A stretch of DNA of 64,000 nucleotides from Rhodococcus sp. CH91 (GTDB lineage Bacteria; Actinomycetota; Actinomycetes; Mycobacteriales; Mycobacteriaceae). A program made the position numbers and the translations under genes. The DNA lies in assembly GCF_022554085.1 (NCBI RefSeq), contig NZ_JAKFYR010000003.1, forward strand, positions 230,074-294,073, given 5' to 3'. The notes under the pieces are model-generated. The model ran no database searches, was not told where the DNA came from, and was given only the letters and a program-made list of their open reading frames with translations. Numbering within the stretch: position 1 is the stretch's first letter; each line of letters starts with the position of its first letter. Of this stretch, positions 1-64,000 are shown piece by piece.

Positions 1-898
1 GCGGCAGACCCGCCACCGGACGCATCTCGATCCGCGGCGCAGCCACATCCACCACCCCGGTCGCGACCACCAGATCGGTGTCGAGCGGTTCGAGCTGCCA
101 CACCAGATCGTGCAGGCCCTCACTACCGAGGGTTTCCGTCGCGGTCACCACCACCGTGTCGGCCTGCGAAAGCTTCAGGGCTTCGACCACCGAATGCTCA
201 TCGCCGTAGATCGTGATGTGCCGGCCGTCGACGTCGATCACCTCACCCGGCGCACCCGAATACCGCGGCACGCACACGCCGACCACGCGATAACCCTCCC
301 CGTCCTTGCGGGAGAAGGTGCGCGTCATATGCCGCACCGCCTGCGCACCACCGACCACCAGCACCGACGTCTGGAACTCCCCACGATCACGCTTGCGCGC
401 CACCACCTTCCGCCACGCCCACCGCGTCAGCAGCAAACCCGCCAACCCGGCAGGCAGAGCGATAGCGAGGAAGCCACGGGCGATCTTCTGATCGGCGACG
501 AGCGCGATGATCGCGATCGCACCGAACATCCCGAGCGTGGCGGAGATGACCCGCTGATACTCGTCGTATCCCGATCCGATCACCCGGCGCGAACGGGTGC
601 GGAACACGCTCAGGGCGATCAGCCACGCAACGATGAGTGTCGCGGACGCCAACGAGTACTCCAGATCTGCGCCCTCCCCGGCGAGCAGGAGATCCTCGTA
701 GCCGAACCGCACCCATTGGGCCAGCAGCACAGACAGCACGACGACGAGCACGTCCGTGACATGCAGCCTCTTCACATACGCGTTCTGCCATGTCCAGCGG
801 TTGAGCCCGGTGCCGGACGACGCAGCCGCGGACGCGCGCACATGCGCGCGCCGCGGTGCGCCGGACGGGTCGACCCCACGATCGTCGACCGTCGTCAT
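1..898 (-). CDS. Polyprenyl glycosylphosphotransferase (sugar transferase), 3' end beyond window
   Basis: Transfers a sugar phosphate to undecaprenyl phosphate at the inner membrane to start an exopolysaccharide repeat unit. The ATG at 898 follows a good ribosome site (GGGGAGGA). About 299 codons are visible: a hydrophilic N-terminus, several hydrophobic segments between residues about 45 and 160, then a CoA-binding-like/Rossmann region with the stretch SVLVVGGAQAV. The catalytic C-terminal domain lies outside the window. It is a clear paralogue of the complete gene at 46562-48082: both share the RWxWR/RRWRRR basic stretch, the VLVVG motif, the VKLSGADTV/LKLSQADTV stretch and the WQLEP/WELEP segment. 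No neighbour on the left is visible. Confidence 0.85.
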   Translation of the reverse strand, partial: MTTVDDRGVDPSGAPRRAHVRASAAASSGTGLNRWTWQNAYVKRLHVTDVLVVVLSVLLAQWVRFGYEDLLLAGEGADLEYSLASATLIVAWLIALSVFRTRSRRVIGSGYDEYQRVISATLGMFGAIAIIALVADQKIARGFLAIALPAGLAGLLLTRWAWRKVVARKRDRGEFQTSVLVVGGAQAVRHMTRTFSRKDGEGYRVVGVCVPRYSGAPGEVIDVDGRHITIYGDEHSVVEALKLSQADTVVVTATETLGSEGLHDLVWQLEPLDTDLVVATGVVDVAAPRIEMRPVAGLP

Positions 899-1425
899 CC
901 CACAGTCCTCCCCATATGTGTGTCTCCTCCCCGAGACAGAAATCGTCCTCCGTCGAGCAGGGGCCAGCGCTGGAACCCTGCTCGACGAAGCATCACCGAA
1001 GTTATCCCTGATGAATAACCGAGCGTTACGTGTGAATCGACGTTTCTTTACGGATCAATAGGCGGACACGATTGCCGAAGAGAGGTCCGTCACCCCGGCT
1101 GCGATCTCGTATTACATTGAACAGATACAGGTTTCGCCCACTTCTCCCGACAACCCGGTTGATCACATCCGAACGGTGCATGTGTCGAGCATCACATCGA
1201 AGAATGTGTGCAACAGACCTGCCTTCAATGGCTCTTTACCCGAACTGGACGAAACACCAACTCCTGCCGGGATATCCCTCCACCCTTCCGTATACGCACA
1301 CACCGCCCCACCGGTATTCCCGTCCCGAACCCTTGCCCCACCCATCGACGCAGAGCGTCCGACCCTTCCCCCGCCAGGGAAAGATAGGCTTCGATATTCG
1401 TAAGCGTGAGCCTCGAGGAGAACAG
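899..1425. other. Intergenic region between sugar transferase and IclR gene
   Basis: About 530 bases between divergent genes with no convincing coding sequence. The stretch near 1000-1130 is AT-richer than its surroundings and probably holds the promoters of both genes. It contains a short inverted repeat (GTTAT...ATAAC around 1000-1018) and a tandem pair of related units at 1162-1209, described separately. Confidence 0.5.
1162..1209. repeat. Tandem repeat of ATCACATC(n)ATGTGT units upstream of IclR gene
   Basis: Two units follow each other: ATCACATC...ATGTGT at 1162-1185 and ATCACATC...ATGTGT at 1191-1209. Each unit contains the inverted halves CACAT and ATGTG, with 11 and 6 bases between them. 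It lies about 220 bases before the IclR start, so it may be a pair of regulator sites or hairpins. Confidence 0.4.
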
Positions 1426-2106
1426 TTGAGCACCCTGCAGACCCTGGATCGCGGCCTCCGCGCACTGGACATCGTGTCCCAGCGGCCGGGGGGAATCTCG
1501 ATCGCAGAGCTCGCGGCGGAACTGGAGATTGCTCGCGCCATCGGCTACCGGATCGTGGCAACGCTCGAGGCGCATTCACTCGTGGCACGAACCGACGACG
1601 GCCGGATAAGGCTGGCCGCAGGAGCGGCGCTGCTCGGTTCCCGATTCCGGCCCCGGCTGCGCGAAGTGGCCCAGCCGCTACTGCGCGATCTGGCCCAGCA
1701 GACGTCGGCCACCGCCTTCCTGTCGACACTCGAAGGCGACGAGTGCGTGGTGATCGCAGTGGCCGAACCGGATTCGGGGATCCTTCGGGTGAGCTATCGA
1801 TTGGGCACCCGTCACCCCGTGTCACGCGGAGCCGCGGGAATCGCCATCCTTGCCGGCCGCCCGGCATCCGACACCGATACCGAGGCGATCCGCCGGGCGC
1901 GAGAGGACGGCTTCAGCATCACCGCCGGCGAACTCGAACACGGTGCCGTGGGGGTCGCGGCGAGCGTGCGTACACCGATCGACCAGGAGGGCGTGGGGTT
2001 CGAGTCGAGCGTGGGTGTCGTGGCGATCGAAGGACTCGATACCGAGGTCGCGGCCGCTGCGGTCGTGGCAACTGCCGCCCGGATCAACGCCTTGCTCGAG
2101 ACCTGA
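1426..2106 (+). CDS. IclR-family transcriptional regulator
   Basis: DNA-binding regulator with an N-terminal winged helix-turn-helix (residues about 1-65, containing SIAELAAELEIARAIGYRIV) and a C-terminal ligand-binding domain ending in the typical helix AAAVVATAARINALLE. The length of 226 residues is slightly short for the family (about 250). I chose the TTG at 1426 because GAGGAG lies 5 bases before it; the long open stretch upstream has no ribosome site and lacks regulator sequence. A strong terminator follows at 2132-2158. It is the nearest regulator to the P450 gene and may bind the palindrome at 2232-2251 (inference). Confidence 0.85.
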   Translation: MSTLQTLDRGLRALDIVSQRPGGISIAELAAELEIARAIGYRIVATLEAHSLVARTDDGRIRLAAGAALLGSRFRPRLREVAQPLLRDLAQQTSATAFLSTLEGDECVVIAVAEPDSGILRVSYRLGTRHPVSRGAAGIAILAGRPASDTDTEAIRRAREDGFSITAGELEHGAVGVAASVRTPIDQEGVGFESSVGVVAIEGLDTEVAAAAVVATAARINALLET

Positions 2107-2131
2107 CCCTCAGGCTCACCGCCGACCCCGA

Positions 2132-2158
2132 GGACGCTCGCCGAGAGCGTCCTTTTTT
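2132..2158 (+). terminator. Intrinsic terminator after IclR gene
   Basis: Perfect 8-base stem GGACGCTC (2132-2139) and GAGCGTCC (2145-2152) with a 5-base loop, followed directly by six T residues. Confidence 0.9.
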
Positions 2159-2188
2159 GCGCTTCCGGAGCCGAGTTCCGACCGGGGA

Positions 2189-2217
2189 TTGACTCGATGT
2201 GTGATCGTCATTACTGT
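2189..2217 (+). promoter_or_regulatory. Sigma-70-type promoter of P450 gene
   Basis: TTGACT at 2189-2194 and TACTGT at 2212-2217 are separated by 17 bases, giving a predicted transcript start near 2224. The palindrome at 2232-2251 would then lie just downstream of the start, a classic roadblock position for a repressor. Confidence 0.65.
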
Positions 2218-2231
2218 ACGGATGTGCGTTC

Positions 2232-2251
2232 AACGAACACATATGTTCGTT
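2232..2251. promoter_or_regulatory. Operator-like palindrome before P450 gene
   Basis: AACGAACA-CATA-TGTTCGTT: perfect 8-base arms around a 4-base spacer, 36 bases before the P450 start codon and just after the predicted -10 element. The adjacent IclR protein (1426-2106) is the first candidate binder; the TetR at 6083-6754 is the second. Confidence 0.75.
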
Positions 2252-2286
2252 ATTAGTAAACATGCAGTTCGTAGCTTGGAGAGACC

Positions 2287-4644
2287 ATGACGAGTCAGTC
2301 GGGCGGCACCGTCCTCGAAACCCCGCGATCGACCCCGAGTCGATGCCCTGTCGACCACACCGCGCTCACCTCCCCTACCGGCTGCCCCGTCTCCCCGCGC
2401 GCCGCGGCGTTCGATCCGTTCACCGGCCCGTACCAGGTGGACCCGGCCGCATCCCTGCGCTGGTCGCGAGACGAAGAGCCCGTCTTCTACAGTCCCGAAC
2501 TCGACTACTGGGTGGTCACGCGCTACGAGGACGTCAAAGCCGTCTTCCGCGACAACCAGTTGTTCTCCCCCGCCATCGCGCTCGAGAAGATCACCCCCAC
2601 CTCGGACGAGGCGAACGCCGTTCTGGCCCGCTACGGCTATGCCATGAACCGCACTCTCGTCAACGAGGACGAACCGGCACACATGCCGCGGCGCCGCGCA
2701 CTGATGGAGCCCTTCACTCCCGCCGCACTCGCCCACCACGAGCCGATGGTGCGCCGGTTGACCCGCGAGTACGTCGACCGCTTCATCGACTCCGGGCACG
2801 TCGACCTCGTCGACGAGATGCTCTGGGAGGTCCCGCTGACCGTTGCCCTGCACTTCCTCGGTGTCCCCGAGGAAGACATGGACACCCTGCGCGAGTACTC
2901 GATCGCACACACCGTCAACACGTGGGGACGTCCCGCTCCCGAGCAGCAGGTCGCCGTCGCCGAGGCCGTCGGCAAGTTCTGGCAGTTCGCCGGCACCGTC
3001 CTGGACAAGATGCGCAAGGATCCCAGCGGGCACGGCTGGATGCGCTTCGGCATCCGCGTGCAGCAGGAACAGCCGGATGTCGTCACCGACTCCTATCTGC
3101 ACTCGATGATGATGGCCGGCATCGTCGCCGCGCACGAGACCACCGCCAACGCCTCCGCGAACGCCGTGCGGTTGCTCCTCGAGCACCGCGACGTCTGGGA
3201 GGAGATCTGCGCCGACCCGAGCCTGATTCCCAACGCCGTCGAAGAGTGCCTACGGCATTCCGGATCCGTCGCCGCGTGGCGCCGCCTCGTCACCGCGGAC
3301 ACCACCATCAACGGAGTCGAGATCCCCGCCGGGGCGAAACTTCTGATCGTCAACTCCTCCGCCAATCACGACGAACGCCACTTCGACGAGGCCGACGACT
3401 TCGACATCCGGCGCGACAACGCCAGCGATCACCTCACCTTCGGCTACGGCAGTCACCAGTGCATGGGAAAGAATCTCGCGCGCATGGAGATCCAGATCTT
3501 CCTCGAAGAACTGACGCGGCGGCTGCCCCACATGGAACTGGTGCCCGACCAGGAATTCACCTATCTTCCCAACACCTCGTTCCGCGGACCCGACCACGTC
3601 TGGGTTCGCTGGGATCCGTCGCGCAACCCCGAACGGACCGATCCGGCGGTGCTGTCCCGGCAGCAGCCGGTCAAGATCGGCGAACCGTCCCGGAACACGA
3701 TCGCGCGCACGATGGAAGTCTCCGAACTCGACCACATCGCCGACGACATCCTGCTGATCGCTCTGCGCGACACCTCCGGGCGACCACTGCCGAAATGGTC
3801 GGCAGGTTCGCACATCGACGTCGACTGCGGTGCCGTCTCGCGGCAGTACTCGCTGTGCGGTGACCCGGAGGATCGCACCACCTTCCGGATCGCAGTCCTC
3901 CACGACCGGGACAGCCGGGGTGGATCCCGTTGGCTCCACACGGAACTCGCCGTAGGAGACACCCTCCGCGTGCGGGGCCCACGCAATCACTTCAAACTCG
4001 ATCCCGACGCGACGCGGTACGTCTTCGTCGCCGGCGGCATCGGGATCACCCCGGTGATCGCGATGGCCGATCAGGTGAAGGCTGCGGGAGGCGACTACGA
4101 GATCCACTACGCCGGACGCTCGCGCAGCTCCATGGCCTTCCTCGACCGTCTCGCCCAGGACCACGGCGACCACGTCCGGATCTATCCCGGCGACGAAGGC
4201 ATCCGGATGGACCTTCCTTCCCTGTTCGCCGTCCCGGAAGAGGGAACGCAGGTGTACTCGTGCGGTCCCGAGCGTCTGCTCTCCGCACTGGGTGACGCCA
4301 CAGCCCACTGGCCCGACGACACCCTGCACGTCGAGCACTTCTCCTCCACGCTCGAAGAACTGGATCCTTCCAAGGAGCACGGCTTCGACGTGGTGCTGAA
4401 GGATTCCGGCATCACCGTCCCGGTCGCCGCCGACCAGACGGTGCTCCAGGCGCTGCGAGCCGCCAACATCGACGCGCAGAGCGACTGCGAGGAAGGCATC
4501 TGCGGCGCCTGCGAGGTGACCGTCCTCGACGGCGAGGTCGACCATCGCGACCTGGTCCTCACCAAGGCCGAGCGCGCCGCCGGAAAAACCATGATGACCT
4601 GCTGCTCCCGAGCCTGTGGCAGCGCATTGACCCTCCAGCTGTGA
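2287..4644 (+). CDS. Self-sufficient cytochrome P450 fused to FMN/2Fe-2S reductase (CYP116B type)
   Basis: Single-chain monooxygenase of the P450RhF type: heme domain followed by a phthalate-dioxygenase-reductase-like domain, so no separate redox partner is needed. The heme domain (about 1-450) shows the oxygen-activating AHETT motif (282-286), an ExxR (320-323) and the heme loop FGYGSHQCMG with Cys392. The reductase shows the FMN motif RQYS (519-522), the NAD(P)H motif GGIGITPV (583-590) and a plant-type 2Fe-2S centre with Cys734, 739, 742 and 772. The length of 785 residues fits the class. The ATG is preceded by GGAGAG. The class oxidises aromatic ethers, alkanes and small polycycles; the substrate here is unknown. 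An MFS symporter gene follows 38 bases later, suggesting uptake of the substrate. Confidence 0.93.
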   Translation: MTSQSGGTVLETPRSTPSRCPVDHTALTSPTGCPVSPRAAAFDPFTGPYQVDPAASLRWSRDEEPVFYSPELDYWVVTRYEDVKAVFRDNQLFSPAIALEKITPTSDEANAVLARYGYAMNRTLVNEDEPAHMPRRRALMEPFTPAALAHHEPMVRRLTREYVDRFIDSGHVDLVDEMLWEVPLTVALHFLGVPEEDMDTLREYSIAHTVNTWGRPAPEQQVAVAEAVGKFWQFAGTVLDKMRKDPSGHGWMRFGIRVQQEQPDVVTDSYLHSMMMAGIVAAHETTANASANAVRLLLEHRDVWEEICADPSLIPNAVEECLRHSGSVAAWRRLVTADTTINGVEIPAGAKLLIVNSSANHDERHFDEADDFDIRRDNASDHLTFGYGSHQCMGKNLARMEIQIFLEELTRRLPHMELVPDQEFTYLPNTSFRGPDHVWVRWDPSRNPERTDPAVLSRQQPVKIGEPSRNTIARTMEVSELDHIADDILLIALRDTSGRPLPKWSAGSHIDVDCGAVSRQYSLCGDPEDRTTFRIAVLHDRDSRGGSRWLHTELAVGDTLRVRGPRNHFKLDPDATRYVFVAGGIGITPVIAMADQVKAAGGDYEIHYAGRSRSSMAFLDRLAQDHGDHVRIYPGDEGIRMDLPSLFAVPEEGTQVYSCGPERLLSALGDATAHWPDDTLHVEHFSSTLEELDPSKEHGFDVVLKDSGITVPVAADQTVLQALRAANIDAQSDCEEGICGACEVTVLDGEVDHRDLVLTKAERAAGKTMMTCCSRACGSALTLQL

Positions 4645-4682
4645 TTCACGGCTGTACTCGACCCTGATCCGAAAGGCACGAC

Positions 4683-6050
4683 ATGACCACCATCGAGCAG
4701 TCGGGCACGCCGTCGGTTCCACCGGCCGCCGGCGTCCCGACCACGCGGACCCCGTTCAAGCGGGTTCTGGCCGGGAGCATGGCCGGCGCAGTCCTCGAGT
4801 GGTACGACTTCGCGATCTATGGCATCCTCGCCGCGACCGTCCTCGGCCCACTGTTCTTCCCCAGCGGTAACGCCGTCGCCTCCTTGCTGATGGCGCTCGC
4901 CACACAGGGACTCGGGTTCGTCGCCCGCCCCCTCGGCGGCATCGTCTTCGGTCATCTCGGCGACAAGTTCGGGCGCAAACCCATCCTGGTGGCGACGTTC
5001 CTGATGCTCGGAGGCGCAACCGCCGCGATCGGCCTGCTGCCGACCTACGGGCAGATCGGCATCTGGGCGACCGTCGCACTGGTGGTGCTGCGCATGATCC
5101 AGGGCTTCGCTCTCGGTGGCGAGTTCGGCGCCGCAGTGATCCTGGTCAGCGAATACGGTGAACCCAAGCGTCGCGGCTTCTGGGCGGCGTGGCCGCAGGC
5201 CGGCGCACCGGCCGGTACCGTCCTGGCCACCGCCACGGTCGGCATTCTCGCGGTCGTCTTCCCCGGGGACGCATTCGACGAATGGGGTTGGCGCATAGCT
5301 TTCCTCCTCGCAGTGCCGCTGCTCGTCATCGGCTTCCTGATCCGCCGAGGTGTCGAGGAATCCCCGGTCTATCAAGCCGCGCAGGTGAAGGCCGAAGCCG
5401 CCGCCGGACAGGCCTCGGCTGCCAAGGAGTCGTCCAGCATCATCGCAGCGCTGCGCACGCCGCGCCCGCTGCTCCACGGCCTCGGCATGCGCCTGGGCGA
5501 GAACATCGCGTTCTACGTCTACACCATCTTCGTCATCGCGTACGCCACGACCTATTTCGACTACACGCGCGGTGCGATCGTCACCACCGTCGCCTTCGCG
5601 TCGGTCTGCCAGTTCCTCGGAATGATCGGTGGCGGTTGGTGGTCCGACCGGGTGGGACGCAAGATCGCCATGCTCGTCCCCGCTGTCTCGCTCGTCGTCT
5701 GGGCCCCGATCTTCTTCGGCCTGGTACACACCGAGAACATGATCGCGCTCGGCGTGGGCGTCTGCGTCGGCGCACTGCTGCACGGCATGCTTGCGGGTCC
5801 CGAGGCTGCGTGGATCACGGAGCTGTTCCCCACCAAGCACCGCTTTGCCGGTTCGTCGCTGGTCTTCCAGGGCTCCTCGATCATCGCCGGCGCTCCGGCC
5901 CCGTTCATCGCGGTGTGGCTGGTCGACCGTTTCAGCGCCACCGCGGTCATCCTCTACCTCGTGATCACTATGGCCGTCACCGTGATCGCCGTGGCCACCA
6001 GCCGCGAAACCAAGGGTGTGGATCTCGACAAGCTCGAGAAGCTCTACTGA
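4683..6050 (+). CDS. MFS metabolite:H+ symporter (MHS family)
   Basis: Twelve-helix proton symporter of 455 residues, probably importing an organic acid used by the neighbouring oxygenases. The family signature is visible: LEWYDFAIYG in helix 1, GHLGDKFGRKP in the helix 2-3 loop (about 95-105), RMIQGFALGGEFG in helix 4 and the central-loop copy WSDRVGRK. It lies 38 bases after the P450 stop on the same strand and is probably cotranscribed. A long two-way hairpin at 6063-6106 closes the unit. Confidence 0.9.
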   Translation: MTTIEQSGTPSVPPAAGVPTTRTPFKRVLAGSMAGAVLEWYDFAIYGILAATVLGPLFFPSGNAVASLLMALATQGLGFVARPLGGIVFGHLGDKFGRKPILVATFLMLGGATAAIGLLPTYGQIGIWATVALVVLRMIQGFALGGEFGAAVILVSEYGEPKRRGFWAAWPQAGAPAGTVLATATVGILAVVFPGDAFDEWGWRIAFLLAVPLLVIGFLIRRGVEESPVYQAAQVKAEAAAGQASAAKESSSIIAALRTPRPLLHGLGMRLGENIAFYVYTIFVIAYATTYFDYTRGAIVTTVAFASVCQFLGMIGGGWWSDRVGRKIAMLVPAVSLVVWAPIFFGLVHTENMIALGVGVCVGALLHGMLAGPEAAWITELFPTKHRFAGSSLVFQGSSIIAGAPAPFIAVWLVDRFSATAVILYLVITMAVTVIAVATSRETKGVDLDKLEKLY

Positions 6051-6062
6051 CAGCACCGTGAA

Positions 6063-6106
6063 TCACGCCCTACCCGAGGCCGTCACAGGCCCCGGGTAGG
6101 GCGTGA
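6063..6106. terminator. Bidirectional terminator between MFS and TetR genes
   Basis: Perfect 14-base stem TCACGCCCTACCCG (6063-6076) with CGGGTAGGGCGTGA (6093-6106). The loop can form an inner GGCC/GGCC pair. It lies between convergent genes and contains the TetR stop codon in its loop. Confidence 0.8.
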
Positions 6107-6754
6107 CGCGTTCGAAGGGTACGTCGTGTTCCGATCGCGGATCGGTGCGCGCAGCAACCCTTCCCACGCGTCGACCAGACCGGTCAACTCGGCACGGCCG
6201 GGCTTCGTACCCGCCCGGTCGTAGCGCGCCAGGGTCCGCAGCATGCTGTCGTAGACCATCATGATGCGCTGACGCCGAACACTGTCCGGCACATGACCGA
6301 TCGCGGCGTACAGCACGTCGTCGATGGCGAATGCGCTCGCACTGCCTGCCGGATCCGCCGCGTGGAACGCATTGCCGAGCAGGTCTGTTTCGACCAGCCG
6401 ATCCAGCAGTGCCACATAGTGATTGTTGCCGTGCAGGGTGTCGGCGAGCGGTTGCACGAGACACCACAACGCATCTCGAGCATTCGCGTCGCCTTCACCC
6501 AGATTCTCGCGCATCATCGCCTCCCGCCTCGCATTGACGGCCGGGAGTCGATGCTCGAGGATCGCGCGGAGCAGGTTCTCCTTCGACCCGAAGTAGTAGC
6601 CCACCACCGACGCATTGCGCTGACCCGCCGCGGTACGGATGTCGGCGACTGTGACTGCCTCGTACCCGCGCTCTGCGAACAACCGCTCGGCCACCTCGAT
6701 CAGGAGGGTGCGGGTTTCCTGGCCGGCATCGGAACGGTTCCGTCGGGCGGTCAT
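6083..6754 (-). CDS. TetR-family transcriptional regulator
   Basis: N-terminal helix-turn-helix around residues 10-60 (LFAERGYEAVTVADIRTAAG, then NASVVGYYFGSKENLL), typical of TetR; the C-terminal half is a ligand domain. The start is uncertain. I use the ATG at 6754 (MTARRNRSD) because it sits at the usual distance before the helix-turn-helix; an ATG at 6820 is also open, but neither has a clear ribosome site. It is transcribed divergently from the TauD gene at 6944. The perfect palindrome TAATAGC-GG-GCTATTA at 6883-6898 lies between them, a typical arrangement for a TetR controlling itself and its neighbour. Confidence 0.88.
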   Translation of the reverse strand: MTARRNRSDAGQETRTLLIEVAERLFAERGYEAVTVADIRTAAGQRNASVVGYYFGSKENLLRAILEHRLPAVNARREAMMRENLGEGDANARDALWCLVQPLADTLHGNNHYVALLDRLVETDLLGNAFHAADPAGSASAFAIDDVLYAAIGHVPDSVRRQRIMMVYDSMLRTLARYDRAGTKPGRAELTGLVDAWEGLLRAPIRDRNTTYPSNASRPTRGL

Positions 6755-6882
6755 GGCCGGAGAGCCTAGCGATGGTGGAGATGTCGGCACCAGCCCCTGA
6801 AGGGCAGGGATGCGCCCCATATACAGCGATAGGTGGGGGCTGTAAACCCCTGCACGCAGGTTGATCCGATGGGTACATCGAT

Positions 6883-6898
6883 TAATAGCGGGCTATTA
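6883..6898. promoter_or_regulatory. TetR operator candidate between TetR and TauD genes
   Basis: TAATAGC-GG-GCTATTA: perfect 7-base arms with a 2-base centre, in the divergent spacer 46 bases before the dioxygenase start codon. Confidence 0.65.
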
Positions 6899-6943
6899 GC
6901 GTTCCGCCTCGACCGCGACAGCCCGAACCCGAGGACGACCCCC

Positions 6944-7750
6944 GTGACGACACTCGAACAGCCCACCCTCACGATCCTGCCCGTCGCCGGGAAGATCGGC
7001 GCCGAAGTGCACGGCCTGGATGTGTCCGCTCTGACGGACGCCGAGTTCGACGCCGTCCGGGACGCGCTCTACCGCTACGGCGTGCTGTTCTTTCCCGGTC
7101 AGGGGCTCGATCCGGCCACCCACCGGGTGTTCGCACAGCGCTTCGGCGAGGTCGTGTATCCGCACGAGCACCTGGCGAACCTCGGAGACGCGGGATACCG
7201 CGAGATCAGCGTCATCGGCACCGAGAACGGCAGTGCCTACCAGGCGAATCGCTGGCATTGCGATGTCTCGTGGCGCGATACCCCGTCGCGGTTCAGCGTC
7301 CTGCACATGCAGATCCTGCCCGAGGTCGGCGGCGACACGATGTGGTCGAATCAGTACGCCGCGCTCGACGCCGTGTCGGCACCGCTGCGCGAGTTCCTCT
7401 ACGGCCTCACGGCCACGCACCGCATCCACCCCACCGCCGAACACGTACAGGCACGCCATCCGCTGGTGATCCGGCATCCCGTCACCGGCGCCGAGGCTCT
7501 GTTCGTCAACGACCTGTTCACCCACCACATCGACGGCCTGACCGCCGAGGAGAGCGCTGCCCTGCTCGGCCTGCTGAAGGCGGTGTCGATCCGGCCCGAA
7601 TTCACCGTCCGCCGTCGCTGGCAGGTGGGCGACATCGCCGTCTGGGACAACCACTTCGTCCAGCACAACGCCATCTACGACTACGGCGACGACGCGCGAC
7701 GCATCCACCGCATCGAGGTCGGGCCCGAAGCACCCGTTCCCGCCCGCTGA
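6944..7750 (+). CDS. TauD/TfdA-family Fe(II)/2-oxoglutarate dioxygenase
   Basis: Cupin-fold dioxygenase that uses 2-oxoglutarate and oxygen to hydroxylate, and often so cleave, a sulfonate, ether or side-chain acid. The iron ligands are visible as HxD in WHCDVSW (His105, Asp107) and the distal His in FVQHNA (His241); a following Arg in DDARRIHR would bind 2-oxoglutarate. I chose the GTG at 6944 because GAGGA lies 8 bases before it; an upstream ATG at 6833 would add a non-family N-terminus across the operator. Length 268 residues. First gene of a six-gene run (dioxygenase, dioxygenase, ABC importer). Confidence 0.88.
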   Translation: MTTLEQPTLTILPVAGKIGAEVHGLDVSALTDAEFDAVRDALYRYGVLFFPGQGLDPATHRVFAQRFGEVVYPHEHLANLGDAGYREISVIGTENGSAYQANRWHCDVSWRDTPSRFSVLHMQILPEVGGDTMWSNQYAALDAVSAPLREFLYGLTATHRIHPTAEHVQARHPLVIRHPVTGAEALFVNDLFTHHIDGLTAEESAALLGLLKAVSIRPEFTVRRRWQVGDIAVWDNHFVQHNAIYDYGDDARRIHRIEVGPEAPVPAR

Positions 7751-7783
7751 CTCGACCACCACATCCACGAGCAAGGAGACTTC

Positions 7784-8749
7784 GTGACCATCACAGACGT
7801 TCGGCCCGGCACCGCATCCGAGATCTATGCCGCCGGCGGCATCACCGTCACCAAACTGGGTGAGAACATCGGCGCGCTCGTCGACGGCGTCCATGTCTCC
7901 GGAGACATCTCGGCCGAGACGGCCTACGCCATCCGCTACGCGCTCGCCGCCAACAAGGTGATCGTCTTCCGCGGCCAGCACCACCTCGACGACAACATCC
8001 AGTACCACTTCGCCTCCACGCTCGGCACGCCCACGACGACGCACCCCACGCTGACCTCCGAGGACAACCGCACCCTCGTCATCGAAGGCGCCGCGAACAG
8101 CTGGCACACCGACGTCACCTTCATCGACCGCATCCCCAAGGCGTCGATCCTGCGTGCCGTGGAGATCCCGCCGTACGGCGGCGCCACCACGTGGGCATCC
8201 ACCACCGCCGCGTACGCGCAGTTGCCCGCCCCGCTGAAGGCACTCGTCGACAATCTCTGGGCGGTGCACAGCAACGAGTACGACTACGCCGGCGTGCACG
8301 CCGACAACCGGGGTCTCGCCGCCAAGGCCGGCGAGACCATGCAGAACTTCACCCGCCTGAGCTTCGAGACCGAGCATCCCGTGGTGCGGGTGCATCCCGA
8401 GACCGGCGAGAAGTCGCTGCTCCTCGGACATTTCGTGAAGAACTTCGTCGGCCTGAAGTCCTCGGAGTCGGCCGCGCTCTACCAGTTGCTGCAGGACCGC
8501 ATCATCCGTCTGGAGAACACCCTGCGCTGGGCCTGGACCCCGGGCGATCTGGTCATCTGGGACAACCGCGCCACCCAGCACTACGGCATCGCCGACTTCG
8601 GTGACCACAAGCGCAGCGTCCACCGCGTGACGCTCGCCGGCGACCTGCCCGTCTCCGTCGACGGCGCCACCAGCCGTATCCGCACCGGCGACGCCTCGCA
8701 CTTCTCCGTCGTCGACACCCCCGACCGCTTCCCCGGCTTCGATTCCTGA
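7784..8749 (+). CDS. TauD/TfdA-family Fe(II)/2-oxoglutarate dioxygenase, second copy
   Basis: A second dioxygenase of 321 residues, only distantly similar to its upstream neighbour. The metal site reads WHTDVTF (His108, Asp110) and TQHYG (His266), with Arg277/Arg281 as 2-oxoglutarate ligands. The GTG start at 7784 has AAGGAG 4 bases upstream. Two non-identical TauD enzymes side by side suggest two successive or alternative oxidations of one substrate family. The ABC importer that follows 72 bases later may deliver that substrate (inference). Confidence 0.88.
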
Positions 8750-8821
8750 TCCGGCATCCCGCACTGCGGCGCCGGTCGTCCACCCGGACGACCGGCGCCG
8801 ACACCTCGAAAGGACTTTCGC

Positions 8822-10384
8822 GTGTTCAGCCGCCCCTCCCTCCGCCGGCGCCGCCCCCTCTGGGGAGCCGTCGCCCTGTCCCTCGTCGGCAGCCTGGCCG
8901 TCGCAGGATGTAGTTCGGCGGTCGGCCAGGCCGACGCGGGAGCCACCGAGGGTGGCGTCCTCCGGATCGGCGAGGCCCTCGATCTCGTCCCGGCAAGCAT
9001 CTACGCCGGCGCTCCCGTCCAGGCCGCGGTCACCGGGCTGGTGTACGACACGCTGATCGACTATCCGGCAGACGGCCTCGACGCGGAACCGCATCTGGCG
9101 ACGGCCTGGGAGATCGCACCCGACGGGCTGTCCGCCCGCATCACTCTGCGCGACGACGTGACCTTCCACGACGGACGCCCGATGACCTCCGAGGACGTCG
9201 AGTTCAGCATCCGCACCTACGCGGATCCCCAGCGCGCCGGCCAACTCGCGCGCACCGCGGCCCTCATCACCGGTTACGACACGAGCGACCCGCACGCACT
9301 CGTGCTCACCCTCGCGCAGCCGGCAGCGAACCTGCTCGACCTGCTCGACATCGTCCCGATCATCGACCGCCACTCCATCGCGGACTTCGAGACCGGCACC
9401 TCCTACAACGGCACCGGTGCTTTCCGGTTCACCGAGTGGAAACCCGGCACGTCGATCACCTTCGACGCGAACGACGAATACTGGGACGGGGCACCGAACC
9501 TCGACGGCGTGGAGATCGTGATCGTGCCCGACGCGCAGACGCGCATCTCGCAGCTGCGGTCCGGCCAGCTCGACCTGCTCCTCACCGTCTCCCCACGCGA
9601 CGCCGACCAGCTCGGGGCCGACCCCAACTTCCGGATCGTCGACCAGGCGGGGGTCGAACGCACCTGGTATCTCGGCGCCGACGTCGGATCGTCCGGCCTG
9701 AGCGACGTGCGTGTGCGCCAGGCCATCGCCTACGCCGTCGACCGCAACCGGATCCTCGACGACGTCTATCGCGGACACGGCGACGTCGGCAACCTGCCGT
9801 GGCCCGAATACTCCCCGGCATACGACGCCGAACTGAATTCGACCTACACCCTCGACCAGGATCGGGCGCGGGCGCTGGTCGCGGAGGTCGGGGAGATCCC
9901 GGTCATCCCCCTCTCCTACGCCACCGGATCGATCGAAGCGGAATCGACGGCCCAGATCATCCAGGCCGACCTCGCCGCCGTCGGCATCGACACCACCCTG
10001 GTGCCGCTCGACGGTGCCACGAGCCTGAAGAATCTGATCGGCGGCACCTTCGGAGGACTGTGGGTCTACGGCCACACCTACGCGCAGTACACCCCGGCCA
10101 CCCTGCCGACCAGCGCGTTCCCGTTCAACGCCTACAAGAACACCTCCAACTTCGTCGACCCGGACTACCAGCGGGCCGTCGACACGGCATGGCGGATACC
10201 CGATCCCCGCAGCGCCGAGGCCGAGGACGCCTATCGCGCCCTCAACGCCGAACTGCTCGACAACGTCTTCGTCATCGGACTGCACAACGCCACCGGTTTG
10301 CTGGCGACCACCTCCGATCTCCACGACTTCGGCTGGTCCAAGAAAGCGGAGCTCGATCTGAGCGACGCCTATCTGGGCGGGTGA
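8822..10384 (+). CDS. ABC transporter substrate-binding lipoprotein (family 5, peptide/nickel type)
   Basis: Extracytoplasmic solute-binding protein of 520 residues. It has an arginine-rich N-terminus, a hydrophobic core and a lipobox LAVAGC (Cys30), so it is anchored to the outer face of the membrane. The body carries family-5 features such as ATAWEIAPDG, LRDDVTFHDGRPMTSEDVEFS and VRQAIAYAVDRNRI. GTG start at 8822 with AAAGGA upstream. Family 5 proteins bind oligopeptides, nickel chelates, sugars or other organic molecules; beside two dioxygenases and a P450 an organic nutrient is more likely here than nickel. First gene of a complete importer. Confidence 0.9.
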   Translation: MFSRPSLRRRRPLWGAVALSLVGSLAVAGCSSAVGQADAGATEGGVLRIGEALDLVPASIYAGAPVQAAVTGLVYDTLIDYPADGLDAEPHLATAWEIAPDGLSARITLRDDVTFHDGRPMTSEDVEFSIRTYADPQRAGQLARTAALITGYDTSDPHALVLTLAQPAANLLDLLDIVPIIDRHSIADFETGTSYNGTGAFRFTEWKPGTSITFDANDEYWDGAPNLDGVEIVIVPDAQTRISQLRSGQLDLLLTVSPRDADQLGADPNFRIVDQAGVERTWYLGADVGSSGLSDVRVRQAIAYAVDRNRILDDVYRGHGDVGNLPWPEYSPAYDAELNSTYTLDQDRARALVAEVGEIPVIPLSYATGSIEAESTAQIIQADLAAVGIDTTLVPLDGATSLKNLIGGTFGGLWVYGHTYAQYTPATLPTSAFPFNAYKNTSNFVDPDYQRAVDTAWRIPDPRSAEAEDAYRALNAELLDNVFVIGLHNATGLLATTSDLHDFGWSKKAELDLSDAYLGG

Positions 10385-10391
10385 CGCGAAC

Positions 10392-11351
10392 ATGGTGCGC
10401 TACAGCCTCCGCCGTCTGCCCTCCGCGCTGGTCGTCCTCGCCGTGGGATCCGTGGTGATCTTCACGCTGCTGCGGCTGGTGCCGGGAGATCCCGCCCTGG
10501 TTCTCGCCGGACCGGATGCTTCCCCGGAAGCACTGGCGGCCCTGCGAGCCGAACTCGGTCTCGACGGATCGCAGATCGCCCAGTACTTCACGTGGCTCGC
10601 CGGCATCGTCACCTTCGATCTCGGGCGTTCCCTCGTCCTCGGCGGTGACATCGGCGCTCTCCTGCTCGGTGCCCTGGGCAACACCCTGGCGCTGGCCGGC
10701 GCCGCCCTGCTGGTGGCACTGCTGATCGCGTTCACCCTCGCCACCGTGTCGGTGATCGTCGACCGAAAATGGTTGAACAGTCTCGTCACCGCGTTCGGGA
10801 CCGTCGCCGTGGCCATCCCCAACTTCGTGACCGGGGCGGTACTCGTCGTACTGTTCGGTGTCGTCTGGGCCGTGCTGCCCGCCGGCGGCATTCCGCGCAG
10901 GGGACTGCTCGACGATCCCGGGATCTCGGTGCAGTACCTGCTGCTGCCCGCGGTGTGCCTCGCTCTGCCCATCGCCGCGGCCCTGACCCGCTTCCTCACC
11001 GAGTCACTGCGCAGCCAGATGGCCGAACCCTATGTGACCACTGCACGGGCGCTGGGCATTTCGCGTCGACGCATCGTCCTCACCCAGGTGCTCCCCAATG
11101 CCCTGCCCGCGACGATCACCGTGCTCGGCATCCAGATCGGCCATCTGATCGGCGGGGCCGTACTCGTCGAGGCGATCTTCGCCTGGCCCGGGCTCGGGCA
11201 CCTCATCGAGCGGGCGATCGCCAGTCGCGACTACCCGGTGGTGCAGGTGATGCTGTTGTTCTCCGTGGCACTGTTCGTCGTGATCCAGCTCGTCACCGAT
11301 CTCGTCAACGCCACGCTCGACCCGCGGATCCGATTGGGAGACACCACATGA
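10392..11351 (+). CDS. ABC transporter permease, DppB/OppB type
   Basis: Inner-membrane permease of 319 residues with about six helices. The N-terminus YSLRRLPSALVVLAVGSVV and the cytoplasmic EAA loop (about residues 215-245, TARALGISRRRIVLTQVLPN) are typical of DppB. It starts 7 bases after the binding-protein stop, and its stop overlaps the next start (ATGA). Confidence 0.92.
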   Translation: MVRYSLRRLPSALVVLAVGSVVIFTLLRLVPGDPALVLAGPDASPEALAALRAELGLDGSQIAQYFTWLAGIVTFDLGRSLVLGGDIGALLLGALGNTLALAGAALLVALLIAFTLATVSVIVDRKWLNSLVTAFGTVAVAIPNFVTGAVLVVLFGVVWAVLPAGGIPRRGLLDDPGISVQYLLLPAVCLALPIAAALTRFLTESLRSQMAEPYVTTARALGISRRRIVLTQVLPNALPATITVLGIQIGHLIGGAVLVEAIFAWPGLGHLIERAIASRDYPVVQVMLLFSVALFVVIQLVTDLVNATLDPRIRLGDTT

Positions 11352-12208
11352 GCACCGCCATCTCCGCACGGCCCGAGGATTCGGTCGACGACCGGGACAG
11401 CAGATGGGCCGCGCTGGCCGGTGGCCGCGGGCTCGTCGGTGTGGTGCTGGTGGGGCTGGTCGCCGCGGCCGGTCTGCTCGCCCCGTGGATCGCACCGTAC
11501 GCACCCGACGCGCAACTCGCCGGCGCCACCCTGCTCCCGCCGAACGGTGATCACCTCCTCGGCACCGATTCCGTGGGCCGCGACATCCTGTCGCGCACCC
11601 TGTACGGCATCCGGGTCGACCTGCTCGTCATCTTCCTCGCCGTCCCCGCCGGCGCGGTGATCGGTTCGGTGCTCGGCTTGGCATCGACCCGCTTCGCCCT
11701 GCTCGACACCGCCCTCCAGCGCGCCTTCGATCTGATCCTGGCCTTCCCCACGATCATCCTGGCGATCGCGCTGACCATGGTCGTCGGACCCGGGATGTGG
11801 ACGATCGGAGCGGTGATCGTGCTCGCCGAGATCCCCGTCTTCGGCCGGCTGACCCGAACCTCGGTCCTCACCGTCCGGCAGGCGCCCTACGTCGAGGCCG
11901 CACGCACGGTGGGCGCGAGCGAGGGGTGGATCCTGCGCCGTCACGTGCTGCCCAACAGCCTCGAACCGCTCACCGTGCAGCTCGCACTCGCGATGTCGGT
12001 GGGAGTGTTCATCGAAGGCGCGATGAGCTTCCTCGGCCTCGGTATCACCCCACCCACTCCGTCGCTCGGCTCCCTCATCAAGGAGGGCACCCAGAATGCC
12101 TACCACTCACCGTTGTTCGTCGCCGGACCGCTCGCCGTGGTCGTCGTCCTGGTTCTCGGACTGCTGTTGATCTCGCAATCCCTCGCTGCCCGCTCACGTC
12201 GGCGATGA
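11348..12208 (+). CDS. ABC transporter permease, DppC/OppC type
   Basis: Second permease, 286 residues. It has an N-terminal helix after a short cytoplasmic tail, the DppC-typical LLGTDSVGRDILSRTLYG stretch, and an EAA loop AARTVGASEGWILRRHVLPN. The ATG at 11348 overlaps the upstream stop by 4 bases, indicating translational coupling. Pairs with the DppB-type permease to form the channel. Confidence 0.92.
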   Translation: MSTAISARPEDSVDDRDSRWAALAGGRGLVGVVLVGLVAAAGLLAPWIAPYAPDAQLAGATLLPPNGDHLLGTDSVGRDILSRTLYGIRVDLLVIFLAVPAGAVIGSVLGLASTRFALLDTALQRAFDLILAFPTIILAIALTMVVGPGMWTIGAVIVLAEIPVFGRLTRTSVLTVRQAPYVEAARTVGASEGWILRRHVLPNSLEPLTVQLALAMSVGVFIEGAMSFLGLGITPPTPSLGSLIKEGTQNAYHSPLFVAGPLAVVVVLVLGLLLISQSLAARSRRR

Positions 12209-12237
12209 GCCGGTTCTCCGACCGCAAGGAATCTCCC

Positions 12238-13866
12238 GTGTCCCCTGCACTTCTCACCGTCCGCGACCTGCACATCGACTTCGGTACCGGCACACCCGCC
12301 GTCGCCGGTGCCTCCTTCGAGATCCATCCCGGCGAGATGGTGGCCATGGTCGGCGAGTCGGGCTCCGGAAAATCCATGACGGCCCGCGCGATCCTCGGAC
12401 TGCTCCCCGAAAGCGCCGGCACCACCGGATCGATCGTTCTCGACGGCACCGAGATCCTCGGCGCCGAGGAGAGCGAGCTGAATCGGTTGCGCGGCACGAA
12501 GGTCGCGTTGATCTTCCAGGAACCGCAGAGTGCTCTGAATCCGGTGCGCCGTATCGGATGGCAACTGCGCGAGGCGTTCCGCGCGCACCGGTCGCTGTCG
12601 AAGGCCGATGCGCGCCGCGCCGCGATCGATCTGCTCGAGCAGGTCGAGATCCCCGATCCGCATCGGCGGGTGGACTACTTCCCCCACCAGTTGTCCGGCG
12701 GGCAGAAGCAACGGGTCGCGATCGCGCTGGCACTGGCCGGCGAGCCCGGCCTGCTGGTCGCCGACGAGCCGACCACCGCTCTCGATGTCACGGTGCAGGC
12801 CGAGATCCTGGCTTTGCTCGACCGGATCCGGCACCGGACCGGGATGGGCGTCCTGCTCATCACCCACAACATGGGTGTGGCCGCCCGCTACGCCGATCGC
12901 GTGCTGGTGATGCGGCACGGATCGGTCGTCGAAACCGGCAGCGTCCATTCACTGTTCGCCGCACCCGAACACCCCTACACCCGGACGCTGCTGGCGTCGG
13001 TGCCGCGACTGCCCGAACCGGGAACCACTGCTGCAGTCGAATCCGGCGGGTTCGACGAGACCGTCCTCGCGTTCGAGGACGTCACCGTCACCTATCCGGC
13101 ACGGCACGGCACTCCGGCCTTCTCGGCCGTGGACGGGGTCCGTCTCACCGTCCGACGTGGGGAGGTGCTCGGGCTGGTCGGCGAATCGGGTTCGGGTAAG
13201 ACCACGCTCGGGCGGGCCGCTCTCGGACTCGTTCCGGCGAGTGCCGGGCGGGTGGTGTTCGACGGTCACGATCTCGGCACCCTGTCCGCGCGCGAGATCC
13301 GGGAGATCAGACGCACTGTCGCGGTCGTCCAGCAGGATCCGGCCGCCTCGCTGGACCCGAAACTCACCGTCGCGGCGAGCATCCGCGAGCCCCTGGACGT
13401 GCACCGGGTGGGCACCGCCGCGGACAGGCGCCGGCGAGTGCTCGACCTGCTCGACGCCGTCCGCCTGCCCGCATCGCTCGCCGGTCGCTTCCCGCACCAG
13501 CTCTCCGGTGGGCAGAAGCAGCGGGTCGTGCTGGCGCGGGCCCTCGCGCTGGGGCCCCGCTTGCTCGTCGCCGACGAACCCACCAGCGCGCTCGACGTGT
13601 CACTGCAGGCCGAGATGCTCGACCTGTTCACCGAGATTCAGCGCGAACTCGGATTCGCCTGCCTGTTCATCAGTCACGACCTGGCCGTCGTGCACCGGGT
13701 CGCCGATCGCGTGGCGGTGCTGCACTCCGGATCGGTGGTCGAGGTCGGGCCTGTGGGGTCGGTGTTCTCCACACCCCGCGAAGCGTACACGAAGGCGTTG
13801 CTCGCAGCGGTCCCCGATCCCGATCCGCCCGTCCGGCAGCAGGCAGCCGAGCCCGTGGCGGTCTGA
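12238..13866 (+). CDS. Fused double ABC ATPase (DppD-DppF type)
   Basis: Both ATPase subunits of the importer in one chain of 542 residues. Domain 1 has Walker A GESGSGKS (39-46), the signature LSGGQKQR and Walker B LLVADEPTTALD. Domain 2 has GESGSGKT (about 315), LSGGQKQR and LLVADEPTSALD. Each ends with the oligopeptide-type C-terminal region (APEHPYTRTLL, REAYTKALL). I use the GTG at 12238 because AAGGA lies 6 bases before it; an ATG at 12205 overlapping the permease stop is the alternative. Completes the five-component importer. Confidence 0.92.
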   Translation: MSPALLTVRDLHIDFGTGTPAVAGASFEIHPGEMVAMVGESGSGKSMTARAILGLLPESAGTTGSIVLDGTEILGAEESELNRLRGTKVALIFQEPQSALNPVRRIGWQLREAFRAHRSLSKADARRAAIDLLEQVEIPDPHRRVDYFPHQLSGGQKQRVAIALALAGEPGLLVADEPTTALDVTVQAEILALLDRIRHRTGMGVLLITHNMGVAARYADRVLVMRHGSVVETGSVHSLFAAPEHPYTRTLLASVPRLPEPGTTAAVESGGFDETVLAFEDVTVTYPARHGTPAFSAVDGVRLTVRRGEVLGLVGESGSGKTTLGRAALGLVPASAGRVVFDGHDLGTLSAREIREIRRTVAVVQQDPAASLDPKLTVAASIREPLDVHRVGTAADRRRRVLDLLDAVRLPASLAGRFPHQLSGGQKQRVVLARALALGPRLLVADEPTSALDVSLQAEMLDLFTEIQRELGFACLFISHDLAVVHRVADRVAVLHSGSVVEVGPVGSVFSTPREAYTKALLAAVPDPDPPVRQQAAEPVAV

Positions 13867-13903
13867 CACCGGACATACCCCGCCGGAAGCGCTTCGGAAA
13901 ACG

Positions 13904-14410
13904 TCAGAGGCGCTTCAGGAAACTGAAGAAGCCCGGGGTGTGCACCTCGCGCAGGCGGGTGAGCTTGCGGTAGGAGATCAGCCAGACACCGTCGACCTTG
14001 CGGTACTCCTCGTGGTAGTGACCCCACCCGTGGAGCGACTCCTCGACACCGTCGTTGTCCCACCACAACTGATCCTCCATCGCCCAGATCCCCCGGGCGG
14101 TGGTGTCGGATTCGAGGACGATCTCCGGGCAGTGACCGTGATGTGCCGAGGTGACCGGCACCGGGCCGTCGAGGAAGTTGCTGATGGCGCGGGTGAGCGG
14201 CTCGCGGCCGACCACGCGGCCGGCTTCCTCACCGGTGCGCGGTTGCTTGTCGCTGGGGAGCCCACCCCAGGTCTCGCTCACCACGTCCTCGGTGTGCAGG
14301 GTCGGATACAGCTCCCACTGCTTGGTGTCCATCACGCGCAGACGTGCCGAGAAGACCTGCTGGATCTGGTGGATGGCCAGGAGTTGTTCGGCCGCAGACA
14401 AAGTGATCAT
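13904..14410 (-). CDS. SnoaL/NTF2-fold protein resembling bile-acid 7-alpha-dehydratase (BaiE-like)
   Basis: Small single-domain protein of 168 residues in the SnoaL_4/NTF2 superfamily, which includes steroid isomerases and dehydratases and the small subunits of Rieske oxygenases. As I remember BaiE, the length is the same and a region around His90-Ile97 (HHGHCPEI) matches its HMGHTPEI active-site stretch; Asp28 also aligns with the catalytic Asp35. The tyrosine expected five residues before that Asp appears to be Arg here, so dehydratase chemistry is not assured. It overlaps the second SnoaL gene by 4 bases (ATGA). With KshA-, HsaA- and HsaC-like enzymes nearby, a steroid dehydration or isomerisation role is a reasonable inference. 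Confidence 0.75.
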   Translation of the reverse strand: MITLSAAEQLLAIHQIQQVFSARLRVMDTKQWELYPTLHTEDVVSETWGGLPSDKQPRTGEEAGRVVGREPLTRAISNFLDGPVPVTSAHHGHCPEIVLESDTTARGIWAMEDQLWWDNDGVEESLHGWGHYHEEYRKVDGVWLISYRKLTRLREVHTPGFFSFLKRL

Positions 14411-14895
14411 CGGGACGCCTTCGCGAGCAGCTCACGAGCCGCTGCGCTGCCGTCGAGCAGTCGCGCGGTGCGGCGCTTGATCTTCCAGCGTCCGTCGAGA
14501 CGCGCGAGCTCGAAGCGGTTGGCCGTCACCCGCCATACCCGGTAGGAGTCGGAATCGTCGAGGTTGCGGCGCAGCAACAGCGAGTGGCAGGTCGCGACGG
14601 CGGTGTCGCCGTCGACCCGGATGTGGACCGGGTCGAGCAGATGGCCGCATCCTTCGTTGATGTAGTCCTGGTGGGGCCGGGTGCGCACCATCTCGGTGAT
14701 CGCGTCACGGCCTTCCATCACCCGGATGTCGATGTCGTAGACGGCATCTTCGGCCCACAGCTCCCCGACCGCGTCGGCGTCGCCGGCGTCGACGGCCGGA
14801 CCGTAGGCCGTGAGCACCTCGTGGATGGCAGCCTTGTCCTCGAGGAGCTGCACCCGCTCGAGGAGCGAGGCCACCAGGTCTGCGGTGTCGGTCAT
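14407..14895 (-). CDS. SnoaL-like (NTF2 superfamily) protein
   Basis: A 162-residue NTF2-fold protein: helix AAIHEVLTAYGPAVDAGDADAVGELW, then the beta-cone with DAVYDID, the central strand VATCHSLLL and the closing GRWKIKRRTARLL. The family includes dehydratases, isomerases and oxygenase beta subunits. The ATG at 14895 has GGAAGG 6 bases upstream. It is the first gene of a two-gene operon with the BaiE-like gene and is divergent from the HsaA-like hydroxylase, so it probably acts in the same pathway. No catalytic assignment is possible from sequence alone. Confidence 0.8.
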   Translation of the reverse strand: MTDTADLVASLLERVQLLEDKAAIHEVLTAYGPAVDAGDADAVGELWAEDAVYDIDIRVMEGRDAITEMVRTRPHQDYINEGCGHLLDPVHIRVDGDTAVATCHSLLLRRNLDDSDSYRVWRVTANRFELARLDGRWKIKRRTARLLDGSAAARELLAKASR

Positions 14896-14988
14896 GTCGA
14901 TCCTTCCGGGACGAGCGGTCACGGTGAGGGCATCACTGTGCTGTCCGTCTCTTTGTACCGAGGGCCGGTGCCCCCTGCCCCGGCCGTC

Positions 14989-14999
14989 CCGTTGAACGG
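14989..14999. promoter_or_regulatory. Short palindrome in the SnoaL/HsaA-like divergent spacer
   Basis: CCGTT-G-AACGG, perfect 5-base arms, roughly mid-way between the two divergent genes. A possible regulator half-site; short enough to be chance in GC-rich DNA. Confidence 0.3.
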
Positions 15000-15048
15000 A
15001 AATATCGGTGCGCGCTCACATCACAGCTGGGACTGTTCGACGTACCAC

Positions 15049-15122
15049 ACCTGCACACCGCGCAGGTCGCTCCGTTCGGCGGAGCACACCCCCTCCACGC
15101 AGACCCGGCTGGTCAGCAGCCG
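15049..15122 (+). promoter_or_regulatory. Structured 5' leader of HsaA-like gene (three tandem hairpins)
   Basis: Three perfect 6-base hairpins follow each other: ACCTGC/GCAGGT (15049-15067), GCTCCG/CGGAGC (15069-15085) and CGGCTG/CAGCCG (15106-15122), with loops of 7, 5 and 5 bases. The last ends 21 bases before the start codon and just before the ribosome site AGGAAGAG. It could be a regulatory leader; it matches no riboswitch I recognise. Confidence 0.4.
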
Positions 15123-15143
15123 ATTCCAGGAAGAGTCACCGTC

Positions 15144-16316
15144 ATGGGTCAGGTATTGGACAGGATCATGCAGCACGCGGACGAGATCCGCGCCGAGGGT
15201 ATCGAAGGCGACAAGATCATGCGCCTCACCGACACCACCGCGAAGCGCCTGCGTGACTCCGGCATCATCCGCACCTTCCAGCCGAAAGAGTACGGCGGTT
15301 TCGAAGGCCACCCGCGCGAGGCGGCCGAGACCATCATGGCTCTCGGTGCGCTCGACGGCGCCACGGGCTGGGTCGCCGGCATCGTCGGTGTCCACCCCTG
15401 GGAGCTCGCCTTCTTCGATCCCAAGGCTCAGGAGGAGATCTGGGGCGACGACAACGACATGTGGATGGCGTCGCCGTACGCACCCATGGGTGTCGCCGTG
15501 CCGGTCGACGGAGGCTACATCCTCAACGGCCGCTGGTCGTTCTCGTCGGGCACCGACCACTGCGGCTGGGTCATGATCGGCGCCGCCGTCGGTGACAAGG
15601 ACGGCAACCGCACCGGCAAGGTGCTGCACGTCGTGCTCCCCCGCTCCGATTACGAGATCGACCAGGACAGCTGGAACGTCATCGGCCTGCGCGGTACGGG
15701 CTCGAAGGACCTCATCGTCAAGGACGCCTTCCTTCCGGAGCACCGCACGATCGACGCCGATATCGTCCTCAGCGGGAACGGCTGGCGGCACGCGGGTCGC
15801 GACGAGACGCTGTACAAGTTCCCGTTCTCGTACATCTTCCCGCTCGGCATCACCTCGTCGCTGATCGGCATGACCGAGGGTGCGCTGGCCTGCTACATCG
15901 CAGCGCAGAAGGAGCGCGTCCAGGTCTCCGGTGTCCCCATCAAGGAGGACCCCTACGTTCTGTTCGCGATCAGCGAGGCCGCCTCCGAGATCTCCGCATC
16001 GCGACTCGCGCTGCTCGAGACCGTCGACCGCTTCTGGGACAAGACGGACCGCGGTGAGGAGATCAGCTTCGAGGAGCGCGCCATCGGGCGTCGCACCCAG
16101 ATCTCGGCCGCGTGGCGCGCTGTGCGGGCGATGGACGAGATCTTCGCGCGTGCCGGCGGTGCAGCGGTGCACCTGAAGACTCCGATGCAGCGTTTCTGGC
16201 GTGACGCGCACGTCGGCCTGACGCACGCCATCCACGTGCCCGGCATGATCTACCACTCCGCGGCCCTGACGCAGCTCGGTGGCGACCCGCAGGGTCCCTA
16301 CCGCGCAATGATCTGA
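15144..16316 (+). CDS. HsaA-like flavin-dependent phenol hydroxylase (acyl-CoA dehydrogenase fold)
   Basis: Oxygenase component of a two-component flavin monooxygenase of group D, 390 residues. The sequence follows the HsaA pattern throughout: QPKEYGGFEG, STGWV-like GATGWVAGIVGVHPWE, SPYAPMGVAVPVDGGY, SGTDHCGWV, WNVIGLRGTGSKDLIVKD and the C-terminal RFWRDAHVGLTHA. HsaA ortho-hydroxylates the phenolic A ring of secosteroids using FMNH2 from HsaB. The next gene encodes the matching catechol dioxygenase 27 bases downstream, so the pair makes and cleaves a catechol. No HsaB-like reductase is in the window, so reduced flavin must come from elsewhere. Substrate specificity within the family is open. 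Confidence 0.85.
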   Translation: MGQVLDRIMQHADEIRAEGIEGDKIMRLTDTTAKRLRDSGIIRTFQPKEYGGFEGHPREAAETIMALGALDGATGWVAGIVGVHPWELAFFDPKAQEEIWGDDNDMWMASPYAPMGVAVPVDGGYILNGRWSFSSGTDHCGWVMIGAAVGDKDGNRTGKVLHVVLPRSDYEIDQDSWNVIGLRGTGSKDLIVKDAFLPEHRTIDADIVLSGNGWRHAGRDETLYKFPFSYIFPLGITSSLIGMTEGALACYIAAQKERVQVSGVPIKEDPYVLFAISEAASEISASRLALLETVDRFWDKTDRGEEISFEERAIGRRTQISAAWRAVRAMDEIFARAGGAAVHLKTPMQRFWRDAHVGLTHAIHVPGMIYHSAALTQLGGDPQGPYRAMI

Positions 16317-16343
16317 TCCCCTTCCACTTTCGAGGACGATGAC

Positions 16344-17255
16344 ATGACTGAACTGAGAGGTCTCGGCTACCTCCGCATCCAGACGCAGGACGTGCCGCGC
16401 TGGCGCGCCCTGCTCCTCGACGGGCTCGGCATGGCCGAGGGATCCGGCCCTGAGCCGGAGGGTTTCTACGCCCGTATCGACGAACGTCGCTCCCGCATCC
16501 AGGTGCTGCCCGGCGAGTCCGACAAGGCTCTGGCCGTGGGCTGGGAGGTGCGTGACGAGTTCGCGCTCGAGCGGGTGCGCGAGGCCGTCGAGAAGTCGGG
16601 ACGCGCCGTCGAGGTGCTCTCGCGCAAGGAAGCGACCTATCTCGACGCAGAGGGCGCCATCGCGTTCCAGGATCCGGCCGGCACCCGCCTGGAGGTCTTC
16701 TACGGGCCCGTGCTCGACCACAGCCCCGTGGTGACCCGTTTCGGCGGGCGCTGGGTGACCGGTGGCCTCGGCCTCGGCCACGTGGTGCTGCCCACCGCGA
16801 ACTTCGGCGAGACGTACGACTTCTACACGCAGGTGCTGGGCTTCCTGCCGCGCGGTTCGATCCGGCTCGACGAGGAGGGCCTCGTACGCGTGCGCTTCCT
16901 CGGCATCAACGAGCGCCACCACAGCCTCGCGCTGTGCCCGGCCCCGCCGACGGAGGAGCCCGGCCTGGTGCACCTGATGACCGAGGTCGACACCCTCGAT
17001 GCGGTCGGCCAGGCGCTGGATCGGGTGAACAAGCTCGATTTCTCGATCTCGTCGACGCTCGGCCGTCACACCAACGACAAGATGATCTCGTTTTACGTCC
17101 GGGCGCCCGGAGGCTGGGATCTCGAGTTCGGTACCGAGGGCATGCTCGTCGACGAGCGGCACTACACGTCCGAGGAGATCACCGCCGACGCGTACTGGGG
17201 CCACGATCAGTCGGGCTCCGAGCCGCTGAAGGCGTTCATCCCGCCGACTGCCTGA
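16344..17255 (+). CDS. HsaC/BphC-like extradiol (meta-cleavage) catechol dioxygenase
   Basis: Two-domain vicinal-oxygen-chelate dioxygenase of 303 residues that opens a catechol ring next to the hydroxyls. The Fe(II) ligands sit where expected: His146 in GLGHVVL, His210 in GLVHLM and Glu261 in WDLEFG. The second-shell residues of the family are also present (His192/His193 in RHHSLAL, His242 in GRHTND, Tyr251). It lies 27 bases behind the HsaA-like hydroxylase, as in secosteroid catabolism. The hydrolase that normally follows (HsaD) is absent nearby. A strong terminator at 17285 ends the operon. Confidence 0.9.
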   Translation: MTELRGLGYLRIQTQDVPRWRALLLDGLGMAEGSGPEPEGFYARIDERRSRIQVLPGESDKALAVGWEVRDEFALERVREAVEKSGRAVEVLSRKEATYLDAEGAIAFQDPAGTRLEVFYGPVLDHSPVVTRFGGRWVTGGLGLGHVVLPTANFGETYDFYTQVLGFLPRGSIRLDEEGLVRVRFLGINERHHSLALCPAPPTEEPGLVHLMTEVDTLDAVGQALDRVNKLDFSISSTLGRHTNDKMISFYVRAPGGWDLEFGTEGMLVDERHYTSEEITADAYWGHDQSGSEPLKAFIPPTA

Positions 17256-17284
17256 TTTCCCCGGCCTCTCGGCCCGTTCGGAAG

Positions 17285-17316
17285 ATGCACCGCGACCCTG
17301 GTCGCGGTGCATTTTT
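17285..17316 (+). terminator. Intrinsic terminator after extradiol dioxygenase gene
   Basis: Perfect 12-base stem ATGCACCGCGAC (17285-17296) with GTCGCGGTGCAT (17301-17312), 4-base loop, and a run of five T. Confidence 0.92.
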
Positions 17317-17376
17317 CGTTCTTCCTGAAATTCGTTCTTTTCGTCGAGCGCTTCCGGCGCTACAGTCTTAGGCATT

Positions 17377-17394
17377 ATTGATCGGTCGATCAAT
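17377..17394. promoter_or_regulatory. Operator site 1 of the ATTGATCG family
   Basis: ATTGATCG-GT-CGATCAAT, perfect 8-base arms, 28 bases before the start codon of the first IclR gene. Two further copies lie at 18118-18135 and 19769-19786. Confidence 0.85.
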
Positions 17395-17422
17395 CACCGC
17401 ACGACACACCTCGGAGAAGAAC

Positions 17423-18088
17423 ATGTCCGAAGTACTCGACAGCCCCTCGTCCGTCATGGGGCGCGTCAGCCTGCTGCTCGAACCGTTCCGCGACACCGAC
17501 GGCCTGACCTTGACGGAACTGTGCCGACGCACCGGCTTCCCCCGGTCGTCCGCTCACCGGATGCTCCTGCAGCTGGTGCGGGTCGGGTGGATGCGGCGCA
17601 GCGGCACCACCTACCACCTGGGCCCGAAGATCGTCGAGCTCGGAGCCCTCGCGCAGGCCCACGACCGGATCCACAGCGCGGCCCTGCCCGCGATGTACGA
17701 CCTGCACCGCGATACCGGATTGGTCGTCCACCTGACGGTTCTCGACGGCGATCAGCTGGTCTACCTGGAAAAAGTCAGCGGCATCAGGGTGGCCGACAGC
17801 TCGTGGGCGGGTCAGCGCAGGCCGGCCGAGGAGACCGTCGCCGGACTGGCACTGCTGGCCCACCGCGACGGAACGCACGCCGCACTCGAGGCCGGGAGCG
17901 GGTGCTCGGTCGTCGACGGTGCCGTGCAGGGAGGCACGTGCTTCCGCCACGTGGTGGCGACGTTCTCGGCCGGAGACGGAGAAATCGCCGCACTGTCGCT
18001 GGCCGGACCGGCCGAGGCGATCCCCGAGGACGCCGGCCGCAGGGTGCGGCGCGCGGCCGACCATCTCGCAGTGACGCTGGCCACGTAA
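17423..18088 (+). CDS. IclR-family transcriptional regulator
   Basis: Regulator of 221 residues with an N-terminal winged helix-turn-helix (LTLTELCRRTGFPRSSAHRM at about 26-45) and an IclR effector domain (about 75-215). It is closely related to the next gene: both carry the strings LTLxEL, RxGxPRSSxHR, ALAxxHDRxH, YxLHR/HDLY and GLVVHLxVLDG, so they look like a local duplication. The ATG at 17423 follows GGAGAAGA. The operator-like palindrome at 17377 lies directly upstream. This copy is shorter than family average in the effector domain and may have altered ligand binding. Confidence 0.88.
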   Translation: MSEVLDSPSSVMGRVSLLLEPFRDTDGLTLTELCRRTGFPRSSAHRMLLQLVRVGWMRRSGTTYHLGPKIVELGALAQAHDRIHSAALPAMYDLHRDTGLVVHLTVLDGDQLVYLEKVSGIRVADSSWAGQRRPAEETVAGLALLAHRDGTHAALEAGSGCSVVDGAVQGGTCFRHVVATFSAGDGEIAALSLAGPAEAIPEDAGRRVRRAADHLAVTLAT

Positions 18089-18117
18089 GCCCCGCTCCTG
18101 TTACAGTCGCATCATTG

Positions 18118-18135
18118 ATTGATCGATCGATCAAT
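18118..18135. promoter_or_regulatory. Operator site 2 of the ATTGATCG family
   Basis: ATTGATCG-AT-CGATCAAT, perfect palindrome, 41 bases before the GTG start of the second IclR gene. Further GATCGATG sequence follows at once and could extend the site. Confidence 0.85.
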
Positions 18136-18176
18136 AGATCGATGCGCCCCTGCCCGCCCCGTCGATGGAGGATTTC

Positions 18177-18932
18177 GTGACACGTACCGACGACTTTCCG
18201 GACGCCGTCATCGCCCGCGTGGCCGGACTTCTGGACGAGTTCCACACCGGCGATCGCCTCACCCTGTCCGAACTGTCGACGCGCACGGGCCTGCCGCGCT
18301 CGTCCACCCACCGCCTGCTCACCCAGCTCGCCGAGCACGGTTGGGTGAGCAAGCGTGGCAAGGCCTACGCCCTCGGGCGCACTCCTCTCGAATGGGGAGC
18401 GCTGGCACGCAATCACGACCGTCTGCACCGGGCGGCCAATCCCGTCCTGCACGACCTGTATTCGGCGACGGGCCTCGTCGTCCACCTGGCCGTGCTCGAC
18501 GGCGGCGACATCCGCTACGTCGACAAGGTCGGACGCAGCCCGCTTCCGTTGCCCTCGCGTATCGGCGGACGGATGGCGGCCCACCGCACCGCACTCGGCA
18601 AGGCTCTTCTCGCCCACACCCGGCTCGACACCGCGCGCAGCCTGACCGGATGCACGCCCGGCGGCGGCGCACGCATCGAGAACCTGCTGCCCCGCACGGA
18701 GATCGCCCGCATTCGCGAGCGGCACATCGCGCACGAGCGCGAGGAGTCCGTGCCGGGCGTCGCATGCGTCGCGGCACCGATCGGCAACGGCCGGACCTGT
18801 GTGGGAGCACTGTCCGTCACGGGTCCGATCGACAACGTCGACACCGTCGGCCTGGCCACTCCGGTCCGTCTCGCGGCGCGCGCCGTGTGGCGCACGCTGT
18901 CCCAGAACGAACCGCAGCGGCACGTCGGCTGA
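18177..18932 (+). CDS. IclR-family transcriptional regulator, paralogue of upstream gene
   Basis: A 251-residue IclR regulator with helix-turn-helix LTLSELSTRTGLPRSSTHRL near residues 23-42 and a full effector domain. The GTG at 18177 has GGAGGA 5 bases upstream; an in-frame ATG at 18165 would place that ribosome site inside the gene. It is the likely duplicate of 17423-18088 and is preceded by the same palindrome. It could repress, activate or fine-tune the same promoters. It faces the SDR gene tail to tail with a shared hairpin at 18941-18967. Confidence 0.88.
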   Translation: MTRTDDFPDAVIARVAGLLDEFHTGDRLTLSELSTRTGLPRSSTHRLLTQLAEHGWVSKRGKAYALGRTPLEWGALARNHDRLHRAANPVLHDLYSATGLVVHLAVLDGGDIRYVDKVGRSPLPLPSRIGGRMAAHRTALGKALLAHTRLDTARSLTGCTPGGGARIENLLPRTEIARIRERHIAHEREESVPGVACVAAPIGNGRTCVGALSVTGPIDNVDTVGLATPVRLAARAVWRTLSQNEPQRHVG

Positions 18933-18940
18933 CCGGTCGA

Positions 18941-18967
18941 GGGGTCAGCGCACCAGGGCCTGACCCC
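18941..18967. terminator. Bidirectional terminator between IclR and SDR genes
   Basis: GGGGTCAG (18941-18948) pairs perfectly with CTGACCCC (18960-18967) over an 11-base loop, between convergent genes. No T-run, so efficiency is uncertain. Confidence 0.5.
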
Positions 18968-19733
18968 CGTCCACCGGCAGCGAATGCCCGGTGATGTACC
19001 GGGCGGCGTCGCTGCAGAGGAAGACCACGGCGGGGCCGATGTCGGTCTCCGGATCACCCAGCCGGCCGAGCGGAATCGAACGCGCATAGGCTTCGGCTTC
19101 GTCCGGTTCGCGCACGGCCCACTCCTGCATGGCAATCGAGTCGGCCAGCGGGAGAATGCAATTGACGCGAATGCCGTCGCCTGCCCATTCGCATGCGGCG
19201 GTGCGGGTGAGCACCCGGATCGCTTCCTTCGCGGCCGCATATCCGCCCGTCCCCGAGGGGTTCCAGCGGATACCGGCCGCCGATCCGAGATTGACGATCG
19301 AGCCGCCGTCACGAAGATGGGGATGACACGCGCGCATCATCCGCCAGGTCGCGGTGGGCCCGGATTCCATACCGCCGCGGTAGACGGCTTCGTCGAGTTC
19401 GAGCAGCGTTCCCGGCGCCGGCGACTGCGCATTGTTCACCAGGATGGACAGCCCACCGAACTCCTGCACCACATCGGAAATGGTCGCGTCCACCGCCGCC
19501 GCATCGGTCACGTCGCACACGTACGGTACGGCGCGGCCCCCGCGATCGACGATCTCCACCGCGGTGGCTCCGATCGTCTCCGCGGTGCGTCCCACGACGG
19601 CCACCGATGCGCCCGCGGCCGCGAGCGCGAGGGCGATCCCCCGGCCGATGCCCTGGCCCGCTCCGGTCACGAGGGCGGTCCTGCCCGCCAGCGGTGTTGC
19701 GGGAACGATCGGGTCCATCCGGGACACGGCCAT
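18945..19733 (-). CDS. Short-chain dehydrogenase/reductase (SDR)
   Basis: Classical SDR of 262 residues: cofactor motif TGAGQGIG (23-30), NNA (100-102, here NNAQ) and a catalytic triad Ser151, Tyr165 and Lys169 (GGYAAAKE). The C-terminal ITGHSLPVDGGQ loop is typical. The ATG at 19733 has AGGAG 5 bases upstream; longer in-frame starts lack one. SDRs in steroid clusters oxidise or reduce ring or side-chain hydroxyls. It is divergent from the KstR2-like TetR gene across operator site 3, so it is probably its target. Confidence 0.9.
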   Translation of the reverse strand: MAVSRMDPIVPATPLAGRTALVTGAGQGIGRGIALALAAAGASVAVVGRTAETIGATAVEIVDRGGRAVPYVCDVTDAAAVDATISDVVQEFGGLSILVNNAQSPAPGTLLELDEAVYRGGMESGPTATWRMMRACHPHLRDGGSIVNLGSAAGIRWNPSGTGGYAAAKEAIRVLTRTAACEWAGDGIRVNCILPLADSIAMQEWAVREPDEAEAYARSIPLGRLGDPETDIGPAVVFLCSDAARYITGHSLPVDGGQALVR

Positions 19734-19766
19734 GCATACTCCTGAAGACGTGAAAGACGTGAACTC

Positions 19767-19788
19767 CATTGATCGGTTGATCAATGGG
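19767..19788. promoter_or_regulatory. Operator site 3 of the ATTGATCG family
   Basis: CCATTGATCG-GT-TGATCAATGG: 22 bases with only one mismatched pair, in the divergent spacer between the SDR (start 19733) and the KstR2-like TetR (start 19844). Its core is nearly identical to sites 1 and 2. Confidence 0.85.
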
Positions 19789-19843
19789 TGTGGCACAATA
19801 CGGTCCGAGAACAGGCCTGCCCTGGCCTTACGAGAGGACGACG

Positions 19844-20431
19844 GTGGACCCGCACGAGCGAAAACGGCAGATACTCGACCGGTCGGCGGAGATCTTCGCC
19901 CGCAAGGGCGTGACCGCCACCACCATCCGTGAGATCGCGGACGCGGTGGGCGTCTACTCCGGGGCGCTCTACCACTACTTCCCGTCCAAGGAAGCGATCG
20001 TCACCGAACTCATCCGCGAGTACATCACCGATCTCAACGAGCGATGCCGCGAGGTGCTGGCGCGATCACTGCCGCCTGTCGAGCGGCTCGTAGCGCTCAC
20101 CGAAATTGCCCTGGAGACCTCCGAGGACTATCACGGAGCGACCTCCATCTGGCGACGCGAAGGCGAGTACATGCGCGAGCGCGTCGTCGAGGCGGACATG
20201 GTCTCCTCGGCCGATGCCATGGAAGTCGCGTGGCGCGAAGCCATCCGGGACGGTATCGCCGAAGGCGTGTTCCGCACGGACATCGACCCCGAGGCCTTCC
20301 GGGAACTGATCTACGACGCGGTCTGGCACGCCTCGCGCTGGTACCGGCCCGGACCGAACCGCACCCTCGCCGGTCTCGCGCGCACCATCGTGTCGGTGTT
20401 CGTCGACGGGTTCCGCCGCCGCGACGTGTGA
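19844..20431 (+). CDS. TetR-family regulator, KstR2-like
   Basis: Regulator of 195 residues. The helix-turn-helix reads TATTIREIADAVGVYSGALY followed by HYFPSKEAIV. The C-terminal part matches what I remember of KstR2, the repressor of steroid C/D-ring catabolism, notably the FRTDIDPEAFRELIYDAVWH and SRWYRPGP stretches. The GTG at 19844 has GAGAGGA upstream. It probably binds the palindrome at 19767-19788 and perhaps the two copies before the IclR genes. The known KstR2 site as I recall it (ACAAGnnCTTGT type) differs, so this would be a distinct KstR2-group regulator with its own operator and possibly its own CoA-type ligand. Confidence 0.88.
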   Translation: MDPHERKRQILDRSAEIFARKGVTATTIREIADAVGVYSGALYHYFPSKEAIVTELIREYITDLNERCREVLARSLPPVERLVALTEIALETSEDYHGATSIWRREGEYMRERVVEADMVSSADAMEVAWREAIRDGIAEGVFRTDIDPEAFRELIYDAVWHASRWYRPGPNRTLAGLARTIVSVFVDGFRRRDV

Positions 20432-20462
20432 TCCGTCCCGCCGCGTGCAGCGGGACGGATCA
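20429..20462. terminator. Bidirectional terminator between TetR and Rieske genes
   Basis: Perfect 12-base stem TGATCCGTCCCG (20429-20440) with CGGGACGGATCA (20451-20462), 10-base loop, between convergent genes. Confidence 0.75.
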
Positions 20463-20467
20463 TCGGA

Positions 20468-21604
20468 TCACTCCGCCGAACCGGCGAGGTTCTCCTCGAC
20501 CTCCTTGTGCCACGACTCGAGTGCGCGGGAGGTGTCCACCTCGAACTCGAACCGCTGCGTCATCTCGGGCGTGACGTCCTCGAGGTCGACGTAGAACTGG
20601 CTGTACCAGCGACGCAGCTGGTAGACCGGGCCGTCCTCCTCGGTGAGGAGCGGATTCTCGATGCGGGACTTGTGCTTCCAGATCTCGATGTCCTGCGCGA
20701 ACTGCTCCTCGAGGCCGTCGGTGAACATCTTCGCCATCTCGGCGGCCTGCTCTTCGGACATGCCTTCGATCTTCTTGACGATCGTGCCGAACTGCAGCAC
20801 GAACGAGTTGTTCGTGACCGGGTAGTGGCAGTTGATCAGCTTCGACTCGATGGTCGTGCCCTCGGAGACCGTGTAGATCGTGTCCAGCATGAAGGACGGA
20901 CCGTAGTAGAAGGCATCCGAGATCGTCTGCGCCTCGGGCAGATCCATCTGCACACCGGTCTTGATGTCGTCACGCCCGTAGGAGCGCATGTGCTGTCCGG
21001 CGATGTGCCCGTCGAAGACGTTCTTGAAGTACTCGGGCATCTGGAAGTGCACGTAGAAGAAGTGCGCCATGTCGACGACGTTGTCGACGATCTCGCGGCA
21101 GTGCGAACCCTCGACGTGGATGGTCGTCCACGTCCAGTCGCTCCACTGACCGTCCTCGTAACCTTCGATCTCGGGGATCGCGAGTTCCGGGGTGGGCTCG
21201 CTGCCCTGCGGGCAGTGCCAGACGAACAGAACGCCGTTGCGCTCCATCGTCGTCCATGCCTTGGTGCGGCCGAGCTTCGGGGTACGGCGGGCGTAGGGAA
21301 CGGCCTCGCAACGACCCTGGCCGTTCCAGCGCCAGTCGTGGAACGGGCAGGCGATGGTGTCGCCCTTGATCTCGCCGCGCGCGAGGTTGCCGCCCATGTG
21401 CCGGCAGAAGGCGTCGAGCACGTGCAGCTTTCCGGCCGTATCGGCGAAGACCACCAGGTCGGTGCCGAACACCTTGACCTGGTGCGGCTTTCCGTCACGG
21501 AAATCCTTGGCAAGGCCGATGCAGTGCCATCCACGCGCGAAACGGGTGGGGTTCGTGCCGGCGTCGATGTTGCGGATCTCGATCCGCTCCTGGGGGACGG
21601 TCAT
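20468..21604 (-). CDS. kshA: KshA-like Rieske oxygenase (3-ketosteroid 9-alpha-hydroxylase oxygenase component)
   Basis: Rieske non-heme iron oxygenase of 378 residues. The Rieske centre is CRHMGG...CPFHDW (Cys67, His69, Cys86, His89). The catalytic iron site is DNVVDMAHFFYVH with His181 and His186, the positions of the KshA ligands as I remember them. The C-terminal half carries KshA hallmarks: LINCHYPVT, IENPLLTEEDGPVYQLRRWY and RFEFEVDTSRA. KshA opens steroid ring B together with the reductase KshB. No KshB is in the window, although the genome may supply one. Rhodococci often hold several KshA homologues with different substrate ranges, so the exact steroid is open. Confidence 0.87.
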   Translation of the reverse strand: MTVPQERIEIRNIDAGTNPTRFARGWHCIGLAKDFRDGKPHQVKVFGTDLVVFADTAGKLHVLDAFCRHMGGNLARGEIKGDTIACPFHDWRWNGQGRCEAVPYARRTPKLGRTKAWTTMERNGVLFVWHCPQGSEPTPELAIPEIEGYEDGQWSDWTWTTIHVEGSHCREIVDNVVDMAHFFYVHFQMPEYFKNVFDGHIAGQHMRSYGRDDIKTGVQMDLPEAQTISDAFYYGPSFMLDTIYTVSEGTTIESKLINCHYPVTNNSFVLQFGTIVKKIEGMSEEQAAEMAKMFTDGLEEQFAQDIEIWKHKSRIENPLLTEEDGPVYQLRRWYSQFYVDLEDVTPEMTQRFEFEVDTSRALESWHKEVEENLAGSAE

Positions 21605-21653
21605 GGTTTCTCCATAGAGGCTGGGGCTGAAGAGGGGTGAACGCGAACGGCAG

Positions 21654-21932
21654 TCACCGGGCTGAGGTGACAGCCTCCGTGGAAGCGAGAGGCGCGATTG
21701 CCGGATCGACTCGATGGCTGGGTCGGATCAGCCCGTCGGAGACAGCCTCGTCCACGGTGCGGTCGAGAGCCTCGCAGCGCATCACGTAGGAGCCGTTGTC
21801 GACGGCAGCGGCGGCCGCGATCTCGCGGCACGACTGCCGGGCCTCCTCGGACCACTGGATGCTGGTGTGAGCGGGGCTGTACTTCGCGACGAGCACGCGA
21901 GCGTCACAGGTGTGACAGGCGAGCGACTGCAT
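21654..21932 (-). CDS. Small CxxC protein beside KshA-like gene
   Basis: A 92-residue protein starting MQSLACHTCDARV, with CxxC at positions 6-9 and further cysteines near 35 and 53 (SCREI, MRCEAL). It starts at the ATG at 21932 and ends 49 bases before the KshA-like start codon on the same strand, so cotranscription is likely. The four cysteines could hold zinc or an iron-sulfur cluster, but the spacing does not fit a classical ferredoxin. It might be a small electron carrier or assembly partner for the Rieske enzyme (inference). I do not recognise the family. Confidence 0.7.
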   Translation of the reverse strand: MQSLACHTCDARVLVAKYSPAHTSIQWSEEARQSCREIAAAAAVDNGSYVMRCEALDRTVDEAVSDGLIRPSHRVDPAIAPLASTEAVTSAR

Positions 21933-21998
21933 TGTTGCCGGTTCCCTTCCTCGGATGGCCCGAGACTAGGTCCGTGATGTGTCCGGCAACACAGTTTT

Positions 21999-23432
21999 TC
22001 AGCCCAGCGGAACAACGCGCGGATCCGGCTCGTGGCGCGGCAGCCGGACCCGGAAGGTCGAGCCGGCTCCCGGGTCCGATTCCACCTCCACCTTTCCGTC
22101 GTGCGCGGCGACCAGTGCAGCGACGATCGACAACCCCAGGCCGCTGCCGCCCGACGCCCGGGTCCGCGAGGAGTCGGCCCGGTAGAAGCGTTCGAACACG
22201 CGCTCCCGGTCCTCCGGTGCGAGGCCCGGCCCGGTGTCCGCCACCTCGAGGATCACATCCGATTCGGTCGTCCCGACCCGCACCGTGACGTCCGCATCGG
22301 GCGGGGTGTGGGTGAGCGCGTTGGTGACGAGGTTGCCGAGCACCTGACGCAGACGCGCGTCGTCGCCGAGCACCTCGGGGGTTCCCGGACCGTCGGTGAC
22401 CTCGAGTTCGATCCGGCGATCCGGTGCGACGGCCCGCGCGCCGTGCACCGCGTCGGCGGCCACCGCGAGCAGATCCACCGGGGCGCGCTCGAGCGGCCGC
22501 TGTTCGTCGAGCCGCGCGAGCAGGAGCAGGTCTTCGACGAGCAGGCTCATGCGCCGGGCCTCGCGTTCGATGCGGTCGAGCAGCATGCCGGTGTCGGTGC
22601 TCGCACCCTGCCGGTACAGCTCCGCGAAACCTCGGATGGTGGTGAGCGGGGTGCGCAGTTCGTGTCCGGCATCGGCGACGAAGCGGCGCATCTTCTCCTC
22701 GGAGCGGCGCGCCGACTCCTCCGAGGCCGCGGTCGCCGCGAATGCCGTTTCGATCTTGCCGAGCATCGCGTTGAGGGTCACCGACAACCGGCCGATCTCG
22801 GTGCGCGGATCCCGTTCGGGGACACGCTCGCTCAAGTCGCCGTCCGCGATGGCCGCGGCGGTGCGTTCCACCTCGTCGAGCGGACGAAGACTTCGGCGCA
22901 CGACGAAGCCACCGGCCAGGGCGAGCGCGACGAGCACCCCGGCGCCGATGCCGGCCTGCAGCACCACGAGACGGTTCACGGTGTCCTCGGTCTCCGCGAG
23001 ACTCATCCCCACGGTGGTCACGACCCCACCGGCACCCTCCGTGTTCAGCACACGCCAGTCGTGGTCACCACCATCGGCGGAGCCGACCGTGACCGGACCC
23101 GCGGTCGCGCCCTCCGGAACGTCGGGTGCCGTGGACTGGTCGTTGACCACCGCGAGCACCTGTCCGTCCGCAGCGGTGACCCGGACGTAGAACGGGCTCG
23201 GCGGACGCTGCGAACTCGGGGTGCCCGGTGTGGACACCGGCGGCGGGGGCGGGCCCTCGGGACGCGCCCACGTGCGGGCCGCCTCCTCGAGATCCCGGTC
23301 GACGCGCGACAGCAGCGAGTTCTGCAGCGCGGACGTGACGGCCACACCCGATGCGAGCAGTCCGACGGCCGACAGCACCACCAGCGCCGCCACCAGCGTC
23401 CACCGCAGTGGAAGCGCCCGCAGCCGGGTCAC
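21999..23432 (-). CDS. Membrane sensor histidine kinase
   Basis: Two-helix sensor kinase of 477 residues: helix 1 at about 13-34, a proline-rich extracytoplasmic sensor region (about 58-155), helix 2 at about 158-178, a HAMP linker, the phospho-acceptor His257 in DAGHELRTPLTT, and an ATPase domain with NLVTNALTHTPP, DTGPGLAPEDR and GGSGLGLSI. The GTG start overlaps the response-regulator stop (GTGA). It resembles the TcrY/TrcS group. Its targets may include the polyphosphate operon across the divergent promoter region. Confidence 0.93.
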   Translation of the reverse strand: MTRLRALPLRWTLVAALVVLSAVGLLASGVAVTSALQNSLLSRVDRDLEEAARTWARPEGPPPPPVSTPGTPSSQRPPSPFYVRVTAADGQVLAVVNDQSTAPDVPEGATAGPVTVGSADGGDHDWRVLNTEGAGGVVTTVGMSLAETEDTVNRLVVLQAGIGAGVLVALALAGGFVVRRSLRPLDEVERTAAAIADGDLSERVPERDPRTEIGRLSVTLNAMLGKIETAFAATAASEESARRSEEKMRRFVADAGHELRTPLTTIRGFAELYRQGASTDTGMLLDRIEREARRMSLLVEDLLLLARLDEQRPLERAPVDLLAVAADAVHGARAVAPDRRIELEVTDGPGTPEVLGDDARLRQVLGNLVTNALTHTPPDADVTVRVGTTESDVILEVADTGPGLAPEDRERVFERFYRADSSRTRASGGSGLGLSIVAALVAAHDGKVEVESDPGAGSTFRVRLPRHEPDPRVVPLG

Positions 23433-24136
23433 GTGCGTGGTTCCCGCATCACGTAACCGACGCCGCGGACGGTGTGGATGAGAGGCACCTCGCCGGTGTC
23501 CACCTTGCGGCGCAGATACGACACATACGACTCGACCACGCCGACCTCACCTCCGAAGTCGTAGTTCCACACGTGCTCGAGGATGCGGGGTTTGCTCAGC
23601 ACCGTGCCGGCATTGACCATGAGATAGCGCAGCAACGTGAACTCGGTGGGCGACAACGACACCGCCTTGCCCGCCTTGAACACCTCGTGGGTGTCCTCGT
23701 CGAGCACCAGATCGGCGAAGGTGATGCGGGAGCTGCGTTCGGTCTCACTCCCCTTTCCCGCCCGGCGCAGGATCGTGCGCAACCGGGCGACGACCTCCTC
23801 GAGGCTGAACGGTTTGGTGACGTAGTCGTCGGCACCGAGGGTCAGTCCCGCGACCTTGTCCTCGACGGCGTCCTTCGCGGTCAGGAACAGCACGGGCGCA
23901 TCCGAACCGTCCGCCCGCAGGCGGCGCAACATCCCCATACCGTCCATGCCGGGCATCATCACGTCGAGGATCACCGCGTCGGGCCGGAAACGGCGGGCCT
24001 TGTCGAGTCCTTGGGCTCCGTCGCTCGCGGTCTCGACCTCGAATCCCTGGAATTTCAGGCTCACGGACAGCAGCTCGACGATGCTCGGTTCGTCGTCGAC
24101 GACGAGCACGCGCGCCTCGGGAGTTCGGTCGGCCAT
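23429..24136 (-). CDS. OmpR-family response regulator
   Basis: A 235-residue regulator: receiver domain with the acidic pocket VVDDE (13-16), phospho-acceptor Asp58 in ILDVMMPGMDG, the conserved Thr/Lys (FLTAKD, VTKPFS), and a C-terminal winged helix (LSPTEFTLLRYL...VESYVSYLRRKVD). The ATG at 24136 has GAGGT upstream; the 17 residues before it in the longer frame are not family-like. It resembles TcrX/TrcR. The repeated elements at 24175-24249 lie directly upstream of its own gene and are good candidates for its binding sites. Confidence 0.93.
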   Translation of the reverse strand: MADRTPEARVLVVDDEPSIVELLSVSLKFQGFEVETASDGAQGLDKARRFRPDAVILDVMMPGMDGMGMLRRLRADGSDAPVLFLTAKDAVEDKVAGLTLGADDYVTKPFSLEEVVARLRTILRRAGKGSETERSSRITFADLVLDEDTHEVFKAGKAVSLSPTEFTLLRYLMVNAGTVLSKPRILEHVWNYDFGGEVGVVESYVSYLRRKVDTGEVPLIHTVRGVGYVMREPRT

Positions 24137-24174
24137 ACCTCGATTGTCACGGGTCGAACTGGTGTACCGCTCGA

Positions 24175-24195
24175 GGTTTCCTGGCAAGTTCCTGT
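24175..24195 (+). promoter_or_regulatory. Response-regulator box A
   Basis: GGTTTCCTGGCA plus AGTTCCTGT: two TTCCTG half-sites about 11 bases apart, the one-helical-turn spacing that OmpR-type regulators bind. A closely matching copy lies inverted at 24229-24249. Confidence 0.65.
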
Positions 24196-24228
24196 GAGTG
24201 GCCCCCGCTCGCCGGCCGTCGCCGGTTG

Positions 24229-24249
24229 ACAGGAAACTGCCAGCAAACC
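24229..24249 (-). promoter_or_regulatory. Response-regulator box B (inverted copy)
   Basis: On the minus strand this reads GGTTTGCTGGCA plus GTTTCCTGT, nearly the same as box A. The pair is arranged head to head between the response regulator and the polyphosphate polymerase genes. Confidence 0.65.
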
Positions 24250-24287
24250 TCCACGGAACCTCGAGACGGCGAGTGTGTGCTGGACGC

Positions 24288-25076
24288 GTGAACCACGGCT
24301 ATCAGCAGACCGCGAGCAGGCTGCACGCGTTCAACAGGTACGAGATCAAGTACTTCGTCGACGAGATGAGGGTGCCGGAACTGCGACGCGAACTCGCCGC
24401 GCGCATGGATTCCGATCCACACTCGCCGCACGGGGGCTACCCCGTGACGTCGCTCTATTACGACACCGCCGATCTGCGCTTCTACTGGGAGAAGATCGAG
24501 GGTCTGAAGTTCCGGCGCAAGGTCCGGATGCGCCTGTACGGGGACCCGGCCGAATGCACGGACGGCACGCCCGTGCAGGTCGAAATCAAGCAGCGCGTCA
24601 ACCGTGTCACGCAGAAACGGCGCATCGCTCTGCCCTACCGCGACGCTCGGCGCTGGCTCGACGGACGCGAGGAGATCGACTGCGACGACCTGCAGCGGCC
24701 CTTCGTCCACGAGGTGAGCACTCTGGTGGGCAATCTGGACCTGCGGCCGATCGTCACCACGGGTTACCTTCGGGAGGCATTCGTCGGACGCGACGCCGAC
24801 CTCGGCCTGCGCGTGACGATCGACCACAAGGTGCACGGCCGCGACCGCGACTTCCACTTCGCGTCGGGCGCGGAGAACCGTTTCATCATCCCGCCGAAGC
24901 TGGCGATCGTCGAACTCAAGGCCAACGAACGCGTGCCCTACTGGGCCACCGATCTCACGGCCCGGCTCGACATGTCGGTGGTGCGGGTGTCGAAGTACTG
25001 CCAATCGGTCGAGGCGTTCGGCCTCGCTCCGCGTTCACGTTTCGGCTCTCCCGAGCTCTCTCTCCGAGGACAGTGA
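24288..25076 (+). CDS. VTC-domain polyphosphate polymerase
   Basis: A 262-residue triphosphate-tunnel enzyme of the VTC4 type, thought to build polyphosphate from ATP or to act as a related nucleotidyl enzyme. The fold markers are visible: FNRYEIKYFVD at the N-terminus, SLYYDTADLRFYWEKIEGLKFRRKVR, the strand VQVEIKQR, LRVTIDHKV and the closing IVELKAN. The GTG at 24288 has no strong ribosome site, so translation may be leaderless or weak. First gene of a three-gene operon (polymerase, DUF4956, CotH) in which each start overlaps the previous stop. Confidence 0.88.
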   Translation: MNHGYQQTASRLHAFNRYEIKYFVDEMRVPELRRELAARMDSDPHSPHGGYPVTSLYYDTADLRFYWEKIEGLKFRRKVRMRLYGDPAECTDGTPVQVEIKQRVNRVTQKRRIALPYRDARRWLDGREEIDCDDLQRPFVHEVSTLVGNLDLRPIVTTGYLREAFVGRDADLGLRVTIDHKVHGRDRDFHFASGAENRFIIPPKLAIVELKANERVPYWATDLTARLDMSVVRVSKYCQSVEAFGLAPRSRFGSPELSLRGQ

Positions 25077-25753
25077 TGAATTTCGATTTCCAGGATCTCA
25101 GCGGCACGTTCACGACCTTCGACATCGTCGTTTCGCTGACGTTGGCCTTCGTGCTCTCGAGCGTGATCGCCTGGGTATACCGCTACACCCACAAGAACGT
25201 CTCCTACAGCCAGTCCTACGTGCAGACGCTGGTGCTGTGCGGCATGATCATCAGTCTCATCATGCTGGTGGTCGGCTCCAACATCGCCCGCGCCTTCGCC
25301 CTCGTCGGCGCCCTGTCGGTGATCCGTTTCCGCAACGCCATCAAGGAAACCCGCGACGTCGGGTTCATCTTCCTGGTGATGGCCGTCGGCATGACCACCG
25401 GTACCCGCTTCTACGTCCTCGCCGTCGCGGCGACCATCGCCATCTGCCTGGTGCTGCTGATCATGAACAAGTTCGACTGGTTCAAGCTCGATATCCGCCG
25501 TCAGGTGGTCAAGGTGCAGGTACCTCCGGAGCCGGAGTACAGCTCGATGGTCGAGGACGTGCTCATCGAGCACTGCAGCGAATACGAACTCGTGTCCACC
25601 GAATCCGTCCGGGGCGGCGCCCTGACCGAGTTGTACTACACGGCCCGGCTGAAGAAGGGGATCACCTCCGGCCGACTCGTCTCCGCTCTGAGCGCGGTGA
25701 ACACCGGACAGCGGGTGACCGTGCTGACCGGATACGACCAGACGGATCTGTGA
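25076..25753 (+). CDS. DUF4956 membrane protein
   Basis: A 225-residue protein with about four membrane helices in the first 130 residues (FDIVVSLTLAFVLSSVIAWVY, LVLCGMIISLIMLVVG, ALVGALSVIRFRNAIKETRD, LAVAATIAICLVLLIM) and a soluble C-terminal domain. The motif ALSVIRFRNAIKETRD is characteristic of DUF4956. Its start overlaps the polymerase stop (TGATG). The family recurs beside VTC-domain polymerases and CotH proteins. Its role is unknown; a membrane platform or channel for the polymer is a guess. Confidence 0.88.
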   Translation: MNFDFQDLSGTFTTFDIVVSLTLAFVLSSVIAWVYRYTHKNVSYSQSYVQTLVLCGMIISLIMLVVGSNIARAFALVGALSVIRFRNAIKETRDVGFIFLVMAVGMTTGTRFYVLAVAATIAICLVLLIMNKFDWFKLDIRRQVVKVQVPPEPEYSSMVEDVLIEHCSEYELVSTESVRGGALTELYYTARLKKGITSGRLVSALSAVNTGQRVTVLTGYDQTDL

Positions 25754-27285
25754 TGAGCACGCCTGTCCCACCCCGGCGCCGGTTACGGCACCGGATACCC
25801 ACATCCCTGCGGCAGCACTGGAAGCTGCCCGTGGCGTTCATCGCGTTCGTCGCGGTCGTCGCGACGGTGTTCGGTTCGACGAGGGTGCGTCCCTACATCA
25901 CCGGTGATGCAACGATCATCGCCTCCGAGATCACCCGGAACGTCACGGGCACAGTCGATCTGTTCGATGCCTCCGTCACCCACGAGTTGTCGATCGAGAT
26001 CGGCGACGCCGAGTACGACGACATGATCTCCGCGTTCCGGAAGAACGGTGACAAGAAGTGGATCAACGCTTCCGTCGTCATCGACGGCACGCGGATCGAC
26101 GATGCCGCGGTACGGCTGAAAGGCAACTCGACGCTCATGGGTCTGCGCGGAGAGTCGCCGTCCGAAGGGTTCGCACCTCCCGACGGCATGGAACCTCCCG
26201 GGGGCATGCAACCACCCCCGGGCATGGAGCCGCCCGAGGGCATGCAACCACCCGAGGGCATGCAGCCACCCGCAGGATTCGAGGTTCCCGGCGGGTTCGA
26301 CCCCGGCCAGGGTCCACCCGGCATGGGTGGAACGACTCAGGTGATACCCGACGACCCGACCTCTCTTCCGCTGCTCATCAGTTTCGACGAGAACGTCGAG
26401 GGTCGCGCCTATCAGGGCATGACCGAACTGTCGGTCCGTCCCGGTTCTCCGGTGCTCAACGAGGCGATGGCCTTGTCGCTCACTGCCGAAACCGGCCAGC
26501 CCACCCAGCGTTACGCGTACACGGTGTACTCCGTCAACGACAGCTCGAGTACGACGCGGCTGGTACTCGAACACCCCGATGCCGGCTACGCCGACTCGCT
26601 GTTCGATTCGGACGGTTATCTCTACAAGGCGGACGCGTCCTCGCGGTTCGAGTACATCGGCGACGACCAGTCGGACTACGCCGACCAGTTCACGCAGATC
26701 AACGCCACCGATTCGGGCACCCTGCAGCCGATCATCGACTTCCTGAAGTGGCTGGACTCGGCCGACGCCGCCGAGTTCGACGCGCACCTGGCCGACCGGG
26801 TGGACGTCGACTCGTTCGCCCGTTACGTCGCCACCCAGAATCTGCTCGTCAACACGGACGACATGAGCGGCCCGGGCCAGAACTACTACCTCTGGTACGA
26901 CCTCGGAACCGAGAAGCTGTCGGTGATCTCGTGGGATCTGAATCTCGCCATGCAGGGCGACGCGACCGTCGGCCCACACGACACTCTCACGATGGGACCG
27001 GGAGGGATGCCGGGCGGTGGGGACGGCGAAAGCGGCGGCCCCCGGGGAGGCAACACCCTGAAGACCCGATTCCTCGCCTCGGACGCCTTCGCATCCCTGT
27101 ACGAGGACGCCTACCGCGACCTGTTCGAGCAGATCTACGGCAGTGGACGGGCGCTCGACGTGCTCGACGAGGTGGCCGCATCCGTTCCGACCTCCGACGG
27201 ACTCACCGCAGAGGCTCTGCAGCAGAGCGTCGACTCGATGCGCTCGTGGATCGAACAGCGCATACTGTCGGGCCATGACCTCTGA
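25753..27285 (+). CDS. CotH-family protein with PPxGM repeats
   Basis: Membrane-anchored CotH (spore-coat kinase-like) protein of 510 residues: one N-terminal helix (about 27-43), an extracellular domain with VRLKGNSTLMG and LPLLISFDENVEGRAYQG, and the kinase-like core with YLYKADASSRFEY, TQNLLVNTDDMSG and SVISWDLNLAM. Residues about 141-176 are a degenerate run of PPxGM units, and a second Gly/Met-rich stretch lies near 415-435. Its ATG overlaps the DUF4956 stop. CotH proteins phosphorylate secreted substrates; with a polyphosphate polymerase in the same operon, a cell-surface phosphate-related process is plausible. Confidence 0.87.
   Translation: MSTPVPPRRRLRHRIPTSLRQHWKLPVAFIAFVAVVATVFGSTRVRPYITGDATIIASEITRNVTGTVDLFDASVTHELSIEIGDAEYDDMISAFRKNGDKKWINASVVIDGTRIDDAAVRLKGNSTLMGLRGESPSEGFAPPDGMEPPGGMQPPPGMEPPEGMQPPEGMQPPAGFEVPGGFDPGQGPPGMGGTTQVIPDDPTSLPLLISFDENVEGRAYQGMTELSVRPGSPVLNEAMALSLTAETGQPTQRYAYTVYSVNDSSSTTRLVLEHPDAGYADSLFDSDGYLYKADASSRFEYIGDDQSDYADQFTQINATDSGTLQPIIDFLKWLDSADAAEFDAHLADRVDVDSFARYVATQNLLVNTDDMSGPGQNYYLWYDLGTEKLSVISWDLNLAMQGDATVGPHDTLTMGPGGMPGGGDGESGGPRGGNTLKTRFLASDAFASLYEDAYRDLFEQIYGSGRALDVLDEVAASVPTSDGLTAEALQQSVDSMRSWIEQRILSGHDL
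26174..26282 (+). repeat. In-frame PPxGM coding repeat in CotH gene
   Basis: About seven imperfect 15- to 18-base units (CCxCCCGAGGGCATG type) encode repeated Pro-Pro-x-Gly-Met. It is coding sequence, not a CRISPR, and is likely to vary in copy number between strains. Confidence 0.75.
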
Positions 27286-28063
27286 AGAGATCCTGCTCGT
27301 CGAGCAGCGCGACGCCGTGCGCATTCTCACCTTCAACCGGCCGGACGCACGAAATGCTCTGAGTTCCCGGCTCATCGATCGGTTGCGTGCCGAGCTGGCC
27401 GCGGCGGACGCCGACGACGAGACGAGTGTCGTCGTCCTCACCGGCACAGATCCGGCTTTCTGCGCCGGACTCGACCTGCAGGAACTCGGTGCGAACGGGG
27501 GCAATCTCTCGCTGATCTCGGATCCGGAGATCCCCGTCGGCCACCCGTGGACGCCACTGGCCAAGCCGGTGATCGGCGCGGTGAACGGCGCTGCGATCAC
27601 CGGGGGCCTGGAGATGGCACTGGCCTGTGACTTCCTCATCGCATCCGAACGCGCGCGCTTCGCCGACACCCATGCCCGCGTCGGCGTCCTGCCGGGCTGG
27701 GGGCTGACCTACCGTCTTCCCGCCGCGGTGGGTCCGGGCTTCGCCCGGCGCATGAGCCTGTCCGGCAATTTCGTGAGCGCCGAGGAGGCCCTGAATGTGG
27801 GCCTCGTGACCCAGGTCGTCGCGCACGACGAACTGCTCGACACCGCCCTGGAGGTGGCCCGGACGATCGCCGGCAACGACCAGCCGGGCGTGCGCGCGTT
27901 GCTGTCGTCGTATCGACGGGCCGAAGGGCACCTCGCCGAACCCGCTCTGCGCGTGGAGCAGGAGACCTCGGAGGCGTGGATGCGGGAGTTCTCTCCCTCC
28001 CGGGTCGCCGAGCGACGTTCCGCGGTGATCGAACGCGGAAAAGCCCAAAACGCCCATACGTAA
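27275..28063 (+). CDS. Enoyl-CoA hydratase/isomerase (crotonase) family protein
   Basis: A 262-residue crotonase. The oxyanion-hole segments are AFCAGLDL (61-68) and GAAITGGLE (105-113), with Glu113 as one catalytic acid. The second crotonase glutamate position falls in GVLPGWGL and is not acidic, so hydration may be weak or another reaction is catalysed. The ATG at 27275 overlaps the last 11 bases of the CotH gene, which suggests a shared transcript, although no functional link to CotH is obvious. Closely related forms are common in Mycobacteriales. Confidence 0.88.
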   Translation: MTSEEILLVEQRDAVRILTFNRPDARNALSSRLIDRLRAELAAADADDETSVVVLTGTDPAFCAGLDLQELGANGGNLSLISDPEIPVGHPWTPLAKPVIGAVNGAAITGGLEMALACDFLIASERARFADTHARVGVLPGWGLTYRLPAAVGPGFARRMSLSGNFVSAEEALNVGLVTQVVAHDELLDTALEVARTIAGNDQPGVRALLSSYRRAEGHLAEPALRVEQETSEAWMREFSPSRVAERRSAVIERGKAQNAHT

Positions 28064-28193
28064 CGGAATTCCGGGCCAATCGGACATCAAGATCACGAAG
28101 CGATCACAGCTGGGGAAAGTGGTTAACGGGTCGCGCGACACGTGCGACGTATGGGGCGGAAGTGAACTTATCCTCCCCGGATCGCTCACCTCC

Positions 28194-28212
28194 GCACGCC
28201 CGCCGGGCGTGC
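28194..28212 (+). promoter_or_regulatory. Hairpin upstream of small peptide 1
   Basis: GCACGCCC (28194-28201) pairs with GGGCGTGC (28205-28212) over a 3-base loop, ending 30 bases before the start codon. It may protect the short transcript or modulate translation. Confidence 0.45.
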
Positions 28213-28241
28213 CCGTCCACATCTATTCAGGAGGTATTCCC

Positions 28242-28340
28242 ATGCTGCTCGGTTCTCTCGCCGCCACCGTCGGTGCCGCCCTCGCCGGTCTTCTCACTCC
28301 GGTTCTCGGCCTGCTCGCAGGCCTCGGCGTCGTTCTCTGA
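28242..28340 (+). CDS. Small hydrophobic peptide 1 (MLLGSLA family)
   Basis: A 32-residue peptide beginning MLLGSLAATV and ending LLAGLGVVL, almost entirely Leu, Gly, Ala and Val with no charged residue. The ribosome site AGGAGGT, 7 bases before the ATG, is close to perfect, arguing that it is translated. A perfect hairpin lies just upstream and a GC-rich terminator follows, so it is a free-standing gene. The related 21-residue peptide at 29807-29872 has the same first seven residues and the same layout. It probably inserts in or lies on a membrane. Function unknown: toxin, surfactant-like or small membrane regulator are all possible. Confidence 0.7.
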   Translation: MLLGSLAATVGAALAGLLTPVLGLLAGLGVVL

Positions 28341-28357
28341 CAGCCGCACAGGTCGAT

Positions 28358-28391
28358 CCCGCGCCCGCGCTCCCCTGCGTGCGGGCGCGGG
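28358..28391. terminator. GC-rich hairpin after small peptide 1
   Basis: Perfect 11-base stem CCCGCGCCCGC (28358-28368) with GCGGGCGCGGG (28381-28391), between the peptide gene and the convergent gene at 28399. No T-run. Confidence 0.65.
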
Positions 28392-28398
28392 TTCGCCC

Positions 28399-28680
28399 CT
28401 ATTCGGATGACTCCGGATCCACCTCGGGTGTCCGGAAAAGCGGTTCCTCCTCGCGCTTCTCCGCCATCCGCTTCTCGAACTCCTGCTTCTCCCGCTCCGC
28501 CATCTCGGGGTCGACGTCTTCGCCCGAGGGCATGGGTCCGGGATCCGTGCCGGGCGCACCGGGGCCGGGGTCTGCCGCGTCGATCTCGTTCGAGCCGGTG
28601 TTCTTGATAGGGAGAAACGGTTCCATGCCGGCCATGGCTGCGGATTCCCCGCCGGGGCCCGGGCAAACAACCGTTCGCAC
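28399..28680 (-). CDS. Hypothetical acidic, probably disordered protein
   Basis: Up to 93 residues, rich in Pro, Gly, Asp and Glu (ADPGPGAPGTDPGPMPSGEDVDPEM), then a charged helix (EREKQEFEKRMAEKREEEP). It probably starts at the GTG at 28680 or at an internal ATG at 28635 or 28626; no ribosome site decides. It begins 6 bases after the thioesterase stop on the same strand, so the two may be cotranscribed. I do not recognise the family. Confidence 0.55.
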   Translation of the reverse strand: MRTVVCPGPGGESAAMAGMEPFLPIKNTGSNEIDAADPGPGAPGTDPGPMPSGEDVDPEMAEREKQEFEKRMAEKREEEPLFRTPEVDPESSE

Positions 28681-28686
28681 ACTCCG

Positions 28687-29121
28687 CTACTGCGGCAACG
28701 GAACGTTCTGCAGCCGCAACTGACCGCGCGCGAGCACCGTGCCCGTCGCCTCATCGGCGATGATCACCAGCCACAACTGCTGAGTCCGGCCCTGCTGCAG
28801 CGGTTCTGCCGTCACCGACGCGCGGCAGCCCGTCGTCGAGCGCAGGAAATCGGTCGAATTGTTGACACCGACCGCGAACTGCCCGCGATCGAGCACCGCC
28901 GCGCTCGCGCCGATACTGCCGGCACTTTCCACGATGGTCGCGTAGAGGCCACCGTGCACGACACCCCACGGGGTGTGATGATCGGGCCCCAGATCGACAT
29001 AACCGGTCACCTTCGTCCCGGTGGCCTCCTCGACTACGAAGCCGCTCGCCTCGACGAACCGGCTGGGCGCCTTGCGGCCGTAACCCTCGATCGACATGCG
29101 GTTCTCGGCAGTTTCGGTCAT
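28687..29121 (-). CDS. PaaI-family hotdog thioesterase
   Basis: A 144-residue single-hotdog acyl-CoA thioesterase. The signature HHTPWGVVHGGLYATIVESAGS (split here for reference: HHTPWGVVHGG, then LYATIVESAG) covers the active-site loop and the start of the central helix. The ATG is at 29121 with an AGTTGTC spacer and only a weak ribosome site. It is divergent from the HxlR regulator gene 89 bases away and is likely its target. Confidence 0.88.
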   Translation of the reverse strand: MTETAENRMSIEGYGRKAPSRFVEASGFVVEEATGTKVTGYVDLGPDHHTPWGVVHGGLYATIVESAGSIGASAAVLDRGQFAVGVNNSTDFLRSTTGCRASVTAEPLQQGRTQQLWLVIIADEATGTVLARGQLRLQNVPLPQ

Positions 29122-29210
29122 GACAACTCCTCACTCGTCTGACTTCTACTTCCACAGTTAGCCATCCCGGACCGCTGACTGTCAATGATCAAGCCAGCTA
29201 CGATGTGTTC

Positions 29211-29693
29211 ATGCAGTGGCTCGACTACAGCACCGACAACTGCTCGGTCCAGCGCACCATGGACGTCATCGGCGAGAAGTGGACGATGATCGTCCTGCGC
29301 GAGGTGTTCAACGGCGTTCGCAGATTCGAGCAGATGCGCCGTCACACCGGCATCTCCGATCCGGTGCTCTCGGCCCGCCTCCGTACCCTCGTCGACGCCG
29401 GCATCCTCGATACCGTCCCCTATCGCGAAGAGGGCCGCCGCACACGCAACGAATACCGTCTCACCGAGAAGGGCCGCGATCTCTACCCCATCCTCGTCGC
29501 CCTCCTGCAGTGGGGAGACAAGTACTGCGCCGACCCCGACGGCCCCTCCCTGGTCATCGAACACCGCGAGTGCGGCGCTCCCGTCGAGGCTGTCGTGCAG
29601 TGCGCACACGGGCACGGCCCGCTCCGTCCGGCCGAGGCCCAGACGCGTCCCGGGCCCACAGCGCAGAAGCTCGCCGAGGACCCCACCCGATAG
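29211..29693 (+). CDS. HxlR-family transcriptional regulator
   Basis: Winged helix regulator of about 160 residues. The HxlR core is clear: CSVQRTMDVIGEKWTMIVLR, then FEQMRRHTGISDPVLSARL and the wing YREEGRRTRNEYRLTEKGRDL. HxlR proteins often sense redox or aldehyde stress through a cysteine near the N-terminus; Cys11 in TDNCSVQ fits that position. ATG 29211 is used; a GTG at 29205 is also in frame, and no ribosome site is visible, so the mRNA may be leaderless. Divergent from the PaaI thioesterase. Confidence 0.9.
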   Translation: MQWLDYSTDNCSVQRTMDVIGEKWTMIVLREVFNGVRRFEQMRRHTGISDPVLSARLRTLVDAGILDTVPYREEGRRTRNEYRLTEKGRDLYPILVALLQWGDKYCADPDGPSLVIEHRECGAPVEAVVQCAHGHGPLRPAEAQTRPGPTAQKLAEDPTR

Positions 29694-29764
29694 CGAACGC
29701 CGATTTTCCGGCACCGGCGGGTGTCGACGGCGACACAGTGGGTACTCCCGGACCAGCGTCCAAC

Positions 29765-29780
29765 TCGGACGCATGTCCGA
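29765..29780 (+). promoter_or_regulatory. Hairpin upstream of small peptide 2
   Basis: TCGGAC-GCAT-GTCCGA, perfect 6-base arms, ending 26 bases before the start codon, the same relative place as the hairpin before peptide 1. Confidence 0.4.
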
Positions 29781-29806
29781 TTCCGAACTACACAGGAGGA
29801 ATGCAC

Positions 29807-29872
29807 ATGCTTCTCGGTTCTCTCGCACTCACTCTCGGCGGTCTGCTCGGGGCACTCGGCATCATCCTCTGA
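29807..29872 (+). CDS. Small hydrophobic peptide 2 (MLLGSLA family)
   Basis: A 21-residue peptide beginning MLLGSLALTL and ending GALGIIL, with no charged residue. AGGAGGA lies 6 bases before the ATG at 29807; another ATG at 29801 would touch the ribosome site. It shares the first seven residues, a strong ribosome site, an upstream hairpin and a downstream GC-rich terminator with peptide 1, 1.5 kb away, so the two form a family rather than a chance ORF. Too short for routine gene finders. Confidence 0.7.
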   Translation: MLLGSLALTLGGLLGALGIIL

Positions 29873-29882
29873 GGCAGCGCGA

Positions 29883-29916
29883 CGCCGCGCCCGCACCCGA
29901 ACGTGCGGGCGCGGCG
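29883..29916 (+). terminator. GC-rich terminator after small peptide 2
   Basis: Perfect 14-base stem CGCCGCGCCCGCAC (29883-29896) with GTGCGGGCGCGGCG (29903-29916), 6-base loop. The tail is weakly T-rich (CGCTTCTCG). Confidence 0.7.
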
Positions 29917-29985
29917 CGCTTCTCGATGAGTTTCGCCGTCGGCACGGGTCGATACGGTCAGCACCCGAATCACCCAGGAGCCGAC

Positions 29986-30858
29986 ATGACCGAACCTCTG
30001 ACCAGCATGCTCGACGTCCCCGGAGCGACACTCGCCTACGATGTCCGTCCGGTCGCCGGAGATGCCATCCCCCTCGTTCTCGCGGCGTCTCCCATGGACG
30101 CAAGTGGTTTCACCACGTTGGCGTCTCTTTTCGACGACCGGACGGTGGTCACCTACGATCCGCGCGGAACGGGCCGGGGCACACGTATCGACACCTCGAT
30201 GCAGTCCACCCCCACACTGCACGCCGACGATCTGTACCGGCTCCTCACCGAACTCGATATGGGGCCCGTCGATCTGTTCGCCACCAGCGGTGGCGCGGTC
30301 AACGCCCTCGAATTCGTGTCGCGGTACCCGGAGCAGGTGCGCACGCTCGTCGCGCACGAACCGCCGCTCGTCGAACTGCTGCCCGATCGAGCTCACGCCG
30401 AAGCAGTGCGCGACGACATCCACGACACCTATCACCGCAGCGGCGCCGGGCCGGCCATGGCCAAGTTCATCGCGCTGATCAGCTACGAAGGTGAGTTGAC
30501 CGCCGACTATCTCGACCGTCCCGCCCCGAACCCGGCCGACTTCGGCCTGCCCACCGAGGACGACGGAAGCCGCGACGACGCACTGCTGAGCCAGAACTGG
30601 TTGTCGTGCACGGGCTACCGTCCCGACTTCGACGCGCTCGCGAAGGCGCCCACACGTATCGTTGTCGCCGGCGGCCGCGAGTCCACCCGCCAGTGGTGCG
30701 GCCGCACCGCGGCGGCCTTGGCCGCCCGGCTCGGCACCGACCTCGTCCTCCTCCCGGGCGATCACGGTGGCTTCATGGGTGAGGAGATGGGTATGCCCGG
30801 CGACCCCGAGGCCTTCGCGGTCACGCTCCGCGAGGTGCTCGAGCCGAGTCGCGTGTAG
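29986..30858 (+). CDS. Alpha/beta hydrolase
   Basis: Hydrolase of 290 residues with the canonical fold markers: VVTYDPRGTGRG after strand 4, the nucleophile elbow ATSGGAVNAL (Ser in TSGG), an acidic residue after strand 7 and the C-terminal PGDHGGFMGE with the catalytic His. The ATG at 29986 has CAGGAG 5 bases upstream. Substrate unknown. It stands alone between the peptide gene and the PUA-like gene. Confidence 0.87.
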   Translation: MTEPLTSMLDVPGATLAYDVRPVAGDAIPLVLAASPMDASGFTTLASLFDDRTVVTYDPRGTGRGTRIDTSMQSTPTLHADDLYRLLTELDMGPVDLFATSGGAVNALEFVSRYPEQVRTLVAHEPPLVELLPDRAHAEAVRDDIHDTYHRSGAGPAMAKFIALISYEGELTADYLDRPAPNPADFGLPTEDDGSRDDALLSQNWLSCTGYRPDFDALAKAPTRIVVAGGRESTRQWCGRTAAALAARLGTDLVLLPGDHGGFMGEEMGMPGDPEAFAVTLREVLEPSRV

Positions 30859-30947
30859 AGCACCGGATCCGCATACTCCGGGTAGGCGTGGGCGACCGGC
30901 GCCGATGTACCTTCGTCGGAATCGGCGATGTCCACGAAGGAGTAGGT

Positions 30948-31511
30948 GTGTCCGAGTCACCCCTGTCGAACGGTCCCGAGTCCGAATGGAACGGGCGGGA
31001 CTGGTACGTCAACTTCGGTGAGCGCAACCGCTCGCGCAATTGGGACGACGGCCGCCGCTACGGTTTCGTCGCGGCCGGCGGTGGCAGGTGGTATTCGGAT
31101 TCCTTGCAGGAACTGCCCGTAGGCGGTCGCGTCTTCGCCTACATCCCGAAGAGCGGCCACGTCGGGATCGGCATCGTGACCGGCCCGGCGGCACCGGCCG
31201 ACCATGCGACGCTCACCGTCGGCGAGCGGACGGTCCCCTTCCGCAGTCTCGAGTTGAATGCGCCGTACGCGCACGAGAAGGTAGACGCCGACCCGCACGA
31301 GGACTACCGGGAGTGGATCGTGCCGGTGCAGTGGACGCACACCGTTGCGAGGGAGGACGCATTCCGCATTCCGGGCCTGTTCGCGAACCAGAACTCTGCG
31401 TGCCGCCTGCGGCACCGCTTCACGATCGAAACGGTGACGTCGCACTTCGAAGATGCGAGAGGGAGCTGCTGTTCGCCCGGGGAGAGACCGAACATGCTGC
31501 CGCCCTGCTAG
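30948..31511 (+). CDS. PUA/EVE-like domain protein, hypothetical
   Basis: A 187-residue protein. The central part NWDDGRRYGFVAAGGGRWYS followed by LPVGGRVFAYIPKSGHVGIGIVTG resembles the EVE/PUA-like fold that binds modified bases or RNA. The C-terminal tail after TSHFEDA is low in similarity and cysteine-rich. The GTG at 30948 has AAGGAG 5 bases upstream. Its last codons overlap the promoter and first bases of the ABC-F leader. EVE-like proteins often occur near defence or modification genes, but none is seen here; function unassigned. Confidence 0.72.
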   Translation: MSESPLSNGPESEWNGRDWYVNFGERNRSRNWDDGRRYGFVAAGGGRWYSDSLQELPVGGRVFAYIPKSGHVGIGIVTGPAAPADHATLTVGERTVPFRSLELNAPYAHEKVDADPHEDYREWIVPVQWTHTVAREDAFRIPGLFANQNSACRLRHRFTIETVTSHFEDARGSCCSPGERPNMLPPC

Positions 31512-31514
31512 ACT
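31509..31514 (+). promoter_or_regulatory. -10 element of ABC-F leader
   Basis: TAGACT ends 7 bases before the ATG of the six-codon leader ORF at 31522, so the transcript start would fall on or next to that A. The -35 region is poor, as is common for activator-dependent promoters of this kind. Confidence 0.45.
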
Positions 31515-31521
31515 GCCCGTC

Positions 31522-31542
31522 ATGGGTACACTGATCCTCTAG
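31522..31542 (+). CDS. Leaderless upstream ORF (MGTLIL) before ABC-F gene
   Basis: Six codons, Met-Gly-Thr-Leu-Ile-Leu, then TAG. The predicted -10 element TAGACT places the transcript start at or beside its ATG, so a ribosome could load directly. Antibiotic-resistance ABC-F genes are often induced by ribosome stalling on such a short leader peptide. The stop codon overlaps the left arm of a long-range stem (31542-31548), so ribosome occupancy would alter the downstream fold. Confidence 0.45.
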   Translation: MGTLIL

Positions 31543-31653
31543 TACGGGACGCCGCGTCGAGTCTTCTCCGTGGCGGGTCCCAGGCACGTTCGGCGACGAG
31601 ATGCTGCTGACGTGAGGCCCCGTACCGCTGTACGTGTCCTTTGGGCAACGTAC
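31542..31653 (+). promoter_or_regulatory. Attenuator-like structured leader of ABC-F gene
   Basis: GTACGGG (31542-31548) can pair with CCCGTAC (31619-31625). A local hairpin forms at 31630-31653 (GTACGTGTCC with GGGCAACGTAC, one bulge, TTT loop). The first stem starts inside the stop codon of the leader ORF, so a stalled ribosome would prevent it. No T-run follows the hairpin, so control of translation or Rho-dependent termination is more likely than simple intrinsic attenuation. Confidence 0.4.
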
Positions 31654-31705
31654 TTGCCGCAGTCCGTTGGTGTTGCCACCACGAGACGCGGAGAGGAAGC
31701 CAGTG

Positions 31706-33454
31706 ATGACCCGTTCACCGAAGAATCTGCAACCCCCGACCGTCTCCGCACGGCGTCCGCATCGTGAATGCATCATTCGCGGTGGAACCGTCCGTTTTGC
31801 CGACCGTACTGTGCTCGACAACGTCGACCTCGTAGTAGGGGCCGCTGACCGTCTCGCGGTCATCGGCGACAACGGTTCCGGGAAATCGACACTTCTGCGC
31901 GTTCTCGCCGGAACTCTTTCGCTGTCCGCGGGTGAACGAATAGTGCAACTCCCCGGAGGACTCGCGTCAGCCGAACAGCGGCCCGAGTTTCCAGCAGGGA
32001 CGACTGTTACGGGAGCTCTCGACTTGTTGCTGGCCGACGTTCGCCGGCTCGAAGTCGAAGTGCAGAAGGCCGCCGAGGAGCTGGCCGACGCTGACGTCGA
32101 GTATCAGCCTCGACTACTCGACCGGTTGAGCGGCTTGATGGATCGGTTCGAAGCGCGAGACGGGTACCACCTCGACCGACGAGTGGATGCCTCACTCGAG
32201 CAGTTGTCGCTGGGGCATCTCGACCGGAACCGCCCGGTGCGCTCGCTCTCCGGCGGAGAGTGTGCGCGGCTCGCACTTGCCGCGGCGTTGTCTTCTCGAG
32301 CGGAGTTACTGCTGCTCGACGAGCCGACGAACGATCTGGACGACGCCGGCATCGCGTGGCTGGAGGAACGACTCGCTCATCATCACGGAGCCCTCGTCGT
32401 GGTAACTCACGATCGTGCCTTCCTCGAACGATTCGCGACAGACATCGTGTGCGTCGAGGACGGCGGTCTGCGCCGTTACGGTAACGGATACACCGGATAC
32501 CTCTCGGCTCGCGCTGCGGAGAAACAACGCTTGCTCGATGAACACGAGGCATGGCGCCAAGACTTGGCCCGGAACGAAGCGCTTGTCGCGGCGAACTCGT
32601 TCCGCCTCGATGCGATTCCACGCAAACAAGTTCGGGCCTCCTTCGGGCACGGCGCCTTTCGCGCTCGTAGCCGTGACCATGGGGCGGCGAGTCGAATCAA
32701 GCAAGCGAAGGACCGTGTCCTGCGCCTCGAAGCGAGGCCGGCACCCAGGCCGCCGGAGCCGCTGAATTTTGCACCCCCGTTCGCAGGGAACGCGGTGCCG
32801 GTGAATCACGAAGAGTCTCTCGGATCGCAACTGATTCTCACTGCCGGTTCCATCGCATCCGGAAGCGGTGGACGAGGGCCTCGAATCACCCTGGACGCCC
32901 TGAGCGTGAGAACGAAGGATCGATGGCTGATCTCAGGCCCCAGTGGTGCAGGAAAGACGACATTGTTGCGAGTTCTTGCCGGGGAATACACACCGGACGA
33001 AGGGACGATCTGGCGGCGTCCCGGACTTCGCGTGGTGTGGCTGCGTCAGAACCTCGAGACCGGCGTCGATGGCAGCCTTCTCGATTCTTTCGCTCGCGCA
33101 ACGGGCACACATCGTGACGACGCTGCCGATCTGCTTCTCGCCCTCGGCCTCTTCGCTCCGCGTGACCTGGATCCGATGCTCTCTCAGCTCTCTGTGGGGC
33201 AACGTCGCCGTTTCGAAATCGCTGTAGCGGTCACCGTTCCGGGCGATGTCCTCTTGCTGGACGAGCCGACGAACCACCTCGCTCCCGAGCTCGTGGAGCA
33301 ACTGGAGAACGCACTGGTGGACTATCACGGCGCAGTGCTCACCGTCACGCATGACCGACGCTGGAAAGAAAACGCAGCACGTTCGAGTGATCTACAACGA
33401 ATCGAGGTGATGCCCGGTGGGCAGGTCTCTGTACGATCGGAGGCCGCCGCGTGA
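31706..33454 (+). CDS. ABC-F ribosome-protection-type ATPase
   Basis: Soluble double ATPase of 582 residues without membrane segments. Domain 1: Walker A GDNGSGKST, signature LSGGECARL, Walker B LLLLDEPTNDLDD. A charged linker (about 265-365) with many Arg and Lys follows. Domain 2: Walker A GPSGAGKTT, signature LSVGQRRR, Walker B LLLDEPTNH. This is the layout of the ABC-F proteins that displace macrolides, lincosamides or related drugs from the ribosome. The ATG at 31706 has GAGAGGAAG upstream. Base composition is a little less GC-rich than the neighbours, hinting at transfer. The leader described above suggests drug-inducible expression. Confidence 0.9.
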   Translation: MTRSPKNLQPPTVSARRPHRECIIRGGTVRFADRTVLDNVDLVVGAADRLAVIGDNGSGKSTLLRVLAGTLSLSAGERIVQLPGGLASAEQRPEFPAGTTVTGALDLLLADVRRLEVEVQKAAEELADADVEYQPRLLDRLSGLMDRFEARDGYHLDRRVDASLEQLSLGHLDRNRPVRSLSGGECARLALAAALSSRAELLLLDEPTNDLDDAGIAWLEERLAHHHGALVVVTHDRAFLERFATDIVCVEDGGLRRYGNGYTGYLSARAAEKQRLLDEHEAWRQDLARNEALVAANSFRLDAIPRKQVRASFGHGAFRARSRDHGAASRIKQAKDRVLRLEARPAPRPPEPLNFAPPFAGNAVPVNHEESLGSQLILTAGSIASGSGGRGPRITLDALSVRTKDRWLISGPSGAGKTTLLRVLAGEYTPDEGTIWRRPGLRVVWLRQNLETGVDGSLLDSFARATGTHRDDAADLLLALGLFAPRDLDPMLSQLSVGQRRRFEIAVAVTVPGDVLLLDEPTNHLAPELVEQLENALVDYHGAVLTVTHDRRWKENAARSSDLQRIEVMPGGQVSVRSEAAA

Positions 33455-33619
33455 CTTCGTTCGGTTGCTCCGCCACGATGAGTCGACGACAGACCAGGGC
33501 GTGTTTCGAAGACCGTTGCCTGATAACCACTGACTGATCGCAGCGATCCGGACGGTGGCCGGATACCGTCGGTCAGCCGGCTCCCATCCGCTTCGGTGGA
33601 GCTACTCGTGAAACGCGCC

Positions 33620-35569
33620 CTAGCCGTTTCCTGCCGACGACCGTAACCGCCACGGCACGCTCGTCACCATCACGCCGGGCTGGAACAGCAACCGGCTCTT
33701 GAGCCGCAGGGCGCTCTGGTTGTGGAGCAGGTTCTCCCACCAGTGTCCGACGACGTATTCGGGAATGAACACGGTGACCACGTCGCGAGGCGAGGTGCCC
33801 CGTACCCGCTTGACGTAGTCGAGCACCGGCCGGGTGATCTCCCGATAGGGCGATTCCAGCACCTTCAGGGGCACGGTGATGTCGCTCGCCTCCCACTCGC
33901 GCACGAGCTCGCGGGTGTCCTCCTCGTCGACGTCGACGGTGATCGCTTCGAGCGTGTCGGGGCGGGTCGCTGCTGCGTAGGCGAGCGCGCGCCGGGTCGG
34001 ATGATGCAATTTGGCGACGAGCACGATCGAGTACGTACGACTGGGCAGCACTCCTTCCCAGCGCCCGGGATCGAGCTCTTCCGCGACGCGGCGGTAGTGC
34101 CGGTTGACGGCCCGCATCGTCGCGAAGACGGCCACCATGGCGAGGATCGCGATCCATGCACCGGCCACGAACTTCGTGATGAGCACGATGATCAGGACGC
34201 TGCCCGTCATCCCGAGGCCGACGGCGTTGATGATGCGTGAACGGTGCATTCTGCGTCGGTGGCGGGTGTCCGTCTCGGTGGCCAGCAGCCGGGTCCAGTG
34301 CCGCACCATGCCCGTCTGGCTCAGCGTGAAGGAGACGAACACCCCGACGATGTAGAGCTGGATGAGGTGCGTGACCTCGGCGTCGAACGCCCAGACGAAC
34401 ACGATCGCCGCGAGAGCGAGGAAGACGATGCCGTTGCTGAAGGCGAGCCGGTCGCCCCGGGTGCGCAGCTGTGTCGGTAGATGCTTGTCCTGGGCGAGCA
34501 CCGACGCCAGAACCGGGAAACCGTTGAAGGCGGTGTTCGCGGCCAGGACCAGGATCAGCGCGGTCACCGCGGTGACGAGATAGAAGCCGAGAGGAAAACC
34601 TGCGAAGACCGTCTCGGCGATCTGCGCGACCATCGTCTTCTGGTGGTAGCCCTCGGGCGCTCCGCGCAGCTGGGTCGCGGGGTCCTCGGCGATGACGACT
34701 CCCAATCGTTCGGCGAGGACGATGATGCCCATCAGCAGCGTGATCGCGATGGCACCGAGCAGGAGCAGCGTCGTGGCGGCGTTGTGCGATTTCGGTTTCC
34801 GGAAGGCGGGGACCCCGTTGCTGATGGCTTCGACCCCGGTCAGTGCCGCACATCCCGAGGAGAACGCGCGGGCCAGCAGGAACGCGAAGGCCAGTCCTGT
34901 CAGGTGCGAGTCTTCGGCGACGAGTTCGTAGTTCGACGATTCGGCCTGCAGATCGGCGTCGAGGAAGACGACCTGCACGAACCCCCAGACGAGCATCACC
35001 CCGATGCAGAACATGAATGCATAGGTCGGGATCGCGAAGGCTGTCCCCGCCTCGCGGAGGCCACGCAGGTTGACGGCGGTGAGGAGTGCGATCGCGGTGA
35101 CGGCGAACAGGACCTTGTGGTGGTCGACGAAGGGTATCGCCGACCCGATGTTCTGCGCCGCCGACGAGATCGACACGGCGACCGTCAGCACGTAGTCGAC
35201 GATCAGGGCGCTTCCCACCGTCAGGCCGGCTGTGGCACCGAGATTCTTCGTCGCCACTTCGTAGTCCCCGCCCCCGGACGGGTAGGCGTGCACGTTCTGC
35301 CTGTAACTCGCGACCACCACGAGAAGGACCACCGCGACCGCGAGCCCGATCCAGCCGGAGAACGCGTAGGCGGACAGACCGGCGACCGACAACACGAGGA
35401 AGATCTCTTCCGGCGCGTAGGCGACGGAGGACAGCGCATCGGACGCGAACACCGGAAGAGCGATCCGTTTGGGCAGCAAGGTGTGGCCGAGGGTGTCGCT
35501 GCGCAGCGGCCTTCCCAGCAATACTCGCTTGGTGACTCCGTCACGGCCCTTGTGCAAGGTAACGGCCAC
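33620..35569 (-). CDS. APC-superfamily permease, KimA-like potassium transporter
   Basis: About 649 residues: twelve or so membrane helices in the first 470 residues (for example LPVFASDALSSVAYAPEEIF, SYRQNVHAYPSGGGDYEV, FSSGCAALTGVEAISNGVPAF, VLAANTAFNGFPVL) and a soluble universal-stress-like C-terminal domain (SIVLVAKLHHPTRRAL...). This is the domain layout of KimA, a high-affinity potassium-proton symporter. The start is a GTG at 35575 or 35569; GGGAG upstream fits 35569 better. No c-di-AMP (ydaO) riboswitch is apparent upstream. Potassium as substrate is inferred from family. Confidence 0.85.
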   Translation of the reverse strand: MAVTLHKGRDGVTKRVLLGRPLRSDTLGHTLLPKRIALPVFASDALSSVAYAPEEIFLVLSVAGLSAYAFSGWIGLAVAVVLLVVVASYRQNVHAYPSGGGDYEVATKNLGATAGLTVGSALIVDYVLTVAVSISSAAQNIGSAIPFVDHHKVLFAVTAIALLTAVNLRGLREAGTAFAIPTYAFMFCIGVMLVWGFVQVVFLDADLQAESSNYELVAEDSHLTGLAFAFLLARAFSSGCAALTGVEAISNGVPAFRKPKSHNAATTLLLLGAIAITLLMGIIVLAERLGVVIAEDPATQLRGAPEGYHQKTMVAQIAETVFAGFPLGFYLVTAVTALILVLAANTAFNGFPVLASVLAQDKHLPTQLRTRGDRLAFSNGIVFLALAAIVFVWAFDAEVTHLIQLYIVGVFVSFTLSQTGMVRHWTRLLATETDTRHRRRMHRSRIINAVGLGMTGSVLIIVLITKFVAGAWIAILAMVAVFATMRAVNRHYRRVAEELDPGRWEGVLPSRTYSIVLVAKLHHPTRRALAYAAATRPDTLEAITVDVDEEDTRELVREWEASDITVPLKVLESPYREITRPVLDYVKRVRGTSPRDVVTVFIPEYVVGHWWENLLHNQSALRLKSRLLFQPGVMVTSVPWRLRSSAGNG

Positions 35570-35691
35570 GACCACCGACTCCCGTCCTGCGCATCTCCGC
35601 GCACGCAGAAGCGAAGGGTACGCTCGCGGAAGGACGTCCGCCACAAGTACATATCGGGCGGAATCACCCGCCCGATCACCCGTGTACAGCC

Positions 35692-35720
35692 TTGGCAGAT
35701 GAAAGAATGCTCTATAGCGT
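35692..35720 (+). promoter_or_regulatory. Promoter of candidate sRNA 1
   Basis: TTGGCA at 35692-35697 and TAGCGT at 35715-35720 with a 17-base spacer, predicting a transcript start at about 35727, exactly where the first hairpin begins. Confidence 0.55.
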
Positions 35721-35726
35721 GGAGTC

Positions 35727-35831
35727 GTTGTTGCTCCTCGCAACAAAGCGTGCCGCGTCTCCTCCCCTTACGACCGGCACGGACGGACCCCGTCGGCCCT
35801 CCCCTCGTACCGCCGACGGGGTTCGCTTTTC
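35727..35831 (+). ncRNA. Candidate C-rich-loop sRNA 1 (6C-like)
   Basis: About 105 bases folding into three consecutive hairpins with pyrimidine loops. H1: TTGTTGC/GCAACAA (35728-35746), loop TCCTC. H2: CGTGCCG/CGGCACG (35749-35781), with an inner CGT/ACG, loop CTCCTCCCCTT. H3: ACCCCGTCGGC/GCCGACGGGGT (35787-35822), loop CCTCCCCTCGTACC, followed by TTCGCTTTTC as terminator. CUCC-rich loops can pair with ribosome binding sites (GGAGG), the mode proposed for the actinobacterial 6C RNA; the loops here do not contain six consecutive C. A related element lies at 38145-38282. Confidence 0.6.
35787..35830 (+). terminator. Terminator of candidate sRNA 1
   Basis: Perfect 11-base stem (35787-35797 with 35812-35822), then TTCGCTTTT. 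Confidence 0.65.
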
Positions 35832-35959
35832 TCGTTCCCACGTCCCGGCAGTCCGTGCCGCGTCCACGCTGTCCCGCCGAGCGGCACCTGTGTTTGACGC
35901 GCCCCTCGCCCGCGCGGTCGACTACTTCCTTCACCACGCTCACGATCCGGAGACCGACC

Positions 35960-36634
35960 ATGACCGACGCCATCCTCGAGCTCTACGTCAACGACGGATT
36001 GTCCGACGAGGAGATCGATCAGCAGAGGGCCGTCTACGGCCCCCTCGCCGAGGATGTGCGGGAGTTGATCCAGCTCGCGCTGCAGACCCGCGTCGGCGCC
36101 GAGGACGTCGCCCGGGCGCGGGAGCATCTGGCCGCCGCTCGCGAGATCCTCGAACGCGACCGGGAGGACGGCCCGTACGGAACCCGGTTCAACGACTCCG
36201 GGCGTTACCGGAACTGGGGTAATGCCGCGATCGGCCTGCGCAACGCGATCGCACCCATCGGCGACCTCCATCAGGAGGACGACGGTCGCGTGTGGGCCGA
36301 CGTCCACCTCGGCCCGGTCTACGAAGGACCGGCCGGTCATGTGCACGGCGGTGTCTCCGCGCTGCTGCTCGACCAGATCCTCGGCGACGCCGCGCGCATT
36401 TCGGGGCATCCGGGCATGACGGGCACGCTCACCATTCGCTACCGCAAACGCACGCCGCTCGGCGCGCTTCGCATCGAGGCGGAGCTCGACCGAGTCGAGG
36501 GCCGAAAGGCATTCGTCGTCGGACATGTCACCGACGCCGAAGGTGTCTGCGTGGAAGCCGAGGGCGTGTTCATCGCGCCGGCCTGGATGGTGCAGCAGCG
36601 CGAGTCGTTCGAGGAGATGCCGAGCCCGGAATAG
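35960..36634 (+). CDS. PaaI-like hotdog thioesterase with N-terminal extension
   Basis: A 224-residue protein. Residues about 95-210 form a hotdog domain: GPAGHVHGGVSALLLDQILG with the active-site loop, TGTLTIRYRKRTPLGALRIEA as the central strands, and AEGVFIAP at the end. The first 95 residues are helical and charged (LIQLALQTRVGAEDVARAREHLAAAREIL) and unassigned. The ATG at 35960 follows CGGAGACC. It stands 34 bases before the tandem-hotdog gene and may be cotranscribed with it; both would act on acyl-CoAs. Confidence 0.82.
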   Translation: MTDAILELYVNDGLSDEEIDQQRAVYGPLAEDVRELIQLALQTRVGAEDVARAREHLAAAREILERDREDGPYGTRFNDSGRYRNWGNAAIGLRNAIAPIGDLHQEDDGRVWADVHLGPVYEGPAGHVHGGVSALLLDQILGDAARISGHPGMTGTLTIRYRKRTPLGALRIEAELDRVEGRKAFVVGHVTDAEGVCVEAEGVFIAPAWMVQQRESFEEMPSPE

Positions 36635-36668
36635 GGTGGGCACACACTCCGGTCACCTCCGTGGCAGT

Positions 36669-37571
36669 ATGATTCTCGTGAACGAGAATGACATTTCCGA
36701 TAGGATCACGGCGTCTCAGGGCACCCGAACATTCACCAGCGACTTCCACCTCACATCGCTGCAGGTGTCCAAGGAACGAGCGGTGATGCGCGCCGACCTG
36801 CACGACAAGCTGTGCAACCGTTCCGGAGCCGCCTCGCTCGGGATGCTCACAACGGTGGTGGACATCGTCACGTCGAGCCCGGCCCTCGCCACCTGCGCTC
36901 CGGACTGGACCGCCACACAGGACCTGACCCTGCACGCATCCGGATGGCTGACCGAAGGGCCCGTGGTCGTCGACGCGAACCTGATACGGATCGGGAAGAA
37001 GACGGTGCACGTGCGCGCCGACGTCTACGACGGTCGAGGCATCACCGATCTCGAACGACTGGTCTCCGCAATCGACGACGGCGAAGCCGGCGGGCTCCGG
37101 GCAGCCGCCCGAAGCCTCGTCACGTTCGCGCGTCTGCCCCGTTCTGCCGCAGTGAATTCCGAGGACTACAACCCCGGCGACTGGATCGGCACCGTGCGCG
37201 AGTACACCCTCGCGCACATCGACGACGACATCTACACCCGTCTCGGCATGCGCATCCTCGACGCTCGACGCGGCGTCCTCGAACTGGAACTCACGCCTTT
37301 CGTCGCGAACATGATCGGCACCATCCAGGGTGGTGCCCAGGCCCTGCTCGCCGAGCACGCCGCACACACCGTCCGCCCCGACCTGGTGGCCACCGACTTC
37401 CAAGCCCACTACCTGTCGCAGGTGAAGCGGGGGCCGGCACGCTCGTACGTCTCCGTCGTCCGGGAAGCCACCGACCACGCCGTCCTCGACGTCCGACTCG
37501 TCGATGCGGGAGCCGACGAGCAGGTCCTCGCGCTCACCACGGTGACGATGCAGCGGCCACCCGGGCACTGA
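36669..37571 (+). CDS. Tandem-hotdog thioesterase-like protein
   Basis: About 300 residues with two hotdog halves. Half 1 covers about 20-130 (LCNRSGAASLGMLTTVVDIV, DLTLHASGWL, VVVDANLIRIGKKTVHVRADV). Half 2 covers about 185-298 (LGMRILDARRGVLELELTPF, GTIQGGAQALLAEHAA, DFQAHYLSQVKRGPARSYVSVV). Such double proteins fold like one hotdog dimer and hydrolyse acyl-CoA. Start: ATG 36669 overlaps the predicted -10 element, so the true start may be further in; no ribosome site helps. The palindrome at the start suggests control by a TetR-type repressor that is not encoded next to it. Confidence 0.8.
   Translation: MILVNENDISDRITASQGTRTFTSDFHLTSLQVSKERAVMRADLHDKLCNRSGAASLGMLTTVVDIVTSSPALATCAPDWTATQDLTLHASGWLTEGPVVVDANLIRIGKKTVHVRADVYDGRGITDLERLVSAIDDGEAGGLRAAARSLVTFARLPRSAAVNSEDYNPGDWIGTVREYTLAHIDDDIYTRLGMRILDARRGVLELELTPFVANMIGTIQGGAQALLAEHAAHTVRPDLVATDFQAHYLSQVKRGPARSYVSVVREATDHAVLDVRLVDAGADEQVLALTTVTMQRPPGH
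36672..36689. promoter_or_regulatory. Operator-like palindrome overlapping the tandem-hotdog start
   Basis: ATTCTCGT-GA-ACGAGAAT: perfect 8-base arms. It overlaps a consensus-like -10 element TATGAT (36668-36673) and the first codons of the gene, a typical TetR-type repressor position. Confidence 0.65.
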
Positions 37572-37674
37572 CAGCGGTGTTGCGACGGTCGCCACATGTG
37601 CCTCTCGGGACCCTCGCGCCACCCTGACCGCCCGTACAGTGGACCGGTACCCGAAGGGACGAGAGGAGGCCACC

Positions 37675-38064
37675 GTGCAGAATGCCGTCTTCTACTCGCT
37701 CGTCGCCATGTGTTCGCTGTTCGCCGCATCGACCTGGTGCCTGGCGCGGCCCCACCTGTTGTCGAGCCTGGCCGCGCTGGTGGCGTCCGGGCTGTGGGTG
37801 CTGATGAACGGCCCGCTCGAAGGCCGCGTGCTGTACTCGGTGACCCCGGAGAACGGACTGACGGAGTCGGACCTCCTCTCCGGCGTGGGCGTCTGCATCG
37901 CAGCCTGGGGGTTCCTGACCACCCGCAACCGGCGCCGGCGCCGGCGGCTCAGGAAACCCGCATCCCCTCGCCGCCATCCCGACGATTCCCGCGCGATGCC
38001 CACTACCGTCTTTCCGGCCGGCAGCGACGGAGGCACCGATGCGATCCGCCGCAAAGCCGGATGA
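37675..38064 (+). CDS. Small membrane protein, hypothetical
   Basis: A 129-residue protein with three hydrophobic segments (about 4-24, 28-46, 65-82) and a basic cytoplasmic tail (NRRRRRRLRKPASPRRHP). The GTG at 37675 has GAGAGGAGG 5 bases upstream. It follows the tandem-hotdog gene by 103 bases on the same strand. The family is not recognised; the layout resembles small actinobacterial envelope proteins. Confidence 0.75.
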   Translation: MQNAVFYSLVAMCSLFAASTWCLARPHLLSSLAALVASGLWVLMNGPLEGRVLYSVTPENGLTESDLLSGVGVCIAAWGFLTTRNRRRRRRLRKPASPRRHPDDSRAMPTTVFPAGSDGGTDAIRRKAG

Positions 38065-38144
38065 AGGTCGCCTTTGGAGGCCGAGAACAGTTGTCAGGTC
38101 TCGTTTGCGTATCGACTCTGGACGGCCGCCGGTAGATTCACCTA

Positions 38145-38282
38145 AGCTCCAAGACGGCCACGCGTAGGTGGCCGTGTCTCCCTAAGTCCTCCCCGACACA
38201 GGAGATACAGCGCGAGGCCCCGCCGGCTCCTCCCCTCGAAACGCTGGCGGGGCCCTTCCCTGTCGGCCTCCCATCGACAGGG
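38145..38282 (+). ncRNA. Candidate C-rich-loop sRNA 2
   Basis: Four hairpins in about 130 bases. H1: ACGGCCAC/GTGGCCGT (38154-38175). H2: GTCTCC/GGAGAT (38176-38206), whose loop contains TCCTCCCCG. H3: GGCCCCGCC/GGCGGGGCC (38216-38254), loop containing CTCCTCCCCTCG. H4: CCCTGTCG/CGACAGGG (38258-38282), loop GCCTCCCAT. The -10-like TAGATT at 38133-38138 predicts a start near 38145. The loop string CTCCTCCCCT is shared exactly with sRNA 1, 2.4 kb upstream, so the two look like one family. No T-run is visible after H4, so the 3' end is uncertain. Confidence 0.5.
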
Positions 38283-38593
38283 GCAGAGCCGAATCGTCAT
38301 CGGTCCGGAGCGTCCCGCTCGTCCTACGTCCGAACGAAACACACCGATCTCTGTGATGTCGGTCTCTGCGGCGCTGCGCTCAGCATAGAACAATTTGCTC
38401 ACCAGCGTGCATAGATCTTTTCGAAGCGTGACGAAAGATCACATTCTAGTCCGTTTTTACTTTTTTGCCCCGTTTTGCGATAGCACGCTGCACGCGGAAC
38501 GCACATCTCGTGGTCCGGATCCACTCCGAGGAAGTCGATCTCCACGGGGTTGCACCCTCCCCTGCCGGGGTACTGCCCTCGATAACCGGAGAA

Positions 38594-38655
38594 CGGCGTC
38601 CGGACGCCGCCCACCGGTCAGGTGCTGCCGGTTCAGAACTGCAGCCGGCAGCACC
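38594..38655. terminator. Double hairpin after alcohol dehydrogenase gene
   Basis: The palindrome CGGCGTCC/GGACGCCG (38594-38609) is followed by a perfect 11-base stem GGTGCTGCCGG (38621-38631) with CCGGCAGCACC (38645-38655). It lies directly downstream of the minus-strand dehydrogenase stop. Confidence 0.6.
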
Positions 38656-38667
38656 GCCCCGGCGGCA

Positions 38668-39699
38668 TCAGCTTCCGTGCAGCCGGGGAACGAGGACGGC
38701 AGCGCCTCGAACGCGGTCGTTCGCAAGGTCGCTCAGGGCCCGGTCCGCCTCGGCGAGGCCGTACCGCATCGTCGCGACCCGAATGCGGTGCCTGCCGGCG
38801 AAACCGAGGAACTCCCGTGCATCCTCACGGGTATTGGCGGTCACCGACCGGATCTCGCGCTCGTAGAACAGGTTTCGTTCGTAGTTCAGTGGTGGGACAT
38901 CGGTGAGATGGATGCCCGCGATCGACAGGATGCCCCCGCGGTCGAGCGCCTCGAGTGCCGGGGGCACCAACTCACCCACGGGAGCGAAGAGGATCGCGGA
39001 GTCGAGGGGGACGGGAGGGGCATCGGTGGCACCCTGAACGGACGCGGCCCCGAGGTCACGCGCGAGGGTGCGTGCTTCCTCGCTCCGCGTCATGACATGG
39101 ACCTCCACACCTCTCGCCATGGCCACCTGGGCCGCGATGTGGGCGCTGCCGCCGAAACCGTAGATACCGAGCCGCCCGCCCTCCGGGACGGCCGCGCGTT
39201 TCAGCGCGCGGTATCCGATGATGCCCGCACACAGCAGAGGCGCGAGTTCGACGTCGTCGTATCCGTCGGGCAAGGGCAGTGCGAACGGCGCCGGTACACC
39301 GACGAATTCGGCATAGCCGCCGTCGTCGTCCCAGCCGGTGTACCTCGAATTCGGACAGAGGTTCTCGTCTCCTCGGAGACAGTAGCGGCACCGCCCGCAC
39401 GTCGAACGCAACCATGGCACGCCGACACGGTCGCCGGGCACGAAGCCCTCCACGGCCGGACCCACCCGGTGCACCACACCGACGACTTCGTGTCCCGGAA
39501 CGACGCCCGCGCGATGGACGGGCAGATCACCCTCCGCGACGTGCAGATCCGTCCGGCACACACCGCACGCCGACACGCGGACCAACAGGTCGTTCGCGCC
39601 GATCTCGGGTAGGAGGACGGATTCGAAGATCAGGGGGTGTTCGGCGACGGGGCCCGGCCGGACCACTCGCCACGCTCTCATCGACTCGGGTTCGGACAC
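38668..39699 (-). CDS. Zinc-dependent alcohol dehydrogenase
   Basis: Medium-chain dehydrogenase of about 343 residues. Catalytic zinc ligands: CGVCRTDLH and GHEVVG. Structural zinc: four Cys in [15 protein letters not shown]. Cofactor motif: [12 protein letters not shown] (GxGxxG variant). The form resembles AdhA-type propanol-preferring enzymes of Mycobacteriales. Start: the GTG at 39699 has GAGG upstream; the ATG at 39681 (MRAWRVV) is a good alternative. The longer open frame up to 39813 would run towards the divergent acidic ORF and is not used. Confidence 0.9.
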
Positions 39700-39815
39700 G
39701 GCAACCTCGATCCCTGCTCCGGACCCACCCTGCCGGAGGGTCGTGGCGCCGATCCGCACGGGCCGGCGGCACGCGGCGTGTTTGCCCGCTACGGCATCGG
39801 TGAACCCCTTCATAC

Positions 39816-39959
39816 ATGAGCAGCACAGAAGGTTCCAGCGGTTCGTACGACCCCGACCAGGACCCCGACGCCGATCCCGACAGCCTCCGCTCGAAGGCCC
39901 AGCGACAGCCGGACCAGGCGGAAGGTGAGGACGACGCCGACGAGACCGGGCAAACCTGA
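39816..39959 (+). CDS. Small acidic protein, hypothetical
   Basis: A 47-residue protein rich in Asp, Ser, Gln and Glu ([21 protein letters not shown], then [13 protein letters not shown]). No ribosome site precedes the ATG, so expression would be leaderless. It is divergent from the alcohol dehydrogenase and lies 32 bases before the truncated hemerythrin. Too short for common gene finders. Composition suggests a disordered stress-type protein; not recognised. Confidence 0.5.
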
Positions 39960-39991
39960 TATTTCGAAGGAGGCACGCGGCGATTGCCGAG

Positions 39992-40417
39992 GTGATGAGA
40001 CTGGCGATCGCCGAGGAGATGTTCGTCTATCCCGAGATGGAGAAGCATCTCCCCGGGGGCACGGAAGCCGTCGGTCACGACAAGGAAGAGCACGACACGA
40101 TCGTGCGGGTCATGAAGCAACTCGAGGGCGCCGATGCGACGAGTGCCGAATTCACGGCCCTCGTGAAGAAGCTCGAAGATCTGCTGCGTCACCATGCGAA
40201 CGACGAAGAGTCCGATCAGTTTCCGGCACTGAGAACGCACCTGTCCCAGGAGGATCTCGTGGCGGTGGGCGCCAAGGTGCAGGCGGCGAAGAAGGTCGCA
40301 CCCACCCGCCCCCATCCGTCCGCACCCCATTCCGAACTCTTCCACAAGACGGTCGGTCCGGGAATCGGCATGGTCGACCGTCTGCGCGACGCCCTGACCG
40401 GGCGACACACCGACTGA
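39992..40417 (+). CDS. Hemerythrin-like (HHE) protein, N-terminally truncated
   Basis: A 141-residue remnant of an HHE-type di-iron protein: [26 protein letters not shown] and [17 protein letters not shown] are typical iron-ligand segments. The first helix with the opening His of the family (DHRE-type) is missing. Coding-like sequence continues upstream only to a stop at 39926 and offers no standard start before the GTG at 39992. A strong AAGGAGG (39967-39973) sits 9 bases before an in-frame ATT at 39983. Either an unusual start is used or a deletion removed the N-terminus. Oxygen or iron binding is doubtful without the first helix. Confidence 0.65.
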
Positions 40418-40426
40418 CGCCCGGCC

Positions 40427-40912
40427 TCACACCGGGTCGGGTTCCTCCGGTGCGCCGTCCCGGGCGCGCGTGCGGGTGAAGAACGAGACGCGGCCGTTGG
40501 TCTCGAGCACCGCGAGTTCGATGTCCGAGAATCGGCGGATGCCCTCCTGTCTCGCCGCGGCGAGGAGATCGTCGAGGGACAGACGCTCCCGCTTCAGGTT
40601 CTGCATATCCGGCTCGCCGTCCTTGACGATGACGACCGGGACTCCGTGTGTGATCCCCCGCAGCCTCGGATACCGGGCGTTGATCGTCGCCAGGACCAAG
40701 GTCGGGACGGCGAAGACCCCGATCGTGAGAACCGCACTCGTCATGGATACGTCGTCCTGCGTGATCCCTTGTTGCACGAGATCTCCCATGGCCACGAAGA
40801 GTACGAGCTGGAAGGTACTCAGCTCTCCGACGCTGGAGCGGCCGACGAGCCGGGTGATCCCCCACAGGAACAGGAACAGGAACAGGACGACAGCGCGAAC
40901 CACGATTTCCAT
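40427..40912 (-). CDS. DUF421 (YetF/YcaP-like) membrane protein
   Basis: A 161-residue protein: three hydrophobic segments (VVLFLFLFLWGITRLVG, LSTFQLVLFVAMGDLV, SAVLTIGVFAVPTLVLATI) and a soluble domain with GVPVVIVKDGEPDMQNLKRERLS and DIELAVLETNGRVSFF, the DUF421 hallmark. The ATG at 40912 shares a base with the stop of the upstream gene (TGATG), so the two are translationally coupled. Function unknown; family members sit in the membrane and bind ligands with the C-terminal domain. Confidence 0.85.
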   Translation of the reverse strand: MEIVVRAVVLFLFLFLWGITRLVGRSSVGELSTFQLVLFVAMGDLVQQGITQDDVSMTSAVLTIGVFAVPTLVLATINARYPRLRGITHGVPVVIVKDGEPDMQNLKRERLSLDDLLAAARQEGIRRFSDIELAVLETNGRVSFFTRTRARDGAPEEPDPV

Positions 40913-41440
40913 CAGGGCACCAACCAGGTCTCGTAAAAAACTGTCACTGCAGGTGTTCCGCCTTCCATCACCGAGACGGATCCGGATTCGCCCCACTGCT
41001 TGCCGGCACGGATCCGTACGTCCAGCGAGAACGTGAACTCTTCTCCGGGAGGTCAGGTACACCGATCCGCCCCCGGCCGTCTCCGAGGCCGGCTCGGGCA
41101 GACGACCTCGCATCTCGAGGATCTCGATATAGGAGGTGTCGACCGCCAGGACGATCTCCCCGTCGAATCCTCCCTCGCGCCGGAGCTTCACGGACCACGG
41201 AACATCGAGACCGGAGCACGCGACGCGCGGATAGGTCACCTCGAGGTCGTGACCGCCTCCCTGAGCCGACGCCGTGGAGCTGCGGACCCCCAGCAGCCCC
41301 AGACCACCCGCCACGAGGACGGCCGTGAGCACCACGGCCGCGAACGCACGGAACCGCCCCACGGCGGTACTGCGGGCAGCCGCCCCACATCTGCGACTGT
41401 CGAATCCGGCCGATCTTCCATATCCCCCACGTTGGCACAA
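40912..41440 (-). pseudogene. Secreted/membrane-anchored protein gene with frameshift, upstream of DUF421
   Basis: The N-terminal part has a signal-type hydrophobic segment (AFAAVVLTAVLVAGGLGLLGV) and a beta-rich domain (HDLEVTYPRVACSGLDVPWSV, EIVLAVDTSYIEILEMRGRLP, GGGSVYLT). After GGGSVYLT the frame that makes protein-like sense changes: EEFTFSLDVRIRAGKQWGES then FYETWLVP and a stop that overlaps the DUF421 start. The break lies between about 41044 and 41053 and needs one extra or two missing bases. If not shifted, the first frame would run straight into the DUF421 protein. Sequencing error, recent inactivation or programmed shift cannot be told apart here. The start codon is uncertain (TTG 41440 or GTG 41362). 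Confidence 0.65.
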
Positions 41441-41592
41441 AACGGAAACGCATACACGGAGGTGACACGCCCGTGTTTAGTGCACCCTGAGGCGGGTAGC
41501 CGATCGTAGCCCCACGGGCTCACCGATACGGCGTCGAGACCACGGCGTCGCCGGTCTTTCCCACACGACACATCGGCATTCGAGGGGAACAT

Positions 41593-42507
41593 ATGTTTCG
41601 TCATACAGACCATCTGCAATTCGACGTCAAGCCGGAGAAGCCCGATCCCGTCTACGCACGCAAGCTGCAGGAACTGATCGGTGGCGCCTACGGCGAGATG
41701 ACCGTGACCATGCAGTACCTCTTCCAGGGCTGGAATTGCCGAATGCCCGGGAAGTACAAGGACATGATCATGGACGTGGCCACCGAGGAGATCGGGCACG
41801 TGGAGATGATCGCCACCATGGTGGCGCGTCTCCTCGAAGGCGCCCCCGCCACGGAGTCCACCAAGAACGCCGCCGCCGATCCGGTGGTCGCAGCAGTTCT
41901 CGGCGGCATGGATCCACAGCAGGCCATCGTCTCGGGTGGCGGCCCGACCCTCGCGGACAGCAACGGCGTTCCGTGGAACGGACGATTCATCGTCGCCAGC
42001 GGTAATCTCCTCGCCGACTTCCAGGCCAACGTGGCAGCCGAAGCTCAAGGCAGGGTGCAGACCGCGAGGCTCTACAACATGACCGACGATCCGGGCGTCA
42101 AGGACATGCTCCGGTTCAACCTGGCACGCGACACCTACCATCAGAACCTGTGGCTCGCCGCCATCGAGGAACTGAAGGCAGACGGTATCGAGCCGAGCCC
42201 CATCGCCCCGAATGCCCTGTTCGACGAGGAACATTCCGAGCACGCCTCGAGCCTGTGGCATCTGTCGGACGGTGCGGCCTCCGATCAGGGACGCTGGGCA
42301 CACGGCACGGGACCCGACGGCACGACGCAGATGTCCTTCCTCGCCGATCCGGTCCCGCTGGGCGACGTGGCGAGCGCTCCGCCGCCGGACCCGAAGCTGT
42401 ACGCGACCTACGACGGATCCCAGGGCAAACCTCGTTCTGCCGCAATGGGAACGGAGAAGGGACTCGTGGGCAAGATGAAGGATGCCCTCGATCCCGACAC
42501 ACCCTGA
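41593..42507 (+). CDS. Manganese (non-heme) catalase
   Basis: A 304-residue di-manganese catalase that breaks down hydrogen peroxide. First ligand set: Glu35 (GGAYGEMTV), Glu66 and His69 (TEEIGHVEM). Second set: Glu in NVAAEAQGR and His in DTYHQNLW. The C-terminal part is the usual extended, Pro/Gly-rich tail. The ATG at 41593 follows GAGGGGAAC. It stands alone with its own strong terminator at 42523-42556. Confidence 0.92.
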   Translation: MFRHTDHLQFDVKPEKPDPVYARKLQELIGGAYGEMTVTMQYLFQGWNCRMPGKYKDMIMDVATEEIGHVEMIATMVARLLEGAPATESTKNAAADPVVAAVLGGMDPQQAIVSGGGPTLADSNGVPWNGRFIVASGNLLADFQANVAAEAQGRVQTARLYNMTDDPGVKDMLRFNLARDTYHQNLWLAAIEELKADGIEPSPIAPNALFDEEHSEHASSLWHLSDGAASDQGRWAHGTGPDGTTQMSFLADPVPLGDVASAPPPDPKLYATYDGSQGKPRSAAMGTEKGLVGKMKDALDPDTP

Positions 42508-42522
42508 CCCACTCCTCACCTA

Positions 42523-42556
42523 CGATCGCCCCGGTTCTTCGGAACCGGGGCGATCG
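42523..42556 (+). terminator. Terminator after manganese catalase gene
   Basis: Perfect 15-base stem CGATCGCCCCGGTTC (42523-42537) with GAACCGGGGCGATCG (42542-42556) closed by a stable TTCG tetraloop. Confidence 0.8.
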
Positions 42557-42618
42557 TTCGTGAAATCACTTTTCACACAACCCGTTTCGTATCGAACTCA
42601 AGCGGGAAGGCTTCTTTC

Positions 42619-43911
42619 ATGAGCACCAACATCTTCGTCCCGGGACTCACCGACATTCAACGCAAGGAACTCGAAACTGTCAGCGGAGCAGAGCAATTCA
42701 GCTTCCACGGCCTACTCGACTATGAGACGCTGGTGGAGCCGGACGAATACGTCTTCGACGATCTTCTCGATGCCTGCCGGCGAGAACTCGATGCCTTCCC
42801 CGGCAGCGTCGACGGGATCATCGCCCACTGGGACTTCCCTACCAGCGTGCTCGCTCCCATCCTCGCGGCCGAGCGGAACATCCCCTCGCCGTCACTGCGC
42901 AGCATCGTGGCCACCGAGCACAAGTACTGGAGCCGCCTCGCGCAGCGGGAGTCGGTACCCGAATGTGTGCCGCAGTTCAGCTCGTTCGACCCCTTCGACG
43001 ACAACGCCCTCGACAACATCGAGCTCGATTTCCCGTTCTGGGTCAAGCCCGTCAAATCGCACTCCTCGCAACTCGGATTCGCGATCCGCAACGAGCAGGA
43101 GTTCGCCGAGGCCCTCGTGGAGATCCGGGAGAAGATCGGGCTGGTCGGCAACGCCTTTGACGAGGTGCTGCGCCGCGTCGATCTTCCCGATGCCATCGGT
43201 GAGAAATCGGGCACGACCTGCCTCGCCGAGCAGATCGTGAGCGGCATCCAGGTCGCACCCGAAGGAACCATGTTCCAAGGGCGATTCGATGTGCACGGCG
43301 TGTTCGATATGCGCAAGGACGCCGCGGGACGCAGCTTCGAACGCCTCGACTATCCGGCGAGCACCGTGCCCGAAGAGGTACAGGCGCGCATGATCGACAT
43401 CACCGAGCGCTATCTGCGGCACGTCGGCTTCGACAACGGATGCTTCAACTCCGAGTTCATGTGGGACGAGGAGAACGACAAGCTCTGGCTGATCGAGGTC
43501 AACACCCGGATCTCGCAGTCGCACAGCGAGCTGTTCGCCAAGGTCGACGGGAGGTCCAACCACGAGGTGGCCATCGACATCGCCCTCGGCCGGCCGCCGC
43601 GGATGCCGCACCGCGAGGGTGAGTTCGCCGTCGCGGCGAAGTGCATCATCCCGCGTTACGAGGACGGCATCGTCACCTCGGTGCCCACCGAAGCAGACAT
43701 CGCCCGCCTGCGCGAGGAGATCCCCGGCGCGCTGGTGTGCATCGACGTCGCCCCCGGCGACCGGCTCGCAGACCTTCCCAACCAGGATGCCTACCGCTAC
43801 GAACTGGGCACGATGTACATCGGCGCCGACAGTGTCGAGCAGCTCGAGCAGCGGTATCACCGAGGGCTCGCGGCGCTGCCGTTCACCTTCGATCCGGCAC
43901 CGGAGAACTGA
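42619..43911 (+). CDS. ATP-grasp ligase
   Basis: A 430-residue ATP-grasp enzyme that would join a carboxylate to an amine or similar group with ATP. Visible: the lysine strand FPFWVKPVKSHSSQLGF (about 135-152), the adenine/glycine-loop region, CLAEQIVSGIQ, and the Mg/ATP site LWLIEVNTRISQSHSELF (about 292-310, with the E-x-N motif). The ATG at 42619 follows CGGGAAGG. It lies 12 bases before the CocE/NonD hydrolase gene, so ligase and hydrolase are likely cotranscribed and may act on the same amide or peptide. Substrate unknown. Confidence 0.85.
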   Translation: MSTNIFVPGLTDIQRKELETVSGAEQFSFHGLLDYETLVEPDEYVFDDLLDACRRELDAFPGSVDGIIAHWDFPTSVLAPILAAERNIPSPSLRSIVATEHKYWSRLAQRESVPECVPQFSSFDPFDDNALDNIELDFPFWVKPVKSHSSQLGFAIRNEQEFAEALVEIREKIGLVGNAFDEVLRRVDLPDAIGEKSGTTCLAEQIVSGIQVAPEGTMFQGRFDVHGVFDMRKDAAGRSFERLDYPASTVPEEVQARMIDITERYLRHVGFDNGCFNSEFMWDEENDKLWLIEVNTRISQSHSELFAKVDGRSNHEVAIDIALGRPPRMPHREGEFAVAAKCIIPRYEDGIVTSVPTEADIARLREEIPGALVCIDVAPGDRLADLPNQDAYRYELGTMYIGADSVEQLEQRYHRGLAALPFTFDPAPEN

Positions 43912-43923
43912 GAGGAGGCCGGC

Positions 43924-45963
43924 ATGCGCACGATCACAGACCTCCCCCACGAGGTCCGTGTCATCGAGAACGTCTTCATCCCGATGCGCGACGGAGTGCG
44001 CCTCGCGGCAAGGATCTGGCTGCCCGTCGACGCCGAGAAGAATCCGGTGCCCGCGGTGCTCGAGTACCTCCCCTACCGCAAGCGCGACTCCACGCGAGGG
44101 CGGGACGCACTGAACCATCCCTACATGGCCGGCCACGGCTATGCCTGTGTGCGGGTGGACATGCGCGGCAGCGGTGACTCCGACGGCGTGCTGCGCGACG
44201 AGTACCTCGCCGACGAGCACGACGACGCCTGCGAGGTCATCGCATGGCTGGCCGCGCAGCCGTGGTGCGACGGTTCGGTCGGCATGATGGGCATTTCGTG
44301 GGGTGGCTTCAACAGCCTGCAGGTCGCAGCACGCCGGCCACCCGCTCTCAAGGCCATCGTCAGCGCGTCGGCCACGGAGGACCTGTACGTCGACAACATG
44401 CACTACATGGGTGGTTGTCTTCTGTCCGACAACCTGTCCGAGGCCACGGTGATGTTCGCCTTCAACAGCCTGCCACCCGACCCGGCGATCGTCGGCGATC
44501 GCTGGCGCGAGATGTGGCAGGAACGTCTCGAAGGCAGCGGACTGTGGATCGAGAAGTGGCTCGAACACCAGCACCGGGACGACTACTGGAAGCGTGCATC
44601 CGTCAACGAGGACTACTCGGCCGTCCGGTGCCCGGTCCTCGCGGTGGGCGGCTGGGCGGACGGCTACACCAACGCGATCTTCCGTCTGATGGAACACCTC
44701 GACGTGCCACGCAAGGGGCTGATCGGACCGTGGGGTCACAAGTACCCCCATCTCGGCGTGCCCGGCCCGGCGATCGGATTCCTGCAGGAGGTCGTGCGGT
44801 GGTGGGACCACTGGCTCAAGGGCATCGACACCGGTGTGATGGACGAACCGATGGTACGAGCCTGGATGCAGGACCCCGTGAAGCCGAACCCGTCCTACGC
44901 CGAACGGCCGGGCCGGTGGGTGGCCGAACCGTCGTGGCCGTCGCCGGACATCGAGTCCCGCCGCTACATCTTCGACCGTCACGCGCTGCACGCCGACGGG
45001 GATCCCACCACCCGCGAGGAGCGACCGTTGACGCTCCAATCCCCGCTGAGTGTCGGCATGTTCGCCGGAAAGTGGGCCTCCTATGCCGCCACCCCGGACC
45101 TGCCGACCGACCAGCGGGACGAAGACGGCGGAGCCCTGGTCTTCGAGACGGAGTCGCTCGACGCACCGATGGAGATCCTGGGGCAGCCGGAGCTGGAACT
45201 CGAGGTGTCCTCGGCGACACCGGTGGCGATGCTCGCCGCGCGCCTGTCGGATATCGCACCGAACGGTGAGGCGACCCGCGTGACCTACGGCCTGCTCAAC
45301 CTCACGCACCGCGACGGCAGTGAGAATCCGCAGCCGCTCGAACCCGGGAAGCGGTACCGCGTCCGGATCCAGCTCAACGGTATGGGCCAGGTCTTCCCTG
45401 CCGGCCACCGGATCCGGCTGTCGATCTCGACGTCCTACTTCCCGCTGGCATGGCCGTCCCCGACTCCCACCGAGGTGACGGTCTTCACCGGCGGCGAACT
45501 CGTCCTGCCGGTCCGGTCCCCCCGGGAGGACGATGCGCAGCTGCGGGATCTCGGTGAGCCCGAGGGCGCTCCCCCGCTGGGGATCACCGATCTCGAACCC
45601 GGCGAGCACCACTGGCGGACCACCCGTGATCTCGCGACCGGCGTGTCGACCCTCGACATCCTCGACGACGAGGGCGCCTTCCGGATCGACGAGACCGGCA
45701 CGGTCATCCGGCGCCGCACGCAGGAGTGGTTCAGCTTCGGAGGAAACGATCCCGATTCGGTGCGAGGTGAGACCCGCACCCTGCGCCGCTACGAGCGGGA
45801 CGACTGGCGCACGGAGGTGCGTACCCGCACGGTCCTCACCTCCACGCCCGACGAATTCGTGGTCAACGCCGAACTCGACGCCTTCGAACTCGACGACGAC
45901 CACGGAGATCGACGGGTGCACTCGCAGAGCTGGCAGCGCCGGATTCCGCGCGATCTGGTCTGA
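43924..45963 (+). CDS. CocE/NonD-family (peptidase S15) hydrolase
   Basis: A 679-residue serine hydrolase. The alpha/beta core has the nucleophile elbow GISWGGF (Ser near residue 125), an acidic residue in VGGWADGYTN and a His in GPWGHKYPH. The C-terminal jelly-roll domain (about 390-560, with LELEVSSATPVAMLAARLSD and HRIRLSIS) is typical of X-Pro dipeptidyl-peptidase C domains. No signal peptide, so cytoplasmic. It directly follows the ATP-grasp gene after AGGAGG. Family members cleave acyl-proline peptides, cocaine esters or glutaryl amides. Confidence 0.9.
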   Translation: MRTITDLPHEVRVIENVFIPMRDGVRLAARIWLPVDAEKNPVPAVLEYLPYRKRDSTRGRDALNHPYMAGHGYACVRVDMRGSGDSDGVLRDEYLADEHDDACEVIAWLAAQPWCDGSVGMMGISWGGFNSLQVAARRPPALKAIVSASATEDLYVDNMHYMGGCLLSDNLSEATVMFAFNSLPPDPAIVGDRWREMWQERLEGSGLWIEKWLEHQHRDDYWKRASVNEDYSAVRCPVLAVGGWADGYTNAIFRLMEHLDVPRKGLIGPWGHKYPHLGVPGPAIGFLQEVVRWWDHWLKGIDTGVMDEPMVRAWMQDPVKPNPSYAERPGRWVAEPSWPSPDIESRRYIFDRHALHADGDPTTREERPLTLQSPLSVGMFAGKWASYAATPDLPTDQRDEDGGALVFETESLDAPMEILGQPELELEVSSATPVAMLAARLSDIAPNGEATRVTYGLLNLTHRDGSENPQPLEPGKRYRVRIQLNGMGQVFPAGHRIRLSISTSYFPLAWPSPTPTEVTVFTGGELVLPVRSPREDDAQLRDLGEPEGAPPLGITDLEPGEHHWRTTRDLATGVSTLDILDDEGAFRIDETGTVIRRRTQEWFSFGGNDPDSVRGETRTLRRYERDDWRTEVRTRTVLTSTPDEFVVNAELDAFELDDDHGDRRVHSQSWQRRIPRDLV

Positions 45964-45990
45964 TCAGCGGGATCCGGCCCGGACAGGGTG

Positions 45991-46022
45991 GAACCCGCCG
46001 CGGGAACATCCGCGGCGGGTTC
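45991..46022. terminator. Bidirectional terminator between CocE and DUF6098 genes
   Basis: Perfect 13-base stem GAACCCGCCGCGG (45991-46003) with CCGCGGCGGGTTC (46010-46022), 6-base loop, between convergent genes. Confidence 0.75.
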
Positions 46023-46480
46023 TACGCACTCCTCCGGGAATCGTCACCCACGTCGAAATGCTCGGCGTACCACCGTTCGGCCTCGTCGAGGACACTCCGG
46101 CTCACGCGCGCATGGGGCCGGACGTCGACGAGCAACGGCTCGTGACCGGGACCGCGCCCCACCATCCTGCCGGTGAGCAGCCACGCGAATCTACCGTCGT
46201 CTTCGGTGGGTCCGGAGCACGTGCAGAGGCGCCGGGCGACCCAGTCCTTGACGGGCCGGCGCCACCACGGCTCGGGCGAGAGCGTGGTTGCCGACAGGCC
46301 GGGCAGGGTCACGTTCGCCTCGTCGTCCCGGCTCGGGCCGTCCTCGGCATCCGCTGCGGGGCCCTTCGAATACCTCAGATACAGCAGCGGAGCCGTGGCG
46401 AGCTCAGCGAGCTGGTCGAGGGTGGTGATCAGTGGCATGTCGTCGGGGTCGGGATGGAACCTGTGGACGGACGTACTCAC
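46022..46480 (-). CDS. DUF6098 family protein
   Basis: A 152-residue soluble protein of unknown function. The features I associate with DUF6098 are LPLITTLDQLAEL-like MPLITTLDQLAELAT, PLLYLRYSKGP, LPGLSATTLSPEPWW, VARRLCTCSG and the C-terminal EAERWYAEHF. The GTG at 46480 is preceded by GAGGACTCGAAG. It lies 81 bases behind the sugar transferase gene on the same strand and could be read from the same transcript. Confidence 0.8.
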   Translation of the reverse strand: MSTSVHRFHPDPDDMPLITTLDQLAELATAPLLYLRYSKGPAADAEDGPSRDDEANVTLPGLSATTLSPEPWWRRPVKDWVARRLCTCSGPTEDDGRFAWLLTGRMVGRGPGHEPLLVDVRPHARVSRSVLDEAERWYAEHFDVGDDSRRSA

Positions 46481-46561
46481 CTTCGAGTCCTCCCTTCGAC
46501 AGCCAGGACTGCATCGAAGGGTTCCCGCCTCCTCGCGCGCGAAACATCCCGCACGGGAGGT

Positions 46562-48082
46562 TCAGTAGGCCCCGTCGCTCGCCAGCACCGCACGCACCGT
46601 CTTCGCCATGATGAGCAGATCCTGCACCATCGACCAGTTCGCGACGTAGAAGAGGTCGAGCCGGATGCGGTCGGCCTCGGAGAGATCGGAGCGGCCGGAG
46701 ACCTGCCACAGACCTGTCATGCCGGGTCGCACGAGCATGCGTCGCGCGACGAAGCCCGGGATCATCTCCCCTTCCCCGGCCGCCAGGGGCCGGGGTCCCA
46801 CGAGACTCATGTCGCGGGCGAGGACGTTGAACAACTGGGGCAGTTCGTCGATGCTCGTGCGGCGGATGAACCGGCCGACGGGGGTGATGCGCGGATCGCG
46901 GGCCGACTTGTAGAAGATCGTCTCCGCCTGGCCTGCCCCGGCGCGAACCTCGTCGACCAGACGATCGGCATCGACGATCATGGACCGGAACTTCCACATG
47001 CGGAAGACGGCACCGTTGAGTCCGACCCGCTCCTGCCGGTAGAAGACGGGGCCGCCGTCCTGCAGCTTGACGAGCGCCGCGACCACGAGCATGACGGGCG
47101 CTGCGATCGAGAGTGCGACGAGAGCGCACACCACGTCGAAGACCGTCTTGGCGAGGCGATGCGATCCGCGGTACTGCGGTTCCTCGACGTGCACGAAGGG
47201 CAATCCTCCGACGGGATGCATCGACAACCGCGGCAAGGCGATGTCGGTGACGCCCGGAGCCACCACGAGGTCGACGCGATAGGGTTCGAGTTCCCATGCG
47301 AGCTCGCCGATGTCACCGTTCCCCCAGTGGGTTCCGGCGGCGATGGCCACGGTGTCGGCGCCGGAGAGTTTGACGGCGTTGAGCACGTCGGTCTCCGCAC
47401 CGAGCACCGGGATCTCCTGACCGGCGACAGTGATGGTCCGTCCGGATTCTCCGGTGTGCCCCGTCGTGCACACACCGACGATGCGGTATCCGGCCGAGGT
47501 GTCGCGGGCGAAGGAGCCGGCCATCGCGTCCACCGCGCGTTCGGAACCCACGACGAGTACCGCGGTCCGGAACTCGCCGCGGGCGCGCCGCTGTTCGATC
47601 GCGCGCCGGCGCCAGCGGCGGCCGAGCGGCAGCGCGATCAGTCCCGTCGGCAGGGCGAGCAGCAGGTAGACGCGGACGGCGTCGAGGTCCGTCGCGAACG
47701 ATTCGACGAGGAACGATGCGATCGCGAGCAGGCCGAACGCCTGCAGGGTGGCCCGGGTGACGAGGCGATATTCCTCCTCACCGCTGCCCACGACCGGCTC
47801 CTTGCGAGTTCCGTTGAGAGCGAGCATCGCAAGCCACAATCCCGCCACCGCGATCGCAGACGCGACAGCACGGACGAGGGAGGCCGGTTCGTAGGCGAGA
47901 CCGTCGAAGACTTCCCTGGCGCTCTGCGCGAGTGCGACGACCGCGACGACGATCGCAGTGTCGGTGGCGGCCAGGGATCGTCGATAGGTTCGTTGCCATT
48001 GCCTTCGTGGCACACTTCCACGGCCGTCGTTCGAGTCACGTGCCGGCGCACCGCGCCGCACCAACTCGGGTCCGATCCCCAT
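46562..48082 (-). CDS. Polyprenyl glycosylphosphotransferase (initiating sugar transferase)
   Basis: A 506-residue integral membrane enzyme that starts exopolysaccharide synthesis by moving a sugar phosphate to undecaprenyl phosphate. About four helices lie in residues 40-150, then a cytoplasmic Rossmann-like domain (TAVLVVGSERAVDAM), then a membrane-entry helix (VFDVVCALVALSIAAPVML) and the catalytic domain with KLQDGGPVFYRQERVG, FRMWKFRSM, TSIDELPQLFNVL, MSLVGPRP and the C-terminal GMTGLWQVSGRS. The ATG at 48082 has AGGAG 5 bases upstream. Paralogue of the truncated gene at 1-898. Confidence 0.93.
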   Translation of the reverse strand: MGIGPELVRRGAPARDSNDGRGSVPRRQWQRTYRRSLAATDTAIVVAVVALAQSAREVFDGLAYEPASLVRAVASAIAVAGLWLAMLALNGTRKEPVVGSGEEEYRLVTRATLQAFGLLAIASFLVESFATDLDAVRVYLLLALPTGLIALPLGRRWRRRAIEQRRARGEFRTAVLVVGSERAVDAMAGSFARDTSAGYRIVGVCTTGHTGESGRTITVAGQEIPVLGAETDVLNAVKLSGADTVAIAAGTHWGNGDIGELAWELEPYRVDLVVAPGVTDIALPRLSMHPVGGLPFVHVEEPQYRGSHRLAKTVFDVVCALVALSIAAPVMLVVAALVKLQDGGPVFYRQERVGLNGAVFRMWKFRSMIVDADRLVDEVRAGAGQAETIFYKSARDPRITPVGRFIRRTSIDELPQLFNVLARDMSLVGPRPLAAGEGEMIPGFVARRMLVRPGMTGLWQVSGRSDLSEADRIRLDLFYVANWSMVQDLLIMAKTVRAVLASDGAY

Positions 48083-48436
48083 ACATCTCCTGCTTGCCTA
48101 CTCCACCACGGCGGTGGCCCCGACAGCCCGATGGTTGTTGTCCAACTGTTGTCCGTTCCATCGGCTGTGTCACGATCGCGTTCCAGTACGACGGATCACG
48201 GTTCCGAGGAGGAAGCCCCGCAAGGCTTCACGACGAACATCTCGAAGATTTTGTGCGCCAGATCAATTCGGCAGACAGGACCGCGCGGAGCGGTGCCGGA
48301 CGATATTCGGCCGGTGACATGTCGCCATGACGATCCCCCATCATCCCCCATGACCAGGCTCCCGACCCGGGAGAAAGGTACAACACGGACGAACCGGCGA
48401 CAAGGGGCGCCTACTCCACAGTAGGAGTGCCCTGGC
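48083..48436. other. Intergenic region before sugar transferase gene
   Basis: About 350 bases between two minus-strand genes, somewhat less GC-rich than the neighbours. An imperfect hairpin just after the glycosyltransferase stop (CCTACT/AGTAGG around 48410-48428) may terminate that gene. Direct repeats of GGACAACA (minus strand, near 48135-48155) lie in the probable promoter of the sugar transferase gene. No ORF with a ribosome site was found. Confidence 0.45.
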
Positions 48437-49591
48437 TCACATTCGCCCGATTTCCCCGTCGACCCACTCGCGGATGTGCTGCCGGAACCTCTCCGCGGAC
48501 AGCGTCGAGACGGAAGCAGCACCGCCTCGCCGCATCGAGGCCGAAGCAGCACCACCTCGCGGCACCGTGTCGATATCGGCGATGCACTCGGCGACGGCCT
48601 CGATCGAATCCTCACGGAAGAGCAGGCCGTCCACCCCTTCCTCGACGGTCTCACCGGCACCGCCGAGAGAATTGACGATCACCCGCGCCCCTGCGGCACG
48701 TGCCTCCACCGGCATGATCCCGAAGTCCTCCACCGCCGGGAAGACGTAGACGTAGGCCTGCTGGTACAGGGCGTAGAGCAGCGCGTCCGACGGCCGCGCC
48801 AGCACACGGACCGGCACCGCTGCGGCCGCGGCGAGCTGTCGCAGCCGGCCTTCCTCCGGGCCGGATCCCGCGATCACCGCGGGCACACCGGCGCGCTCGG
48901 CAGCGTGGATCACCCAATCCAGTCGCTTGTACGGCACGAACCGCGAGGCCCCCAGTACGAAGGTCTCCGGAAGCCCTTCCACCAGGTCGGATTCGGCCGC
49001 GGACAGTTCGTCACGCCAGTCCGGTACCGCCGCGATGCGCGCCGTCTCCACGGGCGGGAAGATCACCCGCGCGTCCACCCCCCAGGCTCGTTCGATGCGC
49101 CGGCGCACGAAATCGCTGTTCGCTGCGAATCGCGCTCCCTCCCGCGCACGGCGCCGATCGAGGATCCGCAACGGTGGCGCAGCCAACCGCACCGCGAGCG
49201 AGGCTCCCCGGGCGTCGAGTTCGGGGTTCCACAGATAGCGAGCCGGGGTGTGCACGTACACGAACTTCTCGACACCGCCCTGTGCGGCACCGCCGGCCGC
49301 AGCCCGGAAGGTGACATGGTGGGCGAAGCAGTGGGAGCTGACCAGCGCGAAGTCGTACGCGCCCGGTCTGCCTCGCCAGACGTACGGCATGGCGCCCAGC
49401 GCCAGCGCCTTGTTCCGCCGCAAGGGCGTGCGCGCCAGACCGCTCTCGTGCACCCTGCGCCCGGGATATCGCCCAGCGTCGTCCCACAGACACAGGACGT
49501 CGGCATCGGGAAAGCTGCGGACGAACTCGTCGAGGACCTTCTCCGACCCTCCGTCACGCGCGATCCATTCGTGCACCAACACTCCACGCAC
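48437..49591 (-). CDS. Glycosyltransferase, GT4-like
   Basis: A GT-B glycosyltransferase of about 384 residues, probably adding a sugar to the lipid-linked repeat unit. N-terminal: VLVHEWIARDGGSEKVLDEF. C-terminal donor-binding domain: GASRFVPYKRLDWVI, AVIAGSGPEEGRL, and the EX7E-type region VFPAVEDFGIMPVEARAAGA. Start: GTG 49591 has GGAGGG 6 bases upstream, while the ATG at 49597 would touch that site. The C-terminus contains a duplicated RGGAAS stretch encoded by a tandem repeat. Divergent from the hydrolase gene at 49775. Confidence 0.88.
   Translation of the reverse strand: MRGVLVHEWIARDGGSEKVLDEFVRSFPDADVLCLWDDAGRYPGRRVHESGLARTPLRRNKALALGAMPYVWRGRPGAYDFALVSSHCFAHHVTFRAAAGGAAQGGVEKFVYVHTPARYLWNPELDARGASLAVRLAAPPLRILDRRRAREGARFAANSDFVRRRIERAWGVDARVIFPPVETARIAAVPDWRDELSAAESDLVEGLPETFVLGASRFVPYKRLDWVIHAAERAGVPAVIAGSGPEEGRLRQLAAAAAVPVRVLARPSDALLYALYQQAYVYVFPAVEDFGIMPVEARAAGARVIVNSLGGAGETVEEGVDGLLFREDSIEAVAECIADIDTVPRGGAASASMRRGGAASVSTLSAERFRQHIREWVDGEIGRM
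48511..48563. repeat. Tandem repeat in glycosyltransferase C-terminus
   Basis: Two copies of GAAGCAGCACCxCCTCGC at 30-base period (starting near 48512 and 48542) encode the repeated RGGAAS segment. Only two units, with one mismatch in the core; probably a slippage duplication. Confidence 0.6.
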
Positions 49592-49774
49592 AGCCATCCC
49601 TCCGAAGACCCCCTGCCGACCGGGATGTACCTTATGAGCCTGCGGGGTGCCCGGGGTAACGGGGCAGGGGAATGCCTCGATACGAATGCGGCCGGAAGAC
49701 AAGGACATTCGGGGCACAGTGGAGGGCCGGGAAATCACCCCCCTTTTCACCCCCTCGGAAGTGGAGGTAAAGGA

Positions 49775-51487
49775 GTGGGTGTGCGGCACGCGTCGTGGTT
49801 CGGTTGCGCCGACTCGCCGATCCTCGGTCACGTCCATCTTCCCGACGACGCCAGGATCCGCGGAGCGGTGGTGCTGTGCCCGCCTCTCGGCAAGGAACAT
49901 CTCGACACCTACCGCGGGGTCGCAGTGCTCGCCGAGCAGCTCGCCGAACGCGGGCTCGCCGCGATGCGGTTCGACTACACGGGGACGGGTGATTCCGCAG
50001 GCGAGCAGGACTCACCCGACGCCGTCGCCGCCTGGCAACGCAGCATCGTCACCGCGGTGGACGCCGTCCGTGCGAGCGGAGCAGCGCACATCACCGTGGT
50101 GGGCTTACGGGCCGGAGCCCTGCTCGCAGCGACGGCACTGCCGGACTGCGGACCGGTCGACGCCGCGGTGCTGTGGGATCCGATCGTCTCCGGCCGGGTG
50201 TTGCTGCGCGAACAGCGTGCTCTCTACAACGTCACCCAGGGCACCGACGATCCCGCCGATCCGCGGGTATCGATCATCGGCGGCGTGCTCGCCGCCGAGG
50301 CCGCCGACTCGCTCCGGGCGCTGAGGATCGACGCCCAGTCCCTGGCCGGCGTACGGACCCTGCTCGCGACCCGGCCCGCGGCGCGCGAGACCGCCGCGGT
50401 GTCCGCACTCGCCGCCGCACTCCGCGGCGACGAACTCCCGCTCGCCGGGCACGAGGCGTTCACCACCCCCAGTGCGCTCCACCCCACCATCCCGGCCGGG
50501 CAGCTCGCCCGCATCGCCGACTGGATCGCCGACGCCGCGCCGAACTGCACCCGCGAAGTGCGGTTCCCCGTCCGTGAGCGCGCCGTCGTCGCGACGACCG
50601 GCACCGGGATCCCGATCCACGAACACATCGAGTATCTCGGCCCGAACGACATGTTCTCCCTGCACACGCGCGCAGCCGGCACCTCCGGTCCCACGGTGCT
50701 GTTCTTCGGGACCGCGTACGAACATCGGCTCGGGCCGAGTCGCCTGTGGGTCGAACTCGCGCGCAGCCTCGCCACGCACGGCATCTCCTCGGTGCGTTTC
50801 GACCGGACCGGGGTGGGCGACACCGGCACGGCACTCGGGACCCCGCTCACCCCGCTGTACTCCGACACTTCCGACCGCGACGCCGCCGACGCCGTCGCCG
50901 CGCTCGGTATCGACCCGCGGAATCTCGCCGTGATCGGCCTGTGTTCCGGTGCGTGGTACGCATCCTGGGTCGGTATCCGCGGACACGCGCGCGTCGCGGT
51001 GCTGGTCAACATGATCCTGTGGTCCACCCATCGACGGAAGTCGCTGCGGGCCATGCTCGGTCCCCCCGTACCCGGCGCTCCCGGAAACGCCGGGGACGCC
51101 CCGGCCGAAGACCTCCCGCTACGTGCCCGCATCAAGCCGTGGGCGCAGAAGTACCTTCCGTACAACCTGTGGCTGATGCTCGGCAGAGTCGGGGCGACCC
51201 AGGTGCCCGAGGTGGTGCTCGAAGCATTGCGCCGGGCGGAGGTGTCGACCACGGTCGTGCTGTCGGCCCAGGATCATCGCTCGTTCCTCTACCAGCGCGG
51301 CAGCGAGAGCCTCGACCGATTGCGGCGTCGCGGTTTCACCGGCCGCATCCTCGCCGGGACGGTCGGCGACCACGGCGGCTACCAGCGCGACGGGCGCGAA
51401 TTCCTCCGTGCGGCGATCACGTCCACCGTGCTCGCCGAGTTCGGTATCCGCGCCCCCGATCCGGCGACGAGCGAGCGCATCTCGTGA
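49775..51487 (+). CDS. Double alpha/beta-hydrolase protein with altered nucleophiles
   Basis: A 570-residue protein with two alpha/beta-hydrolase halves. Half 1 (about 25-255): LCPPLGKEHLDTYRGVA, MRFDYTGTGDSAG and an elbow GLRAG with Arg112 where Ser is expected. Half 2 (about 265-560): VLFFGTAYEHRLGPSRLWVELAR, VRFDRTGVGDTG and an elbow GLCSG with Cys390, plus acid and His in SAQDHRSFL and GDHGGYQ. So only half 2 keeps a plausible triad, of the Cys type. The GTG at 49775 has GGAGG upstream; the GTG at 49781 is an alternative. It overlaps the polymerase gene by 4 bases and heads the exopolysaccharide run, suggesting a role in processing or modifying the polymer or its precursor. Confidence 0.78.
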   Translation: MGVRHASWFGCADSPILGHVHLPDDARIRGAVVLCPPLGKEHLDTYRGVAVLAEQLAERGLAAMRFDYTGTGDSAGEQDSPDAVAAWQRSIVTAVDAVRASGAAHITVVGLRAGALLAATALPDCGPVDAAVLWDPIVSGRVLLREQRALYNVTQGTDDPADPRVSIIGGVLAAEAADSLRALRIDAQSLAGVRTLLATRPAARETAAVSALAAALRGDELPLAGHEAFTTPSALHPTIPAGQLARIADWIADAAPNCTREVRFPVRERAVVATTGTGIPIHEHIEYLGPNDMFSLHTRAAGTSGPTVLFFGTAYEHRLGPSRLWVELARSLATHGISSVRFDRTGVGDTGTALGTPLTPLYSDTSDRDAADAVAALGIDPRNLAVIGLCSGAWYASWVGIRGHARVAVLVNMILWSTHRRKSLRAMLGPPVPGAPGNAGDAPAEDLPLRARIKPWAQKYLPYNLWLMLGRVGATQVPEVVLEALRRAEVSTTVVLSAQDHRSFLYQRGSESLDRLRRRGFTGRILAGTVGDHGGYQRDGREFLRAAITSTVLAEFGIRAPDPATSERIS

Positions 51488-52884
51488 CCCCGTTCTTGCT
51501 GCTGCTCGCCGTGCCCGCGGCGCTCGCGTTGTTCGCCGCGCTCCATCGTCGCCCCCAGCGCGGGTTGTTGCTCGTCGCCGCGCTCACACCGCTGCACGGA
51601 CTGCTGGTGATCGTCCCCGGGGGTGAAGCGCTGTCACCGTGGAAGGAGGGCGTGCTCCTGCTCACCCTCGCCGCGACCTTCGTCAGCCCCTACCGGGACA
51701 GACTTCCGGCGCCGTCCTATCCGTGGTGGCCGGCCGTGGTCGCCTGGGCCGCGATCGGTGTCGGCTCGGCCGCGGTCACCTCGGGACTCGCAGGGATCAC
51801 CGCCGTCAAGATCACCTTCTTCTATCTCGTCATACCGGTGATCCTCTGGCGCGCACCGTTCGGCGCGCGCGACCGCGACCACCTGGTGACGATCCTCATG
51901 GGCACGGGGGTTCTCACCGCACTGATCGGACTCGCGCAACAGGCGATCGGCGGTGAGCGACTCGCCGAGCTCGGCTACCGCTGGGACGAGCATCTCCGCA
52001 TCACCGGTGGAATCCTGCGCAGCTTCAGCACCTTCACCACACCCTTCGCGTTCGGTCTGTTCGTCATGATCAGCCTGATCGTGGGCTGTGCGGTCGCGTT
52101 CGCCGATCCGCGCCGGCTCCGCAACACACTGTTCCTGTGTGCTGTACCGATCATGCTGCTCGGGATGGGTGTGACGATCGTGCGCGCGAGCTACATCGGG
52201 CTCGTCGTGGCACTGTTGTGGCTCGCCATCCACCGGTACCGCGCCCTGTTCCTCGGATTCGGTGCCGCCCTCGCGCTCGCGCCAGTCCTCCTGCTGACGA
52301 TACCGAGCTCGGTGCTGGCCCCGTTGTTCTCGTCGTCGAGCCTCGGCGAGCGTGGCGACGGATGGTCGCAGACACTGTCGTCGCTGTGGGTGCACCCCTT
52401 CGGACAGGGACTGGGTGCGACCGGCTCGGCGGCCGCGAAGGCGGTCGACGACGGCAATCCGATGCTGTCGGAGCTGTCGTTGCAGGCGGCGGTCCAGTTC
52501 GGATTCATGCCGTACCAGCCGGACAACTACTACATGAAACTCGCCGTGGAACTCGGGCCGATCGGTCTGTGGTTGTTCGTCCTGGTCCTCGTGTGCGCCG
52601 CGGTCTCGACGCTGCGCGCGTCGCGGATCATGAACGGGCAGGATGCCGCCCTCGCACTCGGGGTGAGCGGCACGATCGTCGCGGCGGCGGTCGCGTCCAC
52701 CGTGGCGACCTACCTCGAGATCTTCCCGCTCGACGTCTATTTCTGGTTACTGTTAGGAACTGTCGGATGCGCACTGACGCAACATTGGTCACCTCGACGA
52801 AGCTCGGTCACCGCATCGGATTCGGCGCCCTCGCACTCCGACCGTCCGGCAGCGGCGTCCAGACCTATGTCCGCGAACTGCTGA
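51484..52884 (+). CDS. O-antigen ligase/polymerase-like membrane protein
   Basis: A 466-residue protein with about eleven membrane helices and one larger outer loop (about 270-370, with GERGDGWSQTLSSLWVHPFGQGLGATGS and YMKLAVELGPIGL), the layout of the WaaL/Wzy family. It would polymerise or ligate lipid-linked repeats outside the membrane. The GTG start overlaps the hydrolase stop (GTGA). The last 40 residues are polar, unlike the family, and overlap the next gene by 118 bases. Confidence 0.87.
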   Translation: MTPFLLLLAVPAALALFAALHRRPQRGLLLVAALTPLHGLLVIVPGGEALSPWKEGVLLLTLAATFVSPYRDRLPAPSYPWWPAVVAWAAIGVGSAAVTSGLAGITAVKITFFYLVIPVILWRAPFGARDRDHLVTILMGTGVLTALIGLAQQAIGGERLAELGYRWDEHLRITGGILRSFSTFTTPFAFGLFVMISLIVGCAVAFADPRRLRNTLFLCAVPIMLLGMGVTIVRASYIGLVVALLWLAIHRYRALFLGFGAALALAPVLLLTIPSSVLAPLFSSSSLGERGDGWSQTLSSLWVHPFGQGLGATGSAAAKAVDDGNPMLSELSLQAAVQFGFMPYQPDNYYMKLAVELGPIGLWLFVLVLVCAAVSTLRASRIMNGQDAALALGVSGTIVAAAVASTVATYLEIFPLDVYFWLLLGTVGCALTQHWSPRRSSVTASDSAPSHSDRPAAASRPMSANC

Positions 52885-53849
52885 ACGCCCTCGATCCCCT
52901 GCTGCACGACTCCGCGCTGAGCGCGACGGTCCAGCGCGACGCCGCCGGCGAGCTCCCCGACGGCATCACCCCACTCGTACGCCCCGTTGCCGACGGGATA
53001 CGCCGCATGCTCCACGCCAAGGCACCCGTCTTCGGAGTCGACCTGTTCCACAGTCTCGACGTCGATCTTCCCGTCCTCTGTTCCGGACCCACCGTGTCGA
53101 CATTCCACGATCTGGCGGTGTTCGACACCCCGTGGGCCTTCGACCGCCGCCGCGCGGCAGGAGAACGGTTGCTGCTGCGGGATGCCATGCGCCGGGCGGA
53201 CGTACTCGTCGCGGTCTCCGACTTCACCGCCGAACGGATCCATGCACTGTGCGGACGCGACGCCGTGGTCACCCCGCTCGCCCCCGCGAGCTGGGCCACG
53301 CCGCCGACCGCCGACGAGGTGCGCGACATCCGTGAGGCCTACCGGCTTCCCGATCGGTTCGTCCTGCAGGTCGGCACCGTCGAACCCCGCAAGGACGTCG
53401 CGCTCGTCGCGAACGCGTGTCGTGCTCTCGACATACCGCTCGTGCTCGCCGGCGCCGGATCCACGGGCCCCGACGCTCCGGCCGGTGCGATCGGCCTCGG
53501 CTACGTGCCCACCGCGCATCTGCCGGCGCTGTACGCCGCCGCGAGCGCCGTGGCCTACGCGTCGCGTTACGAAGGATTCGGGTTGCCGCCGCTCGAGGCG
53601 ATGGCCTGCGGCGGCGCCGTGGTGACGAGTGCCGTCGGCGCACTACCCGACGTGGTCGACGACGGCGCGTTGCTCGTCACCGACCACAACGAGAATTCGT
53701 GGAGCGCAGCCCTGCGGGTGGTCGTCCACGACACCGATACCGCCGAAGCGCTGCGCGCACATGGGCGGGCGGTCGTGGCCGGGTACACGTGGACACGCAC
53801 CGCGCAGCTCACAGTGGACGCCTACCGCACCGCGGGCCTACTCCTGTGA
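52767..53849 (+). CDS. Glycosyltransferase, GT4/GT1-like
   Basis: A GT-B glycosyltransferase of 360 residues: PSGSGVQTYVRELL near the N-terminus, TVSTFHDLAVFDTPW, VAVSDFTAERI, then the donor domain FVLQVGTVEPRKDVALVANA, LVLAGAGSTGPDAP and the signature ASRYEGFGLPPLEAMACGG. Start: ATG 52767 has AGGAA 8 bases upstream and lies inside the end of the polymerase gene; a later start would cut conserved sequence. Part of the run polymerase, glycosyltransferase, flippase, glycosidase. Confidence 0.9.
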   Translation: MRTDATLVTSTKLGHRIGFGALALRPSGSGVQTYVRELLNALDPLLHDSALSATVQRDAAGELPDGITPLVRPVADGIRRMLHAKAPVFGVDLFHSLDVDLPVLCSGPTVSTFHDLAVFDTPWAFDRRRAAGERLLLRDAMRRADVLVAVSDFTAERIHALCGRDAVVTPLAPASWATPPTADEVRDIREAYRLPDRFVLQVGTVEPRKDVALVANACRALDIPLVLAGAGSTGPDAPAGAIGLGYVPTAHLPALYAAASAVAYASRYEGFGLPPLEAMACGGAVVTSAVGALPDVVDDGALLVTDHNENSWSAALRVVVHDTDTAEALRAHGRAVVAGYTWTRTAQLTVDAYRTAGLLL

Positions 53850-53861
53850 CAAGGACGCCGG

Positions 53862-55412
53862 ATGGGTAGGCATTCGCTGGCCGACCGCATGGCCGAGACC
53901 GTCGTGATGGAACGGATCGTCGCGAAGGCACACGATCCCGGCGGCACCCTGCACGAACCCCGGGCCCCCGAACTCGACGGACGCGCCGCGCGGCGGAACA
54001 CCGTGGTGATGCTCGGCAGCCGCCTGGCCGTCGCGTCCATGGGCTGGGCCGGATCGATGATCGTCGCCCGGGCACTGGCTCCCGACGACTTCGGGAAGTT
54101 CTCCTTCGTCTTCGGTCTGCTCGGATTGCTGTCCGTCGTGACCGATCTCGGCGTGGGACGCGTGGTGCTCGCCAAACTCGTCGAATGCAATCCGTGGGAG
54201 GTCTCGTACGTCACCACCGCGTTCATCGCGCTGCGCGGATTCCTCGGCCTGCTCGGTTACGCGCTCGCCGTGGGGTACGTGCTGCTGCTCGGGTACTCCT
54301 CCGACGTCGTCCGCGCGACGATGATCGCCGGACTCGTGGTGGTGATCGCGACCCCCAACAATGCCCTGGCGGTGATGTACCAGAGCCGGCTGCGCATGGC
54401 GTCGGTGGCGGTAGCGGAAACGTTCGGGCAGCTCGCGCAGTTGATCGCCACCATCGCAGCGGTGCTGTGGAATCCGGTTCTGCTCGTCCTCGTCGTGCCG
54501 GCCGTGATCAACGAGATCGTCGGGGCGGGCATCCTGATCCGCGGGGTCCGCGCAGGCAAGGCCGGCCCTTTGCCCGCCGCGCGCGCCCAGTTGTGGCGCT
54601 GGCGGGAGATGCTCGTCGAGGCGATTCCGCTCAGTATCGGATTCGCGCTGCTCACCGTGTTGTCGAAGATCGACGTGCTGATGCTCGGACGGATGGACAC
54701 CTTCGACTCGGTGGGTCTGTACACCGTCGGATACAAGTTCGCCGACCTGCTGTCGATGGTCTCCTCGACCGTTGTCGGGCCCGTGACCACCCTGCTGGTC
54801 GCGACCTGGCCGGCCCGGAGCGACGAGTTCCGCCGTCGCACCCGCGAGGCGGCCATGCTGCTCGCGGTGCTCGGCGCGACCGCCGCCGCGGCGTTCTGGA
54901 CCTCCGCGGACGGAGTGCTGTCGCTGCTCTACGGTGAGCGATTCGCCGAGGCGGCCGACGCGTCCCGTCTGCTGGTGCTCGGCAGTGCACTGTCGATGCT
55001 CACCGAACTCGGTCTGATGGTGCTCATCGCGACGGGACGGCACCGGGTGTATCCGTGGGTCGCTCTCGCCGCTCTCGCCGCGAATGTCGGGGCGAATCTC
55101 GTACTCATCCCGCGCATGTCGTTCCAGGGCGCGGCGCTGGCGACCGTGCTGACCGAGGCGGTGCTGCTCGTCGCGATCTGGATCGTGGTCGCTCGGACAG
55201 TGCGGATCGGCCGCCTGTTCCCCTTCGCCCAGACCGTCGCCATCGCGATGCTCGGTGTTGCGGTGGCCGTGTGGATGTCGCTGTTCGCCGACCGCTACGA
55301 TCTTCCCTGGCCCGTCACTGCCGTCCTCGCAGCCGTCTGTGTTCTGGCCGGAACCCATATCCTTCCCATCACCGGCGGGCTCGGCCTCGTCGGTCTGGTC
55401 AAGTCCCGTTGA
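53862..55412 (+). CDS. Oligosaccharide flippase (Wzx/MATE-like)
   Basis: A 516-residue membrane protein with a 45-residue polar N-terminus and about 12-14 helices. The flippase core is visible: NTVVMLGSRLAVASMGW, IVARALAPDDFGKFSFVFGLLG, DLGVGRVVLAK, and KIDVLMLGRMDTFDSVGLYTVGYKF in the middle. It moves the lipid-linked repeat to the outer face for the polymerase upstream. The ATG at 53862 follows AAGGACGCCGG, 12 bases after the glycosyltransferase stop. Confidence 0.9.
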   Translation: MGRHSLADRMAETVVMERIVAKAHDPGGTLHEPRAPELDGRAARRNTVVMLGSRLAVASMGWAGSMIVARALAPDDFGKFSFVFGLLGLLSVVTDLGVGRVVLAKLVECNPWEVSYVTTAFIALRGFLGLLGYALAVGYVLLLGYSSDVVRATMIAGLVVVIATPNNALAVMYQSRLRMASVAVAETFGQLAQLIATIAAVLWNPVLLVLVVPAVINEIVGAGILIRGVRAGKAGPLPAARAQLWRWREMLVEAIPLSIGFALLTVLSKIDVLMLGRMDTFDSVGLYTVGYKFADLLSMVSSTVVGPVTTLLVATWPARSDEFRRRTREAAMLLAVLGATAAAAFWTSADGVLSLLYGERFAEAADASRLLVLGSALSMLTELGLMVLIATGRHRVYPWVALAALAANVGANLVLIPRMSFQGAALATVLTEAVLLVAIWIVVARTVRIGRLFPFAQTVAIAMLGVAVAVWMSLFADRYDLPWPVTAVLAAVCVLAGTHILPITGGLGLVGLVKSR

Positions 55413-55419
55413 GGTTGCA

Positions 55420-56529
55420 GTGTTCTTTTCGCGGTCGGTGCCGCGCCGTGTCTCGCGGTCCATGCCGTTGCGTGCCGTCCTTGCCCTTGTCGGTGTGTTC
55501 GCCCTGTCGTGCACGCAGAGCGCCGAACCCCCCGAGTGCCGCACCGATCTGACCGGCAGCAGTCTGGGGATCGCGACCGGCTCCGGTCTGGACGGCCTCG
55601 CCGACTCCGAGCTCGACACCTACATGTCGGCGGTCGCCGAGAGCGGTGCCGGCTGGGTCCGGTTCGACATCGACTGGTCCATCGTCGAGCCCGCCCGGGG
55701 ACGCTTCGACTGGAGTGGAACCGACCGCGTGATCTCCGCGGCGGACTCGCACGACCTGCAGATACTGGGCTTGCTCACCCACACGCCCCGGTGGGCACGG
55801 ACGGCGGACGCCGATATCGACGACACCCACGGCATGCCGGCGGACCCGGGCGAATTCGGCCGCTTCGCCGGCGACGTCGCCGAACGCTATTCCGGAAGCA
55901 TCGCGCACTGGGAGATCTGGAACGAACCGAATTCGACCGTCTTCTTCACTCCACGCCCCGACGTCCGCGCCTACGCCGACCTGCTCGTCGCGGCGTCGGA
56001 CGCGATCCGCAACGTGGACCCGGCAGCCGTGATCGTGACCGGCGGTCTGTCCCCCGCGGTCGACGACGGCTCGGACATCGCGCCCACGACCTTCCTCACC
56101 GAGTTGTACGCACAGGGGGTCTCGTCGACCTTCGACGTCGTCGGCATGCACCCCTACAGCTACCCGGCGCTGCCGTCCGACGAGTCGACCTCCGACTGGA
56201 ACTCCTTCTACCGCATGCGTGAGATGCGGACCGTCATGGTCGACGGGGGCGACTCCGACAAGCCGATCTGGGCAACGGAGTTCGGGGCACCGACCGGGAC
56301 GGGCGCAGACGCGGTGGGGTTCACCGACCAGGCGGACATCCTGCGCGACGGCATCACCGAACAGCGTGCGCTCGGATTCGTCGACAAGCTGTTCGTCTAC
56401 AGCCTCCTCGACCGGGGAACCGACGTGTCCGATCGCGAGCAGAACTTCGGGGTCGCCACGTACGACGGGTCGCAGAAACCCGCCTGGGACGTGCTGCGCA
56501 CGGCCGCGAGCACCCCCGGCTGCCTCTGA
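55420..56529 (+). CDS. Glycoside-hydrolase-like (clan A, GH39/GH5-type) exported protein, copy 1
   Basis: A 369-residue exported TIM-barrel glycosidase. The N-terminus has arginines, a hydrophobic core and a Cys at 31 (ALSC, a weak lipobox). Catalytic residues: Glu169 in WEIWNEPN as acid/base and Glu287 in WATEFGAPT as nucleophile. The barrel strands VRFDIDWSIVEP and GMHPYSYPALPSDE also match. The GTG at 55420 has GAGG upstream and lies 8 bases after the flippase stop, so it belongs to that operon. It may trim or release the exopolysaccharide, as PslG-type enzymes do. Close paralogue at 57779-58894. Confidence 0.87.
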   Translation: MFFSRSVPRRVSRSMPLRAVLALVGVFALSCTQSAEPPECRTDLTGSSLGIATGSGLDGLADSELDTYMSAVAESGAGWVRFDIDWSIVEPARGRFDWSGTDRVISAADSHDLQILGLLTHTPRWARTADADIDDTHGMPADPGEFGRFAGDVAERYSGSIAHWEIWNEPNSTVFFTPRPDVRAYADLLVAASDAIRNVDPAAVIVTGGLSPAVDDGSDIAPTTFLTELYAQGVSSTFDVVGMHPYSYPALPSDESTSDWNSFYRMREMRTVMVDGGDSDKPIWATEFGAPTGTGADAVGFTDQADILRDGITEQRALGFVDKLFVYSLLDRGTDVSDREQNFGVATYDGSQKPAWDVLRTAASTPGCL

Positions 56530-57603
56530 TCACGAACGGCCCGGCGTGAGTGCGCCGAGTGCCGCAGTACGAAGGGGACGCACGAGATCGGCGGCGCAGT
56601 CGGCGGCACGCAGGGTCCAGCGGTGGTGCGGCCTCGAGGCGGGAACGGCGACGACCGAACCCACCCGGTATCCGCCGTTCGCCCACTGCGACTTGAATTC
56701 CGATGTGCCGAAGAGATAGTCGAACCGTTCGACGCCGAGATGGTCGTGCCGGTCGGCGAGGCGGCGTTGCAGCAACTGCCCCGGCTGGAAGCGGCGCACG
56801 TCGGGATGGAATCGGGCCATCCACATCTCGGCGGTCGAGCCGGTACGGAACATGATCTCGTGCGCGGACCATCGGCCGCCGACGAGCAGGCCGACGACGA
56901 GCAATCTGCCGGCGCGCGCTTCGGCGTCGAGCAGTGGTCTGCTGAAGGACGCCAGGGGCGGAGCGCAGAAGTCGTCGCGTCCGCTGTGTTCGTCGGCCGC
57001 CGCGGCGACCGCGACGATGTCGGGCCACCGCTGCGCGAGATGGTCCGGCTCGCACACCACTTCGACGGTGGCGGGGGTTCCCGCCCGTTCCAGTGCTCGC
57101 TCGAGCCGGGACAGCGTCTTGAGTGTTCGCCTGCCGCGCAGCGACTCCGCTCCCTGCCCGGTGGCGAGGTCGATGGTCAGGCACTGCTCCGTGGCGACCA
57201 CGTCGACGCTCCACCGCGGCGAGGCGCGCAGCATCGCGAGAAGCGGGTCGGTCAGGTCGACGTGGTCGAGTTGCAGGGCCATGTTCCGATCGGCGATCCC
57301 GTCGAGCAGATCACCGAGGGCGGCCTCGTCGGTCGCAAGGAAGGATCCGATGGTGCCGAGACCGTGCGCCGGCAGGCGCAGGGCGGTGACGCCGAAACGA
57401 GTGCGGGCATGTACGGGCGCGAGTCCGACGAGCCGGCCGTGGCGCCGGATCGTGCACACCGCCGTCCGCCCGCGCCCCACCCGGTTCCAGGCCAGCGCGT
57501 AGGACGGCCGGGTCGCGACGCGCTGAGACAGTCCTTCTGCGAGGTCGTCCCACTCCTCGACCATCCGCGCGGCCGAGACCTCGTCGTGGATCGCAAAACT
57601 CAC
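56530..57603 (-). CDS. FemAB/CelD-type acyltransferase (GNAT fold)
   Basis: A 357-residue cytoplasmic acyltransferase of the FemAB/BioF2-like group. Markers: WDDLAEGLSQRVATRPSYALAWN, RRHGRLVGLAPVHART, the central SLRGRRTLKTLSRLERALERAG and the C-terminal ARFHPDVRRFQPGQLLQRRL and FDYLFGTSEFKSQWA. It would add an acyl or aminoacyl group to a sugar or cell-wall precursor. The GTG at 57603 has only a weak ribosome site. It is encoded on the minus strand between the two glycosidase copies, and its stop directly abuts that of copy 1. Confidence 0.85.
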   Translation of the reverse strand: MSFAIHDEVSAARMVEEWDDLAEGLSQRVATRPSYALAWNRVGRGRTAVCTIRRHGRLVGLAPVHARTRFGVTALRLPAHGLGTIGSFLATDEAALGDLLDGIADRNMALQLDHVDLTDPLLAMLRASPRWSVDVVATEQCLTIDLATGQGAESLRGRRTLKTLSRLERALERAGTPATVEVVCEPDHLAQRWPDIVAVAAAADEHSGRDDFCAPPLASFSRPLLDAEARAGRLLVVGLLVGGRWSAHEIMFRTGSTAEMWMARFHPDVRRFQPGQLLQRRLADRHDHLGVERFDYLFGTSEFKSQWANGGYRVGSVVAVPASRPHHRWTLRAADCAADLVRPLRTAALGALTPGRS

Positions 57604-57778
57604 GGTGCGTACACACCGGAGCCTTCGGTCCGCGAATGTGGCATCTTCCGAACGTCCCCTCGATACAGTGGATCCGCGGCGCCGGTCCGCCGCTCGCTCC
57701 ACCGGGAAGATCGCGGACCGGGGGCGCAGCGTTACGACCGAAGCCCGGAACAGTCCGGATCCCAGAACAGGAGGGTCG

Positions 57779-58894
57779 ATGGGTCGTCTCGTGCGCGCCG
57801 CATTGTCCGCCGTTGTCTCGTCTTCCCTCGCAGTGCTGGCGGCGTGCGCTCCACCGACGCAAGCCCCTCCGCCGGTCACGTGCGCGTCCGACGACATCGG
57901 CATCGCAGCCGGGGCGCCGCTGATGTACCTGCCGGATGCGGAACTCGACCGCGAACTCGATGCCGTCCGCGCGGTGGGTGCCCGGTGGCTGCGCGTGGAC
58001 GTCGACTGGTCGGTGGTCGAACCGCACCGCGGGCAACAGAACTGGTCGGTACCGGATCGTGTGGTGGACCGAGCCCGCGCACGCGGCCTCGAGGTGCTCG
58101 GCATCGTCGCGTACACCCCGGCCTGGGCGCGGGTCGCCGGTGGCTCCGACACCCACGGATATCCGGCCGACCCGGCGGCATTCGCCACCTTCGCCCGGCA
58201 GGCGGCGACGCGTTATGCGACCCGCGTGCACCACTGGGAGATATGGAACGAGCCGAACCTGACGAGTTTCTTCCGGCCACGCGCCGATATCGGCGCGTAC
58301 GTCGAACTGCTGGCCGCTGCGGCGCCGGCGATCAAGGCCGTGCAACCCGGCGCGCGAATCCTCAACGGCGGACTCGCCCCCGCCGTGGACGACGGGACGA
58401 ACATCTCACCGGTCACCTACGTGGAACAGCTCTATGCGCGCGGGGCGCACCGGTACTTCGACATCCTGTCCGTCCACCCCTACAGTTATCCGGCGCTGCC
58501 GTCGGATGCGAGCACGCAGAGCTGGAACACCTTCTACCGCATGCGATCGATGCGCGACATCATGGTGCGCTACGGCGACGGCGACACGCCGATCTGGGCC
58601 ACGGAGTTCGGTGCCCCGACCGGAACCGCGTCGAACGCGGTGAGCGCGCAGCGTCAGGCGGACATCATCGCCGACGGTATCGCGGAGGCACGCCGGCTCG
58701 GCTGGGTGCAGAAGGTGTTCGTCTACTCGATGCGCGACCGCGGGACGAATCGGGGCGATGTCGAACAGAACTTCGGGTTGCTCCAGCAGAACTTCTCGGC
58801 GAAGCCCTCCCACGCGGTGGTCGCTGCTGCCACGGCGTGTCCCACCGTGGACGGCCTTCTCGACGTCACCGCTCCGGTGGACGCGGTGTGGTAG
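57779..58894 (+). CDS. Glycoside-hydrolase-like lipoprotein, copy 2
   Basis: A 371-residue lipoprotein with a clear lipobox LAAC (Cys23), so it is anchored on the outer membrane leaflet. Acid/base Glu158 in WEIWNEPN and nucleophile Glu277 in IWATEFGAP. It shares long stretches with copy 1 (HPYSYPALPSD, ATEFGAPTGT, WSxVEPxRG, ADIxxDGI), so one arose from the other by duplication. The ATG at 57779 has AGGAGGG 4 bases upstream. Probably acts on the same polymer as copy 1 while being firmly membrane-anchored. Confidence 0.9.
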   Translation: MGRLVRAALSAVVSSSLAVLAACAPPTQAPPPVTCASDDIGIAAGAPLMYLPDAELDRELDAVRAVGARWLRVDVDWSVVEPHRGQQNWSVPDRVVDRARARGLEVLGIVAYTPAWARVAGGSDTHGYPADPAAFATFARQAATRYATRVHHWEIWNEPNLTSFFRPRADIGAYVELLAAAAPAIKAVQPGARILNGGLAPAVDDGTNISPVTYVEQLYARGAHRYFDILSVHPYSYPALPSDASTQSWNTFYRMRSMRDIMVRYGDGDTPIWATEFGAPTGTASNAVSAQRQADIIADGIAEARRLGWVQKVFVYSMRDRGTNRGDVEQNFGLLQQNFSAKPSHAVVAAATACPTVDGLLDVTAPVDAVW

Positions 58895-58897
58895 CGG

Positions 58898-60097
58898 TCA
58901 GGAGACGAGTGCGTCGGTGACCCCGTCGAGGATCCGCTCGAGGATCGACGCCGAGGTCGCGAAGTTGATGCGCAGGAAACTGCCGGCGCCGGAGCCGAAC
59001 CGCACCCCACCGTCGACGAGGATCTTCCCCCGCTCCCCCACCACCGACACCGGATCGTCGATTCCGAGAGGGCCGGTGTCGACCCAGGTCAGATAGGTTC
59101 CCTGCGGGAGGTGGTGTCTCGCCGCCGGGATCCGTTCGCGCAGAACCTCGTCCACGCGTCTGCGGTTCCGGTCGAGAACGCGGAGCAGGTCGCGTTGCCA
59201 TGCGTCGCCCTCGCGCCACGCCGCGAGCGTGGCGATCACTCCCGGGGCCGAGACCGTGCCGTAGAGATCGAACGGTTCGGCGTCGCGTCGCCGCAGCAGC
59301 ACCGACGACCCGTAGTGCACCACCGCGCAACGCAAACCGGCAAGATTGAACGCCTTGCTCGCAGAGGTGAGGGTCACCGTGCGCGCCGCGATCTCCGGCC
59401 CGAGCGAGGCGAACGGGATGTGCCGGTGTGGTTCGTGGATCAACTCGGCGTGGATCTCGTCGCTGACGACGAGCATGTCGAAACGTTCGGCGATGTCGGC
59501 GATCCGTTCGAGTTCCTCGCGCGTGTGCACCCGCCCGGTGGGATTGTGCGGATTCACGAGCACCAGGACACGCGGGCGGCGCCTGGCCACGACCGGTTCG
59601 AACGCCTCGAAATCCGGCACCCAGCCGTCACCGCGGTCGACGAAAGGAAAATCGATCTGCTGCAAACCCATTCGGCGCACGGAGGCCAGGAAGGGCGGAT
59701 AGTTCGGCGTCTGGATCGCCACTGCGTCGCCTCGCGTGACACTCAGGCGCAGGACGATCTGGAATGCCTGGATGAGATCGGTCTGCTCGCGGACAGCACC
59801 GGGATCGGGCTCCCAGCCGTAACGCTCGCGCATACGGTGCGCGAACTCCTCACGCAGCGGCGTGCCGTGGGACCAGTCCGGGTATCCGAGATCGCTGCGG
59901 TCGATCAGCCGGTGCAGCGCCTCCGCGATCGGAGGGGCGACCGGGAAGTCCATGTCGGCGACCCATGCGGGGATCAGCCCCTCGGCGACCGCACGTGCCC
60001 ATTTGGCACCGCACCGCGCCGACAGGACGTCGACGTCGAGGTCGTCGAACCCCGCGACCCCCGTACCGCCGACCGAGACATTCTCGTCGCTGGCCAT
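58898..60097 (-). CDS. PLP-dependent aminotransferase, MalY/PatB (C-S lyase) type
   Basis: A 399-residue fold-type I enzyme. PLP lysine in TLTSASKAFNLAGLR; other markers are WVADMDFPVAPPI, YPDWSHGTPLREEFAHRM, LVNPHNPTGRVHT, VVSDEIHAELI and FLRINFATSASILERIL. The MalY/PatB group cleaves C-S bonds of cystathionine and cysteine conjugates. The ATG at 60097 has no good ribosome site. It is convergent with glycosidase copy 2, only 3 bases from its stop. No link to exopolysaccharide is evident. Confidence 0.92.
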   Translation of the reverse strand: MASDENVSVGGTGVAGFDDLDVDVLSARCGAKWARAVAEGLIPAWVADMDFPVAPPIAEALHRLIDRSDLGYPDWSHGTPLREEFAHRMRERYGWEPDPGAVREQTDLIQAFQIVLRLSVTRGDAVAIQTPNYPPFLASVRRMGLQQIDFPFVDRGDGWVPDFEAFEPVVARRRPRVLVLVNPHNPTGRVHTREELERIADIAERFDMLVVSDEIHAELIHEPHRHIPFASLGPEIAARTVTLTSASKAFNLAGLRCAVVHYGSSVLLRRRDAEPFDLYGTVSAPGVIATLAAWREGDAWQRDLLRVLDRNRRRVDEVLRERIPAARHHLPQGTYLTWVDTGPLGIDDPVSVVGERGKILVDGGVRFGSGAGSFLRINFATSASILERILDGVTDALVS

Positions 60098-60141
60098 GAG
60101 GAGAGAATGGCACGCTTCGCGCCGGTGCGCGCGGTGAAAAT

Positions 60142-60789
60142 TCAGGCAGCCGGGCGCTGGCCGGTGACGAAGAAGATCAACCTGTCGGCGACGTCGACCG
60201 CCTGGTCGCCGAAGCGCCCGAAGAAACGCGCGACGAGCGCGATGTCGACTGCCGTCGGGATTCCGCCGTCCCAGTCCGGGCCTTCGAGCAGCGTCAGCAC
60301 CCGGGAGTGCACCGTGTCGAGTTCGTTCTCGAAGTTGTGGATGCCCGTGATCGTCTCGAGGTCGAAGTCGGCGAAGGCACCGCGCAGGATCTCGATGATG
60401 CACGCCGCGAGATCGGCCATGCGACGAAGATCGTCGCGCAGCAGGTCGGATACGAGCGGCTCGGGGTGACGGCGCCGGACGGCGCGAGCGATGTGCAGCG
60501 TCAGTTCGCCCATGCGGGTGAGATCGCCCGTGATGCGCACGGCGGAGAAGACCAGCCGCAGGTCGGCAGCCACCGGGCCCTGCAGGGCGAGGATCCGCAC
60601 CGCGCGTTCGGAACAGTCGGTGTCGAGTTCGGCGATCCGCGTGTCGAGATCCAGCGCGGCCTGCGCCGCATCGAGATCGGTCTCGAACAACGCGCGAGTG
60701 GCCAGTTCGAGACCTTCACCGGCAAGAGCGGCGAGTTCGCCCAGGCGTTCGACCAGTTCGTCGAGTTGCCCCCTGAACAGATCCCTCAT
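60142..60789 (-). CDS. phoU: PhoU phosphate-signalling protein
   Basis: A 215-residue two-repeat helical protein. Each half carries the PhoU metal motif: DLRLVFSAVRITGDLTRMGELT in repeat 1 and VDIALVARFFGRFGDQAVDVAD in repeat 2 (E/DxxxD pattern). It couples the Pst phosphate transporter to the PhoR/SenX3 kinase. No pst genes are in the window. The ATG at 60789 follows GAGGAGCGAG. Located 44 bases upstream of the aminotransferase on the same strand. Confidence 0.92.
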   Translation of the reverse strand: MRDLFRGQLDELVERLGELAALAGEGLELATRALFETDLDAAQAALDLDTRIAELDTDCSERAVRILALQGPVAADLRLVFSAVRITGDLTRMGELTLHIARAVRRRHPEPLVSDLLRDDLRRMADLAACIIEILRGAFADFDLETITGIHNFENELDTVHSRVLTLLEGPDWDGGIPTAVDIALVARFFGRFGDQAVDVADRLIFFVTGQRPAA

Positions 60790-60925
60790 GTCTCGCTCCT
60801 CTCGTCACCGGGCCACGGCAGTCGCCCGCCCCATTGTCGTCGAAGCCTCCGCCGAGCGCACACAGGGCGCCGCGCGCGTGCGCGGACACCGGATCCGTGC
60901 GGAGACTTCGGGCACTCGCAGGAGG

Positions 60926-61081
60926 TCAACGCTGTGCTTCGACGACACTTTCCTGGGCATTCTCGACGGACGGTACGGAGTGCGCATCGTCGTCCATGCG
61001 GGCGAGATGAGCCTTGATCCATTCGGTGCTTCCCGGCGTCGCGGTGCTGTGCTGCGGGGTGCCGGCAATGCAGGTAGACAA
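60926..61081 (-). CDS. Small hypothetical protein
   Basis: A 51-residue protein starting at a TTG at 61081 with GAGGGAA 6 bases upstream: STCIAGTPQHSTATPGSTEW then IKAHLARMDDDAHSVPSVEN and a short acidic end. No membrane segment; a short amphipathic helix (WIKAHLARMDDD). Codon use resembles real genes and the ribosome site supports translation, but the family is not recognised. Confidence 0.5.
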   Translation of the reverse strand: MSTCIAGTPQHSTATPGSTEWIKAHLARMDDDAHSVPSVENAQESVVEAQR

Positions 61082-61196
61082 TATGTTTCCCTCGTCGTGA
61101 CGCCGATGTGCTCGGCTGCGCAGGCCACATCCATCCCCTGACGTGACCGCCATCACTATAGCGCGTGGGCGCGAGGCTTCAAATCGGGCGGAAAGC

Positions 61197-62648
61197 TCAC
61201 CCGCGGGGAGAGCCCTCCGGATGCCGGTGGTATTCGTCGTAGCCGTAGTCGTATCCGTCGTCGTAGCGGTAGCCGGAATACGAGCGGTCCTGTGGTGGCA
61301 CGAACAGCGACTCGGGCTGCGAGGGAACGGGTTCCGGAACCCGATGCCGATCGTCGGGCAGGGGGTCAGGGCGGGGCGCGGGAGCCGGTGCGGGTTCGGG
61401 AACTGCCGTGGATTCGGGAGCCGCCGGTGGATTCGCGGGCGCGCTCGTTCGGCTGCGACGAGGAAGAACCGGCACGAGTTCGCGTCCGGCACCGAGAACG
61501 ACGAGACGGGTCGCCACCTCGATCTCCGCCAGGGCCCGCAGCGTGTCGTCGACCTCCGCTCGCTCCTCGGCCTCGGCACGCACGACGATCACCGCGAGCG
61601 CCAGACCCTCGGTGCGCACCCCGGTCCACCACTGCTCACCCAGACCGCAGCACACGATCCGGTCGCCGACCTCACCGAACGCGTCTCGCTCGATCACGAC
61701 CCCCGCCCCGTGGAGGAGCAGGATCGAGGCGCCGAGCGAGGCGCGCTGCTGCATCATCACGACGGTGTCGAGCGGAAGCGTCGTCCGGTCGTCCTGCTCG
61801 ATCTGCACGGCGGAACGATGACGGCGTGCGGTCCGCCTCGCCCAGGCGGCGCTGGTGGTCGTGCCGAAGCGCCCGTTCAGTGCGACCAGCAGTTCGGCGA
61901 CGACCACGAACAGCGCGAGGAAGGTAACCCCGGCCTCGACGCCTGGTTGCGGGGACACCTTGACACCGCTGCCGCTCGGCGCCGACAGCACCTGCAGATA
62001 TTCGAGGTTCGTATCCGAGCGTGCCTGCCGGAGCTGTTCGAGGCGCGCGTCGAGTTCGGCCTGCAGTACGGGGTCGGGCCCACCCTGCTCGTCGCCCGTG
62101 GCACTCGCAGCGAGGTCGGCGCGCAGACCGGCGACGACGGCGTCGAGTTCGGCGACACGCGCATCGCGCGCCGCCCGATTGCGATCGGTCTGCGCACGGT
62201 CGAGTCCGGTGACGACGACCTGCGCGAGGCGGTCGGCGCCCTCCTGAGAATCGGCACGCGCGGTCACTGTGAGCAGGGTCGGCGACGAACCGTATCCGAC
62301 GTCGATACTCGATGGGAGTTCCGCAGGATCGGTGTTCGTCTCGGCAGCCACCGCGGCGACCACGGCGGAATCCTGGGAGAGCGCCACATAGGGGGCGATG
62401 AGCTGCCCGAGCGTCGCATCCGAGCCGGAGACCGACGAGGTCGTGCGGATCTCGGCGACGAGCGACGATTCGTACACCCCGGGACCGCTGTCGCGGACGA
62501 AGAACACCGCGACCGCGGCGACCGCGGCGACGAGGGCGGCGGGCACGGCGACCCGGGCGAGATCGCGGGCATGCCCCACGAGATCGACGGTCGGTGGAAC
62601 ACCGAGCTCACGACGCAGTTCTGCATCGCGGATGCTTCGTTCGGACAC
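61197..62648 (-). CDS. Wzz/capsular-polysaccharide chain-length-type membrane protein
   Basis: A 483-residue protein: an N-terminal cytoplasmic part (VGHARDLARVAV), helix 1 (PAALVAAVAAVAVFFV), an extracytoplasmic domain (about 60-250) with coiled-coil potential (LDAVVAGLRADLAA, LQAELDARLEQLRQARSD), helix 2 (VEAGVTFLALFVVVAELLVAL) and a long cytoplasmic C-terminus ending in Pro-rich and Tyr-rich segments (YSGYRYDDGYDYGYDEY). This resembles polysaccharide co-polymerases that set chain length. There is no Walker kinase domain, but the Tyr cluster could be a phosphorylation site. GTG 62648 with AAAGG upstream. Confidence 0.78.
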   Translation of the reverse strand: MSERSIRDAELRRELGVPPTVDLVGHARDLARVAVPAALVAAVAAVAVFFVRDSGPGVYESSLVAEIRTTSSVSGSDATLGQLIAPYVALSQDSAVVAAVAAETNTDPAELPSSIDVGYGSSPTLLTVTARADSQEGADRLAQVVVTGLDRAQTDRNRAARDARVAELDAVVAGLRADLAASATGDEQGGPDPVLQAELDARLEQLRQARSDTNLEYLQVLSAPSGSGVKVSPQPGVEAGVTFLALFVVVAELLVALNGRFGTTTSAAWARRTARRHRSAVQIEQDDRTTLPLDTVVMMQQRASLGASILLLHGAGVVIERDAFGEVGDRIVCCGLGEQWWTGVRTEGLALAVIVVRAEAEERAEVDDTLRALAEIEVATRLVVLGAGRELVPVLPRRSRTSAPANPPAAPESTAVPEPAPAPAPRPDPLPDDRHRVPEPVPSQPESLFVPPQDRSYSGYRYDDGYDYGYDEYHRHPEGSPRG

Positions 62649-62736
62649 GTTGCACAGGCCTTTCGCTGCCGCCCGGACAGGGCACGTCGCCAGTGTGTCG
62701 CGACGAATCGGGCAAACGTTACCCCGGCGGCCCGTG

Positions 62737-63510
62737 TCAGCTTCCGAGGAGCCAGCGCGGTCGCGACCACATCTGCCAGGTTTCCGCGACACGCGCCCCC
62801 GCAGCGAGATAGAGGGGCGTGACCCGCGGCCGCGTCAGCCCGCACATGGTCACCGGTCCACGCTGCGCGTAGGTGTGTGCGGCACCCGCCCGGATCAGAC
62901 TGTTCGCGTATCCGCGGCGCTGCCGCCCGGCGCGGGTTCCGAGCGACCACACCGTCCGGATCGGCCCGCTGTCCAGTAGCAGCGTGCAGCACTGCAACTG
63001 TCCGTCGTCGACGATGCCGACCACGGCGGCACCGGGTGTCCGCGCGACGGCATCCGCGTAGGCGACGGCGGCGGTACCGGGAACGATGCCGAACGCTCCG
63101 GAAGCGAGTTCCCGGGCCTGCGCCATTTCGGCTCCGCCGAGTGTCCGGAACCGAGGGTCGACCGGCGCATCGTGGGCGTCGAGACAGGTCAGGTCCAGCG
63201 AACCCGCACACACCCAGCCGTGATCGGCCAGGACCTGCGCGGCACCGAGACCGTGCCCGGCGAGCAGGATGATGGAGGGGTGCCCGGCGTCGGTCAGCAC
63301 CTCGTAGACGTGTTCCGCATGGGCGGCGACGTCACCGTCGTGCACGAGTGCGAGGTTGTAGTCGGGATCGGGCGCACCGGTGATACCCACCCACCAGCCT
63401 TCCCCCTCGTCGTAACCACCCGCGGACGTCAGGGCACGCATGCTCGCGCCGTAGGCACGGCGTATGTCTCCCGGTGACGCGAAAGCTCTCTTCTCGGAGA
63501 CGATCTCCAC
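62737..63510 (-). CDS. GNAT-family acetyltransferase
   Basis: A 257-residue protein with the acetyl-CoA binding segment GTRAGRQRRGYANSLIRAGAAH (motif A, near residues 200-222) and the following strand and helix VTMCGLTRPRVTPLYLAAGARV. The N-terminal 120 residues form a separate, degenerate half. The GTG at 63510 has GGAGGGG upstream. Substrate unknown. It stands directly upstream of the Wzz-like gene on the same strand, so it may modify a surface sugar. Confidence 0.82.
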   Translation of the reverse strand: MEIVSEKRAFASPGDIRRAYGASMRALTSAGGYDEGEGWWVGITGAPDPDYNLALVHDGDVAAHAEHVYEVLTDAGHPSIILLAGHGLGAAQVLADHGWVCAGSLDLTCLDAHDAPVDPRFRTLGGAEMAQARELASGAFGIVPGTAAVAYADAVARTPGAAVVGIVDDGQLQCCTLLLDSGPIRTVWSLGTRAGRQRRGYANSLIRAGAAHTYAQRGPVTMCGLTRPRVTPLYLAAGARVAETWQMWSRPRWLLGS

Positions 63511-63573
63511 GCGCCCCTCCTTCCTGCTGCACGGACTCCCGGCTGTATCCCTACACGCTCGCCGCAGAGAACA

Positions 63574-63605
63574 CATCGGCGGCGCCCGTCCGGGTGCCGC
63601 CGATG
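63574..63605. terminator. Strong hairpin between acetyltransferase and secreted-protein genes
   Basis: Perfect 10-base stem CATCGGCGGC (63574-63583) with GCCGCCGATG (63596-63605). The loop forms an inner CCCG/CGGG stem. Terminator of the minus-strand gene ending at 63622. Confidence 0.75.
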
Positions 63606-63621
63606 TCCCGAATTCCGTGGA

Positions 63622-64000
63622 TCAGGACGGGTTGCCGATCAGATCGCGCAGGAACTTGATCACGAACTGGAGCGGATCGACCGGCGCGGGTGCGGTCTCG
63701 GGGGCCGGAGGCACCTCGCCGGACTCCGGCGCCGGGGCCGGCTTCGCCTGCGGCGCCGGGGCCGGCTTCGCCTGCGGTGCTGCACCGCCGCCGTTGCCGA
63801 CCGTCACGGGAATACCACCGGTGAAGGGGCGGCCCGATGCGTCGAAGATGTTCTCGTACTGCTTGCCGGACGCGTCCTGGCAACCCCAGAACACCTTGTA
63901 GGTGCCGTCGGTGATCGCCTGCGGACCGGCCTGGGACGGTGCGCCGTTGTTCACGTAGAGCGCGCTCGAGGTGCTCGTGTTACGCACCGAGAAACTCGAG
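63622..64000 (-). CDS. Secreted Ala/Pro-rich protein, 5' end beyond window
   Basis: About 125 C-terminal residues are visible: a compact domain (ALYVNNGAPSQAGPQAIT, YKVFWGCQDASGKQYENIF) followed by a low-complexity linker with two PQAKPAPA repeats and an end segment LQFVIKFLRDLIGNPS that could be a membrane or peptidoglycan contact. The start lies to the right of the window, so a signal peptide cannot be checked. The composition is typical of exported proteins in Mycobacteriales. Function unknown. Confidence 0.65.
   Translation of the reverse strand, partial: SSFSVRNTSTSSALYVNNGAPSQAGPQAITDGTYKVFWGCQDASGKQYENIFDASGRPFTGGIPVTVGNGGGAAPQAKPAPAPQAKPAPAPESGEVPPAPETAPAPVDPLQFVIKFLRDLIGNPS

Follow-up and report, generated by a model that had tools for sequence, protein, structure and literature searches.

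6C RNAs are defined by loops that contain at least six consecutive C. For the B11/6C RNA of M. abscessus, repression of mRNAs through pairing with their ribosome sites has been reported (PMC10470900). NfeR1 (alpha-r14) is described as an RNA of three hairpins that carries an unpaired CCUCCUCCC in each of them on stems that vary, and that silences ntrB independently of Hfq (PMC10746234). For sX13 of Xanthomonas, three stems and three C-rich loops have been reported, together with repression of mRNAs that carry G-rich motifs close to their start (PMC3771888). In Mycobacterium tuberculosis, DrrS/MTS1338 is reported to be an sRNA of ~108 nt that is driven by DosR (PMC5360333; PMC8628891).

The locus compared with these RNAs lies in a window of 64,000 nucleotides (G000:C22:230074-294073), the whole stretch of DNA that was analysed, from a Rhodococcus genome of 4.89 Mb. 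Judging from its sequence, the stretch 35727-35831 very probably represents a genuine small RNA gene. It belongs to a set of four sister types in this genome, referred to as types A to D, with type A at this position. The features of the type A locus are as follows:

33620 to 35572, minus strand: divergent amino acid permease gene (PF13520, Pfam), a neighbour
35663 to 35681, plus strand: direct repeat ATCACCC-N5-ATCACCC, 5' of the -35-like hexamer, a candidate activator site of type A
35692 to 35697, plus strand: -35-like TTGGCA, the identical hexamer in 6/9 type A loci
35715 to 35720, plus strand: -10-like TAGCGT, TAnCGT in 9/9 type A loci
35727 to 35832, plus strand: type A sRNA of ~105 nt, made up of three CUCC-loop hairpins, ends predicted
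35728 to 35746, plus strand: hairpin 1, 7 bp (stem 35728-35734/35740-35746), loop UCCUC
35749 to 35781, plus strand: hairpin 2, 10 bp and a single bulged C at 35756 (stem 35749-35759/35772-35781), loop UCCUCCCCUUAC
35784 to 35825, plus strand: hairpin 3, the terminator stem, 14 bp (stem 35784-35797/35812-35825), loop CCUCCCCUCGUACC
35826 to 35832, plus strand: U-rich tail CTTTTCT following hairpin 3
35894 to 35926, plus strand: promoter-like block TTGAC ... GGTCGACT of the thioesterase gene, apart from the sRNA, in 9/9 type A genomes
35960 to 36634, plus strand: 4HBT thioesterase gene (PF03061, Pfam), the downstream neighbour, outside the sRNA

The region 35727-35845 folds into the three hairpins with -52.3 kcal/mol (z -5.4), and none of 200 shuffled versions (mean -34.35, sd 3.32) folds as well. 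What the first-pass annotation had observed here was confirmed as a whole: the loops, both promoter hexamers and the 17-nt spacer between them are found where it had placed them, and the start that it had predicted at a hairpin would fall ~7 nt past TAGCGT, at ~35727, with stem 1 beginning at 35728. Its three perfect stems are indeed three hairpins, of which the second is imperfect owing to the bulged C. It had also remarked that the loops lack six C in a row, and the longest run of C in a loop is four. The terminator scan admits loops of 3-8 nt, so that stem 3 itself was not reportable by it; the scan returned an overlapping site at 35803-35821 with the tail TTCGCTTTTC and a second site at 35868-35885. 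A scan for the sigma-70 consensus reported no promoter at type A, and the promoter, being weak by consensus, has its support in conservation, which extends to the upstream repeat, where TCACCC is invariant in the first half and TCA-C in the second half across the 9/9 type A loci.

The window contains no match to any family of Rfam 15 at the gathering cut-offs. A kinship with 6C RNA, which had been considered in the first-pass annotation, is not supported: the 6C model (RF01066, cut-off 47 bits) gives no match within 35650-35900 even at E 10, and the genome has a separate true 6C RNA elsewhere, at G000:C8:52566-52640, with 74.9 bits. The assignment of type A to 6C was rejected on these scores, and its longest loop run of four C falls short of the six C of the 6C definition; what it shares with 6C/B11 is the actinobacterial host and the C-rich loops, while it differs in having three hairpins and no C6 loops. 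The best Rfam score of type A is that of alpha-r14 (RF02344) with 28.7 bits (E 8e-4 for 251 bases), and the type A sequence of L002 reaches 33.9 bits with the same model. Membership in alpha-r14 was likewise rejected, since 28.7 bits is below the gathering cut-off of 58.8. Type A resembles alpha-r14/NfeR1 in its three hairpins and anti-SD loop motifs, but these motifs are CUCCUC, CUCCUCCCC and CCUCCCCUC instead of an identical CCUCCUCCC in each, and alpha-r14 belongs to alphaproteobacteria, a different phylum. The same design of three stems with C-rich loops is seen in sX13 (RF02232), although the score of type A is 12.5 bits, where the cut-off is 50, and the genus is unrelated. Among published Rhodococcus sRNAs, as far as titles, the beginnings of abstracts and passages go, with subscription papers and supplements outside this scope, the type A RNA was not recognised.

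When 18 genomes of the genus, own genome counted, were searched at the DNA level, nine gave matches. The match in G015 was left out of type A, having later been read as a different C-rich RNA, and the locus of G013 was added through a covariance model (R1) built from eight type A sequences. Type A is present in 9/18 genomes, the window and eight orthologues, and half of the genomes are without it. In the alignment of the nine loci, neither CUCCUCCCC around loop 2 nor CCUCCCCUC in loop 3 varies, while loop 1 is kept in six loci and not in the other three. Stem-breaking substitutions in related genomes had been named beforehand as evidence that would speak against an sRNA, and this check mostly favours one, with 95.4% of the cells paired (n=9 loci). 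Five pairs are changed on both sides, three of them in hairpin 2, compared to 0 to 3 when the partners are slid, and the covariation score is 0.122 compared to at most 0.070 in the slid controls. The 15 G-U pairs outnumber the two A-C mismatches, which favours the plus strand. The structure is kept through compensatory change with the loop sequence kept as well, and by sequence conservation, the consensus scan being negative, the locus has its own promoter and terminator apart from the next gene. The proposed sRNA gene with a promoter and a terminator of its own is supported by the compensatory changes, the conserved loops, the strand-biased G-U pairs and the separate promoter-like block of the next gene. 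A coding sequence is disfavoured, as the loci are 104-110 nt long and the steps in length are not in threes.

The first-pass annotation had described a single sRNA, one member of a family, and had missed its sister types, one of them inside the same window:

38118 to 38148, plus strand: promoter-like CTGGAC-N19-TAAGCT of type B, TGGAC invariant in 11/11 aligned copies
38155 to 38263, plus strand: type B sRNA, hairpin 2 loop CUCCCC nested in a UGUCUCC/GGAGAUA stem, terminator loop CUCCUCCCCUCGAAAC
G000:C15:1793-1895: type C (L055/L090), 42.7 bits, E 3.2e-5 with R1
C22:294804-294908, minus strand: type D (L227), 731 nt past the right end of the window

All four types have three hairpins, at least two of them with C-rich loops; in type D these are CCCCCC in hairpin 1 and CCCCC in hairpin 2. 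Type B in the window is matched by R1, the model trained on type A, with 34.9 bits (E 0.0012). A second model, R2, was built from A, B and C together (29 rows), which makes its scores for these three types partly circular; it gives type B, a member of its training set, 72.5 bits, and type D 40.6 bits (E 0.0014). Type B lies directly 3' of the same small open reading frame in 11/11 genomes compared, and the consensus promoter scan reported nothing at 38118-38148. Reading of the folds in the 18 genomes gave type A in nine, type B in 15 (in G005 counted by model hit and synteny alone), type C in six and type D in 13. At E 0.1, R2 has matches in 17/18 genomes and none in G016. With R1, 11 of 151 genomes of the family have matches, nine from the genus and two weak others, and with R2 two of 298 genomes of the order, both from this genus, so that outside the genus R2 found no match in the order at E 0.001; the family and order runs used stricter filters, under which weak matches are lost. 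G015 alone (L009, L049, L057) holds several RNAs with related C-rich hairpins, CCCAUCCCCUG and CACCCCCCGC being examples of their loops.

In the joint alignment of types A, B and C (A10; 29 rows, 28 distinct, drawn without the loci of G004, G010, G015 and G007 except L060), 24 of 30 pairs show double changes, and the covariation score is 0.482 compared to at most 0.137 with slid partners, in an alignment fitted to the model. A larger alignment (A4, 51 rows), which contained antisense and duplicate rows, was kept out of the counts. Further pair types number 55 compared to 50.4 in shuffled alignments, with 23/500 shuffles reaching 55; helix 2 is paired in just 71.9% of the cells, and the strand bias is weaker than in type A alone, with 49 G-U pairs and 29 A-C mismatches.

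In 9/9 genomes with type A, the thioesterase gene follows it immediately downstream, even where the neighbours are rearranged, and Rfam labels 6C as 'Cis-reg', both of which would suit a cis-acting leader or attenuator of this gene, in which hairpin 3 causes premature termination that a signal or a ribosome can prevent. We regard such a leader as improbable. The promoter-like block between the terminator and the thioesterase gene is kept in 9/9 genomes, and type A and the gene are on this account most likely separate units; furthermore, type B follows another reading frame, C and D are found elsewhere, G011 and G012 keep the thioesterase gene and lack type A within the ~350 nt upstream of it, and an attenuator needs no invariant anti-SD loops. 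From the arrangement of these sequences, type A is probably not a leader of the thioesterase gene. An independent trans-acting sRNA of ~105 nt that lowers the translation of several mRNAs is the reading we consider likely.

The candidate targets of such an RNA were surveyed in 824 kb of the genome (38 stretches and the window) with 319 called genes and 509 candidate ATG starts, counting hexamers at -17 to -5; the starts were chosen mechanically, which makes the test a rough one. Among 1969 hexamers, several of those complementary to loops 1 and 2 rank near the top for enrichment (AGGAGA rank 2, AGGAGC rank 3, GAGGAG rank 7, GGGAGG rank 15), with AAGGGG and GGGGAG following at ranks 98 and 245. 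Complements of loop 2 occur 53 times upstream of starts over a background of 8.5 (z 14.4) and those of loop 1 40 times over 8.5, close to the real anti-SD tail with 35 over 4, and the complements of loop 3 occur 32 times over 9. Out of 2000 shuffled oligos, 13, 87 and 326 do as well as loops 1, 2 and 3, respectively, so that part of the enrichment is mere C/T richness. The loop complements of the sister types amount to 33 over 14 and 51 over 14 for type B, to 21 over 8, 24 over 16.5 and 41 over 8 for type C, and to just 18 over 8 and 10 over 5.5 for type D. Matches of 8 nt to loop 2 were found at five starts, one of them before a ThyX-like protein, named by reading (GAGGAGGAGACGATG, L269). The 27 genes of the window alone show no clear enrichment, with loop 3 matches at the starts of none and inside one. 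The strict target pattern AGGGGAGGA occurs before ATG two, three and one times in three genomes, compared to one, zero and one for the control.

The same counts bear on an sRNA that would bind a protein or another RNA through its C-rich loops and leave mRNA starts uncovered. Conserved loops suit any single-strand binder and the complements of loop 3 are little above what composition gives, yet loops 1 and 2 complement hexamers that rank at the top before starts, and the RNAs of such design known so far are reported to act on mRNA (PMC10470900, PMC3771888, PMC10746234), leaving a binder of this kind with little likelihood. That there is no RNA gene at all and the locus is a terminator with chance hairpins or a repeated MITE-like DNA element, as several related hairpin arrays per genome and a weak promoter consensus might suggest, is highly improbable in view of the compensatory changes, the strand-biased G-U pairs, the promoter-like elements at fixed positions, the divergence of the types, with A and B syntenic instead of near-identical inserts, and a search of a plasmid collection that found no match.

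By analogy, the trans-acting RNA probably works as alpha-r14/NfeR1, sX13 and 6C/B11 do, with its loops pairing with Shine-Dalgarno sites and blocking translation. In the scheme we infer for type A, from transcription and ends to base pairing, repression and targets, RNA polymerase would start at ~35727, probably aided by a regulator that binds the TCACCC repeat, and would stop after hairpin 3. The stems would expose pyrimidine loops containing CUCCUCCCC and CCUCCCCUC, which could pair with GGAG-type Shine-Dalgarno sequences, AAGGGGAGGAGA being the ideal partner of loop 2, and such pairing would keep ribosomes off the mRNA. Of the interpretation given in the first-pass annotation, the sRNA gene and the loops covering ribosome sites remain, the latter supported by analogy with 6C/B11, NfeR1 and sX13 and by the enriched complements of loops 1 and 2, whereas the relation to 6C is not supported.

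Types B and C have the same kind of loop behind other promoters, by which different signals would feed one translational output. Tentatively, and as a possibility we hold less firmly than the trans-acting sRNA itself, types A, B, C and D may form a sibling network in Rhodococcus besides 6C, each with its own signal and all sharing a translational brake at ribosome sites, as a convergent actinobacterial system that parallels alpha-r14 and other sRNAs with C-rich loops and operates without Hfq. The inputs could be the regulator of the TCACCC repeat for type A, a DosR-like hypoxia/NO regulator for type C and a factor binding TACTCGCGAGTA for type D. One kind of pairing loop combined with differing promoter elements would offer a direct way to study broad sRNA control in actinobacteria; for mycobacteria, a review describes the hunt for an Hfq equivalent as still going on (PMC8628891).

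The conserved upstream element is different for each of A, C and D. In type C, a GGGACTTAAGTCCC-like palindrome precedes the start in 6/6 loci and is within one mismatch of GGGACTWWAGTCCC in five of them. The DosR consensus has been given as GGGACTTNNGNCCCT (PMC6448022) and, as used for R. equi, as NNNGGGHCNWWNGNCCCBNN (PMC2947987), and the type C element resembles such a DosR box in sequence. Allowing one mismatch, the own genome has two sites of the DosR-like pattern compared to one for a control pattern, one before type C and the other ~150 nt upstream of a further RNA with C-rich hairpins. The 18 genomes together have 38 forward sites compared to 26 of the control, which is mildly above it, so that the link to type C rests on position and conservation and was noticed post hoc. 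Compared by description, type C, the one type to which the comparison applies, is like DrrS/MTS1338 in size and in its DosR-like box; DrrS differs in being made through 3' processing (PMC5360333), and the word 'C-rich' is absent from the main text of that paper. Type C lies downstream of a galU-like gene, named by reading. The RNA-like stretch at the second site (L238, from 1419 on; G000:C22:193918) lies ~150 nt after GGGACCAAAGTCCC and has two C-rich hairpins with loops containing CCCCCC and CCCCCCC; a search of Rfam at E 0.5 gave no match for it.

In 13/13 loci read, a perfect TACTCGCGAGTA palindrome precedes type D, and model hits beside the palindrome point to type D also in G010, G011 and G012. 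The clade of these three genomes has an additional type B-like copy (L047, L048, L050) and, ~530-680 nt away from it, an oppositely oriented model hit beside the TACTCGCGAGTA palindrome. The word TACTCGCGAGTA occurs once or twice per genome in 17/18 genomes and is absent from G016. The second copy of the own genome (L300, 1980-1991; G000:C38:226279) is upstream of a gene that reads as dihydrolipoamide-dehydrogenase-like, and G006 has its second copy in a different setting.
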